Both the position numbers and the translations under genes were made by a program. From NCBI RefSeq assembly GCF_002160895.1, contig NZ_NFLL01000005.1, positions 62,001-126,000 of the forward strand: a DNA stretch of 64,000 nt. The letters run 5' to 3'. The stretch is from Faecalibacterium sp. An122 (GTDB lineage Bacteria > Bacillota > Clostridia > Oscillospirales > Ruminococcaceae). The notes below the pieces were generated by a model. The model did not search any database. It had not been told where the DNA came from and worked only from the letters and a program-made list of their open reading frames with translations. Below are positions 1-64,000 of the stretch, in pieces; position 1 is the first letter of the stretch, and each line of letters starts with the position of its first letter.

Positions 1-56
1 AGGCTGGCAGAAATTTTCTGGTATTCAGGGGTTTGTTTCAGCAGTGCCTCGTACAT
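1..56 (-). CDS. N-terminal fragment of a gene after pth, possibly mfd
   Basis: Only the first 18 codons lie in the window (MYEALLKQTPEYQ...). The ATG at 56-54 has a very strong ribosome binding site, GGAGGAAGGAG, a few bases upstream. The gene lies directly downstream of pth on the same strand. In many Firmicutes pth is followed by mfd, the transcription-repair coupling factor, whose N-terminus is similarly short and charged. The identity is inferred from gene order, since 18 residues are too few to show it. Confidence 0.45.
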   Translation of the reverse strand, partial: MYEALLKQTPEYQKISAS

Positions 57-210
57 GCTGGCTCCTTCCTCCGGCGGGCGCAGGGGAGAGATCCCCCGGC
101 CCGCCCGTTTTCATCAAAAATTCCGGCCAGGGCGCACAGGCTGCGGGGCCGGTGAACTTGGCCGGAACAGAGAAATTTTCAAAGGCCCGGCAGAGGGACC
201 CGCAGGGGCC

Positions 211-789
211 TTACCGGTTGTACTTGTTCTGGGCTTCCCCCAGACGGCCGGCCATGATGAGCCGGGCGGCGGCTTCCAGGTCGGGGAAGCGGTCCTTCAC
301 CGCCTTGGCGTCCTCCTCGGGGAAGCGGCCCAGCACCCAGTCGGCCAGGTCGTAGTCGGGGCGGGGCTTTTCGCCCACGCCGATCCGAATCCGGGGGAAC
401 TGGTCGGTGCCCAGACGGGCAATGATGCTCTTGAGGCCGTTGTGGCCGCCCGCCGAGCCGGAGGGACGAATCCGCAGCTTGCCGGGGACCTGGGTGATGT
501 CGTCGCACAGGGCGATCACGTGGTCGGGGGGAATCTTGAAGAAGCCGGCCAGGGGGGCAATGGAGTCCCCCGACAGGTTCATATAGGTCAGGGGCTTCAG
601 GAGGCAGACTTTGTGCCCGTCCACCTCGGTCTGGCCCCACAGGCCCTGAAACTTTGCCTTGGACACCGACACGCCCCACTTGTCCGCCAGGTAATCCAGG
701 GCGGAAAAGCCGGCGTTGTGCCGGGTGCCGTCGTATTTGGCCTCGGGGTTGCCGAGGCCGGCGATCAGCCAAATATCATTTGTTATCAT
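211..789 (-). CDS. pth: Peptidyl-tRNA hydrolase
   Basis: This 192-residue protein releases peptides from prematurely dropped peptidyl-tRNA so the tRNA can be reused in the cytoplasm. The family signature is clear: GLGNP at residues 11-15, the catalytic histidine in TRHNAG at residue 24, KPLTYMN near residue 63, and SAGGHNGL in the tRNA-binding half. The reading frame is open further upstream to 900, but family alignment fits the ATG at 789. Only a weak ribosome binding site precedes it, so it may be translated from a transcript shared with glmU. The length is normal for bacterial Pth. Confidence 0.95.
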   Translation of the reverse strand: MITNDIWLIAGLGNPEAKYDGTRHNAGFSALDYLADKWGVSVSKAKFQGLWGQTEVDGHKVCLLKPLTYMNLSGDSIAPLAGFFKIPPDHVIALCDDITQVPGKLRIRPSGSAGGHNGLKSIIARLGTDQFPRIRIGVGEKPRPDYDLADWVLGRFPEEDAKAVKDRFPDLEAAARLIMAGRLGEAQNKYNR

Positions 790-908
790 AAATCGGTTGC
801 TCTTGTATTGTATGTCGTTTTTCCTGCAGACAAACAGACAAGGCCGCACAGCCGGTGCGCAGCCTTGGTTTGCCTGGGGTATATCTGAAAACGCCTCCAC
901 GCTGTCTC

Positions 909-959
909 ATTCTGCCCCAAAGCGATCTGCCGCGTTGCAACTGCATCTTTGGGGCGAAT
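909..959. repeat. Inverted repeat between glmU and pth
   Basis: Arms 909-922 and 947-959 pair over about 13 bp with one bulged base (ATTC-GCCCCAAAG against CTTTGGGGC-GAAT). Neither strand has a U-tract, so it does not look like an intrinsic terminator. It lies in the 224-bp gap of a probable glmU-pth transcript and could be an mRNA-stabilising or processing hairpin. Confidence 0.5.
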
Positions 960-1013
960 GGTCCAGCATGTTTGCATTCTCCGATACACCCTGGGAATGG
1001 TGTGAATGGTCGG

Positions 1014-1778
1014 TCAGGTTTCGGAGCTCTGTTCCTCCGCCCGCTGCTGGGCCTCCAGGTCCTGCTTTTTGGCGATGTAGGCCTCCATCTTGGGTTCGGC
1101 CCAGCCTTCCAGATTGGACTGGCGGCCCCGGGCGATGCCCAGCGCCCCGGCGGGAACGTCCTGGGTGATGGTGCTGCCGGCGGCGGTATACGCGCCGTCT
1201 CCCACCGACACCGGCGCCACCAGGTTGGTGTTGCAGCCGATGAAGCAGTAGTCCCCGATGGTGGTGCGGAACTTGGACTGGCCATCGTAGTTGCAGGTGA
1301 CGGTGCCGCAGCCGAAGTTGCAGTATTTGCCCACGTCGCTATCCCCGATGTAGGTCAGGTGGCTGACGGTGTTGCCCCGGGCCAGGTTGGAGTTCTTGGT
1401 CTCCACGTAGGCGCCCAGATGGACGCCGTAGTCGGTGACGGTGCCGGCCCGCACATGGGTGAAGGGGCCGATGGCGTTGTGGGGGCCGATCTGGGAGGAG
1501 TAGATCTGGCTGGCGTTGACGGTGGTGCCGGCGCCGATTTCACTGTCCTCGATGAGGCTGTTGGGCCCGATGACGCAGTCCGGGCCGATCACGGTATGGC
1601 CCCGCAGGATGGTGCCGGGGAGGATTTTGGCCCCCGGGGCGATCTGGACCGTCTCGTCGATGCAGACGGTCCGGCTGTCAATCTGGACGCCGCGGGCCAT
1701 GTGGCGCAGCAGCACCGCCTCCCGGGCGGCCTCGGCTGCGTCCAGTGCGTCCCGCATGGCCTGGATGGTATCTTCCAT
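1014..1778 (-). CDS. glmU: GlmU-type glucosamine-1-phosphate N-acetyltransferase (acetyltransferase domain only)
   Basis: The 254 residues match the C-terminal left-handed beta-helix half of GlmU, which acetylates glucosamine-1-phosphate on the way to UDP-GlcNAc. Visible landmarks are the hexapeptide repeats from about residue 40, the catalytic histidine in GNTVSHLTYIGD (H140), NFGCGT at 154-159, NYDG at 163-166, and the closing LGIARGRQ. The N-terminal uridyltransferase half of a standard 450-residue GlmU (the LAAGxGTRM motif) is absent. The true start is fixed by AAAGGAGG upstream of the ATG at 1778, so this is not a truncated open frame. A separate uridyltransferase must exist elsewhere. 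The gene runs divergently from ppdK. Confidence 0.88.
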   Translation of the reverse strand: MEDTIQAMRDALDAAEAAREAVLLRHMARGVQIDSRTVCIDETVQIAPGAKILPGTILRGHTVIGPDCVIGPNSLIEDSEIGAGTTVNASQIYSSQIGPHNAIGPFTHVRAGTVTDYGVHLGAYVETKNSNLARGNTVSHLTYIGDSDVGKYCNFGCGTVTCNYDGQSKFRTTIGDYCFIGCNTNLVAPVSVGDGAYTAAGSTITQDVPAGALGIARGRQSNLEGWAEPKMEAYIAKKQDLEAQQRAEEQSSET

Positions 1779-1952
1779 AACAAAGAACCTCCTTTAAGCA
1801 AAAAAGAAAATAAGCCTGGAAAAACCCTTTGGGGGATTTCCGGCGAAAAAGCAGGGAAAATGCCGCCGCCCGGCCTGCTGTCCCAAAGACGGGACTGCAC
1901 CGGCCTTCCCGGGCGCGGAGGATGAAAAGAACTTCCAAACTTATCCCAGTAT

Positions 1953-1981
1953 ATATTAACGTAAAAGCCTCATTTTTTCAA
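1953..1981 (-). promoter_or_regulatory. Predicted glmU promoter
   Basis: On the minus strand TTGAAA (1981-1976), a 17-base spacer and TAATAT (1958-1953) make a good sigma-A promoter about 175 bases upstream of glmU. Confidence 0.55.
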
Positions 1982-2035
1982 GGGAAATGCACAAATTTGT
2001 CCAAACAAAATCGGCAGTTTTTAGCTGGTAGCGGC

Positions 2036-2064
2036 TGGATTTTATCTTGATTGTCTGGTATAAT
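2036..2064 (+). promoter_or_regulatory. Predicted ppdK promoter (extended -10)
   Basis: TATAAT at 2059-2064 is preceded by TGG, forming an extended -10 element, with a weak -35 (TGGATT) 17 bases upstream. Start of transcription near 2071 would leave a leader of about 90 bases before ppdK. It lies back to back with the glmU promoter. Confidence 0.6.
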
Positions 2065-2161
2065 ATTTTCGCATGCAGTGAACGTTACGCAAAAAACGAA
2101 CAATGGGTATGCCCCGGGCTGCAGCGCCTGGGTTGAATCAAAACGGGAGGTAAATGAATCC

Positions 2162-4828
2162 ATGAGCAAAAAGTATATCTACTACTTCAGCGAGGGAAAC
2201 GACGCTTTCGGCGGCGATAAGACCACGATGAAGAACATTCTGGGCGGCAAGGGCTCCGGCCTGGCTGAGATGACCGCAGCCGGCATGCCTGTGCCCCAGG
2301 GCTTCACCATCACCACCGAGGCCTGCACCCAGTACTACGCTGACGGCCGTCAGCTGAACGACGCCCTGGTTGCTGACATCTTCGAGCACGTCAAGGGCCT
2401 GGAGGAGATCACCGGCAAGAAGTTCGGCGACAACTCCAACCCCCTGCTGGTGTCGGTCCGTTCCGGCGCCCGTCAGTCCATGCCCGGCATGATGGACACC
2501 ATCCTGAACCTGGGTCTGAACGACGAGGCCGTTGAGGGCCTGGCCAAGAAGACCGGCAACCCCCGCTTTGCTTATGACTGCTACCGCCGCTTCGTGCAGA
2601 TGTTCGCGGACGTCGTCATGATGGTTCCCAAGAGCCTGTTCGAGGTCGAAATCGACAAGATGAAGGAAGAGAAGGGCTACAAGACCGACGCAGACCTGAC
2701 TGCTGAGGATCTGAAGGCTCTGGTCGCTGTCTTCAAGAAGATCTATGAGGACAACGAGGGCCGTCCCTTCCCCCAGGATCCCAAGGAGCAGCTGGTTGAG
2801 GCTGTCAAGGCCGTCTTCCGCAGCTGGGACAACCCCCGCGCCAACGTTTACCGCAAGATGAACGAGATCCCCTACGAGTGGGGCACTGCTGTCAACGTCC
2901 AGCAGATGGCCTTCGGCAACTCGGGCGACCGTTCGGGCACCGGTGTTGCATTCACCCGTGACCCCGCCACCGGCGCCAAGAAGCTGATGGGCGAGTACCT
3001 GATCAACGCACAGGGCGAGGACGTCGTCGCCGGCGTCCGCACTCCGTTCCCCATCAGCCATCTGCAGGAGCAGATGCCTGAGGTGTACGAGGAGTTCATC
3101 TCCATCGCCAACCGCCTGGAGAAGTACTTCCGCGACATGCAGGACATGGAGTTCACCATCGAGGATGGCCACCTGTATATGCTGCAGACCCGCAACGGCA
3201 AGCGTACCGCTCAGGCCGCTCTGCAGGTTGCCTGCGACCTGGTGGACGAGGGCATGATCACCGAGCAGGAGGCTGTCCTGCGCGTGGAGCCCAAGCAGCT
3301 GGACACCCTGCTGCATCCCCAGTTCGACGCCGCTGCCCTGAAGGCCGCTGAGGTCGTGGGCAAGGGCCTGGCTGCTTCTCCTGGTTCCGCTTGCGGCCAG
3401 ATCGTCTTCAGCGCCGAGGAGGCCGAGGAGATGGTCAAGTCCGGCAAGATGAAGAAGGTCGTTCTGGTCCGTCTGGAGACCTCTCCCGAGGATATCGTCG
3501 GCATGCAGGTTTCTCAGGGCATCCTGACCGTCCGCGGCGGCATGACCAGCCACGCTGCTGTCGTTGCCCGTGGTATGGGCACCTGCTGCGTTTCCGGCTG
3601 CGGCAATGACAACGACGTCAAGATCGACGAGGAGGCCAAGACCTTCGAGATCAACGGCCACAAGTTTGTCAGCGGCGACTGGATCTCCATCGACGGCTCC
3701 ACCGGCAACATCTACGCTGAGCAGATTGCCACCGTGGCTGCCACCGGCAACAAGAACTTCAACCGCTTCATGGGCTGGGCTGACGCTGCCCGCCAGATGC
3801 TGGTTATGACCAACGCCGACAACCCGCGCGACGCACAGCAGGCTGTGGACATGGGCGCCGAGGGCATCGGCCTGTGCCGTACCGAGCACATGTTCTTCGC
3901 TGAGGACCGCATCAAGGCTGTCCGTGAGATGATCTGCGCCCGCACCGTGGAGGCCCGCGAGGCTGCTCTGGCCAAGGTCGAGCCGTTCCAGCAGGGTGAC
4001 TTCGAGGCCATGTACCGCATCATGGGCGAGCGTCCCATGACCATCCGTTACCTGGATCCCCCTCTGCACGAGTTCCTGCCCAGCAAGGACGAGGAGATCG
4101 CCGATCTGGCCAAGGATATGGGCATGACCTTCGAGGAGCTCAAGAACGTTGTTGAGAGCCTGCACGAGTTCAACCCCATGATGGGCCATCGTGGCTGCCG
4201 TCTGGCTGTCACCTACCCCGAGATCGCTGCTATGCAGACCCGTGCCGTCATCAAGGCTGCCCTGAAGGTCAGCGCTGAGACCGGCAAGATGATCACTCCT
4301 CACATCATGATCCCCCTGGTGGGCGAGGTCAAGGAGCTGAAGTTCGTCAAGGACGTGGTCGTGGAAGTCGCCGACAAGCTGATCGCTGAGGCCGGCGTCG
4401 ACATGAAGTACCAGGTCGGTACCATGATCGAGATTCCTCGCGCTGCCCTGACCGCTGGCGAGATCGCTAAGGAAGCCGAGTTCTTCAGCTTCGGCACCAA
4501 CGACCTGACCCAGATGACCTTCGGCTTCAGCCGTGACGACGCTGCCAAGTTCCTGGGCGCTTACTACGATCACAAGATCTACGAGAGCGATCCGTTCCAG
4601 CACCTGGATCAGATCGGTGTCGGCAAGCTGGTCAAGATGGCTGCTACCGATGGCCGCGCAACCCGTCCCGAGCTGGGCCTGGGCATCTGCGGCGAGCACG
4701 GCGGCGACCCCTCTTCTGTCGAGTTCTGCCACAACATCGGCCTGGACTACGTCAGCTGCTCTCCCTTCCGTGTGCCCATCGCCCGTCTGGCTGCCGCTCA
4801 GGCTGCCATCAAAAATCCGCGGAAATAA
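2162..4828 (+). CDS. ppdK: Pyruvate, phosphate dikinase
   Basis: This 888-residue enzyme interconverts pyruvate, ATP and phosphate with phosphoenolpyruvate, AMP and pyrophosphate. In gut Firmicutes it often works with or replaces pyruvate kinase. The N-terminal ATP-grasp domain begins with GGDKTTMKNILGGKG. The swivelling phosphohistidine domain carries GGMTSHAAVVARGMG (His about 464). The C-terminal TIM barrel contains FGTNDLTQMTFG and the catalytic cysteine in LGLGICGEHGG (about 843). The ATG at 2162 follows GGAGG with a rather long spacing of 12; an in-frame extension to 2051 would run into the promoter. Strong codon bias (almost only CTG, GAG, AAG) suggests very high expression. Confidence 0.98.
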   Translation: MSKKYIYYFSEGNDAFGGDKTTMKNILGGKGSGLAEMTAAGMPVPQGFTITTEACTQYYADGRQLNDALVADIFEHVKGLEEITGKKFGDNSNPLLVSVRSGARQSMPGMMDTILNLGLNDEAVEGLAKKTGNPRFAYDCYRRFVQMFADVVMMVPKSLFEVEIDKMKEEKGYKTDADLTAEDLKALVAVFKKIYEDNEGRPFPQDPKEQLVEAVKAVFRSWDNPRANVYRKMNEIPYEWGTAVNVQQMAFGNSGDRSGTGVAFTRDPATGAKKLMGEYLINAQGEDVVAGVRTPFPISHLQEQMPEVYEEFISIANRLEKYFRDMQDMEFTIEDGHLYMLQTRNGKRTAQAALQVACDLVDEGMITEQEAVLRVEPKQLDTLLHPQFDAAALKAAEVVGKGLAASPGSACGQIVFSAEEAEEMVKSGKMKKVVLVRLETSPEDIVGMQVSQGILTVRGGMTSHAAVVARGMGTCCVSGCGNDNDVKIDEEAKTFEINGHKFVSGDWISIDGSTGNIYAEQIATVAATGNKNFNRFMGWADAARQMLVMTNADNPRDAQQAVDMGAEGIGLCRTEHMFFAEDRIKAVREMICARTVEAREAALAKVEPFQQGDFEAMYRIMGERPMTIRYLDPPLHEFLPSKDEEIADLAKDMGMTFEELKNVVESLHEFNPMMGHRGCRLAVTYPEIAAMQTRAVIKAALKVSAETGKMITPHIMIPLVGEVKELKFVKDVVVEVADKLIAEAGVDMKYQVGTMIEIPRAALTAGEIAKEAEFFSFGTNDLTQMTFGFSRDDAAKFLGAYYDHKIYESDPFQHLDQIGVGKLVKMAATDGRATRPELGLGICGEHGGDPSSVEFCHNIGLDYVSCSPFRVPIARLAAAQAAIKNPRK

Positions 4829-4872
4829 GAATTCCGCAGGTTTGGCGTGACGCCACCTAAAGGATAGAATAT

Positions 4873-4914
4873 GCGCCCCTCCTGTCTGTAACAAGACGGG
4901 AGGGGCGCTTTTTG
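4873..4914 (+). terminator. ppdK terminator
   Basis: Near-perfect stem GCGCCCCTCC...GGGAGGGGCGC, lengthened by TGTCT/AGAC, followed by TTTTT. Almost the same hairpin recurs at 52165-52208 after the serine recombinase. Confidence 0.9.
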
Positions 4915-4989
4915 TTGCAGCCATGCTCCGGTGCGGCTTTGTGCGCAAAAAGGGCATGGATTTGTGAATGATGCGTGCCCTTCTATATA

Positions 4990-5018
4990 TTGTGGCAAAA
5001 GGCTGTGCATGATATAAT
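4990..5018 (+). promoter_or_regulatory. Predicted promoter of the first polysaccharide-locus gene
   Basis: TTGTGG (4990-4995), 17 bases, TATAAT (5013-5018). The -35 and flanking bases (TTGTGGCAAAAG) recur exactly in the promoter at 25057-25085. Confidence 0.65.
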
Positions 5019-5154
5019 AAAACTATGAATCATTGCTGTTTTGGCGCCATAGAGTAAGAGTGAAGCAGAAGGAGCATGCGGCTCTGCTTTCGTGTTCCGG
5101 GCGCCGGGCAGCTGGAGCTTTGAAATCCTTATGCGGCAAAGGGTGGAGACGGGC

Positions 5155-6405
5155 ATGGTCATGGATGGAAGAAGTACTTCATTGAAAAAGAAAGAGGAAG
5201 CTCTGGAGAAGGAACAGTGGACGGCGGCTGCCTGGGATATGCTGTATCTGGTTCAGTGCGGTATCAATTCCATCGTGCCAGACCCAGAGCGCATTGCGGA
5301 GATGAACCTGGAAAAGGTTTATGCCAGAAGCAAAAGCCAAAGTCTGGAAGTTTTGACCTATATGGCGCTGGAAAGCCTGATGAAGTCGGATCCGCAGGTT
5401 GCAATTCCAGATGAAACACAGGTGCTTCCCAGCTGGAGGGCTGCGAAAAACAAAGCCATCGCAAAGAATCTGATGATGGATGCCGCGCGGGAGCAGCTGT
5501 TTGCATTTCTGGAAGAGCGGGGGATTTGGCATGTGGCCCTAAAAGGCGTTGTGCTGTGCAATCTGTACCCCCAATACGGGATGCGGCAGATGGCGGATAA
5601 TGACATCCTGTTTGACCCTTCGTTCCGGCAGGAGGTCCATGACTGGTTTGTGGAACAGGGATACGATGTGAAAAGCTTTTGTGAAGGTAATCACGACGAA
5701 TATCACAAAAAGCCTATTTATAATTTTGAGATGCACATAACCCTGTTTCCTGAAAATTTGAATTTACCATTTACAAAGTACTACCTTACAGTGAAAGAAA
5801 AGCTACTTGCAGTACCAGGGAAGATGTTTGAATACAGTATGTCGGATGAGGATTTTTATTTATATACCATTGCGCATGAGTACAAACATTACGCTAATAG
5901 TGGAACAGGAATTCGTGCACTTCTGGATATAGCTGTCTGTAACCGTGTGAAAAACAATATGGATCGCAGCTATTTGGACAAAGAGCTATATAAAATGGGG
6001 CTCTTTGAATTTGAGCACGAGATGAGAGTGATTGCGCAAAAAGCATTAAATCTCAAAGTGGCCGTTTCGACAGTGGATGAAGTGCTTTCAGAGAAAGAAA
6101 AAGATATACTAAATGAATTGCTCTTCAACGGTACATATGGAAATGAACAAAAGTATTGGAAGAGTCAGATTCTAAGAGATCAGCCAGATAAAGAAGATAT
6201 TTCTATAGGTGTTAAGGCCCAATACCTGATGCGCAGGCTGTTTCCGGATAGAGAGTATATGAAAATGTGGTGCCAACGATATGAGCCGTATTTTTTGCGG
6301 CATCGGTGGCTGATGCCGGTGGCTCCGGTCTGGAGAATTGGAAGAAGAATCCTGGAAAAGGGAAAAGATGTCAAAGACGAAGTGGATGCAGTCAGAAAGT
6401 TGTAA
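5155..6405 (+). CDS. Nucleotidyltransferase-fold protein (NTP_transf_5-like)
   Basis: The protein of about 416 residues resembles the uncharacterised nucleotidyltransferase family often found in capsule clusters. The core WHVALKGVVL...YPQYGMRQMADNDILF (about residues 125-160) keeps the LKG, R-x-M-x-D-x-D spacing of the fold, although the usual D-I-D-I appears as D-N-D-I. A helical C-terminal half includes YTIAHEYKHYANSGTGIRALLDI. The reaction is unknown; transfer of a nucleotide or phosphate to a sugar or carrier is only a family guess. I place the start at ATG 5155 because GGTGGAG lies 6 to 7 bases upstream; 5131 and GTG 5092 are alternatives. It has its own promoter and is separated from the next gene by 600 bases. 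Confidence 0.7.
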   Translation: MVMDGRSTSLKKKEEALEKEQWTAAAWDMLYLVQCGINSIVPDPERIAEMNLEKVYARSKSQSLEVLTYMALESLMKSDPQVAIPDETQVLPSWRAAKNKAIAKNLMMDAAREQLFAFLEERGIWHVALKGVVLCNLYPQYGMRQMADNDILFDPSFRQEVHDWFVEQGYDVKSFCEGNHDEYHKKPIYNFEMHITLFPENLNLPFTKYYLTVKEKLLAVPGKMFEYSMSDEDFYLYTIAHEYKHYANSGTGIRALLDIAVCNRVKNNMDRSYLDKELYKMGLFEFEHEMRVIAQKALNLKVAVSTVDEVLSEKEKDILNELLFNGTYGNEQKYWKSQILRDQPDKEDISIGVKAQYLMRRLFPDREYMKMWCQRYEPYFLRHRWLMPVAPVWRIGRRILEKGKDVKDEVDAVRKL

Positions 6406-6513
6406 AGAGAAGACGCTGGTTTTAACGTATCATCTTTGATTTTTGGCGTTGCCGTGTGCCTGAACAGCCCAAAGCTGCATCTGGATCGCTTACGACAAGA
6501 CAACGGGCATGAC

Positions 6514-6542
6514 TTGAAAACATGGGTGATCCATGATAGAAT
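6514..6542 (+). promoter_or_regulatory. Predicted promoter of the main polysaccharide operon
   Basis: TTGAAA (6514-6519), spacer 17, TAGAAT (6537-6542). Transcription from about 6549 would give an unusually long untranslated leader of about 460 bases before the priming transferase. Confidence 0.55.
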
Positions 6543-6854
6543 ATTTATACTTTGATACACTAAATTTTTCAATACGACAAACAAAAATTCCCTTTATTCT
6601 CAGGGTTCTGTGAACAGCGGATGCAGCTTGCTTTTTAGGGGAGACATGGCATGATGTGACGATTTCTCCGCGCGGCGTTTTGGGCTGCTGTTCCTGCAAT
6701 CGGGTGCTGTCAATGGTCCGGGCGGGCTTGCGGTCTGCCGGGAGGCCAGCCTGGCTTGGTTGTCCGGTCAAGGTATCGCTGATTGTACTGCTATGCCTCA
6801 GGAAGCATGGTGATTACCGCCCGGGTGCGGGGGAAAGAAAGTTTGATACAGCAA

Positions 6855-6887
6855 CTTTTTCAGGCCAGGGCGGCCGGCCTGAAAGAG
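6855..6887 (+). promoter_or_regulatory. Leader hairpin upstream of attenuator
   Basis: Arms 6855-6866 and 6876-6887 form a 12-bp stem (one G-U pair) around a short loop rich in G and C. It lies 21 bases before the leader terminator. In LoaP-type processive antitermination a small leader hairpin of this sort is the recognition element. No antitermination factor is visible in the window. Confidence 0.45.
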
Positions 6888-6908
6888 CTGTGAGGATGAA
6901 CGTATAAG

Positions 6909-6951
6909 GCTGCTTTCCCAGCGCAAAACGCGTAAGGGAGGCAGCTTTTTT
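6909..6951 (+). terminator. Terminator inside the polysaccharide operon leader
   Basis: GCTGCTTTCCC pairs with GGGAGGCAGC and is followed by six T. It lies about 58 bases before the ATG of the priming transferase and downstream of the predicted promoter, so it can act as an attenuator. It could also simply end transcription from 5013. Confidence 0.8.
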
Positions 6952-7008
6952 GTTTCGTGATCCCCACCGAACGAATAAAACCGATGTTGAAATGTGAGGA
7001 GAAACCGT

Positions 7009-8367
7009 ATGTCAAAACTTCAGCATGATGTAATGTTAAGAATTGCAAGGGTGCTGGATATCGTGTTGGTTACGCTGCCGTTTGCGGCATGCTGGGCATT
7101 CTACTATGAGCAGGAAGTTCAAATCTCCCTCACATGGATGGGAAACGCGGTCATCCTGCTGCTTTATGCAGTGCTGTTTGTTATGTTCGGCAAGGTGTAC
7201 GATGCGTTCCAGGTGTCGATCCAGCGCATCTCGGAGCTTTGTTATAGCCAGGTGCTGGCGGCCATGGCGGCGGACGGTCTGATTTATATTGTGATCTGTT
7301 TGATGTCTGCAAAGGTTTGCAATCTGCTGCCCGGAATCGCGGCCATTGCGGGGCAATGCCTGGCGGCGGTAATCTGGTCGTATGGCGCCCATAAATGGTA
7401 TTATGCCGTTTTTCCGCCCCAGCCCACGGCGGTGGTGTATGGCCGCCGCAAGGAAATCGAACAGCTGATTCAGGAGTACGATCTGGAATTGAAATACAAT
7501 GTCCGGATGACGCTGAACATTGGGGAATGCCTGAAGGATTTGAGCGTTCTGGACTCCATGAAAACCGTTTTCCTGAGCGGGGTCAACAGCCACGATCGAA
7601 ATGTAATCCTCAAGTACTGTATCCTGCACGATATTGACGTTTTTGTGATTCCGCGGGTGGGGGATATCATCATGAGCGGAGCGCACCAGATGCATATGTT
7701 TCATCTGCCGATGCTGCGCGTGGGCCGCTATATGGCGAACCCCGAATATCTGTTCATCAAGCGGATGCTGGATATTGTGCTGTCGCTGCTGGCTCTGGTT
7801 GTCACCAGTCCGATTTTCCTTGTGACGTCCATTGCCGTGAAATCCGACGGCGGGCCTGCGTTTTATAAACAGGTTCGTCTGACAAAAGACGGCAAGACCT
7901 TTGAAATCCTGAAGTTCCGCAGCATGCGGGTGGATGCGGAGAAAGACGGTGTGGCCCGGCTGTCCACCGGAGATAAAGACGACCGCATCACTCCAGTGGG
8001 CCACATCATACGGAAACTGCGGATCGATGAGCTGCCCCAGCTGATCAATATTCTGAAAGGCGATTTGTCCATCTGCGGACCCCGTCCGGAGCGCCCTGAG
8101 ATCGCGGCGCAGTATTGTGAGGAGATGCCTGAATTTGCGCTGCGGCTGCAGGCGAAAGCCGGCCTGACCGGATATGCGCAGGTATATGGCAAGTACAATA
8201 CGACGCCCTATGACAAGCTTCAGATGGACCTGATGTACATAGCGCATCCCAGCGTGATCGAGGATCTCAAAATCATGCTGGCCACCATTAAGGTGTTGTT
8301 TTTGCCCGAAAGCACCGAGGGCATCGACGAAGGACAGACGACGGCCATGAAGGGCGGGACGGAGTGA
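7009..8367 (+). CDS. Undecaprenyl-phosphate sugar phosphotransferase (priming enzyme)
   Basis: This membrane enzyme starts the repeat unit by moving a sugar-1-phosphate from a nucleotide sugar to undecaprenyl phosphate. The 452 residues show four N-terminal membrane segments (to about 125), a cytoplasmic CoA-binding-like linker, then the polyprenyl phosphoglycosyltransferase domain. That domain has FIKRMLDIVLSL at about 245, FYKQVRLTKDGKTFEILKFRSM at about 285, and DELPQLINILKGDLSICGPRP at about 340. The start is ATG 7009 behind GAGGAG. It is the first gene after the attenuated leader. The sugar specificity cannot be read; with FucNAc, heptose or hexose-1-phosphate all possible, it remains open. 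Confidence 0.92.
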   Translation: MSKLQHDVMLRIARVLDIVLVTLPFAACWAFYYEQEVQISLTWMGNAVILLLYAVLFVMFGKVYDAFQVSIQRISELCYSQVLAAMAADGLIYIVICLMSAKVCNLLPGIAAIAGQCLAAVIWSYGAHKWYYAVFPPQPTAVVYGRRKEIEQLIQEYDLELKYNVRMTLNIGECLKDLSVLDSMKTVFLSGVNSHDRNVILKYCILHDIDVFVIPRVGDIIMSGAHQMHMFHLPMLRVGRYMANPEYLFIKRMLDIVLSLLALVVTSPIFLVTSIAVKSDGGPAFYKQVRLTKDGKTFEILKFRSMRVDAEKDGVARLSTGDKDDRITPVGHIIRKLRIDELPQLINILKGDLSICGPRPERPEIAAQYCEEMPEFALRLQAKAGLTGYAQVYGKYNTTPYDKLQMDLMYIAHPSVIEDLKIMLATIKVLFLPESTEGIDEGQTTAMKGGTE

Positions 8368-8424
8368 CTTTTTGGAATTCCAACGCGTTCTTTTTGGGGT
8401 TTTGGAGAGAGGAAGGAATGCTCC

Positions 8425-9489
8425 ATGAAGAAAGTGCTGCTGGTAACGCTCTCAGACAACGCAGATCACCAGGATACCGCCTTTGGAATGTATGAGGAGC
8501 TGAAAAAGAGAAAGGACTGGGATGTCTACCTGCTCTGCATCCGCACCCCCAAGGTGGAGCTTCAGACGTCGGACCACACCTGGCTGATTGACTGCCCCGA
8601 GCGCCCCGGTGTGACCCAAAAGACCTTCAATCTGCCCCTGCTGTTTTCGGTGATGCATCGCGTCCGGAAGGCGCATTTTGATGCCATTTACTTTGAAAGT
8701 CTGCACACATGGAATCTGCCGCTGATGATGTTTTCCGGCAAAGCGAAGACCTATCAGGTGGTGCATGAGGTGATCCCGCACGAGGGCGACAGCCAGGTCA
8801 AGATGGTGGATCTGATGAACAAGGCTGTGGTCAAGCTGACAGACACCATCGTCCTGCGCAATAAAACCTATATTAATGAGATGATCAAGCGGTACAAAAT
8901 CACCCCCGAGCGCTTGAAATACCTGGAACTGTGGCGGAGATATCCCCAATATACGGCGCCGGTGCACAGCGGCCGGGCGCTGTTCTTTGGACGGATCAAC
9001 CCCTACAAGGGCGCGGACAATTTGCTGGAGATCATCAGGCTGTGCCCGGATATCCAATTTGACGTGATCGGGCGGGTGGACCCACAGATGAAGGAAGTTG
9101 CCCAGCAGCTCGCCAAGGAACCCAACGTAAAACTGAACAACGACTATGTCACCGATCAGGAAATGCAGGACGCGTTTATCAACTGTGATTGGGTGATCCT
9201 GCCGTACAATTCGGCCTCTCAGTCGGGCGTGATCATCGACGCCTATAAATACAGCCGGCCGGTGATCGCCTTTGCAGTGGGTGCTATTCCGGAGCAGGTA
9301 GACGACGGCAAGAGCGGCTATCTTGTGGAGCCGGGCAACAATCCGAAGTTTGCGGAAAAGCTGAAGGAAGCGGTCAGCCTGAGCCATGAAGCATACGATG
9401 CCATCAGCCGGTATTCGTATCAGTACGGCAGCGAAAAATACGCGGCCAGCGGCGCGGTGGAACGCTTTATGGAGTTGCTGAATCAGTAA
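8425..9489 (+). CDS. Glycosyltransferase, GT4-like
   Basis: 354 residues with a two-lobed GT-B shape. The N-terminal lobe starts MKKVLLVTLSDNAD, and the C-terminal lobe has ALFFGRINPYKGADNLLEII at about 185 and the donor-binding region NSASQSGVIIDAYKYSRPVIAF at about 265. It probably adds a sugar to the lipid-linked repeat unit on the cytoplasmic face. It lies 57 bases behind the priming transferase. The acceptor and donor sugars are unknown. Confidence 0.85.
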   Translation: MKKVLLVTLSDNADHQDTAFGMYEELKKRKDWDVYLLCIRTPKVELQTSDHTWLIDCPERPGVTQKTFNLPLLFSVMHRVRKAHFDAIYFESLHTWNLPLMMFSGKAKTYQVVHEVIPHEGDSQVKMVDLMNKAVVKLTDTIVLRNKTYINEMIKRYKITPERLKYLELWRRYPQYTAPVHSGRALFFGRINPYKGADNLLEIIRLCPDIQFDVIGRVDPQMKEVAQQLAKEPNVKLNNDYVTDQEMQDAFINCDWVILPYNSASQSGVIIDAYKYSRPVIAFAVGAIPEQVDDGKSGYLVEPGNNPKFAEKLKEAVSLSHEAYDAISRYSYQYGSEKYAASGAVERFMELLNQ

Positions 9490-9500
9490 GGTGGTTTGAT

Positions 9501-9980
9501 ATGTGGAATAGACTGAAACGATATTTTATATTGCTCCGTATATTTTTGATAGGAGGATACGCAAGAGCTGAATATTTAAAGAAAAAGCAGTATTTTAAAG
9601 CGATTGGTGACCATGTTTATCTTCAACCATATAATTTTGGAACGGAACCGCATTTGATTTCATTTGGAGATAATGTTCATGTAGCAAGTGGAGTCACATT
9701 CATTAATCATGATATCATTTGTATGATGCTCAATCATATGGATAAAAATCATCACTATAAGTTGCGCCAGGGCAGTATTACAATTGGAAATAATGTTTTT
9801 ATTGGCGCGAAGAGTACTATACTTTATGATGTGAAAATCGGTGATAATGTCATAATTGGCGCAGGGAGCCTTGTGAATAAAGATATTCCGGATGGAGTGA
9901 TTGCTGCGGGGGTGCCATGTAAAGTGATTGGAAAATTTGAAGAATATCAGCGAAAATTATTAGAGGAAGATTTGAAATGA
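9501..9980 (+). CDS. Hexapeptide-repeat acyltransferase
   Basis: 159 residues made largely of left-handed beta-helix hexapeptide repeats (for example ITIGNNVFIGAKSTILYDV, IGDNVIIGAGSLV, GVIAAGVPCKVIG). The histidine in VTFINHDI is the usual catalytic residue of the serine/maltose acetyltransferase group. It probably acetylates a sugar of the capsule repeat. Codon use changes here to an AT-rich pattern that continues to about 17790. Confidence 0.85.
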   Translation: MWNRLKRYFILLRIFLIGGYARAEYLKKKQYFKAIGDHVYLQPYNFGTEPHLISFGDNVHVASGVTFINHDIICMMLNHMDKNHHYKLRQGSITIGNNVFIGAKSTILYDVKIGDNVIIGAGSLVNKDIPDGVIAAGVPCKVIGKFEEYQRKLLEEDLK

Positions 9981-10301
9981 ACTTCGGTAAAAGCCCTCTG
10001 GTGGTGGCTTTGTATCTGCTGCAGTTTTATGAAACGGGATACAATAACAAGAGGTGGGAACAGGGCATACCAAGTGGGTTGCGTGTAAAAGAGCCAAATC
10101 CCTCTATGAATGGCGTAACTAGCCACACGTGTCTCTCTACAACAACTATTACGACCTGTCGACGAATGATGTGACTTTGGAGCGAAATTGTCATTGATAA
10201 AGATAGTGAACGATTGCGAACCGAATGGCTGCTGCAGTGGTATTGTGTAAGTGGTTGATCATTTTGAGGAGTATATGAATTAAGAAGGAGAGATAAAATA
10301 T
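9981..10301 (+). pseudogene. Decayed coding remnant between two glycosyltransferase genes
   Basis: There is no intact gene in these 320 bases, yet protein-like stretches appear in shifting frames and with stops between them. Examples are KSLYEWRN, then SLYNNYYDLSTNDVTLE, then DKDSERLRTEWLLQWY up to about 10256. The pattern fits a gene broken by several frameshifts and stops. The original family is not recognisable. A 65-codon frame from 9977 covers part of it but has no separate ribosome binding site of note. Confidence 0.45.
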
Positions 10302-11606
10302 ATGCATCCTAAAGTTTTGATTATCGCTACAACGCCATATAGTACAAGTGACAGCAGCAGGACGCTGGATGCATATTTTCATTATTGGGAAAAAGATCGG
10401 GTGGCACAGATATTTAGCAGAAACTGGATTCCCAATAAAGGGCATTGTGGAGAGATGTATCAAATTACGGATGCCAGTTTGCTGAAAAAATGGCTGCATA
10501 AAACGGTTGATGTGGGAAGAATCTATCAATATGATGAAATGCGAGACCAAGATGGAAACGAAATGATCAAAGACAGCTCGGCAGTAAGCTTGAGCTATAA
10601 AATAGGAGAAAAACATTTACCCAGTATAGAAATTTTGAGAGCTTTGCTCTGGCGAAAAAAATTTTGGTGTACGCAGAAATTAATTGAATGGCTGGATGAA
10701 TTTAAACCGGAATGCATCGTTTATAACTTTAGCAATCATCTTTTCACGCAGCAGATTGCCCTGTTTGTTGCGGAACGCTACAGAATTCCGATCATAGTCA
10801 TTATTGGTGATAATTATTACTTTGATGAAATAAAATCGAGATCACCGTTTTATAAACTGTTTCGCTTGCGGTTTAAAAAATGGACGGAACGTATACTTGC
10901 GTCGGGCTGCAGCGCTGTGTATTGCAGTGACAAAATCAAAGAACTATATAATAATTATTTCCATATTCATGGAGAGACCGTTTATTTTAGTTCTTCTTTG
11001 AAAAGAAGAGAATTTCGTCCAATCAATGTGAAGAATCCATACATTGTGTATTTTGGAAGCATTCGGCTGGGCAGAAACCTGGCTTTGCTGGACATTGCAA
11101 AGGCGCTGTCCAAAATAGATGCAAGCTATAAGCTGGCCGTATACTCAAATGAAAACGACGAAAATATTTATGGGGTATTGAAAGATGCGCCGAATATAAT
11201 TTACGGTGGATCAATTCCTTACAGTCAGGTGCAAAAGAAAATAGCAGAAAGTGATATTTTTGTTATTGCAGAGGGCTTTAGAGAAGAGGATATTTCGCTG
11301 ACAAGATACTCGTTGTCTACCAAAGCCTCGGATGGACTAGCGAGCGGAGTTGCCATTCTAACCTATGGGCCAGAAGAGGCAGGTGTTGTAGAGTATATGG
11401 AGACGACCGGAGCTTCTATGGTATGTACAGATCCGGACCGGTTGGAAGACAGCATTAGAAAACTGATAAATAATGTTGACCTGCAAAGATTGTATTATCA
11501 GAAAGCAATCAATGTTACTGAGGAACATCATACCATCAAAGCCAGTACGGAAAAATTTGAGTCAATTGTAGATAAAGCGGTTAGAAATTATGATTTTAAG
11601 AGGTAA
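10302..11606 (+). CDS. Glycosyltransferase, GT-B fold
   Basis: 434 residues, with GAAGGAGAG upstream of the ATG. The C-terminal lobe has IVYFGSIRLGRNLALLDIA at about 248 and the segment FVIAEGFREEDISLTRYSLSTKASDGLASGVAILTYGPEEAG at about 322, which resembles the nucleotide-sugar pocket of GT4 enzymes. It is likely to extend the repeat unit. No signal peptide is seen. AT-rich like its neighbours. Confidence 0.8.
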   Translation: MHPKVLIIATTPYSTSDSSRTLDAYFHYWEKDRVAQIFSRNWIPNKGHCGEMYQITDASLLKKWLHKTVDVGRIYQYDEMRDQDGNEMIKDSSAVSLSYKIGEKHLPSIEILRALLWRKKFWCTQKLIEWLDEFKPECIVYNFSNHLFTQQIALFVAERYRIPIIVIIGDNYYFDEIKSRSPFYKLFRLRFKKWTERILASGCSAVYCSDKIKELYNNYFHIHGETVYFSSSLKRREFRPINVKNPYIVYFGSIRLGRNLALLDIAKALSKIDASYKLAVYSNENDENIYGVLKDAPNIIYGGSIPYSQVQKKIAESDIFVIAEGFREEDISLTRYSLSTKASDGLASGVAILTYGPEEAGVVEYMETTGASMVCTDPDRLEDSIRKLINNVDLQRLYYQKAINVTEEHHTIKASTEKFESIVDKAVRNYDFKR

Positions 11607-11609
11607 TTC

Positions 11610-12674
11610 ATGCTAGTATATGGAGTAGTTATAGCCCTGACTCTTTTTGTATATCTATTTGCCAATGACCTGCATTACACGAAACGTGAAGTTGATCGTA
11701 TAACAATCGTCTTTTTTTTCACTGCATACCTGCTTTTGTTGTGCTTAAGGGATTATAGTGTTGGCGTTGATACATATGGATATGTTGAGGAATATGAATA
11801 TACGAGGCTGTTGGGCTGGGGAGCTGCGATGGATTATGGAGATGAGGAAATAGGTTTTAAAATTTTTCGGATGATCGTACAGTGCTTTGGAGGCGCAAGG
11901 TTATTTGTTTCAATCGCAGCGATTTTAATCGTGGTTCCCGTTATGTACCTTTATCAGAAGGAAGCAGAGGGATCGATCATTTGTATTTCGTTTTTTCTGA
12001 TTTCACTGCTTTTTGAAATGTTTTTTTCGGGGATGCGCCAGAGTATTGCGATTGCTCTTGGCGTTCCGGCTTATTATTGCGTAAAAAAGAATCTTAAAAT
12101 TAAATACTTGCTGATTATAGCATTGGCATGCTCTTTTCATAGATCTGCAGTGGTCCTTTTGCTTCTGTATCCAACTTACCATTTACGCATCACAAAAAGA
12201 TGGCTCTGGGCTATTATTCCGTCAATGGCGTTTATAGTATGGCAAAGAGACTTGCTGCTAGGATGGATTTTTCAATTGGCAGGAGAGGAATATACATATA
12301 AATATTCTTATTTGACCGGTGATTCAGGCCAAGTAAAGCTGATGATTTTGTTTATGATGATCTCAATATATGGTTATGTGGTTCTTGACGAAAAAAAGGC
12401 AGGAAAAGAGGATATAGGACCTCGTAATATTCTGCTTTTGGCAACATGCATTCATTTGTTTACACCTCTTCATCCCACGATTTCAAGAATAAACTACTAT
12501 TTTATATTGTTTATTCCAGTGGCGATTAGTCGAATTAATAATAGATGCACCAAACAGATGTGTGAATTAAGAACAATTGCAACAGCTGTTATGCCGATGT
12601 TCTTTATTTTTTACTTTTTTGTGTTTAAAGACGATTCACTGAATGTTATGGATTATAGATTTTTCTTTTTATAA
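11610..12674 (+). CDS. EpsG-family polysaccharide polymerase (Wzy-like)
   Basis: A 354-residue membrane protein with about ten hydrophobic segments. EpsG-family marks are the early LRDYSVGVDTYGY loop at about 45-57, FFSGMRQSIAIALGV at about 133 and the CSFHRSAVVLLLLYP motif at about 170. Such proteins polymerise lipid-linked repeat units on the outer face of the membrane. It starts 3 bases after the previous gene, so translation is probably coupled. Very AT-rich. Confidence 0.85.
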   Translation: MLVYGVVIALTLFVYLFANDLHYTKREVDRITIVFFFTAYLLLLCLRDYSVGVDTYGYVEEYEYTRLLGWGAAMDYGDEEIGFKIFRMIVQCFGGARLFVSIAAILIVVPVMYLYQKEAEGSIICISFFLISLLFEMFFSGMRQSIAIALGVPAYYCVKKNLKIKYLLIIALACSFHRSAVVLLLLYPTYHLRITKRWLWAIIPSMAFIVWQRDLLLGWIFQLAGEEYTYKYSYLTGDSGQVKLMILFMMISIYGYVVLDEKKAGKEDIGPRNILLLATCIHLFTPLHPTISRINYYFILFIPVAISRINNRCTKQMCELRTIATAVMPMFFIFYFFVFKDDSLNVMDYRFFFL

Positions 12675-12684
12675 GGGAACTTTT

Positions 12685-13884
12685 ATGAAAATATTGCAGA
12701 TGAATTGCTGGCTGAATGCGGGAAGCACAGGAAAAATTGTTCATGCCATTGATGATTATATAAAAAGCCGAGGCGATGATTCTTATGTTGTGTATGGATT
12801 GGGGGATAAATCGTCAAATCCGAATGAATTCAGAACAACACCCAAATTGGTAAGAAAAGCCCAATCATTTCGGTCGAGAATCACTGGATATCCTTATGGC
12901 GGTTGCATATGGGGGACAAGCGCTGCAGTTGGATTTTTAAAGAAAACCAAACCGGACTTGGTACATATCCATTGTATTAATGGATATATGGTAAATATCT
13001 ATAAAGTTTTGAGCTTTCTCAAAGAGAATAAAATTCCCACTGTGATAACGAATCACGCTGAATTTATGTACACTGGTGGATGCACTCACGCTGTTGAATG
13101 CGAAAAATGGAAAACAGGGTGTTTTTCATGTAAAAAACTATGTGCGGAGCACCCGATTTCGTATTTTTTTGATCAAACAAACCGTGAATGGAACTTGATG
13201 AAGGAAGCGTATTTTGGGTTTGAGAAATTGTATGTATGTAATGTTTCAGACTGGTTGACAGAACGTGCAAGACAGTCACTGTTTTATAAAGGTTATCCGG
13301 TTGAAACAGTATACAATGGTGTTGATACAGAAATTTTTCATTATACAGGGAAAAAGAGCTGTGAGCAAGCGGGAGTAAAACGCCCGCTTATAATTCACGT
13401 TACACCAAATTTCTATGATAAAATTAAAGGAGGTCATTATGTTATAGAGATGGGTAGGCGTTGTCCGGAAATGGATTTTTTGGTGATTGGAAGTAAAGCA
13501 AGGAGCGAATTAAAACTTCCTCCCAATATTAGATTTATGGGACAAGTTTCCGATCAGAGTGTGTTGGCTCAAATGTACTCAAATGCAGATGTTTGCTTGC
13601 TGACGAGTATGCGTGAAACATTTAGTATGGTTACAGCTGAAAGCCTGTGCTGTGGAACACCTGTTGTTGGCTTTGAAGCTGGAGGGCCAGAAAGCATAGC
13701 ATTAAAAGAATACAGTATCTTTGTAGATCAAGGGAATGTTGATGCGATGGAAAATGCGCTTAGAACAATGGTGAAAAGAAAAACAGACAAAGAGCGCATT
13801 TCAAATGAAGCTGCTTGCAGGTACAGCAAAGACGAGATGTGTCAGCAGTATTATAAAATCTATAAAAAATTGATTGGAACATAA
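12685..13884 (+). CDS. Glycosyltransferase, GT4 family
   Basis: About 399 residues. The N-terminus MKILQMNCWLNAGSTGKIV is typical of GT4 enzymes of capsule clusters. The acceptor lobe holds HIHCINGY. A cysteine-rich insertion (GGCTHAVECEKWKTGCFSCKKLC, about 130-155) is common in this subgroup. The donor lobe has LTSMRETFSMVTAESLCCGTPVVGF at about 308. I chose ATG 12685 over 12643 because the longer frame overlaps the polymerase gene. The ribosome binding site is weak (AAGGGA). Confidence 0.85.
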   Translation: MKILQMNCWLNAGSTGKIVHAIDDYIKSRGDDSYVVYGLGDKSSNPNEFRTTPKLVRKAQSFRSRITGYPYGGCIWGTSAAVGFLKKTKPDLVHIHCINGYMVNIYKVLSFLKENKIPTVITNHAEFMYTGGCTHAVECEKWKTGCFSCKKLCAEHPISYFFDQTNREWNLMKEAYFGFEKLYVCNVSDWLTERARQSLFYKGYPVETVYNGVDTEIFHYTGKKSCEQAGVKRPLIIHVTPNFYDKIKGGHYVIEMGRRCPEMDFLVIGSKARSELKLPPNIRFMGQVSDQSVLAQMYSNADVCLLTSMRETFSMVTAESLCCGTPVVGFEAGGPESIALKEYSIFVDQGNVDAMENALRTMVKRKTDKERISNEAACRYSKDEMCQQYYKIYKKLIGT

Positions 13885-13929
13885 TAAGAGCGTTTTGTAT
13901 GTGTGAGTGAAGGAGATAATTTAATTGCA

Positions 13930-15078
13930 ATGAAGTCTATCGGAATTATCACACATTATTACAATAGCAAAAATTATGGCGGAGTTCTTCAGGCTTATGC
14001 GCTGTGCTGGTTTTTAAAAAATCAGGGGTATGATGCCGAACAAATTCAATTTGATAAAGAAAAAGGACAAAGTTTTAAACATTGGGCAGGAAATCGATAT
14101 CGTGAATTTTTGCGCCTTTTTGATGAAATTAGGTATAAAAAAATTTATGAGCAGATTCGTAGAAGAGAAAAAGCATTTAAAGTTTTTCGAGATAGACAAA
14201 TTCCACATAGCGAAAAAGTTTTTTCTCAACGCACCCTAAAGGAATTGGCTAAAGAATATAAAGTGTTTATTACGGGAAGCGACCAGGTGTGGCACCCGAA
14301 TGCAGTATGTGATGCATATCTTCTTGACTTTGGAGTGGACCATATCAAGAAAATATCTTACGCTGCAAGTATTGCAAAAAATAACCTGACGGAATGTGAA
14401 CTGAAAAGATATAAAAAAGCACTTTTAGATTATTGCGCAATTTCTGTAAGAGAAAGAGATGCGGTTGAAATTCTTCAGCCAATTGCACCAGTGTGTGTGA
14501 AATGGGTGGTAGATCCCGTTTTCCTTCTAAGAAAAACAGAATGGGAAAAAGTGATTGATAAGAAGCCAATCTCGGATCGGTATGTTTTCTGTTACTTTCT
14601 TGGATCGGACATCGACGCAAGAGAACTTGCACAGGAGTATGCAAAGAACAATAATCTCAAAGTAAAGTCGATTGCGTTTCCAAATGGTGAGGTAAATGAA
14701 TGGGAACTTAATTTTGGGGATGAAAGTATTGCAGATGCCTCTCCTGAGAATTTCGTTGAACTGATCCAAGGTGCAGAAATGGTATTTACAGATAGTTTTC
14801 ATGCGATGGCGTTCTCGTTGTTGTTTGAAAAGCAATTTTTGGTGTTTAAACGAGACTGGCATTCTTCTATGGAATCGAGAATTGTTTCTTTGGCAGAATT
14901 GTTCGGTGTTTCGGATCATTTTTGCAATACAAAAAATAAAATGACATATGACTATATTGAAAATTTGATGGTCATTGATTATTCGAAGAAATTTGATTGT
15001 TTTGAAAAAATGAGAACAGAGTCAATTGCGTTTTTATTGGATAGTATAAATAATTGCGTGAGAGAGGACAAGAAATGA
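13930..15078 (+). CDS. Polysaccharide pyruvyl transferase family protein
   Basis: 382 residues of the CsaB/WcaK-like family. It begins IGIITHYYNSKNYGGVLQAYAL and continues with FITGSDQVWHPN at about 106 and the C-terminal FTDSFHAMAFSLLF at about 288, both diagnostic. Members move a pyruvate ketal from phosphoenolpyruvate onto a sugar, giving the polymer a negative charge. It often pairs with an F420-hydrogenase-beta-like protein, and that partner is present at 16632. The start is ATG 13930; GAAGGAG is about 14 bases away, so an upstream GTG at 13903 is possible. Confidence 0.85.
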   Translation: MKSIGIITHYYNSKNYGGVLQAYALCWFLKNQGYDAEQIQFDKEKGQSFKHWAGNRYREFLRLFDEIRYKKIYEQIRRREKAFKVFRDRQIPHSEKVFSQRTLKELAKEYKVFITGSDQVWHPNAVCDAYLLDFGVDHIKKISYAASIAKNNLTECELKRYKKALLDYCAISVRERDAVEILQPIAPVCVKWVVDPVFLLRKTEWEKVIDKKPISDRYVFCYFLGSDIDARELAQEYAKNNNLKVKSIAFPNGEVNEWELNFGDESIADASPENFVELIQGAEMVFTDSFHAMAFSLLFEKQFLVFKRDWHSSMESRIVSLAELFGVSDHFCNTKNKMTYDYIENLMVIDYSKKFDCFEKMRTESIAFLLDSINNCVREDKK

Positions 15079-16616
15079 ATCAAAGGAAATTTGGTTCGAT
15101 TATTTCATATATTCAAATGTTTCTCGGCGTAATAATCAGTTTGATTTATACGCCGTATATGATAAATAAGCTGGGCCAGAGTGAATACGGCCTATATAAC
15201 ACGGTCGCATCAACGATATCGATGATGTCGATTCTAAGCTTGGGGTTTAATAGTAGCTACATAAGATATTACTCAAGATATAAAGAAGAGAATGATACAG
15301 AAAGTATCTGGAAATTAAATGGACTGTTTATTTTAATCTTTACTATTATTGGTTTTGTGGCTCTTGCCTGCGGGATTTATATATCCCGACACTTGGAAAT
15401 CGTTTTCAAAAGTGGATTGACGGATGACGAATATACACTCGCTCAGAATTTGTTGGTTTTATTGACGATTAATTTGGCTGTCTCCTTTCCGATGAGCGTA
15501 TTTGGAGACATTATAAGTGCACATGAACAGTTCATATTTTTAAAACTGCTTGGAGTTGTTAAAACTGTTTGCAGTCCGTTACTGACAATCCCTTTGCTGT
15601 TTGCCGGCTTCCGTTCGATCGCGATTGTTGCGAGTACCATGGCTTTGTCGCTTTTCACAGATATTGTATATCTAATTTTTGTAATTGGATATTTGAAGGA
15701 GAAATTTGTTTTTCGAGATTTGAGCAAAAAATTGTTTAAAGAAATTTTTGTTTATACTTCATTTATTGCCGTCAATATGGTTGTTGATCAAATCAACTGG
15801 AATATTGATAAGATTCTGTTGGCTCGATTCAAGGGAACGGTTGCGGTTGCTGTTTACTCGATAGGCTATACGCTGAATAATTATTACAGCATGATTTCTA
15901 CAGCAATATCTGGCGTTTTTACGCCGTTGGTTCATAAAATAGTCAATGAGACATATTGCGATTTGAAAGCTCAAAAGAAACGGCTTACAGATTTGTTTGT
16001 GCGTGTGGGGCGAATTCAGCTGTTCATTCTGGCGCTGATTGCATCGGGGCTGATCTTTTTTGGCAAACCGTTTGTTAGATTTTGGGCTGGTGAAGGCTAT
16101 CAGGAAGCTTACTATGTCGTATTGCTGCTGGCGCTGCCTGCTACGATTCCATTGATTCAGAATGTTGGTATTGAAATTCAGCGTGCAGAGAATAAACATA
16201 AATTTCGTTCCATTGTTTATTTGATTATGGCACTGCTTAATTTGGGCGTTTCGGTTGTTTTCTGTCAATGGTGGGGCGCAGTGGGAAGCGCATTGGGAAC
16301 GGCTATATCCCTTGTTGTCGCAAATGGCTTTATAATGAATTGGTATTACCAAAAAGCATGCAATATAGATGTTGTCGAGTTTTGGAAAAATGTTTTGAAT
16401 GTGGCCAAGGGATTTATTGTGCCAATCCTGTTTGGGATATATATCCTGTTGTTTGTGCAATTTGATTCCTTTTTAAAATTGATAGGGTGGATTGTAGGAT
16501 ATAGTTTTGTATATTGCATAAGTATTTGGGTGCTTAGTATGAATTCGTACGAAAAAAATTTGGTTGTCAGACCAGTTGAACAGATTGCCGAGAAGATACA
16601 CAAAAAGCTTTTTTAG
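15075..16616 (+). CDS. Wzx-type polysaccharide flippase
   Basis: 513 residues and about twelve to fourteen membrane segments of the MOP superfamily. It starts SIISYIQMFLGVIISLIYTPYMINKLGQSEYGLY, typical of O-antigen/capsule flippases. It turns lipid-linked repeat units to the outer face of the membrane. The ATG overlaps the stop of the pyruvyltransferase (ATGA), which suggests translational coupling. Confidence 0.92.
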   Translation: MNQRKFGSIISYIQMFLGVIISLIYTPYMINKLGQSEYGLYNTVASTISMMSILSLGFNSSYIRYYSRYKEENDTESIWKLNGLFILIFTIIGFVALACGIYISRHLEIVFKSGLTDDEYTLAQNLLVLLTINLAVSFPMSVFGDIISAHEQFIFLKLLGVVKTVCSPLLTIPLLFAGFRSIAIVASTMALSLFTDIVYLIFVIGYLKEKFVFRDLSKKLFKEIFVYTSFIAVNMVVDQINWNIDKILLARFKGTVAVAVYSIGYTLNNYYSMISTAISGVFTPLVHKIVNETYCDLKAQKKRLTDLFVRVGRIQLFILALIASGLIFFGKPFVRFWAGEGYQEAYYVVLLLALPATIPLIQNVGIEIQRAENKHKFRSIVYLIMALLNLGVSVVFCQWWGAVGSALGTAISLVVANGFIMNWYYQKACNIDVVEFWKNVLNVAKGFIVPILFGIYILLFVQFDSFLKLIGWIVGYSFVYCISIWVLSMNSYEKNLVVRPVEQIAEKIHKKLF

Positions 16617-16631
16617 AGTAAGGGTAGAGAG

Positions 16632-17786
16632 ATGATAGAAATCATTCAGAAAGCAATGTGCGTTGGCTGCTATGCTTGCTGCAGCTGCTGCCCGCAACAA
16701 TGTATATCTATGGAAGAAGATGGAGAAGGGTTTAAATATCCATCTGTAAATAAATCAAAATGTATAAACTGCAACAAGTGTGAGACCGTTTGCCCAGTGA
16801 TTCACAGCGCTCCGACGCAGGATTTTTCTGAGATTTCTTTCGCGGCATATTCTAAAGATGAGGTCATAAGAAGTCAAAGCTCTTCAGGCGGTGTGTTTTC
16901 TGTTTTGGCAGAAGCGGTTATAAACCAGGGCGGTGTGGTCTTTGGGGCTGCTTTTGATAGAGAATTTCAAGTGCATCATATTGGAATTACGTCAACCGAT
17001 GATCTGAAATTTCTTAGAGGCTCAAAGTATATTCAAAGCAGAATAGAGGATACATATAAAGAGATCAAAGAAATCTTAAAAACAGATCGAAAGGTTTATT
17101 TTTCAGGGACACCATGCCAAGTTGACGGATTGAAAAATTTTCTTGGAAAAGAATATGATAACCTGCTGACACAGGATATTATTTGTCATGGTGTTTCTTC
17201 ACCCGTCGTGTGGGAAAAGTATTTAAACTATGTTAAGGACAAAATTCATTCAGATATAAAGCACATTACTTTTAGAGATAAAACCTTTGGGTGGAATAAA
17301 TATGCGGTAAAAATTGAAGGCAAAAATGGAACGGAAGAAAAGAGTACATTTTTAGAAAATGAAATGATGAAAGCATACTTGAGAAATGTATGTTTAAGGC
17401 CGTCATGTTACAATTGTCCAAGCAAAGGATTAAAGAGAAGCAGCGATATAACATTGGCTGATTTTTGGGCTGTCAATGATTATATTAAAGGATTTGACGA
17501 TAATAAAGGAATTGATTTGGTTGTTTGCCATTCTGAAAAAGGCGCAAAATTCTGGAAAGAGGTAGTTCCTTTACTGGTATGCCGTGAGGTAGATATACAG
17601 GCCGCATCTGGAAATTTTTCGATGAATTGTTCTTCGCGACTGCCCAAGTACAGAGATGATTTTATGCATTCACTGGAGAACCATACGTTTGCCGATGCGG
17701 TTAAACGATATTGTTCGATTCCTTTGTCCGAGAGAATCTATACGAAAATTAAATTGGGGATCAAAAAAGTGAGCAGGAGAAAATAA
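16632..17786 (+). CDS. F420-hydrogenase beta-subunit-like iron-sulfur protein
   Basis: 384 residues. Two [4Fe-4S] motifs sit at the N-terminus (CVGCYACCSCCPQQCI at about 11, CINCNKCETVCP at about 45). The FrhB-like domain follows, with SSSGGVFSVLAEAVI at about 80, FSGTPCQVDGL at about 158 and DIICHGVSSP at about 181. Later cysteines occur in CLRPSCYNCPSK. Family members are frequent in capsule clusters next to pyruvyltransferases; a redox role in sugar modification is suspected but not established. It is the last AT-rich gene of the cassette. Confidence 0.88.
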   Translation: MIEIIQKAMCVGCYACCSCCPQQCISMEEDGEGFKYPSVNKSKCINCNKCETVCPVIHSAPTQDFSEISFAAYSKDEVIRSQSSSGGVFSVLAEAVINQGGVVFGAAFDREFQVHHIGITSTDDLKFLRGSKYIQSRIEDTYKEIKEILKTDRKVYFSGTPCQVDGLKNFLGKEYDNLLTQDIICHGVSSPVVWEKYLNYVKDKIHSDIKHITFRDKTFGWNKYAVKIEGKNGTEEKSTFLENEMMKAYLRNVCLRPSCYNCPSKGLKRSSDITLADFWAVNDYIKGFDDNKGIDLVVCHSEKGAKFWKEVVPLLVCREVDIQAASGNFSMNCSSRLPKYRDDFMHSLENHTFADAVKRYCSIPLSERIYTKIKLGIKKVSRRK

Positions 17787-17788
17787 AA

Positions 17789-18841
17789 ATGTCTGTTTTC
17801 AATAACGCTACCCTCATGATCACCGGTGGCACCGGTTCCTTTGGATCCACGGTTCTCAAGCAATTCCTCGATTCCGACCTTCGTGAAATCCGCATCTTCT
17901 CCCGTGACGAAAAGAAACAGGATGACATGCGGCATGAGCTCCAGGCAAAGCATCCTGAAAGCGCGGGTAAAGTGAAGTTCTATATCGGGGATGTCCGCAA
18001 CCTGCAGTCCATCCGTGATGCCATGCCTGGTGTTGACTACATTTTCCATGCGGCAGCTCTGAAACAGGTTCCCAGCTGCGAATTTTTCCCGATGGAGGCT
18101 GTTCGCACGAATATCATTGGTACGGACAACTTGCTCCATGCTGCTATTGATGCAGGAGTCAAGCGTGTGGTTTGCCTCTCTACCGACAAGGCCGCCTATC
18201 CCATCAATGCCATGGGTATCTCCAAGGCTATGATGGAGCATGTCATCTATGCAAACGCTCGGGTGGCTGCTGAACGTGGTGGTACAACTATCTGCTGCAC
18301 CCGGTACGGCAATGTTATGTGCAGCCGCGGCAGCGTGATCCCGCTGTTCATCGATCAGATCAAGGCGGGCAACCCCATCACCATCACCGACCCCAACATG
18401 ACCCGGTTTTTGATGAACCTGGATGAGGCTGTAGATCTGGTGATGTTCGCGTTCCAGCACGCCAACCCTGGGGACCTGTTTATCCAGAAGGCGGACGCCT
18501 CCACCATCGGTGACCTGGCCAAAGCGGTACAGCAGCTGTTTGGCGATACGGGTACACAGATCATCGGAACCCGTCATGGCGAGAAGCTGTATGAAACTCT
18601 TATGACCCGGGAAGAGCGGCTTCGCAGCGAGGATATGGGGCATTATTTCCGCGTAGCTGCAGATAACCGTGACCTGAACTACGACAAGTTTGTGGTGAAG
18701 GGCGAAGTGCATACCATGGCGGATGAGGCCTATACCAGCCACAACACCAACCGTCTGGACGTCGAGGGTACGGTGAAGAAGATTCTGACCACTGATTATG
18801 TGCAGGAGGCACTGAAAACTTGGGAGGAACACAAGGCATGA
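17789..18841 (+). CDS. capE: UDP-N-acetylglucosamine 4,6-dehydratase / 5-epimerase
   Basis: 350 residues. The Rossmann motif GGTGSFG is at 13-19, then RDEKKQDDMRHEL, AALKQVPSCEFFP, LSTDKAAYPINAMGISK (catalytic region about 131-147) and TRFLM. This is the first step from UDP-GlcNAc to UDP-N-acetyl-L-fucosamine. Together with capF and capG it forms the known capEFG set. GC content and codon use rise sharply at this gene compared with the preceding cassette. Confidence 0.93.
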   Translation: MSVFNNATLMITGGTGSFGSTVLKQFLDSDLREIRIFSRDEKKQDDMRHELQAKHPESAGKVKFYIGDVRNLQSIRDAMPGVDYIFHAAALKQVPSCEFFPMEAVRTNIIGTDNLLHAAIDAGVKRVVCLSTDKAAYPINAMGISKAMMEHVIYANARVAAERGGTTICCTRYGNVMCSRGSVIPLFIDQIKAGNPITITDPNMTRFLMNLDEAVDLVMFAFQHANPGDLFIQKADASTIGDLAKAVQQLFGDTGTQIIGTRHGEKLYETLMTREERLRSEDMGHYFRVAADNRDLNYDKFVVKGEVHTMADEAYTSHNTNRLDVEGTVKKILTTDYVQEALKTWEEHKA

Positions 18842-20043
18842 ACGTCCTGGTTACCGGTGCCAAAGGTTTTGTGGGCAAAAATTTGGTCTGTAATTTACGC
18901 AATATTGCAGAGGGAAAGAACCGGACCCGCCCAAAGCTGACCATTGGCGAGATCTATGAATATGATCTGGATACTGACCCGGCTTTACTGGACAAGTTTT
19001 GCGCTGGGGCGGATTTTGTGTTCAACCTGGCTGGCGTCAACCGGCCCAAGGACCAGAGCGAGTTCATGGAGGGAAATTTTGGCTTTGCATCGGATTTGCT
19101 GGAAAAGCTGGAAAAGCATGGCAACAAGTGCCCGGTGATGTTGTCCAGCTCCATCCAGGCTACCCTGATTGGACGGTATGGGCAGAGCGATTACGGTAAA
19201 AGCAAACTTGCAGGCGAAGAACTTTTCTTTGAATACAGCAGGGAAACCGGCGCGCCGATCCTGGTCTATCGCTTCCCGAATCTCTTTGGCAAGTGGTGCA
19301 GGCCCAACTATAACAGCGTGGTGGCGACCTTCTGCAACAACATTGCGAACGATCTTCCCATTCAGGTGAATGATCGCTCCACCGAGCTGGAGTTTGTCTA
19401 TATTGATGATCTGGTAGAGGAAATGCTGGATGCCTTGGAGGGCAAAGAACATCGTTGCGAGTTCTCCGGGCTGGATGCTGTGGCCAAAGAAAATGGCCGC
19501 TACTGTTATGTTCCTGTAACGTCGAAAGCAACACTGGGGGAAATTGTAGACCTGCTGGAATCCTTTAAGGAACAGCCCAGGACATTGGTGATGCCGGAAA
19601 TTCCGGCAGGCAGTTTTGCCAAGAAACTTTACAGCACCTATCTGTCTTACCTTCCCAAAAAAGCGGTATGTGTTCCGCTGAAAATGAATGTGGATGATCG
19701 CGGCAGCTTTACGGAGTTGCTCAAAACCGCCCATTGCGGCCAGGTGTCGGTTAATATTTCCAAGCCTGGAATTACAAAAGGCCAGCACTGGCATAATTCC
19801 AAGTGGGAGTTTTTCATGGTAGTCAGCGGCCATGGGCTGATTCAGGAGCGAAAAATCGGTACCGATGAGGTAATGGAGTTTGAAGTCAGCGGGGATAAGA
19901 TAGAAGCTGTACATATGCTGCCGGGTTATACCCACAATATTATCAACCTTAGCGACACCGAAAATCTGGTGACAGTTATGTGGGCCAATGAGACTTTTGA
20001 TCCACAGCATCCGGACACATTCTTTGAGAAGGTGAAAGAATGA
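18838..20043 (+). CDS. capF: CapF-type bifunctional epimerase/reductase
   Basis: 401 residues. An N-terminal short-chain dehydrogenase half has GAKGFVG at 7-13 and the Y-x-x-x-K stretch YGQSDYGKSKL at about 115. A C-terminal cupin runs from about 285, with GQHWHNSKWEFF as metal-binding histidines. In the characterised S. aureus enzyme the cupin catalyses C3 epimerisation and the dehydrogenase half reduces C4, making UDP-6-deoxy-L-talosamine derivatives for CapG. The ATG overlaps the capE stop (ATGA). Confidence 0.93.
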   Translation: MNVLVTGAKGFVGKNLVCNLRNIAEGKNRTRPKLTIGEIYEYDLDTDPALLDKFCAGADFVFNLAGVNRPKDQSEFMEGNFGFASDLLEKLEKHGNKCPVMLSSSIQATLIGRYGQSDYGKSKLAGEELFFEYSRETGAPILVYRFPNLFGKWCRPNYNSVVATFCNNIANDLPIQVNDRSTELEFVYIDDLVEEMLDALEGKEHRCEFSGLDAVAKENGRYCYVPVTSKATLGEIVDLLESFKEQPRTLVMPEIPAGSFAKKLYSTYLSYLPKKAVCVPLKMNVDDRGSFTELLKTAHCGQVSVNISKPGITKGQHWHNSKWEFFMVVSGHGLIQERKIGTDEVMEFEVSGDKIEAVHMLPGYTHNIINLSDTENLVTVMWANETFDPQHPDTFFEKVKE

Positions 20044-20576
20044 GCAAACAACAGCATCTTGTAATTCTGGGAGCAGGCGGCTACGGCCGTACTGTGGCCG
20101 ACCTGGCGGTGTAGTCCGGGGAATTTGAAACGATTTCTTTCCTGGATGACAACAGTACAGCCAGTGACGTGTTGGGCAAATGCGCAGAGTATGAAAAGTA
20201 TCTGAATGGCGAGACGGTGTTTTATCCGGCTTTTGGAAACAATAAAGGTCGGATGAACTGGCTTCTCCGTCTGCAAGAAACAGGATGCAGGCTGTTGACT
20301 CTGGTACATCCCACAGCTTATGTAAGTCCTAAATCGGTGATTGAAGAGGGAACAGTGGTTTTGCCCCATGCCGTCGTCAATACCGGCGTACATGTAGGGA
20401 AGGGCTGTATCATCAACTGCAGCAGTATCATCGACCATGGCTGTTGGATTGAGGATGGGGTCCATATTTGTCTGGGAGCCATCGTCAAGGCAGAAAACCA
20501 GATCGAAGCACTCCGAAAAATCGAGGCGGGAGAAGTGATTGAAGCACGGACTTTCCCGGTAGGAGGATATAGATGA
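20040..20576 (+). pseudogene. PglD/NeuD-like acetyltransferase interrupted by an in-frame TAG
   Basis: The frame opens with an ATGA overlap to capF and reads HLVILGAGGYGRTVADLAV, a classic PglD/NeuD nucleotide-binding start. It meets TAG at 20112-20114 (codon 25), then continues without a shift (SGEFETISFLDDN...) through left-handed helix repeats (VLPHAVVNTGVHVGKGCIIN, SIIDHGCWIEDGV) to its stop at 20574. Read through, it would be about 178 residues, normal for the family. A single C-to-T change of CAG is the simplest explanation. The other family residues are intact, so the loss is recent, or the stop is suppressed, or it is a sequence error. Later GTG/TTG codons lack a ribosome binding site. 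Confidence 0.85.
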
Positions 20577-21751
20577 GCGATTATAGCAACGTATCGTTTC
20601 AGAATAACGGCAAATTAAAATTGCTGATCATCGTAGGAACTCGCCCTGAAATCATTCGGCTTTCTGCGGTGATCCATAAGACCCGCAAGTATTTTGATGT
20701 GATTTTGGCTCATACTGGCCAGAACTACGATTACAACCTCAATGGGATTTTTTTCCGGGATTTGGAACTGGCAGATCCGGAGGTTTATCTGGATGCCGTA
20801 GGTGCAGATCTTGGAGAGACCATGGGCAATATCATTTCAGAGTCCTACAAACTGATGGTGGCCACTCAGCCGGATGCAGTTCTGGTGTTGGGGGATACCA
20901 ACAGCTGCTTGTCTGTGATTGGCGCCAAGCGCTTGCACATTCCTATTTTCCACATGGAAGCAGGCAACCGGTGCAAGGACGAGTGCCTGCCGGAGGAGAC
21001 CAACCGCCGGATCGTGGATATCATTTCCGATGTGAATATGGCCTACTCGGAACATGCCCGGCGCTATCTGGCAGATACCGGTTTGCCCAAAGAGCGCACC
21101 TATGTGACCGGTTCTCCAATGGCAGAAGTGCTTCACAAAAACCTGGCTAAGATCGAGGCTTCCGATATCCATGCCCGCCTGGGGTTGGAAAAGGGCAGGT
21201 ATATCCTGCTTTCGGCCCATCGGGAAGAAAACATTGATACCGAGAAGAATTTTGTTTCCCTCTTCACAGCGATCAATCAGATGGCAGAAAAGTATGATAT
21301 GCCGATTCTGTACTCCTGTCATCCCCGCAGCCGCAAGCGTCTGGAAGCATCTGGATTCCAGCTGGACAAGCGAGTGATTCAGCATGAACCGCTGGGCTTC
21401 CATGACTATAACTGCCTTCAGATGAATGCATTCTGTGTGGTCAGTGACAGCGGCACACTGCCCGAGGAAAGCAGCTTTTTCACCAGTGTGGGACATCCGT
21501 TCCCGGCGGTTTGCATCCGTACCAGCACAGAGCGACCGGAAGCACTGGATAAGGGCGATTTTATTCTGGCCGGCATTGACACTGACAGCCTTTTGCAGGC
21601 GGTGGACGTAGCGGTCGAGATGAATAAAAACAACGACCTGGGGATTCCGGTGCCGGATTATACCGATGAAAATGTCTCGGACAAAGTGGTGAAGATCATC
21701 CAGAGTTATACCGGCGTGGTTAATAAGATGGTGTGGAGAAAAAGCCAATGA
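20573..21751 (+). CDS. capG: UDP-N-acetylglucosamine 2-epimerase family, CapG type
   Basis: 392 residues of the non-hydrolysing 2-epimerase family: IIVGTRPEIIRLSAVI at about 19, HTGQNYDYNLNGIFF at about 46, VLGDTNSCL, HMEAGNRC at about 127, SAHREEN at about 215, and SDSGTLPEESSFF near the end. It carries out the last C2 epimerisation to UDP-FucNAc. The ATGA overlap with the preceding acetyltransferase frame means its translation may suffer from the upstream stop codon. Confidence 0.93.
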   Translation: MSDYSNVSFQNNGKLKLLIIVGTRPEIIRLSAVIHKTRKYFDVILAHTGQNYDYNLNGIFFRDLELADPEVYLDAVGADLGETMGNIISESYKLMVATQPDAVLVLGDTNSCLSVIGAKRLHIPIFHMEAGNRCKDECLPEETNRRIVDIISDVNMAYSEHARRYLADTGLPKERTYVTGSPMAEVLHKNLAKIEASDIHARLGLEKGRYILLSAHREENIDTEKNFVSLFTAINQMAEKYDMPILYSCHPRSRKRLEASGFQLDKRVIQHEPLGFHDYNCLQMNAFCVVSDSGTLPEESSFFTSVGHPFPAVCIRTSTERPEALDKGDFILAGIDTDSLLQAVDVAVEMNKNNDLGIPVPDYTDENVSDKVVKIIQSYTGVVNKMVWRKSQ

Positions 21752-22749
21752 TTATCACGAAAACGCCTTTTCGAATGTCTTTCTTTGGCGGCGGAACAGA
21801 CTTGGAGGACTTTTTTAAAAAATACGGTGGAGCAGTACTTTCCACTACGTTTGATAAGTACTGCTATGTGACCGTGCGCCATTTGCCGCGCTTTTTCGAT
21901 TACTCTACAGAACTGTCCTATTCTAAGATTGAACGTGTGACAAGCATTGATGATATTCAGCATCCTGCGATTCGAAATGCAATGAAAATGCTGGATATGC
22001 ATGAAATTCGTCTTACATACGAGGCGGATCTTCCGGCGCGTTCTGGTTTGGGAACGTCCAGTTCTTTTGCAGTCGGTATGCTGAATGCTTTTTATGCACT
22101 AAAAGGAAAGTATGTGGATAAAAAGAGGCTGGCGGATGAAGCAATTTACCTTGAGCGAACGCTTTGTCAGGAAGCTGGCGGATGGCAAGACCAGATTGCA
22201 GCGTCTTTTGGCGGGTTTAACCGCATCAATTTTAATGCGGAAGGTTATGAGATTTTGCCTGTAATTATCTCACCAGAGCGAAAAAAGCAGCTCAATGATC
22301 ATTTGATGATGTTTTTTACCGGCTTTACCCGGCTTTCGTCGGAGGTGCAGAAAGTCAATGCAGCTGGAAGACAGGATAAAACCGCTCAACTCAGAGAGAT
22401 GCTGGCATTGGTCGATGATGCAGAACGTGTGCTGACCGATAAGAACGCGGATCTGGATGACTTTGGGCGGATGCTTGATCATTCATGGAAACTAAAACGA
22501 CAGACAGGAGCTGCAGTTTCTACCAGCAGCATTGATGATTTGTACGCGAAGGGAATTGCTGCCGGCGCGCTTGGTGGAAAATTGCTGGGTGCTGGCGGCG
22601 GAGGATTTCTTGTATTTTATGTCCGGCCAGAACGTCAGGATTCGGTGCGTTGGGCGATGCGGGATCTGATGCATATTCCGTTTGAGTTTGAGAATGGCGG
22701 AACAAGGGTGATCCATTATACGCCGGAAACATATGAACCCAAGGATTGA
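21748..22749 (+). CDS. hddA: D-glycero-D-manno-heptose 7-phosphate kinase (GHMP family)
   Basis: 333 residues. It starts MIITKTPFRMSFFGGGTDL, has the GHMP ATP loop PARSGLGTSSSFAVG at about 94-108 and the closing GGKLLGAGGGGFLVFY at about 279. HddA makes the alpha-1,7-bisphosphate of D-glycero-D-manno-heptose, the branch leading to GDP-activated heptose of S-layer and capsule glycans. The start codon overlaps the capG stop (ATGA), and GGAG precedes it. The neighbouring genes complete the same pathway. Confidence 0.9.
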   Translation: MIITKTPFRMSFFGGGTDLEDFFKKYGGAVLSTTFDKYCYVTVRHLPRFFDYSTELSYSKIERVTSIDDIQHPAIRNAMKMLDMHEIRLTYEADLPARSGLGTSSSFAVGMLNAFYALKGKYVDKKRLADEAIYLERTLCQEAGGWQDQIAASFGGFNRINFNAEGYEILPVIISPERKKQLNDHLMMFFTGFTRLSSEVQKVNAAGRQDKTAQLREMLALVDDAERVLTDKNADLDDFGRMLDHSWKLKRQTGAAVSTSSIDDLYAKGIAAGALGGKLLGAGGGGFLVFYVRPERQDSVRWAMRDLMHIPFEFENGGTRVIHYTPETYEPKD

Positions 22750-22771
22750 ATTCAAGTAAGGATGGTTTGAG

Positions 22772-24115
22772 ATGAAAACAGTCATCATGGCTGGAGGCAA
22801 AGGAACACGGATTTCTTCCATCGCAAACGATATCCCAAAGCCGATGATTCAAATAGAAGGGAAGCCTGTTCTTGAGCATGAGTTGGAGTGCCTCCGCGAT
22901 CAAGGATTCACGGATATAATTCTGACGGTGTCCCATCTTGGAAATGTCATTATGGACTATTTTGGGGATGGAACGAAAATTTCCCCCGCGACCGGAAAGC
23001 CGTTTGGAGTCCATATCGAATATTACTTTGAGGAAAAACCGCTGGGCAATGCAGGCGCACTGTTTAAAATAAAGGATAAACTGGATTCGGATTTTCTTCT
23101 GCTGAATGCAGACTCTGTCTTTCATGTGGATTTCAATCGTTTTGTAGATTTCCACAGAGAACACAGAGGCCTGGTTACACTCTTTACTCATCCCAATAGT
23201 CACCCTTACGACAGCGGGCTCATTATAACGGACCAAAACGGGGCCGTCAGTCAGTGGCTGACCAAAGAGGACAACCGGCCCAGATATTACCGGAATCGTG
23301 TGAATGCCGGACTGCACGTTATCAATCCGGATGCATTGAATCTGTCAGGGATCGATGCCGATCAAGTCGGCACAGCAGGTGAAAACGGGAAAATTCTCAA
23401 GGTTGACCTGGATCGGCAGATTCTCAAACCTCTGGCAGGAACCGGAAAGATGTTTTGCTATGACAGCCCTGAATATGTAAAAGATATGGGCACGCCGGAG
23501 CGTTATGCTTCGGTGTGCGCGGACTACAAGGCTGGACGTATTTTGGAAAAAAACTTGAAACACAAGCAGAAGGCAATATTTCTTGACCGGGATGGGACGA
23601 TCAATAAATATGTAGGATTTCTTCGTAATATAGACGAGTTTGAATTGACGGATGGCGCGGCAGACGCTGTCCGCACAATCAATCGCTCCGGATATCTGGC
23701 GATCGTTGTTACCAACCAGCCGGTTGTCGCACGTGGAGAGGTGTCTTTTGAGGAATTGGAAGAAATCCATAACAAGATGGAGACGCTTCTGGGAAAAGAG
23801 GGCGCGTATCTGGATGCAATTTATTTTTGTCCGCATCATCCGGACAGAGGATATGAAGGCGAGCGGCCTGATCTGAAATTCGACTGCGAATGCCGCAAGC
23901 CCAAGCCCGGAATGCTTCTGAAAGCCGCAAAAGATTTTAATATTGATCTGGCGAAATCCTGGATGGTTGGCGATGGCGAAAATGATGTCAAGGCGGGACA
24001 AAATGCGGGCTGTCAGACAGCTTTGATTGGAAGCAAGGATTATGGTCAAACCGTGACGGTGTCGTCGTTGAAGGACTTTGCGGATCGATATCTGAAACAG
24101 GAGGAGGTCTTGTGA
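22772..24115 (+). CDS. Fusion: sugar-1-phosphate nucleotidyltransferase (HddC-like) and heptose bisphosphate phosphatase (GmhB-like)
   Basis: 447 residues in two clear parts. Residues 1 to about 235 are a nucleotidyltransferase (MAGGKGTRI at 6-14, KPMIQIEGKPVLEHEL, LLNADSVF at about 111). Residues about 265 to 440 are a HAD phosphatase (FLDRDGTIN with D272 and D274, VVTNQPVVARG, the cysteine/histidine zinc site CPHHPDRGYEG...CECRKPKPGM, and VGDGENDVKAGQNAG). The phosphatase would remove the 7-phosphate and the transferase would then attach a nucleotide, by analogy GMP. In most described pathways these are separate proteins. The nucleotide used cannot be read from the sequence. Confidence 0.88.
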   Translation: MKTVIMAGGKGTRISSIANDIPKPMIQIEGKPVLEHELECLRDQGFTDIILTVSHLGNVIMDYFGDGTKISPATGKPFGVHIEYYFEEKPLGNAGALFKIKDKLDSDFLLLNADSVFHVDFNRFVDFHREHRGLVTLFTHPNSHPYDSGLIITDQNGAVSQWLTKEDNRPRYYRNRVNAGLHVINPDALNLSGIDADQVGTAGENGKILKVDLDRQILKPLAGTGKMFCYDSPEYVKDMGTPERYASVCADYKAGRILEKNLKHKQKAIFLDRDGTINKYVGFLRNIDEFELTDGAADAVRTINRSGYLAIVVTNQPVVARGEVSFEELEEIHNKMETLLGKEGAYLDAIYFCPHHPDRGYEGERPDLKFDCECRKPKPGMLLKAAKDFNIDLAKSWMVGDGENDVKAGQNAGCQTALIGSKDYGQTVTVSSLKDFADRYLKQEEVL

Positions 24116-24116
24116 A

Positions 24117-24773
24117 ATGCGTGAACTGGAAAAGCGGTTGATAAAACACATGGACCTGCTGCTGACAAGATATCCGGCTCTGGAGCCTGCAAAAGATGAC
24201 ATCATTGCGGCATATCTTTTGATAGAAGAATGCTATGAGAATGGCGGCAAATTGCTTGTGGCTGGCAATGGCGGTTCCGCCGCCGATGCAGAGCATATTG
24301 TTGGCGAACTGATGAAAGGCTTTAAAATGCCACGTAAACCCAAAGCGGAGTTTGCAGAAAAGCTTGTTGCAGGAAATCAGGAGCTGGGGCCGCTCTTGGC
24401 TGAAAAGTTGCAGGGGGCGCTTCCGGCCATTGCACTGGATGGACATCTGGCATTGTCTACAGCCTACATGAATGACTGTGAACCTTTGCTATGCTTTGCG
24501 CAGCAGGTGAATGGTTATGGCAGGGCTGGAGATGTGTTTTTGGGGATTTCTACAAGTGGCAACAGCAAAAATATCTTATATGCAGCAGTAACTGCACGCG
24601 CCAAAGGAATAAAAGTTGTCGGTTTGACCGGAATGAAGGCCAGTAAACTGGATCCGATGTGCGATGTGTGCATTAAGGTGGCTCAGACAGAAACGTACAT
24701 GATTCAAGAGCTGCACCTGCCGATTTATCATTGCCTCTGTTTGATGCTGGAGGATCGGTTTTTTGCGGAGTAA
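24117..24773 (+). CDS. gmhA: Sedoheptulose 7-phosphate isomerase
   Basis: 218 residues of the SIS-fold GmhA family: VAGNGGSAADAEHIVGELMKGF at about 47-68, YLAL-type ALSTAYMND at about 112, GISTSGNSKNILYA at about 142, and the metal-ligand region MIQELHLPIYH near the C-terminus. It starts heptose synthesis by turning sedoheptulose 7-phosphate into D-glycero-D-manno-heptose 7-phosphate. It begins 2 bases after the fusion gene and ends the operon. Confidence 0.93.
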   Translation: MRELEKRLIKHMDLLLTRYPALEPAKDDIIAAYLLIEECYENGGKLLVAGNGGSAADAEHIVGELMKGFKMPRKPKAEFAEKLVAGNQELGPLLAEKLQGALPAIALDGHLALSTAYMNDCEPLLCFAQQVNGYGRAGDVFLGISTSGNSKNILYAAVTARAKGIKVVGLTGMKASKLDPMCDVCIKVAQTETYMIQELHLPIYHCLCLMLEDRFFAE

Positions 24774-25056
24774 GGGGGCGTGAACAAAATCTGGACCAAG
24801 AGCTTGAAAAGATCTGTGGTCTACAGATTTCTTCTATTTTTGATATAGCTGCTGCTATAATAGGCAAGAAGCCATTACGCTGTATTCCTTTCATATGTAT
24901 CCTTTCTACTGGATTGTTTGGTCGCTGTTCAGTATAAAGGATTTGAAAGGTTTTGGGTAATGGCTTTTTGTTTTGGCCTGGATTTGGCTATTTCTGCTGA
25001 ACGCGAAAAATGTCCAGCGAACTTGCAACTTTTCAGTAAATATATTCTGCTTTATC

Positions 25057-25085
25057 TTGTGGCAAAAGATGGTACATGTTATAAT
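25057..25085 (+). promoter_or_regulatory. Predicted promoter of the helicase gene
   Basis: TTGTGG (25057-25062), spacer 17, TATAAT (25080-25085). It shares TTGTGGCAAAAG, an ACATG-like spacer end and TATAAT with the promoter at 4990-5018. The rest of the 368-base gap from 24774 holds nothing else that I can support. Confidence 0.65.
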
Positions 25086-25141
25086 GAAGCGCCGAATTAA
25101 GGCAATTTTGACAGCAGTCGGAAAGACGATGGAGGCTTGGC

Positions 25142-27859
25142 ATGGATCAAGAAAAATATCTTATCCTCATCAATGGGCAGGATAAAACCGATGCGATTGC
25201 TTCGTTTCGGATGGAAGGCCAATACTGCGAGATTATCTATGCCAATTCTCCCAAAGCGTATCATTATCGGCGGGATAAAGTGCAGATTTTGGAACTGCAG
25301 CAGCGCTTGAATCCGGATGATTGGATTGTGGAGGCGGGAAATCATTCCCTGAACGATCTGGACGAGATTCTGGATTATGGCAGCTGGTATCGTTTTGTCC
25401 GGGCAGGACAAAAGGCTGTCTCGTGTCCCAAGGCGGATGTTTTGTTTCACCGGAACTGCCTGACGGATCAGTGGGTGCAGTCTCTCTTTGCCTATTTTAA
25501 GGAGACCGCCGGAGCGGTCGGACTGACGGTTGACAATGGTGTAAATCTGCTGAGCGCCCAATATGAACGGTGCAAGCGGATTGATAGTGAAACGGCGCTG
25601 GCCTGCTATCTGGATCCGGACATCAAGCCCCAAAAGCGCGATTTGCCCGGCGTCATTCTGTATCCGTTTGGCTTGAATCAGAGCCAAAAGATTGCGGTGG
25701 AACACGCCCTGTCCTCGCAGGTGAGCATCATCCAGGGCCCACCGGGAACGGGAAAGACCCAAACCATTCTGAATATTATCGCCAATGCGGTCCGGAACGG
25801 GAAAACGGTGGCGGTTGTTTCCAACAACAACGCCGCCACCCTCAACGTGGCCGAGAAAATGGAGGCCAAGGGCCTCTCGTTTCTCACCGCCTTTTTGGGC
25901 AGCCGGGCCAATAAAGAGCATTTTCTGGAAACCCAGACCGGGGAGTATCCCAATATGGAGTCCTGGGTGCTGGAGCCGGAAGAACAGCAGCGTCTGGCAA
26001 AGACCGTTGCGCAGCTGTCGCAGGAATTGAATCAGCGCCTGGATGCCAAGAACCGGATTGCGGCCATTCAGCAGGAACTGCTGGAATTGACCCCGGAAGA
26101 GCACAACTTTACATCCTATTATGAGAATGTAGGACAGGCTTTTCAGGGCCAGATCAAAAACTTATCGGCCCAGGAAACCCTGTCTCTGTGGCTGGAGTAT
26201 GAGGCTCATGCAGAAAATGGGAAACGGCTGGGCCTGCTGAAAAAGTTCTCGATTTGGCTTCGGTTCAACCGCAGCGCCCTGACGATTTTTGGTCAGGCTC
26301 CGGAAGTGGTCATTCCTTATCTTCAGCGGCAATTTTACCAGCTGCGCCGTCAGGAGCTGACGGATGAAAGAGAGCACCTGGAAAAGATGCTGGAACACTA
26401 TTCCTTCGATGAGAAAATGGAGGAATTGACAGACCTGTCCCTGTGCCTGTTTCGGGCAGAGCTGAGCCGGCGGTTCCGCTGGAAAGGAAAGCGGCCCTGT
26501 TTTGATGGGAAGAGCTTTTGGGGGGATCCCGGCAAAGTCAACGCAGCATATCCGGTGATCCTGAGCACGACCCATTCCATCAAGGGAACGCTGCATCCCG
26601 ATCATGTTTATGACTATCTAATTGTGGATGAGGCCTCGCAGGTGGATCTGGCCACCGGCGTGCTTGCTCTCTCCTGTGCAAAGAATGTGGTGATTGTGGG
26701 CGACTTCCAGCAGCTTCCCAATGTTCTGGACGGCGATACCATTCAAAAGAGTGAGGCGGTCTGGAACCAGTGTTCTTTGCCGGAGGCCTACCGTTTCTCG
26801 ACCCACAGCCTGCTTGCCTCTGCGCTGGAAGTGTGGAAGGATGCGCCGATGGTACTCTTGCGGGAGCATTACCGCTGCCATCCCAAAATCATCAATTTCT
26901 GCAATCAGAAATTCTATGGGGGCAAACTGATCGTCATGACCGAGGACCACGGAGAACCCGATGTCCTGACCATGTACAAGACGCCCCAGGGCAATCACGC
27001 CCGGGGACACCTGAACCAGCGTCAGATTGACGTGATGCGGGAAGAAGTGCTGCCCAGGCTGAAAAAGCAGGGATACGACCAGATTGGAATTATCACTCCC
27101 TATCGGGATCAGGTGGCGGCCATCCAGACCCAGCTGGGCGAAGAATGGGAAGTGGCAACCGTCCACGAATTCCAGGGCCGCGAAAAGGAAGCCATTGTAC
27201 TGACTTCGGTGGACAATGTGATCACCCAGTTTGTGGACGATCCCCATATGCTCAACGTGGCCGTGTCACGGGCGGTGCGGTCCCTTGCGGTGATTACCTC
27301 CAGCGATCCGCGGAACGACACAACCAACTATGGCGAGCTGACCCGCTATATTCAGTACAACAACTGCGAAGTGGTGAACAGCGCGGTTTACTCGGTGTTT
27401 GACCTGCTCTACAAGGGCTATGCGGAACAGCGCCGGGTGTATCTGCAAAAGCACAGACGGATTTCAGACTACGACTCCGAAAATCTGCTCTATACCGTCC
27501 TTGAAGGAATACTCCAGAAAGAACCGTTTGCTTCGGTGGACTGCGCCGTCCATGTGTCGGTCAATCACTTGATCCGGGATTACAGCCTCTTGACCGAGGA
27601 GGAAGCTGTTTACGCCCGGAATCCCCTGACCCATGTGGACTTTCTGCTGTTCCGGCGGGTGGATAAATCGCCGGTGCTGGCCGTGGAGGTGGATGGAACC
27701 GCATTCCATGCAGCCGGCAGCGTACAGGCCCGGCGAGACGAGAAAAAGAATCGTATCTTTGCGCGGTGCGGAATTCCCTTGCTGCGCCTTCGGTCCGATG
27801 AGAGCGAAGAGGCCCTTCGGATCGAACAGGCTCTGGAACAGGCGCTGAAAGGAAACTGA
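25142..27859 (+). CDS. SF1 helicase (Dna2/NAM7-like) with C-terminal DUF2726-type nuclease-like domain
   Basis: 905 residues. After an unassigned N-terminal region (1 to about 175) comes a superfamily 1 helicase. Its motifs are Walker A GPPGTGKT at about 199-206, Walker B LIVDEASQVD at about 494, GDFQQLPNVL, REHYRCHPKIINFCN at about 575, VHEFQGREKEAIVL at about 673, and LNVAVSRAV at about 703. The end, about 825-905, reads THVDFLLF...VLAVEVDGTAFH...RIFARCGIPLLRLRSDE. That is the pattern of DUF2726, related to restriction-endonuclease-like folds. It stands alone with its own promoter and terminator between two metabolic loci. DNA repair and phage defence are both possible. Confidence 0.85.
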   Translation: MDQEKYLILINGQDKTDAIASFRMEGQYCEIIYANSPKAYHYRRDKVQILELQQRLNPDDWIVEAGNHSLNDLDEILDYGSWYRFVRAGQKAVSCPKADVLFHRNCLTDQWVQSLFAYFKETAGAVGLTVDNGVNLLSAQYERCKRIDSETALACYLDPDIKPQKRDLPGVILYPFGLNQSQKIAVEHALSSQVSIIQGPPGTGKTQTILNIIANAVRNGKTVAVVSNNNAATLNVAEKMEAKGLSFLTAFLGSRANKEHFLETQTGEYPNMESWVLEPEEQQRLAKTVAQLSQELNQRLDAKNRIAAIQQELLELTPEEHNFTSYYENVGQAFQGQIKNLSAQETLSLWLEYEAHAENGKRLGLLKKFSIWLRFNRSALTIFGQAPEVVIPYLQRQFYQLRRQELTDEREHLEKMLEHYSFDEKMEELTDLSLCLFRAELSRRFRWKGKRPCFDGKSFWGDPGKVNAAYPVILSTTHSIKGTLHPDHVYDYLIVDEASQVDLATGVLALSCAKNVVIVGDFQQLPNVLDGDTIQKSEAVWNQCSLPEAYRFSTHSLLASALEVWKDAPMVLLREHYRCHPKIINFCNQKFYGGKLIVMTEDHGEPDVLTMYKTPQGNHARGHLNQRQIDVMREEVLPRLKKQGYDQIGIITPYRDQVAAIQTQLGEEWEVATVHEFQGREKEAIVLTSVDNVITQFVDDPHMLNVAVSRAVRSLAVITSSDPRNDTTNYGELTRYIQYNNCEVVNSAVYSVFDLLYKGYAEQRRVYLQKHRRISDYDSENLLYTVLEGILQKEPFASVDCAVHVSVNHLIRDYSLLTEEEAVYARNPLTHVDFLLFRRVDKSPVLAVEVDGTAFHAAGSVQARRDEKKNRIFARCGIPLLRLRSDESEEALRIEQALEQALKGN

Positions 27860-27884
27860 AACCACACAACAACAGATAGCAAAA

Positions 27885-27925
27885 GCCTCCTGTGGTAAGA
27901 GAAGCTACCACAGGAGGCCTTTTTG
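27885..27925. terminator. Bidirectional terminator between helicase and yczE-like gene
   Basis: Perfect 13-bp stem GCCTCCTGTGGTA / TACCACAGGAGGC with T-rich sequence on the plus side and an A-rich flank serving the convergent minus-strand operon. A degenerate copy lies at 38266-38312. Confidence 0.88.
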
Positions 27926-27949
27926 TTGTCGGTTCAGGGGAGCAGGCGA

Positions 27950-30051
<2,102 letters not shown>

Positions 30052-30067
30052 TTACCTCGGTCAATGC

Positions 30068-31414
30068 TTACTCTTTTTCGTCGATGCCCACCACGCAGGT
30101 AAAGACGGCGGCCAGGATGAAGGAGGCCAGGACCATCAGGGGAATCCAAATGAAGCCGGCGTCACAGTTGAACACAGGCAGCGAGAGGATGCCGGGCAGG
30201 GCGATGGCGGTGGCGTAGCCGTTCAGCAGGCCCAGGATGCCGGAAGTGATGGCGGCAGCGGTGCAGGCGCAGAAGAAAGGCTTCTTGTACCGCAGGGTGA
30301 CGCCGTAGATGGCGGGCTCAGTGATGCCAAAGAAGGCGGTGATGCAGGCCGACAGGGCGGCGGTGCGCATGGTCTTGCTGCGGGTGCGGATGGCCACGCC
30401 GAGGGCGGCGCCGCTCTGGGCGATGTTGGCACAGATGGCGCTGCAGAGCATGGCGGTCATGCCGGTCTCAGCCACCAGCTGGATCTGGATGGGCATGATG
30501 GAGTAGTGCATGCCGAACATGACCAGGATGGGCCGTAAGAAGCCCAGCAGGGCGCCGGCCACCAGGCCGCTGACCGAGAACAGCCAGGCGATGGCGTTGG
30601 CCAGGTAGGAACCGATGTAGGCGCCGATGGGGCCCAGCAGGGCCAGCTCCAGGGGAATCATGATGAACAGGGTCACCATGGGCACCAGGACCACCCGCAG
30701 CATGTCGGGGATGATCCGGTTGACGAAGTCATAGACGTACTTCAGGACGAACACCGACAGGATGATGGGGATGACGGTGCTGGTATAGGTGACGGTCCGT
30801 AGGGGAATGCCCAGGAAGTCCAGGCTGACGTCGGCGTAGTTGACGGTGAAATAGATGTAGCCGCCGGCCAGCAGCATGGCCAGGGCGCGGTTGGTCTTGA
30901 ATTTTTCTGCAGCGGTGATGGCCAGCATGAAGGGCAGGAAGTAGAAAATCAGCTGGCCCATCATGTTCAGGACGGTATAGGTGCCGCTGGAGGAATCCAG
31001 GCCCAGGGCCACCGCAATGTTCAGCACGCACTGAATCATGCCGCAGCCCACCAGGGCGGGCAGGATGGGGGTGAACATGCTGGCAATGGTCTCGGCCAGA
31101 GCGTTGATGGGGTTCTGCTTTTTCTTGGGCAGGGGGGCGCCGTCGTCGTCCACTTCGCCGCCGGCTGCAATCTTGTAGGAGGAGATGATCTCCTTATAGA
31201 AGGCTTCCACCTTGGCGCCGATGACCACCTGGGTCTGGCCGCCCTTGTTCTGGGCGGTGAGGACGCCCTCCACGCTGCCCAGATGATCCATATCCACCTG
31301 GGCCTCATTCTTGACCACAAAGCGCAGGCGGGTGGCGCAGTGGGTCAGGCTCTGGATGTTGTCAACGCCGCCGACATACTGTACGATCTGCGACGCACTG
31401 GTTTTGATGTCCAT
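30068..31414 (-). CDS. PTS beta-glucoside transporter, subunits IIB and IIC
   Basis: 448 residues. The IIB domain (1 to about 85) has the phosphorylated cysteine C26 in THCATRLRF. The IIC domain of about ten membrane segments follows and contains FGITEPAIYGVTLRYKKPF, a hallmark of the glucose/glucoside family. No IIA domain is fused, so the IIA must come from another protein, possibly the IIBCA at 36056. ATG 31414 is supported by AAAGGAG. Confidence 0.92.
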   Translation of the reverse strand: MDIKTSASQIVQYVGGVDNIQSLTHCATRLRFVVKNEAQVDMDHLGSVEGVLTAQNKGGQTQVVIGAKVEAFYKEIISSYKIAAGGEVDDDGAPLPKKKQNPINALAETIASMFTPILPALVGCGMIQCVLNIAVALGLDSSSGTYTVLNMMGQLIFYFLPFMLAITAAEKFKTNRALAMLLAGGYIYFTVNYADVSLDFLGIPLRTVTYTSTVIPIILSVFVLKYVYDFVNRIIPDMLRVVLVPMVTLFIMIPLELALLGPIGAYIGSYLANAIAWLFSVSGLVAGALLGFLRPILVMFGMHYSIMPIQIQLVAETGMTAMLCSAICANIAQSGAALGVAIRTRSKTMRTAALSACITAFFGITEPAIYGVTLRYKKPFFCACTAAAITSGILGLLNGYATAIALPGILSLPVFNCDAGFIWIPLMVLASFILAAVFTCVVGIDEKE

Positions 31415-31450
31415 GGTTGCTCCTTTCTGTTCCAAGGGCGGGGCCGGGGA

Positions 31451-32311
31451 TCAGTCCTGATCCGGCTTTTTCTCCCGCGTTTCCAGAATCACGTTCATGA
31501 TGTGATAGATCAGATAGCCCTGTTCTGCATCCGATACCTTGCGGTGATAGTCGCGCTCAATCATCCGGGCGATGTCCTTGACGCACAGGAAAGCGTCGGG
31601 GAATTCCAGCCGGCCCATATTGTACATCAGAAGGTTGGTTTCCTGTTCGCTGGCGGGGTCCAGAATCCGTCGCGCAAAAAATTGCAGATGGCGGATGAAC
31701 CGCTCATACCGCAGAGAATTCTCGTTCAGGTGCACCTCAAAGGATGTCTCGATGATGCAGAGAATCTTCTGGATGATATGGGTGATCTCCAGCAGGTCGT
31801 CGAAGCGGCCGTCGATGGAGGCGCTGACAATGTGCAGGGTGATGAAGCCGATTTCGTCGGGGGAAACGTTGATGCCGGTCCGCTGGGCAATGATCTGCCC
31901 GGCCTGCTCGGCCAGCTGATACTGCTTGTGGTACAGCTGGCGGATGTCTGGCAGCAGGGGATTGGCCAGCACTACACCGGTCCGCTCCCGCTCAAGGGAA
32001 GTGGAAATATGGTCGGTGAGGGTCAGAAGCAGGCTTTCCTTGACGGGATAGCCCTGGGAACGGATCATGGAAAGGATTTCTTCCGAAATGGACAGATAAA
32101 CGTCCGCCTGGTCGATGCTGCTGAGGATGGTGTCCAGCCGGCTGCCCAGACCCGGGTCACTGAGCAGGTACCGCTTTTCCACCAGCGCTTCATCCAGCAG
32201 GTCGCCGGCCTTTTTTCCAAAGACCACGCCCCGGCCGGTGACAATCATGTCCTGGCCATCGCCGTCGGTGACGGCGGCGCAGCTGTTGTTGTATATCCGT
32301 GTGATTACCAT
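31451..32311 (-). CDS. BglG/LicT-family transcription antiterminator (first copy)
   Basis: 286 residues. The RNA-binding domain comes first (MVITRIYNNSCAAVTDGDGQDMIVTGRGVVFGKKAG), then two PTS regulation domains. PRD1 is around 65-165 with LTDHISTSLERE. PRD2 is around 170-285 with RFIRHLQFFARRIL and YLIYHIMNV. When the substrate is present it binds a RAT hairpin in the leader and prevents termination. ATG 32311 is preceded by AAAGGAGG. Its own leader carries such elements. Confidence 0.93.
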   Translation of the reverse strand: MVITRIYNNSCAAVTDGDGQDMIVTGRGVVFGKKAGDLLDEALVEKRYLLSDPGLGSRLDTILSSIDQADVYLSISEEILSMIRSQGYPVKESLLLTLTDHISTSLERERTGVVLANPLLPDIRQLYHKQYQLAEQAGQIIAQRTGINVSPDEIGFITLHIVSASIDGRFDDLLEITHIIQKILCIIETSFEVHLNENSLRYERFIRHLQFFARRILDPASEQETNLLMYNMGRLEFPDAFLCVKDIARMIERDYHRKVSDAEQGYLIYHIMNVILETREKKPDQD

Positions 32312-32427
32312 GGTGTCCACCTCCTTTGTCTTTGTGTTGGGATGCAGAGCTCTGTTTTAAACGTTCCGGCCTCCTTTCCGCTGGAAAAGCCGGCCTGAAA
32401 CAGAAAAAAGCAGGCTCTCCCACACAG

Positions 32428-32467
32428 CAAAAAAACGATAGTCCAACCCTTCAGGGGGCTGGATATC
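32428..32467 (-). terminator. Leader terminator of the first beta-glucoside operon
   Basis: On the minus strand GATA-TCCAGCCC pairs with GGGTTGGA-C-TATC (one bulge), followed by seven T. It lies between the promoter and bglG and is the likely target of antitermination. Confidence 0.82.
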
Positions 32468-32484
32468 CTGTTTTGCAAGACCGT

Positions 32485-32513
32485 GGTTAAGCCTACTTTC
32501 GTAGTTGCCTTCC
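32485..32513 (-). promoter_or_regulatory. RAT-like antiterminator element
   Basis: The minus strand reads GGAAGGCAACTAC, a GAAA-like loop, and GTAGGCTTAACC, close in spacing to the LicT/BglG RAT consensus with its paired GG...AACC and ACT...AGGC parts. It precedes the terminator by about 17 bases, without the usual overlap, which lowers confidence. Confidence 0.5.
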
Positions 32514-32530
32514 TTGTTTCTTGTGATACA

Positions 32531-32559
32531 AGAATAGTGAAAAATTCACATTTTGTCAA
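32531..32559 (-). promoter_or_regulatory. Predicted promoter of the first beta-glucoside operon
   Basis: The minus strand has TTGACA (32559-32554), spacer 17, TATTCT (32536-32531). The spacer contains the dyad GTGAATTTTTCAC, which could be an operator. Confidence 0.75.
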
Positions 32560-32639
32560 TACGATTTCGTTGTAAAAGTCATTTTTGGAAGTTGTGCATA
32601 AAAAAGTCTGTCGATTTTGTGCACAAGCGAAGGCCCCTG

Positions 32640-32691
32640 GAATCCGATGCCTGCGGATTCCAGGAAGCGCTCCGTATTCGGCTGCCGGTTA
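32640..32691 (-). repeat. 52-bp remnant of a CAP-domain gene 3' end
   Basis: 46 of 52 bases match 46259-46310, the 3' coding end of the transglutaminase/CAP protein. Translated on the minus strand it gives NRQPNTERFLESAGIGF against NWQPNMDRFLESAGIGF. It begins at the stop codon of the AEC transporter gene and contains an 11-bp hairpin. This is best read as a scar of a lost paralogue. Confidence 0.7.
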
Positions 32692-32692
32692 A

Positions 32693-33625
32693 TTAAATGA
32701 CCACGTCAAACAGCCCCAGCATCACCGGCATGGTTGCGATGGACAGCAGGGTGGACAGGACATAGAGGGAGCTGGATTTCCCGGCATCCTGGCCGTACAG
32801 CTGGGCCATGGAGGTGATGGTGGTGCAGGCCGGAGTGATGGCGGCCAGATAGACGGTCATCAGGATGGCCTTGCCGTCGGGCAGAAAGGATACAGCCCCA
32901 GACACCCACAACAAAGCCAGAGCGGCCAGGGGATAGATCAGCAGCCGCAGAGCAGCTGTAAGGTAATAGCGAGGGGTGCACAGCAGCTGCTTCAGGGGAG
33001 ATTCCGCGATGGCCATGCCGGCCAGCAGCATCCCCAGAGGCCCCATCAGATTCCCCATGCTGTCCATGGCCCCCACCAGGACGCTGGGCAGGGGGATATG
33101 GCCCAGATAGAGCACAGCGCCCACCAGGATGGAGATCAAATTCACGTTGGTGAGGATGGATTTCAGACTGAGGGAGCCGGCGCCCCGCAGAACCGTGCTG
33201 CCGTGGGTCCACAGCAGGACCAGCTGAACAATGATGAAGGCACAGGAGTAAATCACATATTCCTGACCCAGAAGGGCCTGTACCAGCGGAATCACCAGAG
33301 CACCGGCGTTGCTGTAGATGGCGGTGGCTCGCTCCACCGCATCCAGCCCCAAAGGCCGCCGCAGGACGACAGTCAGGGCCAGAAACACGATGTGAATAGC
33401 TGCAGCCGCCCCAAAGGAAACCAGCAGGCCGGCGCGCACCTGGGGGCTGTCCTGGATCTGAAAAGCGTCGATGATGACGCAGGGAATCACCAGATAGACC
33501 AGAATCACCGACAGCACCTTGCTGTCGGCCGCCCGGAGCAGGCCGGTGCGGACAATCAGATAGCCGCAAAACAAAATCAGGAACAGCTGCGCAATCTGCT
33601 GCGCCAGCAAAAGGGCAATCTCCAT
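32693..33625 (-). CDS. AEC-family membrane transporter
   Basis: 310 residues and about ten membrane segments of the auxin efflux carrier family: FLILFCGYLIVRTGLL near the start, VYLVIPCVIIDAF, TAIYSNAGALVIPL and PLGMLLAGMAIAESPL. Such proteins move organic acids or related anions. ATG 33625 has GAGGAGGT upstream, so the longer frame to 33661 is rejected. It follows the second bglG after a terminator, so it may be expressed by read-through or from an unseen promoter. Confidence 0.88.
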   Translation of the reverse strand: MEIALLLAQQIAQLFLILFCGYLIVRTGLLRAADSKVLSVILVYLVIPCVIIDAFQIQDSPQVRAGLLVSFGAAAAIHIVFLALTVVLRRPLGLDAVERATAIYSNAGALVIPLVQALLGQEYVIYSCAFIIVQLVLLWTHGSTVLRGAGSLSLKSILTNVNLISILVGAVLYLGHIPLPSVLVGAMDSMGNLMGPLGMLLAGMAIAESPLKQLLCTPRYYLTAALRLLIYPLAALALLWVSGAVSFLPDGKAILMTVYLAAITPACTTITSMAQLYGQDAGKSSSLYVLSTLLSIATMPVMLGLFDVVI

Positions 33626-33661
33626 AGAACATACCTCCTCACCCGGAAACAGAGCGGGCAT

Positions 33662-33693
33662 AAAAAGAGAGATGCCCCAAAGGGCACCTCTCT
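33662..33693 (-). terminator. Terminator after second bglG
   Basis: The minus strand AGAGAGGTGCCC / GGGCATCTCTCT stem is followed by five T, placed between the bglG stop and the AEC transporter. Confidence 0.85.
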
Positions 33694-33706
33694 GCGTGGG
33701 ACAGGC

Positions 33707-34564
33707 TTACTTGGATGACGTGTCGTCCTCCGTGGTTTTGGTCAGACGGGCGATGTGCAGCGCCAGATAGGCGGTCTCCTCGTTGGGAAGAAAGACGTTG
33801 TATTTGCGCAGCAAAAAGGTGCGGATTCGCTCGGCGCAGTCGGTGGCTTCGGGATAGCCGCTCTGCATCTGCCGGAACAGGAAATCATCCTCGCTGTCCA
33901 TCAGCTTGCCGGAGAAAAAACGGTCGGCGAAAAACTGCAGATGGCTGATGAACCGGGAAAAATGGATGCTCTCGGTGTTCAGGCTGGTGTGCATGCGGTA
34001 GGTGACGATGTTGGTCAGCTCGCCGATCAGCAGCGCGGCCTTCATGGCATCGCCGCCGGCCCCCACATCCTGGCGGGCGTTGACGATGTGAAAAGCGATG
34101 TTCCCGGCTTCCTCCTCGGGCAGATCCACACCCAGAAGCTCGGAAGTACGCCGCAGGCCCCGCAGGCCCACCTCAAATTCCCGGCGGTAAAAATGCTTGA
34201 TCTCCCAGAAAACCCGGTTGGTGACCACAATGCCCTTCTTCTGGCGCTCCACTGCAAAATGAAGGTGATCGGTCAGCATCAGGTAGATGTGGGGAGAAAG
34301 GGTCACCCCCATGGACGTCTCCGCATCGGCCACAATGTCCTGGGTCAGTTCCAGATACACCGGCGGGATGGAGGAAAACAGCTCAATCATGGGCTGAGCA
34401 TCGGGGTTGGACAGCGGAATGAAAACCCGGTCTGAAGGCTGACGGTCTATGGTTTCCCCGGGGCGGCGGCCATAACCGATTCCTTTGCCCAGCAGGATGG
34501 ATTCCTCTCCGTTTTCATCCTGCACCAGCACGACGCTGCTGTTCAGCACCTTGCGTATCTGCAT
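33707..34564 (-). CDS. BglG/LicT-family transcription antiterminator (second copy)
   Basis: 285 residues in the same order as the first copy: RNA-binding domain (MQIRKVLNSSVVLVQDENG, GKGIGYGRRPG), PRD1 (LTDHLHFAVERQKKGI) and PRD2 (SRFISHLQFFADRFF, AYLALHIARLTK). Here the regulator follows the glycosidase, whereas the first copy precedes its operon. The ribosome binding site AAAGGAGG is 13 bases from the ATG, longer than usual. Confidence 0.92.
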   Translation of the reverse strand: MQIRKVLNSSVVLVQDENGEESILLGKGIGYGRRPGETIDRQPSDRVFIPLSNPDAQPMIELFSSIPPVYLELTQDIVADAETSMGVTLSPHIYLMLTDHLHFAVERQKKGIVVTNRVFWEIKHFYRREFEVGLRGLRRTSELLGVDLPEEEAGNIAFHIVNARQDVGAGGDAMKAALLIGELTNIVTYRMHTSLNTESIHFSRFISHLQFFADRFFSGKLMDSEDDFLFRQMQSGYPEATDCAERIRTFLLRKYNVFLPNEETAYLALHIARLTKTTEDDTSSK

Positions 34565-34604
34565 GGGGTCATCACCGCCTCCTTTGTGTTGATGCTGTCT
34601 CGGT

Positions 34605-37918
<3,314 letters not shown>

Positions 37919-38055
37919 TTGAGAAATCCTCCTTGTTGACTGTACACATCCTTTGCCATTCGGCCAAAATGGCAAAAGAAAAAGACCCAACAGAACACAA
38001 CCTACAGCTTCCCCCTCTTGTGATAAAGAAATGGTAAGCCTGGGATGTTCCGTCA

Positions 38056-38085
38056 GATCCTGCCTGCATGACCAGTGACATGTCC
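38056..38085 (-). promoter_or_regulatory. RAT-like element in the IIBCA leader
   Basis: The minus strand reads GGACATGTCACTG, a six-base loop and CAGGCAGGATC. This agrees with the RAT pattern GGATTGTTACTG...CAGGCAAAACC at most paired positions. It lies 20 bases downstream of the predicted promoter. A clear terminator was not found behind it. Confidence 0.5.
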
Positions 38086-38105
38086 AACCGGTAACTTGTA
38101 TCCAT

Positions 38106-38134
38106 AGTATAGTAAAATGCACGCCCCGACGCAA
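38106..38134 (-). promoter_or_regulatory. Predicted promoter of the second beta-glucoside operon
   Basis: The minus strand has TTGCGT (38134-38129), spacer 17, TATACT (38111-38106). Confidence 0.65.
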
Positions 38135-38265
38135 CATCCAATTCACACAAAATTCATACTTTCAATTTGTGCAGATATACTTTGACAGGGCGTGAATTTG
38201 TTCCTGGACAAAGCAGAAAAGACGGCAGGCATGGCCCGGATGGAACGGTAGCTCATACATGGCAA

Positions 38266-38402
38266 AGCCCTCCTGCGGAAGATTCTCTTGCCACAGGAAG
38301 CCTTTTCGCTGCCTGTTGAGGCGGTTTAAAATGGATTGCTCAAGAGAACAGGCGATGGGTCCGTTTTGGCCGGAAAGGATTCAGACCGGGGGCCGGCAGG
38401 CT
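38266..38402 (-). pseudogene. Remnant of the 3' end of a yczE-like gene with its terminator
   Basis: The segment parallels 27883-28000 base by base: a decayed copy of the GCCTCCTG hairpin, then AGGCGAT, TTTGGCC, GGATTCA-ACC, GGGGGCC and CAGGC in the same order and spacing. On the minus strand it encodes AGPRSESFPAKT where the intact protein has LAPWFESCLAKAS. Only about the last 25 codons survive. It suggests that a second yczE once followed a glucoside operon here. Confidence 0.65.
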
Positions 38403-38409
38403 GAAAAAT

Positions 38410-38450
38410 CGAAAAGCGGCAGAGGCTTTTGGGCCCTGCCGCTTTTGTTT
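38410..38450. terminator. Terminator after gntR
   Basis: Stem GCGGCAG / CTGCCGC (38414-38444 region) with TTTT on the plus side and TTTTCGATTTTT on the minus side. The minus direction ends the gntR transcript. Confidence 0.7.
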
Positions 38451-38492
38451 ATCGGGAGAGGCACCAAATTTTAAATCCTATGCCTCCCGATG

Positions 38493-39227
38493 TTATTCGT
38501 CCTTTTCCTTGTGGCGGTTCCTTCGATGCAGATACACTTCCTTGTTAAAGGGGACGATATAGGTGCATTCGTAGTGAATCGCTGTAATGTTGCTGTGGAC
38601 AAAGACCCGACCGTCCCGCAGGTAACCCCGTGAAGTGATACAGAAAGCCGGTTCGCCTTTTTTGCAGCTGAGCAGACCTGCTTCTTCACGGGTCAGCTGG
38701 GTGGGACGGTAGGTGGTCATAAAACGTGAGATGCGGTAGCCTTGTTCCATCGCAAGGTTTTGGATGGAATCTTCCACGCTCTCTCTGTCCACATAGGGAA
38801 ACAAGGTGCAGGGAAGGTAGCCCGTCTCGATCTGGGTCTTGATATAGTTCATGATCCGTACCCGGCGGAACTCCCATACTTCTTCGCTGGCATCAATGTC
38901 AAAAATCCGGATCAGCTCCGGGCCCGCCTTTATTTTGCGCAGGGACAGCATTTCAGAGCGAAGGGTACTGTACTGGATCTGGGTGGCTGAATTGTAGACC
39001 ATCGGATATTTTTGGACGTTTCTCCGAATGTAGATACCGTCTCCGCGCTGGCGGTGAATCATGCCCATCCCTTCCAGACGGTTCAGGGCCTGCTGGACGG
39101 TGTAGCGGGATACCCCGTAGTCTTGTGCCAGGACACGTTCCGCCGGCAGCTTTCCCTCAGGAAATTGATGCTGAAAGATCTTACTGATCAGATCTTCGAT
39201 CAAAAACTGCGTCTTTTTGGCTGTCAT
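38493..39227 (-). CDS. GntR-family regulator, HutC/UTRA type
   Basis: 244 residues. The N-terminal winged helix reads IFQHQFPEGKLPAERVLAQDYGVSRYTVQQALNRLEGMGMIHRQRGDGIYI. The C-terminal ligand-binding domain contains FRRVRIMN and ITAIHYECTYIVPF. It begins 22 bases after the dehydratase gene and is therefore its operon partner. It probably represses that operon and perhaps the divergent PTS, with a sugar acid or phosphate as signal. ATG 39227 (AGAGGTG upstream) replaces the longer frame to 39344, which overlaps the neighbour. Confidence 0.9.
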   Translation of the reverse strand: MTAKKTQFLIEDLISKIFQHQFPEGKLPAERVLAQDYGVSRYTVQQALNRLEGMGMIHRQRGDGIYIRRNVQKYPMVYNSATQIQYSTLRSEMLSLRKIKAGPELIRIFDIDASEEVWEFRRVRIMNYIKTQIETGYLPCTLFPYVDRESVEDSIQNLAMEQGYRISRFMTTYRPTQLTREEAGLLSCKKGEPAFCITSRGYLRDGRVFVHSNITAIHYECTYIVPFNKEVYLHRRNRHKEKDE

Positions 39228-39249
39228 CCTGGCACCTCTTTTCGATCTG

Positions 39250-40449
39250 TCACGGTGTAACCAGTGTTCCGTCCGGCACACGGCTTTGGGTCCACTCATG
39301 GGGACGATAAGTACAGGGATACTGGCCGGCCAAAGCCTCGTCAAAGTCGACGCCGATGCCCGGGCGGTCTATGGGATAGAAGTAGCCGCCGACCGGTTCC
39401 GTGTACCCGGGGAACAGGCTCTTGGTGTTGTCTTTCAGTTCGATGTTTTCTTGAATGGCAGCGTTATGACAATGGATGTTCAGGTGGGTGTTCACGGCAA
39501 GCCCGATGGGGGTGATGTCCGAGGGAGTATGCCAGGCGATGCCCACGCCATAAGCATCCGCCACCGAAGCCACCTTCAGCGCCGGCGTGATGCCGCCCAG
39601 CTGAGACACATGACAACGCAGGTAGTCGATCAGACGGCCTTCCAGCAGGGGCATCCACTCGGTGGGATTATTGAAGAGCTCGCCGGTGGCAATGGGGGTG
39701 GCGCACTGGGTGCGCAGCTGGGCCAGCCAGGCGTTTTGATCCGGCGGCAGCAGATCCTCGATGAAATAGGGGTGGTATGCCTCAACCTGTTTGGCAAAGT
39801 TGAGGGCCTGGGTGGGGCTCAGTCTCTCGTGCACATCGTGCAGAATATGGAAGGCGTCTCCATATTTCTCACGCAGCAGCCGGAACATGGTCAAGGTGTT
39901 CCGCATATAGTCGTCCGGGTCAAAATAGGCTCCGGGCAGGGGATGCTCCGGCGTCTGGAGGTGGTCCGGATTCCCGCCGTAAAAGCCCAGCTGGCAGCGG
40001 ATGTGCCGGTAGCCTTCGCTGCGGATGCGCTCCACTTCTTCATAGAGCTGTTCCATGGTATCTGCCACGGCGTGGGTGTAAGCGGGAATGGCCGTGCGGG
40101 CACGGCCGCCCCACAACTCATACAGCGGCATCTCGGCCAGCTTGCCCTTGATGTCCCACAGAGCCATGTCCACTCCGGACACTGCATTGTTCAGGACCGG
40201 ACCGTTGCGCCAATAGGCGTTCACCATCATCAGGTGCCACAAATCCTCGATTTCGTTGGCATCCCGTCCAATCAGAAGGGGACGCAGGTATTCCTGAACG
40301 GTGGTCTGGACGGCCAGAGGCCGCTGCTGAAAGGTGGCGCAGCCAACGCCGTAAACACCCCGGTCGGTCAGAACCTTGACCACCACCAGATTGTGGCGGT
40401 CGGGGCGAACCACATAACATTGGACATCTGTGATGATTGTCGCTTTCAC
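39250..40449 (-). CDS. Enolase-superfamily sugar-acid dehydratase (ManD/RspA-like)
   Basis: 399 residues of the mandelate racemase / mannonate dehydratase group: [32 protein letters not shown], the metal-ligand regions [16 protein letters not shown] and TGELFNNP, then [10 protein letters not shown] and a C-terminal [18 protein letters not shown]. Many members dehydrate D-mannonate or D-gluconate, but several RspA-like members have weak or no such activity. GTG 40449 is preceded by AAGGAGG; the frame upstream to 40494 is unlikely. It lies with gntR. Confidence 0.88.
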
Positions 40450-40567
40450 AAAAAGAACCTCCTTCGTTTCTGCTGCAGACTGTTTCCTGTCCACGCAGCC
40501 TGGACGGCATTGCAGACAGGGGATGTGCCATGGATTTCAGAACGGGCGGTTCTCCATCAGCGCTTTG

Positions 40568-40597
40568 ATTAAACCACACAGCTTCGCCTTTCGTCAA
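40568..40597 (-). promoter_or_regulatory. Predicted promoter of the dehydratase-gntR operon
   Basis: The minus strand has TTGACG (40597-40592), spacer 18, TTTAAT (40573-40568). Confidence 0.6.
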
Positions 40598-40630
40598 GAG
40601 TTGCTGATTTTTCTAATAAAAGTTAATAAA

Positions 40631-40651
40631 AAACAGTCCAATTTTCCTGGA
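40631..40651. promoter_or_regulatory. Dyad between divergent promoters, possible GntR operator
   Basis: AGTCCA, a seven-base gap and TGGACT form an inverted repeat between the two divergent promoters, about 35 bases upstream of the minus-strand -35. On the minus strand T-rich sequence follows, so a weak terminator is the alternative. Confidence 0.4.
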
Positions 40652-40733
40652 CTTGTTTTGAGAAAATGAAATAACATGCGATTTATCGATGGATATGCGC
40701 GGGTGGCATCGAAATCCTGCCGGTTTTTAACAT

Positions 40734-40762
40734 TTGCCCATTTCCGGCGGACTTGCTATACT
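40734..40762 (+). promoter_or_regulatory. Predicted promoter of the third PTS gene
   Basis: TTGCCC (40734-40739), spacer 17, TATACT (40757-40762). The leader of about 130 bases contains a GCCTGGC/GCCAGGC stem. Confidence 0.6.
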
Positions 40763-40897
40763 CCTTTCCAGAAAGCGGGCGGCCCATGAGGCCTGGCACG
40801 GGATGAAGCCAGGCGACCCATTTGCGGTAGAAGATCATCCCGAACGGAAAAAGACAGGATACACAAATGGAATGGTCTGAACAGGAGGACTGTTGCG

Positions 40898-42267
40898 ATG
40901 GAACTCTCAAAGTCTGTTGCCAGCATCATTGCGCATGTTGGCGGTAAGGAAAACATTGTAAATGTGTGGCACTGTATGACCCGGCTCCGCTTTGAGCTGG
41001 TGGACTACGACAAGGCTGATATGGAAGCGATCAAAGCGATTCCGGATGTGATCGGCGTCCAGTTCGCCAAAGGACAGGTGCAGATTGTCATTGGCACCAC
41101 CGTGGAGAAATTCTATACCGAGGCCATGAAACAGCTGGGCCTGGATGCGGCCAAAGAGGCGGACAAAGCCCCGGCGGATGAACCCAGCGGCGAAAAGAAG
41201 GGCCTGGTTTCCCAGTTCATGGATCTGATGTCCGGCATTTTTGGACCCATTGTGCCGGCCATTGCAGGCGCCGGCATGATCAAAGGTCTGATGACCGGCC
41301 TGGTTGCCCTGAATGTGATTTCTAACACGACGGACACCTATTGATTATTGATATGCTGGCCAGCGGCGTATTCAATTTCCTTCCCTTCCTGGTAGCGGCT
41401 TCCGAGGCCAAAAAGCTGAAGACCAACCAGTATCTGGCCATTGCTCTGGCAACCGTCATCATGTACCCCACCATGGTGAATGCGGCTGCCGCCGGCGAAA
41501 TCAGCAACTTCTATCTGTTTGGGATGATTCCTGTCCCGGTGTTTAACTATTCGAGCTCGGTTATCCCCATCTTCTTTGGCGTGCTGCTGATGAGTTATGT
41601 GCACCGCTGGGTGGACCGGATTATTCCCAGTGCAGCCAAAACCGTGATTGTCCCCACCCTGACCTTGTTTATCAGCGGCATCCTGACCCTGACCGTCGTG
41701 GGCCCCATCGGCATTTATCTGGGCCGTGGTCTGGCATCGGTTGTCAACACGGTTTATGACATCAGCCCCGTTCTCTGCGGCGTCTTCTTTGGTGCAATTC
41801 GCCCTGTGTCGATTCTGGTGGGTATGCACCACGCCATGACCCCCATTGCCATGGAAAACTTCGCCTCTCAGGGCTGGGATATGCTGATGCCCATGATGTT
41901 TGTGGCAAACCTGTCCATCGTGGGTGCCGCTGCCGGCTGCTACTTCAAAGCCAACTCCAAGTCTGAAAAAACCGTGATCGGCGGCGCTGTGCTGTCGGGC
42001 TTCCTGGGCATTACCGAGCCGGCTCTGTTCGGCGTGCTGACCAAGTACAAGATGGCCTTTGTTGCCGCTACGGTGGGCAGCGTGGTAGGCAGTGCCTTCA
42101 TTAGCTTCTTTGGCGTCCGTCTGTATGGCTACATCACTTCCAGCGTGTTCAGCATTCCCGCCTACATCGGACCGTATTTCCCCTTCGCTGTTCTGGGCTG
42201 GATCATTACCCTGGCCGTCTCGTTCTCTCTGTCCTATCTGCTGGTTGTTAAAATGAATCGCAGCTGA
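40898..42267 (+). pseudogene. PTS glucoside-family IIBC transporter with a frameshift
   Basis: The first part (40898-41344) has IIB with C26 in WHCMTRLRF and the first membrane segment of IIC, and ends ...NTTDTY-stop. The second part (41341-42267) resumes one frame over with LIIDMLASGVFNFLPFLVA and continues through FLGITEPALFGVLTKYK to a normal C-terminus. Together they make about 456 residues, the usual IIBC length. Loss of one base near 41339-41341 explains the break. A TTG at 41341 could restart translation but has no ribosome binding site. It is divergent from the dehydratase operon and probably imports the precursor of its substrate. Confidence 0.85.
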
Positions 42268-42289
42268 TCATCCGCTGCGCATAAAAGAG

Positions 42290-42319
42290 GGCATACAGGT
42301 TTGACCTGTATGCCTTTTT
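42290..42319 (+). terminator. Terminator of the third PTS gene
   Basis: Perfect GGCATACAGGT / ACCTGTATGCC stem with a 3-base loop and TTTTT. Confidence 0.92.
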
Positions 42320-42486
42320 ATGTGCTGTAATGATACTTTATCATTGCAGAAAATAGTTTGTTTTATAGAATAACTTGGCTTTTATAAAACACACAGAATA
42401 CAATTTGATTCATACTAAAACATTGGTGGGTTACTTAAAAATAATATTAATAAAATGAAGACTGTTTACAAGTCCTAATTTATCTT

Positions 42487-42525
42487 TTGATTTTGGTGAA
42501 ATTACCAGATAATATTGTGTTGATT
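42487..42525 (+). promoter_or_regulatory. Possible promoter in the AT-rich gap before the lipoprotein gene
   Basis: TTGATT, spacer 17, TAATAT. The gap 42320-42623 is very AT-rich, so chance matches are common and this one is weak. I see nothing else in it. Confidence 0.3.
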
Positions 42526-42623
42526 TTGTGAAATAATCGGCTTTTTGTTCCTTTAGAATTTGTTGTACTGTACAGAGCAAAATTTATTTGCGTTTTGTTC
42601 AATAGACAAAAGGAGGAATTTTT

Positions 42624-44483
42624 GTGACACGACTTAAACGAGTTTTTGCCATTCTTTTAGTTGCGGTAATGACACTTACTCTACTGGCAGGTTGCGGTAA
42701 AATACCTGATCCATCTACTTGGGATATAAAAAATGGGGTGTTAATTGTTCCAGAGGGTGTAACAAGACTCAGCAAACAGCAGATTGAGAAGGTTTCAGGC
42801 AATTTTACGTCCGTTATTTTACCTGCCAGCCTTACCTCCATTGGAGATAGTGCCTTCGAGGGTAACACTGCCTTGGAAAGCGTTACCTTTGAAGCCGGGG
42901 ACAATACACAGCTTACTCCCGCTGGATGGATGAATTTTACCTCGGTTGCAGCGGCTATAAATATCCCTGCCCGTGAAGCGGAGAACACCTATATTATTCC
43001 TGCGAGTCTCACCTCCATTGGTGCTCAGGGGAGTACCGTGTTGAAAAGTATCACGGAGGCAACAGCGAGCAACTATACAAAACTGAATTCCACTGCTGGA
43101 TGGATGAATTTTGCTGTTGCGGCAGCGGCAAATGCCCATAAATCCAGAGCTGCAGGCAACTGTAGTATAGGGAAGAAGGCTTTCTATGGCTGTACAAGTT
43201 TAACTACTATTACTGGCTGGAGCCATATCGTTTCCATTGGTTCCAGCGCTTTCCAAAACACCAATATTAGTGGCAAAATTGATTTGAGCAATGTTACTTC
43301 CATTGGTGCAAGCGCTTTTGAGGGCTGTACTGGTATCCGAGGCAGCCTGGATTTGAGCAGTGTTGTTTCCATTGGGGTAAATGCATTTAAAGGCTGCATT
43401 GAAATCACTGTGGTCATTATTCCGTCCGAGGCGGATGTGGGGGATAATGCCTTTTCCGCTAATGTAACCATTAATATTGGAACTGGTAACAACCCTGATG
43501 ATGGAAATGGTGGTACTGTTACAGATCCCGATGATAATGATGATGGGGAAGGTGAAATCGAAACTCCTTCTGATCCTGTTGATCAGAGTAAAGTTGAGAC
43601 ACAGCTTCGGAATTGGCTGGCAGGAGCAGGTTGTTCCATTGAGCTGGATACAGCATTTGAAAACGATACTGCTTCCCTGACCAAGCAAATTTCCGGTGCT
43701 CCTAGTACATATATTTCCTCTGAAGGCTCCCAGACCCAGCCCTTTAAAGAATTGCTTGCTGACTTCCAGGGTCTCTGCCGAACTTTTTATAACACTTACG
43801 GCAGCGACGTAAAAGAGTCTCTTGCAGTCCCTGTTGTTTTGTCTGGCGATCTGACAGAAGATCAAGTGGTAGCTACGATTCAATCTTACTCTGCTCCTTC
43901 CGAGGATATACAAGAGTCTGTCAATGATGCCAAGAAAATGGGATACACAACCTATGTGATTTGCTATACAGATTACGCTGTAAATGCAACGGATCCCAAG
44001 GACAGCGCATGGATAGTATATTGGGCTATGTATGGTGTTCAAGATAAAGTTGATGAACCCACTGTTGAGCGATGCACTGATCTGGAAGCATACGCTACAA
44101 AGGTGCTCAATGACAATCAGATCACTCCATTGGATACTACTACACAAACACTCTTTGCCACACATGCAGAAAAGTATGCCCTTGAGATCTTTAATAACTA
44201 CGACGATTATGGAACTTTGGCTTCGGAGTGGACTAAAACTTGTGCGAATACAGTTGATGCGGATTTGTCTAGATTTCATATTATTTCCTTGAGGCATAAA
44301 GGTACTAATCCTAGTCAGAAAATTGCTGAGGAAACAACAGAAAGTTTGACGGATCTTTCTGATCGGAATTTTACGTTAACTGACTTTAATTACTTTGTTC
44401 GTGTATACAAGGTTTCGAATGCCGACAGCTACATTTATCTTTTGATGGCGCTTCTTTATGATGTTCCTGAAAATGAATCATAA
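42624..44483 (+). CDS. BspA-like leucine-rich-repeat lipoprotein
   Basis: 619 residues. It starts with GTG after AAAGGAGG. The signal peptide ends in the lipobox LLAGC (C24). LRR_5-type repeats follow (ILPASLTSIGDSAFEGNTALESVTF, IVSIGSSAFQNTNI, VTSIGASAFEGCTGI, VVSIGVNAFKGC). An acidic linker rich in D, G and N lies near 290-320, and a unique C-terminal domain of about 290 residues has no family that I recognise. It is probably anchored outside the membrane and binds a protein or glycan. Two copies of a GWMNF-containing segment interrupt the repeats. It is AT-richer than its surroundings, which points to transfer. Confidence 0.85.
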   Translation: MTRLKRVFAILLVAVMTLTLLAGCGKIPDPSTWDIKNGVLIVPEGVTRLSKQQIEKVSGNFTSVILPASLTSIGDSAFEGNTALESVTFEAGDNTQLTPAGWMNFTSVAAAINIPAREAENTYIIPASLTSIGAQGSTVLKSITEATASNYTKLNSTAGWMNFAVAAAANAHKSRAAGNCSIGKKAFYGCTSLTTITGWSHIVSIGSSAFQNTNISGKIDLSNVTSIGASAFEGCTGIRGSLDLSSVVSIGVNAFKGCIEITVVIIPSEADVGDNAFSANVTINIGTGNNPDDGNGGTVTDPDDNDDGEGEIETPSDPVDQSKVETQLRNWLAGAGCSIELDTAFENDTASLTKQISGAPSTYISSEGSQTQPFKELLADFQGLCRTFYNTYGSDVKESLAVPVVLSGDLTEDQVVATIQSYSAPSEDIQESVNDAKKMGYTTYVICYTDYAVNATDPKDSAWIVYWAMYGVQDKVDEPTVERCTDLEAYATKVLNDNQITPLDTTTQTLFATHAEKYALEIFNNYDDYGTLASEWTKTCANTVDADLSRFHIISLRHKGTNPSQKIAEETTESLTDLSDRNFTLTDFNYFVRVYKVSNADSYIYLLMALLYDVPENES

Positions 44484-44490
44484 TTAATAA

Positions 44491-44528
44491 AAAGCCAGGG
44501 ATCAGGCAACGCTGCTCCCTGGCTTTTC
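44491..44528. terminator. Terminator after the LRR lipoprotein
   Basis: AAAAGCCAGGGA / TCCCTGGCTTTT, a 12-bp stem with A- and T-runs on both sides, so it can work in either direction. Confidence 0.88.
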
Positions 44529-44797
44529 TAAATTCCAAATAGTTGGGCGTTATTATAGTCACTTCAGGACATAAAGTTCATGAGACAGTTGGAATGCTGG
44601 TAGAAATCATGGATAGAAGATTGGGGCGACATAATGTGCGGATATCTTCGCTCAAGATAGATCGTTATCGCTAGCTGTTTTTCACCAAGCTGTAAATCAC
44701 AGCACCATCTGACCTCAATTTGAGGACTTCCATTGCTGGAGCGTCCCTGTCATTTGGAATTTTGAAACGGCGTAGCTGCATCCCTGATGAAATAACT
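44529..44797. other. Gene-free stretch between convergent genes
   Basis: I see no reading frame with a ribosome binding site, no clear hairpin with a U-tract and no promoter in these 270 bases. Confidence 0.5.
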
Positions 44798-45988
44798 TTA
44801 TTCCCTGGATGCGGATTCCTTCTGCTTGGCCAGTTTTTTGTCTAGCCGCTTCTTTTCGTATTCATAGGATGTTGACGCGACGATGCCGTCGAGCGGTTCT
44901 TTTTCCAGAGTTTGATAGTACTTGATCATCATGCCGTAATAGGGCTTGTTCAGCATGCTCTTTTCAAGGTTGTCGATGCTCTGCGATATGTTTTGACAAC
45001 AAGTGCTTAAGCACCAACTTACAAAGGGTCTTTCTTCCAACTCCATTTGTCTATCGAACTCTTCTCTTTGGGCCCGAAATGTTTCTTCATCCTCAGGTTC
45101 AGAAAAATCAAGTTCATCGTAATCAATCTCTTCAGGTTCTTTTTCTTCCGCTTCTTCCAATCGGTCAAGTTCACTTTGGTAAGAATCGATTCCGTGCTGT
45201 GAGATGTCGTAGTTCTTCATGAAATCCGAAAGAAGAAATTTGTCGGAAAGAATGGCCTCGACATATCTCTCGCATGCTTTTTGACTTTCGTTGCTGGCGA
45301 GATGTTTTCTAACCCAATCGGGCATGTTTTTTACAACGTCCGACGGATAAATGGATTTCAGATAGTCTTCATCTGGATGATTCAGGGCGTCATAGGTCAT
45401 CGGAGACATCAGGATGCGCTGCTGGATCATAGACTGAATTGTTCCATATTCTGAAAGGATGTACTTTAATTCGTCGATTTCTATGTTGCTCAGAAATTCC
45501 TTTTTATCACGGAGGGCAGAGCTGAAAGCCGGAATAAAATTAGGCAGCAGCTTCCATGTAATCTGAATGATATCTTTTGGTTTATCATAGTCAAGGATAT
45601 CCTCTATCCCGCCGGCGGCTACAAATTCTTCGTGAGCCTTGATTTCTGCCCGCTGGTGCGGCGTCTGCCGCAACATAATCTGCTTATGGCCTTCATAATG
45701 GATAACTGCTGAGTAGTACTCCTGTAGCTCATGCCAGGCTAGGCGGTTGTGCTTGTAGTTGCTGGATAGCTCAACGACAAAGGAAACAATGGAGGACCCA
45801 ACTGCACCCGTTGTCAAAGCGAATACAATGTCATAACCAGTGGACTCTTTGGGCATAACAGCCATCACAGCTCCAAGGATTGTAATTACAAACACGGAAA
45901 AGACAGCACAGGCAATCAAAGTGGTTTTGGGATAAAAAGCAAATGTTAGAAGTTGCAGTGTTTCGTAGGCACGGTTTTTGAATCGCAT
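44798..45988 (-). CDS. Unknown membrane-anchored protein with long cytoplasmic domain
   Basis: 396 residues, family not recognised. Two hydrophobic segments lie close together near the N-terminus (about 22-45 and 52-72), followed by a long, mostly helical soluble part. That part has a very acidic stretch (EEAEEKEPEEIDYDELDF, about 286-303) and a cysteine cluster (SWCLSTCCQNIS, about 330-341). CTGGAG lies 8 bases before the ATG. It is AT-rich like the LRR gene it faces. The two-helix anchor plus cytoplasmic domain is seen in sensors and effector proteins, but no catalytic motif is visible. Confidence 0.7.
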   Translation of the reverse strand: MRFKNRAYETLQLLTFAFYPKTTLIACAVFSVFVITILGAVMAVMPKESTGYDIVFALTTGAVGSSIVSFVVELSSNYKHNRLAWHELQEYYSAVIHYEGHKQIMLRQTPHQRAEIKAHEEFVAAGGIEDILDYDKPKDIIQITWKLLPNFIPAFSSALRDKKEFLSNIEIDELKYILSEYGTIQSMIQQRILMSPMTYDALNHPDEDYLKSIYPSDVVKNMPDWVRKHLASNESQKACERYVEAILSDKFLLSDFMKNYDISQHGIDSYQSELDRLEEAEEKEPEEIDYDELDFSEPEDEETFRAQREEFDRQMELEERPFVSWCLSTCCQNISQSIDNLEKSMLNKPYYGMMIKYYQTLEKEPLDGIVASTSYEYEKKRLDKKLAKQKESASRE

Positions 45989-46071
45989 ATAGATATCTCC
46001 AGATCAATTTCTGATCTATTCGGTATGGGATACGGCAGCTCCATCTGATTGCCGTCCAGGTCAAACAACAG
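45946..46071 (-). other. Possible coding remnant overlapping the start of the membrane protein gene
   Basis: In another minus-strand frame the sequence reads LFDLDGNQMELPYPIPNRSEIDLEIS before running into the start of the 396-residue gene and a stop at 45946. It has protein-like composition but a stop just upstream and no ribosome binding site. It may be the end of a lost gene; the rest of 46072-46219 shows nothing. Confidence 0.25.
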
Positions 46072-46219
46072 ATTTCAGTTGTTGTGTGAACTTGCATGGT
46101 ATCATCTTCTTGTACCCAGCACTTGGCATACTGGCTATCAGTGCTGAGCTTCGGTCAGATGACATCCTTGCTGAGAAGAAGACAGCTCATCCGAAAAAGC
46201 CTTTTCGTTTGAGGGAATC

Positions 46220-47374
46220 TTATTTGATGCTGTAGAGCATACATATGTGAAGCCCATAGAAGCCGATGCCTGCGGATTCCAGGAAACGATCCATATTTGG
46301 CTGCCAGTTATAGGAAGGGTAGAATACATAGCTGGAGTAGGAAATATAGCCTTTGCCGGTTTTGCTCTTCAGCTCGCTCAAAACAGTGTCTTTGTTCTCA
46401 CCGCGGGCGATCCGGAGGGCAGCTCTGGACATCTCGGCGTCCCAGGACATGGGACTGACGCCGGCGGCCGACCGGGCTTCGTTGATATGAGTGAAATAGT
46501 TATACCCCTGCCCAAAGCCGTAGGCTGCCGGGACAGTGCCGCTGGCTATAATATTGCTCTGCACCACGTCGGCAGCATACAGGATGTATTTGTCCGGCAC
46601 TTCTTCATAGGTTTTGCAGAAGCGGAGATACCGGATGGCACCATCGGCGGCGATGTTGTCCTCCACCTGGGGGTCAAAGACATAGTCCACCCCGTGGATG
46701 TTGATGACGCACCAGGCGTGGCCGGTGTAGCCGCCGGCAGCCCGGTGGGTCTGGCCGGTTTGGATTCTGGCGTCAAAACCGATCATCCGGGCCAGCACCG
46801 CAAATGCAGCCGAATAATTGTCGCATACGCCCACCCGCTGGGTCATGATGGAATAGGCATCCTCTGCGAGCCAGCCGCCCTGGTTCAGATTGGACAGGAC
46901 ACTGCCATAGGAGCAATTTTGAATCAGCCAGTCATAGCAGCCCCGGAGCTGTTCGTAGGGTGTGGAGCCGCCCACCTGGGCCAGGATTTGGTCTGCCACC
47001 GTCAGCAGCGGTTCCGGCCAGTTGCGGTCGGGGGTAAGGGTGGCGTTGGCGATGCGGGCCTCTGCTCCGGTAAGGCTCTGCTGGGTCTGGTAAGCCTGCT
47101 GGGCATTTTCCTCCAGCACAAAAGGCTGCCCGGTCCGCAGGGAATAGGCGGCCCGGCCTTCGCTGGCGCCAAAGTTCAGATAGTGCAGATAGAGATCTTC
47201 CAGATAGAGGTCTCGCCCGTAGGCTTGCATCAAGTCCGGGTTATCGCTGACATAGCGGGCAAAGTCAAAGTCGCTCACAGGGTCCGCCGCACTGGCCCCC
47301 ATGGCCAACATCCCGCAGCTTGCCGCCAGCACCACCAGGAAGAACAACGCACGGTAAAGATGTCGTTTCATCAT
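46220..47374 (-). CDS. Secreted transglutaminase-like protein with CAP-like C-terminus
   Basis: 384 residues. ATG 47374 has GAGGAGGT 6 bases upstream. A signal peptide ends near ASAADP. Next is a short module (FARYVSDNPDLMQAYG...HYLNFGASEGRAAY) common in cell-surface proteins. A transglutaminase-like domain follows, with its triad in RVGVCDNYSAAF, GGYTGHAWCVINI and YVFDPQVE. The last part (INEARSAAGVSPMSWDAEMSRAALRIA) resembles a CAP/SCP domain but is short. It probably acts on peptides or cell wall outside the membrane. Confidence 0.82.
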   Translation of the reverse strand: MMKRHLYRALFFLVVLAASCGMLAMGASAADPVSDFDFARYVSDNPDLMQAYGRDLYLEDLYLHYLNFGASEGRAAYSLRTGQPFVLEENAQQAYQTQQSLTGAEARIANATLTPDRNWPEPLLTVADQILAQVGGSTPYEQLRGCYDWLIQNCSYGSVLSNLNQGGWLAEDAYSIMTQRVGVCDNYSAAFAVLARMIGFDARIQTGQTHRAAGGYTGHAWCVINIHGVDYVFDPQVEDNIAADGAIRYLRFCKTYEEVPDKYILYAADVVQSNIIASGTVPAAYGFGQGYNYFTHINEARSAAGVSPMSWDAEMSRAALRIARGENKDTVLSELKSKTGKGYISYSSYVFYPSYNWQPNMDRFLESAGIGFYGLHICMLYSIK

Positions 47375-47552
47375 TGGATACCTCCTCACACGGCGGCTGC
47401 AAGAGCGCAGCCGCTCTTTTACTATAAAGATAGCAAAAAAGAGAGGTTGCGTAAAGCTTTTGGCGCAGAGATGTGATGTTTTTCTTCAAAGCGATAATAA
47501 CAGCAGGCGTTCCACATGGGAAAACGACTGGCAAACATATTGGACAAAGAGA

Positions 47553-47594
47553 ATCACCCGCAGCTTCCCGAAGAACAGGAAGGCGGCGGGTGAT
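47553..47594 (-). terminator. Hairpin after the XRE regulator
   Basis: ATCACCCGC / GCGGGTGAT, with a further pairing GCAGCTTCC / GGAAGGCGG-like inside. The U-tract is weak (TCTCTTTG), so termination is uncertain. Confidence 0.45.
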
Positions 47595-47600
47595 CGGGTT

Positions 47601-47831
47601 TTATTCAAACTGCAAAAACTTGTAGGCCGGCACATCCAGCGCCTGGGCGATCCGCAGCAGGGTGGTCAGGGAGATGGGCTTGTACATGCCGGGGGCTTCA
47701 ATCTGGCCGATGTAGGAGGTGGCCACCCCCAGCTTGTCGGCCAGCTTTTCCTGAGTGTAACCCTGCAGTTTGCGGTAGTAGGCGACCTTCAGGCCGATCA
47801 TTTTGTATTCCTGTTCAAATTCACGTTCCAT
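47601..47831 (-). CDS. Small XRE-family DNA-binding protein
   Basis: 76 residues, almost only a helix-turn-helix domain: MIGLKVAYYRKLQGYTQEKLADKLGVATSYIGQIEAP...SLTTLLRIAQALDV. ATG 47831 follows GAGGTG. Its target is unknown. It is transcribed toward the transglutaminase gene but is separated by a hairpin. Confidence 0.88.
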   Translation of the reverse strand: MEREFEQEYKMIGLKVAYYRKLQGYTQEKLADKLGVATSYIGQIEAPGMYKPISLTTLLRIAQALDVPAYKFLQFE

Positions 47832-48034
47832 GGCGTACACCTCATGTCTTCATTGTACGGAAGAATGGAGTGATTTTTTATTCCATAAACATATTGTAAT
47901 TATTACTGTAATAGTTATAATAATAAGTACAAAGGTTGTTGTTTTGCTTTGCTGCGTCCAAAATGCGCACAGCGGATCACAAAAGGCACGGCATGGGAAA
48001 GGGAGCCTGCAAATAAAAAGTCAAGCCCCCAAAT

Positions 48035-48068
48035 GAAAAAACTTTCGCCCCAAAGCGAAAGTAAAAAA
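48035..48068. terminator. Bidirectional terminator beside the IS110 gene
   Basis: ACTTTCGC / GCGAAAGT stem with A-run before and T-run on the opposite strand. It ends minus-strand transcription from the transposase. Confidence 0.75.
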
Positions 48069-48137
48069 GCGTACACCAAATCTGACCGGCGAGAAAACAA
48101 CATCGCCAGTCTGGCAGAGAGGTATTTGAAATGGAAC

Positions 48138-49367
48138 TTACTCCTGTTCGGGCGGCTCACAGCCAGCCGCTGTGAGGCATTCTTTTACCCGTGCGTAGTA
48201 AATGCGCAGGAACTTGTTCTGCGCGGCGGTCATGTATACGAAGTAGGGCTTGCCTTCGGCGCGTTTCTTGTCCAGGAACTGGTACACCGGTTCGTCGGCC
48301 GGAGACTTCTTCAGGTAGGTGCAAACCACCTGGTAGAGGATCTTACGAAGATGCGGAGAGCCTCGTTTGGTAGCCGGATTGCTCTGTGCGATGTGCTTGC
48401 CCGACTGGTTCACGGCCGGGTCAACGCCAGCGAACGCCACCAGCGAGCTGCGGTGGGCAAAGCGGCGGACGTCGCCGATCTCAGCGATCAGCTGGGCGGC
48501 GGTGACATCCCCCACGCCGTACATGGCCCGTACCGTCTCGTATTCGGGAAGCTGCTGAGCCAGGCGGATCATTTCCTGCCGCAGGGCTGCCGTTGCGGCA
48601 CGCGCATCGGTGAGCTGCCTGGCAGCCGTTGTAATCAGCATCTTGGTATTGCTGTTCCTGGGCAGCGTCGTGTAGCACTGGCGGCTGCCGGCATATACGT
48701 CAATAGCTTTATCGGGGCTGAAGTTGTAACCTTTTCGCTTGCACCACTTCCGGTAGCGCTCGGTGAACGTCTCCTGCGATATGCGGCACAGGCAGTCGCG
48801 GTGCCAGAAAGTCATGACAAAGTCCACCCATTTCTGGTGGCCGTCAGGACGCTCCGGGCTGGAGAACAGTTCGTTCACGCCGGGATATACCTTGTCGGTC
48901 AGAGAAATGAGATTGTTTTGCAGCGCCACGTTGGTTTTCATGTATAGGTCGTACTGGCGGCTGTAGAGTTTCAGTTGTTGTCGAATTGCATCCATAAGTG
49001 TATATTCCTGCAATTTGACCCAGTTGTCAAGAGCGTATTTGGCGATCTTCATTGCGTCCGCTTTGTCGGTCTTGACTTTCCGAATGGAACCGCCGCCGCT
49101 CTGCTTAATGTAGAGCGGGTTCAGCACAGATACATAAATTCCGTATTCGTGCAGTGCCGCTGCCACAGGCTCATGGTAACGGCCGGTCGCTTCCATGACA
49201 ACTCTTGTTTCCTCGCCCAGGCCAATAATGGCATTTGCCATCTGCTCCAGACCAAGTTCTGTGTGAGGAAACTCGCGGGGGGTAAGAGCCACTTCCCCCA
49301 TTGGCCGCAGGGCGGCCACCATGCTTTTACATTTGGATACATCGATCCCGACTGCGTTTATTTTCAA
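48138..49367 (-). CDS. IS110-family transposase
   Basis: 409 residues with the two IS110 domains. The N-terminal RuvC-like DEDD domain has D9 in VGIDVSK, EATGRYHEP at about 59 and the VKTDKADAMKIAKYAL aspartates at about 100. The C-terminal Transposase_20 domain has YGVGDVTAAQLIAEIGDVRRF and the serine region AVNQSGKHIAQSNPATKRGSPHLRKIL. IS110 enzymes recombine through a noncoding bridge RNA encoded at one element end. The gene appears intact and could be active. Confidence 0.95.
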   Translation of the reverse strand: MKINAVGIDVSKCKSMVAALRPMGEVALTPREFPHTELGLEQMANAIIGLGEETRVVMEATGRYHEPVAAALHEYGIYVSVLNPLYIKQSGGGSIRKVKTDKADAMKIAKYALDNWVKLQEYTLMDAIRQQLKLYSRQYDLYMKTNVALQNNLISLTDKVYPGVNELFSSPERPDGHQKWVDFVMTFWHRDCLCRISQETFTERYRKWCKRKGYNFSPDKAIDVYAGSRQCYTTLPRNSNTKMLITTAARQLTDARAATAALRQEMIRLAQQLPEYETVRAMYGVGDVTAAQLIAEIGDVRRFAHRSSLVAFAGVDPAVNQSGKHIAQSNPATKRGSPHLRKILYQVVCTYLKKSPADEPVYQFLDKKRAEGKPYFVYMTAAQNKFLRIYYARVKECLTAAGCEPPEQE

Positions 49368-49392
49368 CCTCCTGGATTTTGAATTTGGCCTT

Positions 49393-49498
49393 CCCGCCTT
49401 TTTCTCATCGCTTGTTCAATCTCCTGGGGTTGACACGAACGCGCCAAAAGCTGGCGGTACTACCTGCGCAAATCGAATACTGCGAATGAGAAAGGCGG
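49393..49498 (-). ncRNA. Candidate IS110 bridge RNA region
   Basis: Noncoding sequence upstream of the transposase forms a long-range stem (49395-49408 with 49486-49498: CGCCTTT-CTCAT against ATGAG-AAAGGCG). It encloses the hairpins CGCA/TGCG (49467-49484) and CGCCA/TGGCG (49442-49456). In characterised IS110 elements such as IS621 the bridge RNA is encoded just there, upstream of the gene and on the same strand. Guide loops cannot be named without target and donor sequences. Confidence 0.45.
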
Positions 49499-49587
49499 CT
49501 GACGGACTCCCTTGCGGGCGTGCTGGCCCTTGGTCAATCAAGTCAGGCCATTCCTCTCTCATTCTAACAGCTTCAGCTCTGAGATGG

Positions 49588-49613
49588 AAAAAGACACGGC
49601 TGGCTGCCGTGCC
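49588..49613 (-). terminator. Minus-strand terminator upstream of the IS110 element
   Basis: GGCACGGC / GCCGTGTC stem followed by five T on the minus strand. It would block outside transcription from entering the insertion sequence. Confidence 0.65.
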
Positions 49614-49647
49614 TTTCACCGTATCTTTATTGTAGGAGGTCAAACCT

Positions 49648-50097
49648 ACGGCAACTGAGCTGGCAGCGGTGTCCAGAGCAGCACCTGAAGAACGCCCCAG
49701 CCTTGTGGCGGAGATTTGCAGGCCACGGCAGGAGAAACGAACAGCCCGGGAAAAACAGGTAGCCCAAGAGAAGGCCGTTATCCAAGAAGCAGCGGCTGCT
49801 TTACCGGAGCCTCCCAAGCCAACCAGCGGGCGGCGAAGCCAAAGCAGAAAGGTTCTGGAATCCATCCAGGAAATCTCGAAAAAAATGCTCCAGGCCAGCA
49901 GCGATATCGAAGAAGCGGACGTTTTCGGCGAGATGGAGGACGCTCTGGACAGCCTGATCTTCCGCTGGAACACCTGTTTGCAGAACAACCCGGAGCTCTG
50001 CCTCTCAGGGCTGGAGGGCATCCGGCGGATTGGGGAACAGGGTATGGAATTTATTAAAAACTTTGAACAATCTATCCGTGAAGCCAACGCCGGATGA
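49648..50097 (+). CDS. Coiled-coil helper protein upstream of the recombinase, no ATG
   Basis: About 149 residues if started at ACG 49648, which lies 7 bases after AGGAGGT and gives TATELAAVSRAAPEERPSLVAE. The first normal start in frame is GTG 49669, which has no ribosome binding site of its own. The middle is charged (RQEKRTAREKQVAQEK), followed by a proline-rich hinge and helices (QEISKKMLQASSDIEEADVFGEMEDALDSL). It resembles no family that I can name. Similar small proteins often precede serine recombinases of Clostridia. ACG looks like a mutated ATG. Confidence 0.55.
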   Translation, partial: TATELAAVSRAAPEERPSLVAEICRPRQEKRTAREKQVAQEKAVIQEAAAALPEPPKPTSGRRSQSRKVLESIQEISKKMLQASSDIEEADVFGEMEDALDSLIFRWNTCLQNNPELCLSGLEGIRRIGEQGMEFIKNFEQSIREANAG

Positions 50098-50162
50098 GTT
50101 GAAACATTCCGATCGACATCCTCAACGAAACAAAATGTATGTGATAAGATGGAGGTGCCAAA

Positions 50163-50306
50163 ACCAAGAACAACAAGATTGATGAACTCTATGCAGCGGT
50201 TGCCCTGATCGAAATTCTGATGAAGAAAGGTCTGGTCAACCCGGAAACCTACGCCAACGTGGTTCGCAACACAAGCAAAGCCCCTGCCAAGGGGCACAGC
50301 ATTTAA
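50163..50306 (+). CDS. Small protein upstream of the recombinase, no standard start codon
   Basis: The frame encodes TKNNKIDELYAAVALIEILMKKGLVNPETYANVV and ends at TAA 50306, about 47 residues. It has a GGAGGTGCC ribosome binding site, but no ATG, GTG or TTG follows between it and the conserved-looking sequence; the codon at the expected place is AAA or ACC. The helix-loop-helix composition recalls short SHOCT-like proteins found beside large serine recombinases. It is either recently disabled or initiated unusually. Confidence 0.45.
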   Translation, partial: TKNNKIDELYAAVALIEILMKKGLVNPETYANVVRNTSKAPAKGHSI

Positions 50307-50326
50307 GAAACAAGGAGGGCGGCATT

Positions 50327-52156
50327 ATGATGCGGGACGATTACAACTATCGCTTTAAGCTGACGGACTACACCCAGTTGGACCGGAACCGGAAGCGGAA
50401 GGTGGCCGTCTATGGCCGGGTATCCACCGAGCACGAGGCGCAGATTGCTGCCCTGGAAAACCAGATGCAGTGGTATGACGATCAGGCGCGGTATCATCCC
50501 AATTGGGAGATTCAGGACCGGTATATAGACGAGGGCATTACCGGTACCCAGGCCAAGAAAAGGCCCTCCTTTCTGCGGATGATTGACGACGCCCGGCAGG
50601 GCAAATTCGATCTGATTGTAACCCGTGAGGTCTGCCGGTTCGCCCGGAACGTGGTGGACACCCTGGTCATCACCCGGGAGCTGAAAGGCATCGGGGTGGA
50701 AGTCTACTTCATCGAGGACAACATCTGGACCATGGATGGCGACGGCGAGCTTCGCCTCTCCCTGATGGCCACCCTGGCCCAGGAGGAGAGCCGCAAGACC
50801 TCTGAGCGGGTCCGGGCGGGCCAGAAGGTGAGCCGGGAAAAAGGCGTGCTGTACGGCAACGGCAATATCCTGGGCTACGACCGGGTTGGAGATACTTATC
50901 AAATCAACGAGGAGCAGGCCGAGACGGTGCGGATGATCTTCGACCTGTATCTGCAGGGGAAGGGCTCTTTGCAGATTGCCAACGAGCTGAACGCCCGGCA
51001 CCGGAAGAGCGCCATGGGGCTGGTGAAGTGGTGCGCATCCAGTGTGGTGCGTGTTCTGAAAAACGCTACCTACACTGGCACCAAGTGCTACAATAAATCC
51101 CGGAGCAACAACTACCTGGAACAGCACCGGGTGCTGAACCTGGACGCATCCACCTATCAATATCACGAAGGAGATTTCCCGGCCATTGTCTCCAAAGAAA
51201 TCTGGAACAAGGCTCAGAGCATCCGAATCAACCGGAGAAAGGCGGTGGCCCTGCGGGACGGCAAGGTAACCATCAGCAACCGGAGTTCCGAGGACATCTG
51301 GGTCAACAAGTTGCGGTGCAGCTGCGGCTACGCCTGCCGCCGGGACAAGTGGCACGTCCGCAAAGACGGCAGCATCTCCTACGGGTACCAGTGCTACAAC
51401 CGGATCAACAACGGCTCCAAACAGAAGCGGGAAGAGATGGGCCTGGACAGCGAGGGCTACTGCGGGATTCGGATGTACGGGGACTGGAAGCTGGAGATGA
51501 TGGCCGACACCCTCTTTGAGCAGCTGCTGGGGGACAAGCACCAGATCATCCAGACCGCCCTGGAGTTGCTGAAAAAATACTACAAGGAGACCAGCCGGAA
51601 AGATCAACAGGGGAACAGCGAGCGGAAGATCCAGCTGGAGCGGATTGACACCCGGCTGCGGAACCTGACCGTCATGCGGGCGGACGGGGAGATCAGAAAG
51701 GAGAAATACCAGGAGCTGCGGGATCAGCTGGAGGCCGAGAAGAGCCGCCTGGAGGAAGAACAGAAAAAGGCAGAGTCGGTAGAGTGCCGGGAGGCTATGG
51801 ACCTGGACCGGATTCAGCAGGCGCTGGAAGAACTGGTCCACCTGAAAGGAAAGGGGGTCAGCCGGGAGCTGGTGGACCAGATCGTCTACCGGGTGACGCC
51901 GGTGTCCGAGACCCACTTCGAGTGGTACCTCCATTTGGGCCCCGGAACCGATGCCCAGGTGGGCCTTCTGGTGGAGGGCAAAAAGGGAAACTGTGTGCCC
52001 TCGGTAAACGGTATCAGGGGGTTCTTAAACCCTGGTGAAGTGAAAACGGACGTGGCTGCGAATCGAATTTTAGGCTCCCTACCGACAGAGCAGCTACACA
52101 GGCTGCCTTTAAGAACCCCGCAAACCTTTGCCCAGTTCCAGTGTAAGGTTGTATAA
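50327..52156 (+). CDS. Large serine recombinase
   Basis: 609 residues. The N-terminal resolvase domain has the catalytic serine S33 in VYGRVSTEHEAQIAALENQ, then DRYIDEGITGTQAKKRP, and the arginines in REVCRFARN and SRKTSERVRAG. The DNA-binding recombinase domain follows (YLQGKGSLQIANELNARH). A zinc ribbon lies at about 330-385 (LRCSCGYACRRD, YQCYNR, GYCGIRM), and a long coiled coil at about 415-500. The last 50 residues, after HFEWYLHLGPG, do not look like the family and overlap an inverted repeat. AAGGAGG precedes two adjacent ATG codons. It integrates or excises a mobile element. Confidence 0.93.
   Translation: MMRDDYNYRFKLTDYTQLDRNRKRKVAVYGRVSTEHEAQIAALENQMQWYDDQARYHPNWEIQDRYIDEGITGTQAKKRPSFLRMIDDARQGKFDLIVTREVCRFARNVVDTLVITRELKGIGVEVYFIEDNIWTMDGDGELRLSLMATLAQEESRKTSERVRAGQKVSREKGVLYGNGNILGYDRVGDTYQINEEQAETVRMIFDLYLQGKGSLQIANELNARHRKSAMGLVKWCASSVVRVLKNATYTGTKCYNKSRSNNYLEQHRVLNLDASTYQYHEGDFPAIVSKEIWNKAQSIRINRRKAVALRDGKVTISNRSSEDIWVNKLRCSCGYACRRDKWHVRKDGSISYGYQCYNRINNGSKQKREEMGLDSEGYCGIRMYGDWKLEMMADTLFEQLLGDKHQIIQTALELLKKYYKETSRKDQQGNSERKIQLERIDTRLRNLTVMRADGEIRKEKYQELRDQLEAEKSRLEEEQKKAESVECREAMDLDRIQQALEELVHLKGKGVSRELVDQIVYRVTPVSETHFEWYLHLGPGTDAQVGLLVEGKKGNCVPSVNGIRGFLNPGEVKTDVAANRILGSLPTEQLHRLPLRTPQTFAQFQCKVV
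52018..52119. repeat. 12-bp inverted repeat in the 3' end of the recombinase gene
   Basis: GGGGTTCTTAAA (52018-52029) and its exact complement TTTAAGAACCCC (52108-52119) flank 78 bases. They lie inside the atypical tail of the recombinase reading frame. This may be an attachment site, a small inserted element or a folded RNA end. Confidence 0.6.
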
Positions 52157-52164
52157 AGTTTAAA

Positions 52165-52208
52165 GCGTGCCCCTCCTGTCTGCAACAAGACGGGAGGGGC
52201 GCTTTTTT
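52165..52208 (+). terminator. Recombinase terminator, near-copy of the ppdK terminator
   Basis: GCCCCTCCTGTCT / AGACGGGAGGGGC stem followed by six T. About 35 bases are nearly identical to 4873-4908. Confidence 0.9.
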
Positions 52209-52354
52209 ACATGAGCCTTGGAGCCCGACGAACTCCCACCCCACTACCTACCTCCTGGTTCCAACCGTGGACGCCGCTTGATAAGGCACAACAGGGGACC
52301 TGCCGTCACACCCCGCCGCCCGCCCGGGCAGGTGAGGAATGGCGGAAGGAGGGG

Positions 52355-52363
52355 TGGTATAAT
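52355..52363 (+). promoter_or_regulatory. Predicted extended -10 promoter before the 137-residue gene
   Basis: TGGTATAAT at 52355-52363; the -35 region is poor. The remainder of 52209-52491 shows no gene. Confidence 0.45.
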
Positions 52364-52491
52364 AGACAGATCTGTGCTATGATAGAGCCAAACATCCAAA
52401 TCGCCCGTACCCAGAACAGATTTGGCAGCGACCTTTTGTGCATCCGTGCAAAAAGAAACAAAAAAGAACAATCGTGAAAAGGAGAGTTTCC

Positions 52492-52905
52492 ATGCTTGTA
52501 GGAGAGGCCGTAAAAGTCAAGTTCAGCATCTTTAAAAACCGGTTCGCCTTTGAATGCGGCAGCCATGGCGTCACCCTGGAGAAGATCGGCGGGGGAATCT
52601 GCCTGTATGCCACCGACAGCAGCCATGAGGAAATCTACTGCGCCATGCCGCTGGGCCTGGAGCGGGATTTCAAGGACAGCGCCTATTACATCTACGCGCC
52701 CAATGATCACCAGATGCTGCTGCGGGTCCACAAGGCGGTGATGCTGGTGGATTTTGAGGGGAAGTGGTGTTCCACCAACGTCAAGGACTTCCGGGTCTAT
52801 GGCTCCAAGCTGTGGGGTCAGGACTGCCTGATCCCCTGGAAAGACGAGTACACCCGGATCTACAACGCCGCCGAAAAGGCCCGCATCGCCGCCGGAGAGT
52901 CCTGA
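52492..52905 (+). CDS. Unknown 137-residue protein
   Basis: ATG 52492 follows AAGGAGAG. No family recognised. It has a beta-rich pattern (VKVKFSIFKNRFAFECG, GGGICLYATD), a KDSAYYIYAPNDHQMLLRVHKAV stretch and a helical tail. No signal peptide or membrane segment. It ends 34 bases before the AraC regulator, so the two may be co-transcribed. Confidence 0.7.
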   Translation: MLVGEAVKVKFSIFKNRFAFECGSHGVTLEKIGGGICLYATDSSHEEIYCAMPLGLERDFKDSAYYIYAPNDHQMLLRVHKAVMLVDFEGKWCSTNVKDFRVYGSKLWGQDCLIPWKDEYTRIYNAAEKARIAAGES

Positions 52906-52939
52906 CCGGCGTCTTTGTCCAATCCAGCGAGGTAACAAA

Positions 52940-53719
52940 ATGAACAGGATTATGTACGTGGGGGAACATCCCAAAATTTACAATGTCCGCATGCACAAAC
53001 ACGATCACTGGGAAGTGGTTTACTGTACGGCAGGGGAGGGCACCTTCCGGTTTGAGGAACAGCCCTCCATCACCTATTCCGCCGGCGAGACCGTTGTCAT
53101 CCCGCCCCGAATGGCCCACGCCAACTCCAGCACCGAGGGATTTGCCAACATCCATATCATGCTGGATTCCCCGTCTTTTCCCTTCCAGGACGCCTTCCGG
53201 GTGGCGGACGAGGACGGCAGCCTGGCCCATGCCTTTGCCCAGGTCCGTCTGTATCATATGTCCGACCGCAAGCGCCACGAGCTGGTGCTGGCCTCTCTGG
53301 GCGAGCTGATCGCCAGCTACATTGTGGTGTTCCGCAGCAATGTGGAGTTTTCCCAGCCGGTGGCCCAGATCCGGGCCAGCATCATGGAGAACTTTGACCG
53401 CTCCGACTACCAGCTGGATGAGTTCATCCGGACCCTGCCCTTCCACTACGACTACCTGCGCAAGCTGTTTAAAAAAGAGGTGGGGCTGTCTCCGCTGGAG
53501 TATCTGACCGACGTCCGGATGAAAACCGCCGAGCGCCTTTTGACCCTGTGGGCGGCGGGATACACCATCGCCGAAATCGCCGAAATGTGCGGGTTTGACA
53601 ATGCCCTGTACTTTTCGCGGGTGTTCAAAAAATACTATGGCTGCGCTCCGTCCCAGTTCATGAAAGACAAGGCCGGCGTCTATTCCAATGTGCCGGATCG
53701 GACAGAACTGGAAACCTGA
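52940..53719 (+). CDS. AraC-family transcription regulator
   Basis: 259 residues. An N-terminal cupin-like sensor has MHKHDHWEVVYCTAGEGTFRFEEQ and AGETVVIPPRMAHANSS. The C-terminal double helix-turn-helix reads YLRKLFKKEVGLSPLEYLTDVRMKTAERLL and TIAEIAEMCGFDNALYFSRVFKKYYGCAPSQF. It lies just upstream of the glycosaminoglycan operon in the same direction and is the obvious candidate for its regulator. Confidence 0.93.
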   Translation: MNRIMYVGEHPKIYNVRMHKHDHWEVVYCTAGEGTFRFEEQPSITYSAGETVVIPPRMAHANSSTEGFANIHIMLDSPSFPFQDAFRVADEDGSLAHAFAQVRLYHMSDRKRHELVLASLGELIASYIVVFRSNVEFSQPVAQIRASIMENFDRSDYQLDEFIRTLPFHYDYLRKLFKKEVGLSPLEYLTDVRMKTAERLLTLWAAGYTIAEIAEMCGFDNALYFSRVFKKYYGCAPSQFMKDKAGVYSNVPDRTELET

Positions 53720-53777
53720 CCCCGCGCGGGAAAACTGCAGAGAAAACAGAGCGGGACTTTACCGCCTTTCGCGAAAA

Positions 53778-53814
53778 AACGCCGTACAGCGATCAAAGCT
53801 GTATGGCGTTTTTT
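53778..53814 (+). terminator. Terminator after the AraC regulator
   Basis: AACGCCGTACAGC / GCTGTATGGCGTT (one G-U pair) and six T. Confidence 0.92.
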
Positions 53815-53922
53815 ACAATTTTAAGATTTTCATTTTGTGCGCTTTTACAAACGCAGCTGTGAGAAGGCTGAAATCTGCAGCCAAAATATCCGTTTCGTGA
53901 ATGAAATGTGTCGTAAAAGGTA

Positions 53923-53951
53923 TTCAAGTGGAGGACGCGGGACGGTATACT
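53923..53951 (+). promoter_or_regulatory. Predicted promoter of the glycosaminoglycan operon
   Basis: TTCAAG (53923-53928), spacer 17, TATACT (53946-53951). The weak -35 fits activator-dependent transcription, for example by the AraC protein. A 130-base GC-rich leader with several short inverted repeats follows. Confidence 0.55.
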
Positions 53952-54085
53952 GTAGGTACAGTTGAGCGGCGGCAAACACACCGCCGGGCACAGCCGAAAC
54001 GGCTGGAGATTGGCGCCCGGCGCCCGGCTTGGAAGCGCCGGACGGCGCCGGCAGATACGCGATTGGATGAAGGAGGATGTCTACT

Positions 54086-54520
54086 ATGGTCAGCATTTTG
54101 ATTATCGGCCACGGCAACTTTGCCACCGGTGCTTTGAGCGCAACCCGCCTGGTTGCAGGCGCACCGGAAAATGTATATGCGCTGGATTTCCCCGAGGGAA
54201 TGAGCGCAGAGGAGCTGAAGGAGGCCATGCAGGCCCGTCTGGCCGCCATCGAGACCCCGGAGATCCTGGTGATGGCTGACCTGGCCGGCGGCACCCCCTT
54301 CCGCACCGCGGTGGAGCTGAAGATGACCATGCCGGAAAAGCAGATCCGGGTGGTGGCCGGCACCAGCATGCCGGCCCTGATGGAAGCCGCCTTCTCCTCG
54401 GACAGCATGGACCTGGCCGAGCTCACCGCCGATGTGATTCAGACCGGCGTGGAAGGCTTTGTGGACTGGGATGCCCAGACCACAGAGGAGGAAGAGCCGG
54501 AGTTTGAGGACGGCCTGTAA
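54086..54520 (+). CDS. PTS mannose-family IIA subunit
   Basis: 144 residues. The phosphorylated histidine is H9 in MVSILIIGHGNFATG, and the domain continues with VMADLAGGTPFRTAVEL. It passes phosphate to the IIB at 55769. I choose ATG 54086 over 54077, because the latter abuts the AAGGAGG ribosome binding site. First gene of the operon. Confidence 0.92.
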   Translation: MVSILIIGHGNFATGALSATRLVAGAPENVYALDFPEGMSAEELKEAMQARLAAIETPEILVMADLAGGTPFRTAVELKMTMPEKQIRVVAGTSMPALMEAAFSSDSMDLAELTADVIQTGVEGFVDWDAQTTEEEEPEFEDGL

Positions 54521-54535
54521 GGCGGAGGGATCGAA

Positions 54536-55726
54536 ATGATCAAGACCATTCATGTGGAGCCCATCAAAAACCGTGAGAAATACCTCTCCACCCCGCTGCT
54601 GACCCGGGCCGAAGTGGAAAAGGCTATGGACTTTGTGGTGGCCCAGACCCGGGCCAACATGGAGTATTTCGGCAGCAAGTTCCCCTGGTCGGCCACCAAA
54701 GGCCTGAAATACCCCATCATCGAGAACATCGAGTGGACCGACGGTTTCTGGACCGGCCTGCTGTGGCTGTGCTACGAATACACCGGGGACGAAGCGTTCC
54801 GGCAGCGTGCCGAACAGAACATCGATTCCTTCCTCCACCGTGTGGAAAACCGCATCGAGCTGGACCACCACGATCTGGGCTTTTTGTACTCTCCCTCCTG
54901 CGTGGCGGGCTACAAGCTGGTGGGCTCCGAAAAGGGCAAGCGGGCCGGCATTCTGGCGGCCGACAAGCTGATGGAGCGCTACAACCAGCGGGACGGCTTC
55001 ATTCAGGCCTGGGGCGCTGTGGGCGCACAGGACAACTACCGCCTGATTATCGACTGCTTTATGAATATCCCCCTGCTGTACTGGGCCACCGGCATCACCG
55101 GCGATCCCAAGTACGCAGACGCGGCGGACAAGCACTTTGAAAAGGCCGCCAACTACGTCATTCGGGATGACGCCTCGGCCTTCCACACCTACTACTTTGA
55201 CGCACAGACCGGCCAGCCCCTGCGGGGCGCCACCCGTCAGGGCTACAGCGATGATTCCGCCTGGGCCCGGGGCCAGGCCTGGGGCATCTATGGCATCCCC
55301 CTGAACTACCTGCAGAACCACAACCCCGCTTCGGTCAACCTGTTCGAGGGCATGACCAACTACTTCCTCAACCGCCTGCCGGAGGACGACGTCTGCTATT
55401 GGGACCTGATTTTCGGCGACGGGTCGGGCCAGTCCCGGGATTCCTCGGCCGCGGCTATTGCCGTCTGCGGCATGCTGGAAATGGGCAAATACCTGCCCGA
55501 GCTGCACCCCGAGAAGGAGACCTATCAGCGGGCCTGCCACCGCATCCTGCGCAGCCTGATCGAGAACTATCAGGGCACCACGGCGGAGCCCGGCAGCCCG
55601 GTGCTGTACCACGGCGTCTACTCCTGGCACAGCGGCAAGGGCGTGGACGAGGGCAACATCTGGGGCGACTACTACTACATGGAAGCGCTGGTCCGCTTCT
55701 ACAAAGACTGGAATCTGTACTGGTAA
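54536..55726 (+). CDS. ugl: Unsaturated glucuronyl hydrolase, GH88
   Basis: 396 residues of the alpha/alpha-barrel GH88 family: WTDGFWTGLLWLCYEYTG at about 66, LDHHDLGFLYSPSC (catalytic aspartate region at about 115), GYSDDSAWARGQAWGIYG at about 237, and YWDLIFGDGSGQSRDSSAAAI. It removes the 4,5-unsaturated uronic acid from glycosaminoglycan disaccharides inside the cell. Its position between PTS genes matches the Streptococcus glycosaminoglycan clusters. Confidence 0.93.
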   Translation: MIKTIHVEPIKNREKYLSTPLLTRAEVEKAMDFVVAQTRANMEYFGSKFPWSATKGLKYPIIENIEWTDGFWTGLLWLCYEYTGDEAFRQRAEQNIDSFLHRVENRIELDHHDLGFLYSPSCVAGYKLVGSEKGKRAGILAADKLMERYNQRDGFIQAWGAVGAQDNYRLIIDCFMNIPLLYWATGITGDPKYADAADKHFEKAANYVIRDDASAFHTYYFDAQTGQPLRGATRQGYSDDSAWARGQAWGIYGIPLNYLQNHNPASVNLFEGMTNYFLNRLPEDDVCYWDLIFGDGSGQSRDSSAAAIAVCGMLEMGKYLPELHPEKETYQRACHRILRSLIENYQGTTAEPGSPVLYHGVYSWHSGKGVDEGNIWGDYYYMEALVRFYKDWNLYW

Positions 55727-55768
55727 CCCGGTACTCAATGTTAAGAACCATCAAGGAGGAAACAGAGT

Positions 55769-56254
55769 ATGCCGAACATTGTTGCATTCCGCATTGACGA
55801 GCGCCTGATCCATGGTCAGGGCCAGATCTGGATCAAGGCCCTGGGCGCCAACACGGTGATCGTGGCCAACGATGCCGCCAGCGAGGACCCCATGCAGCAG
55901 CAGCTGATGAAGGCCGTGGTCCCCAAGACCATCGCCATGCGGTTCTTCTCGGTCCAGAAAACCTGCGACCTGATCCACAAGGCATCCCCCAAGCAGGTGA
56001 TCTTCATCGTCTGCAAGACCCCCCAGGACGCCCTGCGCCTGGTGGCGGGCGGCGTGCCGGTCAAGGAGATCAACGTGGGCAACATCCACCGCGCTCCCGG
56101 CAAGGAGGAGATCAGCAAGTTCATCGCCCTGGGCCCTGAGGACAAGGCTGCCCTGCGGGAACTGCGGGATCAGTACGGGATTACCTTCAACACCAAGGCT
56201 ACGGCCACCGGCGACGACGGCGCCGCTCTGGTGGACCTGAATAAGTACATCTAA
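55769..56254 (+). CDS. PTS mannose-family IIB subunit
   Basis: 161 residues with the active histidine H15 in FRIDERLIHGQGQIWIKALG, followed by IVANDAASEDPMQQQLMK. It hands phosphate to the incoming sugar at IIC/IID. Good ribosome binding site (AAGGAGG). Confidence 0.94.
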   Translation: MPNIVAFRIDERLIHGQGQIWIKALGANTVIVANDAASEDPMQQQLMKAVVPKTIAMRFFSVQKTCDLIHKASPKQVIFIVCKTPQDALRLVAGGVPVKEINVGNIHRAPGKEEISKFIALGPEDKAALRELRDQYGITFNTKATATGDDGAALVDLNKYI

Positions 56255-56279
56255 CGTCAAAAAGAGGAGGAAGATTTTC

Positions 56280-57056
56280 GTGCAAATCACAATGTTTCAA
56301 GCGGTGCTGATTGCCCTCTGGACCGGCGTCTGTCTGGCCGGTATGCTGCTGGGCATCTACACCAACCGCTGCCTGGTCATGGCAACGGGTGTCGGTCTGA
56401 TTCTGGGTGACCCTGTCACCGGTCTGGCAATGGGCGCTGTGGGCGAGCTGGCCTTCATGGGCTACGGCGTCTCCCAGGGAGGCTCCATTCCCCCCAACCA
56501 CATGGGCCCCGGCATCGTGGGCGCCATCATGGCCATCACCGCAGGCGTCAGCGTGGAAACCGCTCTGGCCCTGTCCATCCCCTTCGCGGTGGGCTTCCAG
56601 TTCGTGCTGACCGCCACCTATACCTTCGCCACCACCCTGACCGGTGCCGCCACCCGCGCACTGGAGAAGAAGAACTTCCGGATGTTCCGTCTGGCTGCCA
56701 ACCTGACGGTGTGGGTCTTCTTCATTGTGGGCTGCCTGATCGGCCTGGCTGCTGCCCTCAGCGCCTCCGGCCTGGAAGCCGTCATCAACCTGATCCCCGC
56801 CTGGCTGAGCACCGGCCTGACCGTTGCCGGCAAGATGCTGCCCGCCGTCGGCTTCGCCATGATCCTGAACGTCATGGCCAAGAAGGAGCTGATCCCCTTC
56901 GTGCTGCTGGGCTACGTCCTGGTTTCCTACCTGGGCCTGGGCACCATGGCTGTGGCCATCACCGCCACCGCTGTGGCTCTGATCGTGTTCTTCAACCAGA
57001 ATAAGGGCGGCGTGGCTGCTGAAGATGAGGAGGTTGTGTTCGAAGATGGCATCTAA
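56280..57056 (+). CDS. PTS mannose-family IIC subunit
   Basis: 258 residues, GTG start after GAGGAGGAAG. Several membrane segments; family features ALWTGVCLAGMLLGIYTNRC, MGAVGELAFMGYGVSQGGSIPPNHMGPGIVGAI. It forms the membrane channel together with IID. Confidence 0.93.
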   Translation: MQITMFQAVLIALWTGVCLAGMLLGIYTNRCLVMATGVGLILGDPVTGLAMGAVGELAFMGYGVSQGGSIPPNHMGPGIVGAIMAITAGVSVETALALSIPFAVGFQFVLTATYTFATTLTGAATRALEKKNFRMFRLAANLTVWVFFIVGCLIGLAAALSASGLEAVINLIPAWLSTGLTVAGKMLPAVGFAMILNVMAKKELIPFVLLGYVLVSYLGLGTMAVAITATAVALIVFFNQNKGGVAAEDEEVVFEDGI

Positions 57057-57855
57057 TGTCTTGACCAAGAGCGATTACATCAAAACATCGCTGCGCGCAT
57101 ATTTCATCCAGAACGGTTTCAACTACGGCAACTACCAGGGCCTGGGCTACGCCAACATGCTGTATCCCGCCCTGCGCAAGATGTACAAGGACGACGATGA
57201 CGCCCTGCAGGCCGCACTCCAGGAGAACCTGGACTTCTACAACACCAACATTCACTTTGTTCCCTTCATCACCAGCCTGCACCTGGTGATGCTGGAGAAC
57301 GGCACCCCCAACAGCGAGATCCGCAACATCAAGATGGCTCTGATGGGCCCCCTGGCCGGCATCGGCGACTCTCTGTCCCAGTTCGTCCTGGCCCCCCTGC
57401 TGGGCACCATCGGCGCATCCCTGGCCTACGAAGGCCTGATGATGGGCCCCATCATCTACCTGCTGGGCATGAACATCGTGCTGCTGCTGGTCAAGCTGAT
57501 GTCCGGCATGCTGGGCTATAACCTGGGCACCAGCATCATCGGCACCCTCACCAGCCAGATCGAGAAGATCTCCCGTGTGGCCAGCATGATCGGCGTCACC
57601 GTCATCGCGGGCCTGGCGGTCAGCTTTGTCAAGATCACCACCCCCATCCAGTACGTGGCCTCGGTCCCCGGCGGCGGGGAACAGGTGGTGTCCCTGCAGT
57701 CCATGATCGACGCCATCGCACCCAACCTGCTGCCGTGCCTGTTTGTGGGCCTGGTGTTCTACCTCATCAAAGTGAAGAAGTGGACGACCGTCAAGCTGGT
57801 CTGCATGACCATCCTGCTGGGAATCCTGCTGTCTGTGCTGCACCTGGTAGCCTGA
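57046..57855 (+). CDS. PTS mannose-family IID subunit
   Basis: 269 residues. It has FIQNGFNYGNYQGLGYANMLYPAL and the typical MALMGPLAGIGDSLSQFVLAPLLGTIG, followed by membrane segments. ATG 57046 overlaps the end of IIC by 11 bases; GAGGAGG is 13 bases upstream. A frame extension to 57025 is unlikely. Confidence 0.93.
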   Translation: MASNVLTKSDYIKTSLRAYFIQNGFNYGNYQGLGYANMLYPALRKMYKDDDDALQAALQENLDFYNTNIHFVPFITSLHLVMLENGTPNSEIRNIKMALMGPLAGIGDSLSQFVLAPLLGTIGASLAYEGLMMGPIIYLLGMNIVLLLVKLMSGMLGYNLGTSIIGTLTSQIEKISRVASMIGVTVIAGLAVSFVKITTPIQYVASVPGGGEQVVSLQSMIDAIAPNLLPCLFVGLVFYLIKVKKWTTVKLVCMTILLGILLSVLHLVA

Positions 57856-57910
57856 CCTTTCTGTGTGGTCTGCGCTGACAGGCATCACAGAACTCACCCG
57901 TACACGTTCG

Positions 57911-57946
57911 GGCAGGGATGTTGCGCCACATCCCTGCCTCTTTTTT
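57911..57946 (+). terminator. Terminator between IID and the heparinase-like gene
   Basis: Perfect GGCAGGGATGT / ACATCCCTGCC stem, 6-base loop, then TCTTTTTT. It ends 16 bases before the next ATG and would reduce expression of the distal half. Confidence 0.92.
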
Positions 57947-57962
57947 ATCGGAGGATGCACCC

Positions 57963-60053
57963 ATGAACGTCTCCCTCAAACAGCTGCGTTCGACTGCCCG
58001 CGTCCTGGCCGCACAGTACGATGTGCAGGCCGTTGCCCGCTATGTGGAGACCCACTGCGGGCAGGAGGCCGCGGCCCTGCGGGCGCAGGCGGATGACCTG
58101 CTGGAAAACCGCTTTGTGTTCTGTGACCGGTGGGACATGGAGCCCTGCCGCATCCCTTATACTGTGGCCCCGGGGCAGTGGACCCACAGCCCCAATGGAG
58201 ACCCGGAGTGGGTCTTTATGCTCAACCGCCACGACTACCTTCCCAAGCTGTGGCAGGCCGCCGTCCTGACCGGAGACGGCCGCTACACCCGCAAGGTGAC
58301 GGCGTCCATTCTGGACTGGATTGCCAGCAACCCCATCACCCTGGAGGGGACCCCGGCCACCCGCACCATCGACACCGGCATCCGGTGCATGAACTGGTGC
58401 AGGCTGCTGCCCTTCCTCCTGGCGGGGGACGCCCTCACCGATGCAGAGGCCGAAACCATTCTGCACAGCCTGGCGGAACAGTTCGCCAACCTGCGCCAGC
58501 GGTATCTGGCCCGGTACACCCTCAGCAACTGGGGCGTCCTACAGACCACAGCCATCTGCGCCGGCTCTGCCTGGCTGTCCGGCGTGCTACCCGACGGGTT
58601 GGAGGCGTGGGCATGGGAGGAGCTGCGGACCCAGCTGCGGCTGCAGATTCTGGAGGACGGCACCCACTGGGAACAGTCCCCCATGTACCATGTGGAGGTC
58701 CTGAACGCCTGCACCAAACTGCTGATCCAGCTGCAGGCGGCCCGGCAGGCGGGCTGCACCCTGTGTCCTGCGGCGCAGGACGCCCTGGCCAGGCCGGAAA
58801 CCGTCTGCGCAGAACAGCAGGCCGGGCCGGGGGAGGGGCTGGACTTTGCATCCGGCGGCTGGCTGGAACAGGCGGTGCGGGTCATGAGCCGGCACGTCCT
58901 GTACACAGCGGACCCGGCCCTGTTCCAGCTGCCCCAGTGCGACAGTGATGTGACCGACGTGCGGGATGTGCTGGCCCGGGCCGCCGCTCTGCTGCCCGAC
59001 GGCGGGATATTCCGCTGGGCGGCAGGGGAGACCCTGGACATGGACAGCGCCTGGCAGCTGGGCGCTCCGGGCATTGCAGCCTTTGAGGCCCAGCCGGCCC
59101 AAAAGCCGGTCCAGTGCAGCTGGAACTGTCCCCGCAGCGGCAATCTGGCGCTGCGGTCGGGCTGGGAGCCAGCGGCCCACTTTACCGCCGTCAAAAACAG
59201 CCCTCTGGGCAGCAGCCACGGCCACGCAGACCAGACCCACCTGAACCTCTACTACAAGGGAAAGCCCTTCCTGGTGGACAGCGGCCGCTACACCTACCGG
59301 GAGGACGATCCCCTGCGTCTGGAACTCAAGGCCCCGGCGGCCCACAACGTCTGCGTCATCGACGGCCAGTCGGGCGGAACCCCCGACGGCTCCTGGAGCT
59401 ATGCGGATTACGCCGAGACGGGGCCCAACTACTTCGCTGAGGAGGGCGGGGTCCACTATGTGGAGATGCCCTTCCATGGAACCCTGCGGGATGGCACCCC
59501 CTATCAAATCATCCGCCGCCTGATGGTGCTGGATGAAGGGGTCTGGCTGTCGGTGCAGGATGTTATCTGCCGGGGAGAGCACCAGGTCCGGGAATATTTC
59601 CACCTGGCCGCCGATGTACAGGCAGAATCCATCCCGGAGGGATGGCTGCTGCGCAGCGGCGGGGCGGCCCTGAAATTGCGCTCCACCCACCCCTTCACCG
59701 CCCGGACGGGGATTCTGTCCCCCTGCTACAACGAAAAGCAGGATGGGGTGGTGCTGGTGGGAGAGATTGCCATGCGGGACCGCTGGACCGGCTGCACCCT
59801 CTTTGTGGACAAGGACTGGACGGCCGAGCCGGCCCACGTATATCAGGCCGGCAGCACCCGGCCTCTGGACCCCGAAACCGTATCGGCCTGGACGGTTCGG
59901 TCGGGCAGTGAAAAGGCCTGGACCCTTCTGGTCTGGAACCGGGAAAATTTCCGCGGGGCCAAGGTGTTTGACTGCCAGGGCCAGCCGGTCTACGGCAAGG
60001 CGGTGGCCCTGTGCGGCGAGGCCCACAGCCGCCGCACCGTTCGCCTGAAATAA
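57963..60053 (+). CDS. Heparinase II/III-like polysaccharide lyase
   Basis: 696 residues. The alpha/alpha toroid half has TRTIDTGIRCMNWCR, RYTLSNWGVLQTTAIC and DGTHWEQSPMYHVEVL. The beta-sandwich half starts near 410 with the heparinase II/III signature SSHGHADQTHLNLYYKGKPFLVDSGRYTY. No signal peptide is visible, so it probably acts in the cytoplasm on imported unsaturated disaccharides or short chains, as is thought for the related genes of Streptococcus clusters. Starts at ATG 57963 behind CGGAGG. Confidence 0.88.
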   Translation: MNVSLKQLRSTARVLAAQYDVQAVARYVETHCGQEAAALRAQADDLLENRFVFCDRWDMEPCRIPYTVAPGQWTHSPNGDPEWVFMLNRHDYLPKLWQAAVLTGDGRYTRKVTASILDWIASNPITLEGTPATRTIDTGIRCMNWCRLLPFLLAGDALTDAEAETILHSLAEQFANLRQRYLARYTLSNWGVLQTTAICAGSAWLSGVLPDGLEAWAWEELRTQLRLQILEDGTHWEQSPMYHVEVLNACTKLLIQLQAARQAGCTLCPAAQDALARPETVCAEQQAGPGEGLDFASGGWLEQAVRVMSRHVLYTADPALFQLPQCDSDVTDVRDVLARAAALLPDGGIFRWAAGETLDMDSAWQLGAPGIAAFEAQPAQKPVQCSWNCPRSGNLALRSGWEPAAHFTAVKNSPLGSSHGHADQTHLNLYYKGKPFLVDSGRYTYREDDPLRLELKAPAAHNVCVIDGQSGGTPDGSWSYADYAETGPNYFAEEGGVHYVEMPFHGTLRDGTPYQIIRRLMVLDEGVWLSVQDVICRGEHQVREYFHLAADVQAESIPEGWLLRSGGAALKLRSTHPFTARTGILSPCYNEKQDGVVLVGEIAMRDRWTGCTLFVDKDWTAEPAHVYQAGSTRPLDPETVSAWTVRSGSEKAWTLLVWNRENFRGAKVFDCQGQPVYGKAVALCGEAHSRRTVRLK

Positions 60054-60071
60054 ACAAGGGAGAAACTGAGG

Positions 60072-60872
60072 ATGAACAATCGAATTTGTATCGTGGACGC
60101 GCAGGGCGCGTGCAAGGCGGAAGCCAATGGCCGGGAGGAAGCGATTCTGGCCTGGAGCGGCGCCTATGAGCCCGGGGACGTGATCCTGTTTGAAGTGGAC
60201 CAGCCCGGCCATTACATGGTCCGTGTGGACGACTGTCTGGACGAGGCTCTGGTGTATCTGGCACAGAACACCCTGCGCTATTCTGTCCTGTTTGACGAAA
60301 AAAAGGACGCCCACAACCCCAAGGCCTTTACTGGCGAACGGCACTATCTGACTCTGCGTCCCGCCCGAAGCTGGGAGCTGGGCTATCGCAACCTTGCCCG
60401 CAACCCCGCTGACCAGCACGACGTGGAGGGCTGCTACCCTCACGCCAGAGCCAATGTGGAAACCCGTGGCGAGTCGGTGTTTGCCGCCCGCAACGCCATC
60501 GACGGGGTGGCGGCGGTGTCCTCCCATGGCCGTTGGCCCTATTCTTCCTGGGGCATCAACCGGCAGGATGACGCCGAGCTGACTTTGGAGTTTGGCCGCC
60601 CGGTGGACTTTGACACCATCGTACTGTACACCCGCGCCGACTTCCCCCATGACAACTGGTGGATTCGGGGCACCTTCACCTTCTCGGACGGTACCCAGGA
60701 GCAGGTGGAGATGGAAAAGAGCAGCGAGCCCCACCGGTTCGCCATTGCTCGCTCCGGCATTACCTGGCTCAAGCTGGGCAGCCTGATCAAAGCCGACGAC
60801 CCGTCCCCCTTCCCGGCCCTGACCCAGCTGGAAGTATACGGACAGGACTCGTCCGCTCCCGCCCGGCCGTAA
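60072..60872 (+). CDS. Discoidin-like (F5/8 type C-like) protein of the glycosaminoglycan operon
   Basis: 266 residues. After an N-terminal beta domain (about 1-115), the second half looks like a galactose-binding fold: NARNAIDG-like RNAIDGVAAVSSHGRWPYSSWGINRQDDAELTLEFGRPVDFDTIVLYTRADFPHDNWW and a final LTQLEVYG. No signal peptide. Role unknown; perhaps a carbohydrate-binding partner of the lyase, 18 bases upstream. Confidence 0.72.
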   Translation: MNNRICIVDAQGACKAEANGREEAILAWSGAYEPGDVILFEVDQPGHYMVRVDDCLDEALVYLAQNTLRYSVLFDEKKDAHNPKAFTGERHYLTLRPARSWELGYRNLARNPADQHDVEGCYPHARANVETRGESVFAARNAIDGVAAVSSHGRWPYSSWGINRQDDAELTLEFGRPVDFDTIVLYTRADFPHDNWWIRGTFTFSDGTQEQVEMEKSSEPHRFAIARSGITWLKLGSLIKADDPSPFPALTQLEVYGQDSSAPARP

Positions 60873-60950
60873 GAGCTGAGGCTGGCACAAATCCCACGCC
60901 GACCTGGCGATTGGATACACATCTGCATCATTTTAAGGAGGTTTTGCACA

Positions 60951-61760
60951 ATGTCTGTTTGCACCCAGAAATCCTTTGACCTGACCGGCAAAGTGGCGCT
61001 GATCACCGGCGCATCCTACGGCATCGGCTTCGCCATCGCTACCGCTATGGCCAACTGCGGCGCCACCATCGTGTTCAACGACATCAAGCAGGAGCTGGTG
61101 GACAAGGGCCTGGCCGCCTACAAGGAGGCCGGCATCAACGCTCACGGCTACGTCTGCGACGTCACCAATGAGAGCGCCGTCAACGAGATGGTGAAGAAGA
61201 TCACCGAGGAAGTGGGCCACATCAACATTCTGGTGAACAACGCCGGCATCATCAAGCGCATCCCCATGTGCGACATGACCGCAGAGCAGTTCCGCCAGGT
61301 CATCGACGTGGACCTGAACGCTCCCTTCATCGTGTCCAAGGCTGTGATCCCCGACATGATCGCTCAGGGCGGCGGCAAGATCATCAACATCTGCTCCATG
61401 ATGAGCGAGCTGGGCCGCGAGACCGTTTCGGCCTATGCAGCAGCCAAGGGCGGCTTGAAGATGCTGACCAAGAACATTGCCTCCGAGTACGGCGCTTACA
61501 ACATCCAGTGCAACGGCATTGGACCTGGCTACATCGCCACTCCGCAGACCGCACCCCTGCGTGAGATCCAGCCCGACGGCAGCCGTCATCCCTTCGACCA
61601 GTTCATCATCGCCAAGACTCCGGCCGGCCGCTGGGGCGAGGCTGAGGATCTGGGCGGACCCGCTGTCTTCCTGGCTTCGGATGCTTCCAACTTCATCAAC
61701 GGCCACATCCTGTATGTGGACGGCGGCATCCTGGCCTATATTGGCAAGCAGCCCCAGTAA
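60951..61760 (+). CDS. KduD/DhuD-like short-chain dehydrogenase
   Basis: 269 residues. NAD-binding TGASYGIG at 19-26, NNAGI at about 94, catalytic Y162 and K166 in SAYAAAKGG, and a C-terminal NGHILYVDGGILAYIGKQ typical of 2-dehydro-3-deoxy-gluconate 5-dehydrogenases. It would reduce the keto-sugar that forms from the released unsaturated uronate, on the path to 2-keto-3-deoxygluconate. Strong codon bias. Isomerase, kinase and aldolase partners are not in the window. Confidence 0.9.
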   Translation: MSVCTQKSFDLTGKVALITGASYGIGFAIATAMANCGATIVFNDIKQELVDKGLAAYKEAGINAHGYVCDVTNESAVNEMVKKITEEVGHINILVNNAGIIKRIPMCDMTAEQFRQVIDVDLNAPFIVSKAVIPDMIAQGGGKIINICSMMSELGRETVSAYAAAKGGLKMLTKNIASEYGAYNIQCNGIGPGYIATPQTAPLREIQPDGSRHPFDQFIIAKTPAGRWGEAEDLGGPAVFLASDASNFINGHILYVDGGILAYIGKQPQ

Positions 61761-61790
61761 TAAGCCATTCTCTCCCATTCACATAAAAGC

Positions 61791-61826
61791 GCCGGGCCCT
61801 GGTTTTCGGGGCCCGGCCCTTTTTTC
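61791..61826 (+). terminator. Terminator of the glycosaminoglycan operon
   Basis: GCCGGGCCC / GGGCCCGGC stem, nine-base loop, six T. Confidence 0.93.
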
Positions 61827-61847
61827 GCCCTTGAATGAAAGTTACAG

Positions 61848-61917
61848 CGCCCGCGCAGGCGGGCGCTGGTCTGAAAAGCTTTTTGCCAGGCTTTTTCTCG
61901 AAAAAGCCGAAAAAGCT
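61848..61917. repeat. Two further hairpins in tandem
   Basis: AGCGCCCGC / GCGGGCGCT (61848-61869), then a nested stem AGCTTTTT..GGCTTTTT / AAAAAGCC.AAAAAGCT (61878-61917). They lie between the operon terminator and the next promoter. Confidence 0.6.
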
Positions 61918-61943
61918 CTCGCCGCGCATTTTGTCCGAACCCA

Positions 61944-61972
61944 TTTCCATCCCGGGGCCGGTGTGTTATACT
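61944..61972 (+). promoter_or_regulatory. Predicted promoter of the aldo/keto reductase
   Basis: TTTCCA (61944-61949), spacer 17, TATACT (61967-61972) with TGT just upstream of the -10. Confidence 0.6.
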
Positions 61973-62030
61973 GATGCCAGAAAGCCCGCGGCCGGCCGGG
62001 CCCGGCGGGGCAATGGAAAGGATGAGACAG

Positions 62031-63137
62031 ATGAACACAGCGGCAAACCATGCGCCTCTGGGGTTTGGCCTGATGCGCCTGCCCAAGGTGGGCGAGGAAA
62101 TCGACGTGGCCCAGACCAGCCGGATGGTGGACGCCTTCCTGGCGGCGGGTTTTACCTACTTTGACACCGCTTATGTCTACCCGGGCAGCGAGGAAGCCAC
62201 CCGGAAAGCCCTGGTGGAGCGCCATCCCCGGGACAGCTACACCCTGGCCACCAAGCTGAACGCCCGGGTAGCCAAGGACGCGGCGGACGCCCGCAGCGAA
62301 CTGGAACAGAGCCTGGAGCGCACCGGCGCAGGATACTTTGACTACTACCTGCTCCACGCCCTGCAGGACTCCAACGCCAAAAAATACGACGCCTGGGGTC
62401 TGTGGGACTTTGTGAAGGAGGAAAAGGCCAGAGGCCGCATCCGGCACTATGGGTTCTCCTTCCACGGCACCCCCGCCCTGCTGGACAAGCTGCTCACCGA
62501 ACATCCGGATGTGGATTTCGTTCAGCTCCAAATCAACTATGCCGACTGGGATAACCCCGAGGTCACCTCGGGGGAAAACTACCGGATTGCCCGGGCCCAC
62601 GGCAAGCAGATCGTCATCATGGAGCCGGTGAAGGGCGGAGCTCTGGCCGACCCGCCTCAGGAGATCAAGGACCTGTTTGACCAGACCCGGCCCGGCATGT
62701 CCTATGCGTCCTGGGCGCTGCGGTTTGCCGCCAGCCTGGACGGCGTTCTGGCGGTGCTGTCGGGCATGTCCAACCTGGCCCAGATGGAGGACAACCTGGC
62801 CACCTTCACCCAGTTCGGGCCGGTGGACCAGGCCGAGCGGGACGCGGTGGCCCGGGCTCAGCAGATTCTGGCCCATTCGGCTGCCATTCCCTGCACCGGC
62901 TGCGGCTACTGCGTGAACGGCTGCCCCCGCCAGATCTTCATCCCCAAGGTCTTTTCGGCCGCCAACAAGCAGCTGGCCCGCAACGAGCCCGATCAGGCCC
63001 GGGAGGCCTACGCCCGGGCGGTGGAAGGCCGGGGCAAGGCGTCGGACTGCATCGGCTGCGGCCAGTGCGAAGGGGCCTGCCCCCAGCACCTGCCGGTGAT
63101 TGAGTGGCTGCGCAAGTGCGCTGAAATTCTGGAGTAA
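62031..63137 (+). CDS. Aldo/keto reductase with C-terminal ferredoxin domain
   Basis: 368 residues. The TIM-barrel half has GFGLMRLPKVG, YFDTAYVYPGSEEATRKAL and YYLLHALQD. The C-terminus carries two cysteine clusters for [4Fe-4S] centres (CTGCGYCVNGCPRQI, CIGCGQCEGACPQHL). The family is common in anaerobes; the substrate is unknown. Three in-frame ATG codons are close together. I choose 62031 because AAGGA lies at a suitable distance. Confidence 0.9.
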   Translation: MNTAANHAPLGFGLMRLPKVGEEIDVAQTSRMVDAFLAAGFTYFDTAYVYPGSEEATRKALVERHPRDSYTLATKLNARVAKDAADARSELEQSLERTGAGYFDYYLLHALQDSNAKKYDAWGLWDFVKEEKARGRIRHYGFSFHGTPALLDKLLTEHPDVDFVQLQINYADWDNPEVTSGENYRIARAHGKQIVIMEPVKGGALADPPQEIKDLFDQTRPGMSYASWALRFAASLDGVLAVLSGMSNLAQMEDNLATFTQFGPVDQAERDAVARAQQILAHSAAIPCTGCGYCVNGCPRQIFIPKVFSAANKQLARNEPDQAREAYARAVEGRGKASDCIGCGQCEGACPQHLPVIEWLRKCAEILE

Positions 63138-63153
63138 CTTTTTCGATAGCGAG

Positions 63154-63198
63154 AGCTGTTCCCCTGTCTGCGAAAGCAGATGGGGGAGCAGCTTTTTT
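63154..63198 (+). terminator. Terminator of the aldo/keto reductase
   Basis: AGCTGTTCCCC.GTCTGC / GCAGA.GGGGGAGCAGCT long stem with GAAA tetraloop and six T. Confidence 0.93.
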
Positions 63199-63274
63199 GT
63201 TTGCGGAAAAACGGTTTTCGAGGGTCTGGTATGTAGGAAGGCAGGGGCGGGGCATACTGTAGCCGGGCGGGAAA

Positions 63275-63331
63275 GAAAAAGATCCTCCATCTGGAAAATG
63301 GAGGATCCACGCTCAAAGCCGGGCCAATTGC
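63275..63331 (-). ncRNA. Possible small RNA of about 56 nt
   Basis: On the minus strand a promoter (TTGCAA 63366-63361, spacer 17, TAGAAT 63343-63338) is followed within about 25 bases by a perfect terminator stem GATCCTCCAT / ATGGAGGATC and five T. No reading frame fits between them. Confidence 0.35.
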
Positions 63332-63520
63332 CCTGCTATTCTATCATGCCGGCCGGGCGGTTGCAATAGGAAGGAATACGGTAAACTTGGATGGATTTTC
63401 CATTTAGGGACATGAATTTTCCTGCGCTGGACAATCTGCCGCAAAAACTGCCGCCGCGCCGCCGGCAAATTGTGCTTTCTGTGCAGGGGCGCGCAGCCCA
63501 GACCGAAGGAGGGTCCTGAA

Positions 63521-64000
63521 ATGGCAAAACATGGCGAAAACATCCGCAGACGAAAGGACGGCCGCTGGGAGGGCCGGTATATCAAAGCCCGCACCCCCGA
63601 CCGGAAAGCCGTTTGGGGGTCGGTGTACGGCTCCAGCTACGCCGAAGTCCGGCAGGAACTGATCCGCCGAAAGGCAGAGTGCGGGCTGTATCAGCTGTCG
63701 GGGCGGCGGATGCGGTTTGGACAGCTGGCCTGGCAGTGGCTGGCTTCCATTGGATGCGGGGTCAAGGAATCCACCCTGGCCCACTACCGCTATACCCTCC
63801 AGCGCTATCTGCTGCCGGTCTTTGGAGAGGCGGAACTGCTGTCCCTGGACGAACAGGCCCTGGAACAGGGGATGCTGCGGGTGCTGGACCCGGCGGACGG
63901 CAGCCACCGGCCTCTGGGGTCCTCCTCGGCCCGGGAATGTCTGGTGATGCTGCGCCGCATCTGCAAATATGCGGCCCATCTGCGGCTGATCCGCCCCATG
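63521..64000 (+). CDS. Tyrosine-type integrase, N-terminal part (cut by window end)
   Basis: 160 codons are seen and the frame stays open to the edge. It starts behind GAAGGAGGG with MAKHGENIRRRKDGRWEGRY, the arm-binding domain of Tn916/phage integrases, then YAEVRQELIRRKAE. A core-binding SAM-like domain (FGQLAWQWLASIG...VKESTLAHYRYTLQRYLLPVFG) follows. The catalytic domain lies outside the window. It probably marks the edge of an integrative element or prophage. Confidence 0.85.
   Translation, partial: MAKHGENIRRRKDGRWEGRYIKARTPDRKAVWGSVYGSSYAEVRQELIRRKAECGLYQLSGRRMRFGQLAWQWLASIGCGVKESTLAHYRYTLQRYLLPVFGEAELLSLDEQALEQGMLRVLDPADGSHRPLGSSSARECLVMLRRICKYAAHLRLIRPM

What the first reader, a model, noticed from the sequence alone, without database searches (positions are those of the whole stretch)
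49368..49560. Putative bridge RNA of an IS110 element
The sequence upstream of the transposase folds into a closing stem with inner hairpins and internal loops, in the place where IS110 elements encode programmable bridge RNAs. Few have been described in Oscillospiraceae.
Basis: partly seen in the sequence, partly recalled or inferred. Interest (0 to 1): 0.6.

Follow-up and report, generated by a model that had tools for sequence, protein, structure and literature searches.

The report
Bridge RNA of an IS110 element
This stretch encodes a guide RNA of a small jumping gene (IS110 type) whose loops match both the element's own ends and its insertion site; it is a well-supported new member of a system described in 2024, found in gut clostridia.

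Summary
The finding holds. The window carries an IS110-group element on the minus strand (about 1.63 kb, cores at 49637-49638 and 48004-48005) with an intact-length DEDD/Ser recombinase reading frame (49367-48138). Its long left end encodes a bridge RNA, best bounded at about 49622-49404 rather than 49368-49560. Evidence: a 60-pair structure conserved in 45 relatives (93.7% of cells paired, 34 pairs with double changes, 0/500 shuffles); a target loop whose two guides covary with the insertion flanks (7 nt left + CT + 5 nt right; 0 of 100,000 shuffles); a donor loop whose right guide tracks the element's left end (43 of 47 exact, four variants); and a promoter with a 17-bp spacer that appears only when the ends join (22 of 25). 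In three genomes, identical copies sit at different sites sharing the motif their RNA predicts. It differs from IS621 in an outer 7-bp stem closing both loops. The window copy may be weak: relatives' ATG start is ATA here, and its two flanks come from different original sites. RNA expression and recombination were not tested. New member of a known kind.

The parts
48004..49638 (-). IS110-group element from core CT (49638-49637) to core CT (48005-48004)
   Evidence: similarity to about 40 relatives starts sharply at the left core and ends at the right core; flanks differ
48138..49367 (-). DEDD/Ser recombinase (transposase), 409 aa, TTG start; D9, E59, D101, D104, S322
   Evidence: PF01548 and PF02371 over cut-off; aligned with IS621 8wt6 D11/E60/D102/D105/S241
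49404..49622 (-). predicted bridge RNA (5' end inferred from the -10 box)
   Evidence: covariation and model R1, 227.5 bits
49591..49615 (-). 5' stem-loop P1
   Evidence: 10 pairs, all with changes on both sides in relatives
49575..49583 (-). 5' arm of outer closing stem P0 (CUCA..GCU), pairs with 49412-49404
   Evidence: 7 pairs, 95.2% of cells paired, 3 with double changes
49404..49412 (-). 3' arm of outer closing stem P0 (AGC..UGAG)
49479..49571 (-). target-binding stem-loop (stems P2, P3, P4 around the guides)
49532..49539 (-). left target guide GAUUGAC + core C
   Evidence: covaries with left flank positions -7 to -2
49507..49513 (-). right target guide AAGGGAG, pairs with CTCCCTT
   Evidence: 7/7 here; 119/126 over 18 elements, 0/100000 shuffles
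49505..49506 (-). putative target-loop handshake guide UC
   Evidence: 28 Watson-Crick and 9 wobble of 42 with the last base of the right end
49415..49477 (-). donor-binding stem-loop (stems P5, P6)
49462..49467 (-). left donor guide GCAGGU, matches right-end GCAGG before the core
   Evidence: varies together with the right end in several relatives
49421..49425 (-). right donor guide AGGAG, pairs with CTCCT at the left end
   Evidence: 43 of 47 exact over four variants
49629..49634 (-). -10 box TACAAT at the left end
   Evidence: with the -35 box gives a 17-bp spacer across the joined ends in 22 of 25 elements
48019..48024 (-). -35 box TTGACT at the right end
49639..49645 (-). left target flank GTTTGAC
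   Evidence: 6 of 7 match the guide
47999..48003 (-). right target flank CCCTT
   Evidence: 5 of 5 match the guide

Best explanation
The left end of an IS110-group insertion sequence encodes a bridge RNA. Inferred cycle, by analogy with IS621: the recombinase excises the element as a circle; joining right and left ends creates a promoter (TTGACT-17 bp-TACAAT) that transcribes about 219 nt of RNA. The RNA binds the recombinase. Its first internal loop pairs with the target (left guide GAUUGAC+C with the bottom strand; right guide AAGGGAG with the top strand CTCCCTT). Its second loop pairs with the joined ends (GCAGG before the CT core, CTCCT from the core on). The recombinase then exchanges strands at the CT core. 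Shown here by sequence comparison: the ends, the core, the structure, the guide-DNA complementarity and covariation, and the junction promoter sequence. Not shown: transcription, RNA binding, circle formation, recombination.
For: Transposase domains and catalytic residues. Sharp element ends in relatives. Target guides covary with flanks: left-guide register peak z = 7.0; right guide 119/126 identities vs 89.4 expected; left guide 164/280 vs 112.5; 0 of 100,000 shuffles each. Multi-copy elements in G081, G010 and G124: 14 sites match their own guides 5.4/7 left and 3.9/5 right against 2.4 and 2.8 for other elements' guides. Right donor guide equals the complement of the left end in 43 of 47, over four sequence variants. 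Left donor guide changes together with the right end in e.g. L004, L057, L058. Junction promoter spacing of 17 in 22 of 25. Structure covariation.
Against: No RNA data. The window copy's left guide has two mismatches to its own site (position -6, and A opposite the second core base; that base is T in about half of the relatives). The left donor guide match is short (5 nt plus a wobble). The start codon position is ATA instead of the relatives' ATG, so this copy may be poorly translated. The relatives are related by descent, so shuffle counts overstate independence, although target flanks are not inherited with the element.
Confidence: 0.94

Rival explanations
1. The structure is a leader or attenuator that only controls transposase expression in cis.
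For: It lies in the transposase leader, directly upstream of the ribosome-binding site. The 5' stem-loop is followed by a U run in the window copy, like a terminator.
Against: The loops covary with DNA outside the element and with both element ends, which a cis regulator would not need. The U run is interrupted or missing in many relatives.
Confidence: 0.03
2. The conserved repeats are only protein- or DNA-level binding sites of the transposase at the ends, with no RNA acting.
For: Older IS models rest on end repeats bound by the transposase (general knowledge; no tool result supports it here).
Against: Base-pair covariation in an RNA-like fold, including compensatory changes about 170 nt apart, and a junction promoter aimed at this segment.
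Confidence: 0.01
3. A real bridge RNA family, but this particular copy is dead or dying: degraded start codon, hybrid flanks. (Compatible with the best explanation; it concerns this copy only.)
For: ATA at the relatives' ATG. Left flank is the 3' part of a ParB-like gene whose 5' part is missing, and the right flank is unrelated. Single copy in the genome.
Against: Open reading frame of full length with all catalytic residues; both flanks still match the guides; TTG could serve as start.
Confidence: 0.4

Closest known systems
IS621 and its bridge RNA (IS110 group; PMC11208160, PMC11208158)
   Same: Left-end RNA upstream of the recombinase; CT core; 5' stem-loop, then target loop, then donor loop; left guide pairs with the bottom strand and right guide with the top; 14-nt target (7 + CT + 5); promoter reconstituted across the joined ends; DEDD + Ser catalytic residues.
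   Different: Longer RNA (about 219 vs 177 nt) with an outer stem that closes target and donor loops together. In IS621 the donor loop spans nt 110-177 of a 177-nt RNA, leaving no room for such a stem. The transposase is longer (409 aa against a 328-residue IS621 chain) with a longer stretch between the two domains; only the N- and C-terminal parts align.
seekRNA of ISEc21 (IS110 type) and IS1111 elements (PMC11187229)
   Same: RNA from the long non-coding region guides target choice; circular intermediate with a new promoter.
   Different: IS1111 elements usually carry it downstream of the gene; here it is upstream.
ISCro4 transposase (PDB 9t56)
   Same: Second-best solved relative by sequence.
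   Different: Remote sequence relation only; its RNA was not compared here.

Membership tests
IS110 group with bridge RNA | DEDD RuvC-like domain plus C-terminal Transposase_20 domain with conserved Ser | tested here: met
   PF01548 101.4 bits, PF02371 76.7 bits; residues D9/E59/D101/D104/S322 align with IS621
IS110 group with bridge RNA | Left non-coding end longer than right (IS1111 is the reverse) | tested here: met
   left end 269 nt (49636-49368), right end 132 nt (48137-48006)
IS110 group with bridge RNA | Short core (CT) at both ends | tested here: met
   CT at 49638-49637 and 48005-48004; shared by nearly all relatives
IS110 group with bridge RNA | Structured RNA with two internal loops in the left end | tested here: met
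IS110 group with bridge RNA | First loop complementary to both sides of the target | tested here: met
IS110 group with bridge RNA | Second loop complementary to the joined element ends | tested here: met
   right donor guide strong; left donor guide short but varying with the end
IS110 group with bridge RNA | Promoter reconstituted across the right-left junction | tested here: met
   sequence only: TTGACT-17-TACAAT
IS110 group with bridge RNA | RNA expressed and bound by the recombinase; guided recombination | not testable with these tools
   needs experiment
IS1111 group | Bridge RNA in the right end | tested here: not met
   the covarying RNA and the full-length model match lie in the left end
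Rfam family | Match to a curated RNA family over its gathering score | tested here: not met
   no match in the window

The most novel reading that the evidence does not exclude
A bridge RNA subclass of clostridial IS110 elements in which an outer stem clamps the target and donor loops into one closed unit, with its 3' arm close to the transposase ribosome-binding site. Folding of the guide and translation of the recombinase could thus be coupled.
Probability: 0.2. Interest if true: 0.55.

Novelty: new member of a known kind. Interest (0 to 1): 0.42.

Why it matters
It gives a decoded set of guides (both target and both donor segments), ends and core for a clostridial IS110 lineage, with dozens of relatives of varied target guides. 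That is raw material for programmable recombinases outside the IS621 branch, and a natural test of the pairing rules, including support for the handshake position in the target loop.

Tried and rejected
Single-sequence folding was only mildly better than shuffles and was not relied on. Rfam gave nothing. An alternative pairing between the 3' arm of the target stem and the segment 49409-49392 was seen by eye but dropped, because that segment is better explained by the conserved outer stem. A short leader reading frame (ATG near 49409 in the window) was considered and dropped: many relatives lack its ATG. An empty site could not be shown for the window copy: relatives hold only the left-flank gene and the right flank has no close match in the genus. 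The donor-loop handshake position (A after AGGAG) does not fit the usual C before the core, so no claim is made.

Full report
What was checked. The segment 49368-49560 lies directly upstream (minus strand) of a 409-codon reading frame, 49367-48138, with both IS110 transposase domains over their cut-offs. The only solved relatives found are the IS621 (8wt6) and ISCro4 transposases. D9, E59, D101, D104 and S322 fall on the IS621 catalytic residues (the IS621 numbering is from PMC11208158).

Ends and core. A genome collection scan returned 78 loci encoding relatives, and a search of 150 related genomes added more. DNA similarity begins abruptly at window 49638 and ends at 48004, while flanks are unrelated from locus to locus. 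The left end begins CT-CCTACAATA; the right end finishes TTGACTTTTTATTTGCAGG-CT. CT is thus the core, as in IS621. Left and right non-coding ends are 269 and 132 nt, the IS110-group (not IS1111) arrangement. Joining the ends gives TTGACT-17 bp-TACAAT. The 17-bp spacer is kept in 22 of 25 distinct elements although the last bases of the right end differ in number.

Structure. The window fold alone is only mildly unusual (z = -2.2). An alignment of 45 left ends supports eight helices: a 5' stem-loop; a target stem-loop; a donor stem-loop; and an outer stem, 49583-49575 with 49412-49404, most of whose pairs RNAalifold found unprompted. Counting pairs for the whole model: 93.7% of cells paired, 34 of 60 pairs with changes on both sides, 0/500 shuffles reaching any measure, against 37-43% paired for slid versions. 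The donor stem P5 is almost invariant and so is neither supported nor contradicted by covariation. A covariance model finds one copy in the window genome and 37 matches in 19 of 150 related genomes; most of those I compared lie directly upstream of a transposase match.

Target guides. Letting left flank and the 5' side of the target loop slide past each other, agreement peaks at one register (z = 7.0). Agreement above chance is confined to the seven bases before the core (the core C is constant). On the other side it is confined to the five bases after the core. Right guides agree at 119 of 126 positions (shuffled mean 89.4) and left guides at 164 of 280 (112.5), with 0 of 100,000 shuffles as high. 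Target flanks are not inherited with the element, so shared descent of the elements does not explain this. Identical copies at different sites within G081, G010 and G124 share a motif that their own RNA predicts and other elements' RNAs do not.

Donor guides. The five bases ending at the AG before AUUGAA are the exact complement of the first five bases of the element in 43 of 47 cases, across CTCCT, CTACT, CTATT and CTGTT. The left donor guide GCAGG matches the bases before the right core and follows several of their changes (GCAGA in L004, ACAGG in L057, GCAAG in L058), though not in every element (L053 keeps GCAGG against GCAGA). The base after the right target guide pairs with the last base of the right end in 28 of 42 elements, and by wobble in 9 more, using T-A, A-T and C-G. 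This is what the handshake position of IS621 predicts (PMC11208158).

The window copy. Its right guide matches the right flank perfectly and its left guide matches six of seven left-flank bases. Two signs of decay. Relatives start ATGAACGC; the window reads ATAAACGC, leaving a TTG immediately after AGGAGG. The left flank is the 3' part of a ParB-like gene (my reading of the protein) that is intact in relatives, whose sequence beyond the core differs from the window's right flank; the missing 5' part was not found elsewhere in the genome next to another copy, only more distant homologues. Most simply, the copy arose by recombination between, or deletion next to, two copies at different sites (inference).

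Conclusion. The feature works, by all sequence evidence, like the IS621 bridge RNA, and meets every defining feature of the IS110 group that could be tested. The outer stem is a difference from IS621; whether other IS110 bridge RNAs have it was not tested. I file it as a new member of a known kind.

Noticed in passing
47960-48003 and 49639-50097: The two flanks of the element do not come from one site: the high-coordinate flank is the 3' part of a ParB-like gene, intact in G001 and G019, whose 5' part is missing here; the other flank has no close match in the genus. Suggests a deletion or recombination at the element.
   Followed up: partly
49355-49373: Transposase start: relatives have ATG, the window copy has ATA at that position; only a TTG directly behind AGGAGG remains.
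   Followed up: partly
L158 1501-1726: A bridge-RNA-like left end in genome G030, which has no transposase match; the next frame downstream looks like a sugar kinase fragment. Probably a solo remnant, or a non-autonomous element.
   Followed up: partly
L046 2618-2960: In Oscillibacter sp. MSJ-31 the donor-loop hairpin carries an extra stretch of about 100 nt, apparently a palindromic insertion.
   Followed up: no
48036-48062: Terminator-like hairpin with T run just after the transposase gene, inside the right end, upstream of the -35 box.
   Followed up: no
49531: The left target guide has A opposite the second core base; T, A or C occur there in relatives, so this base seems not to be read.
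   Followed up: partly
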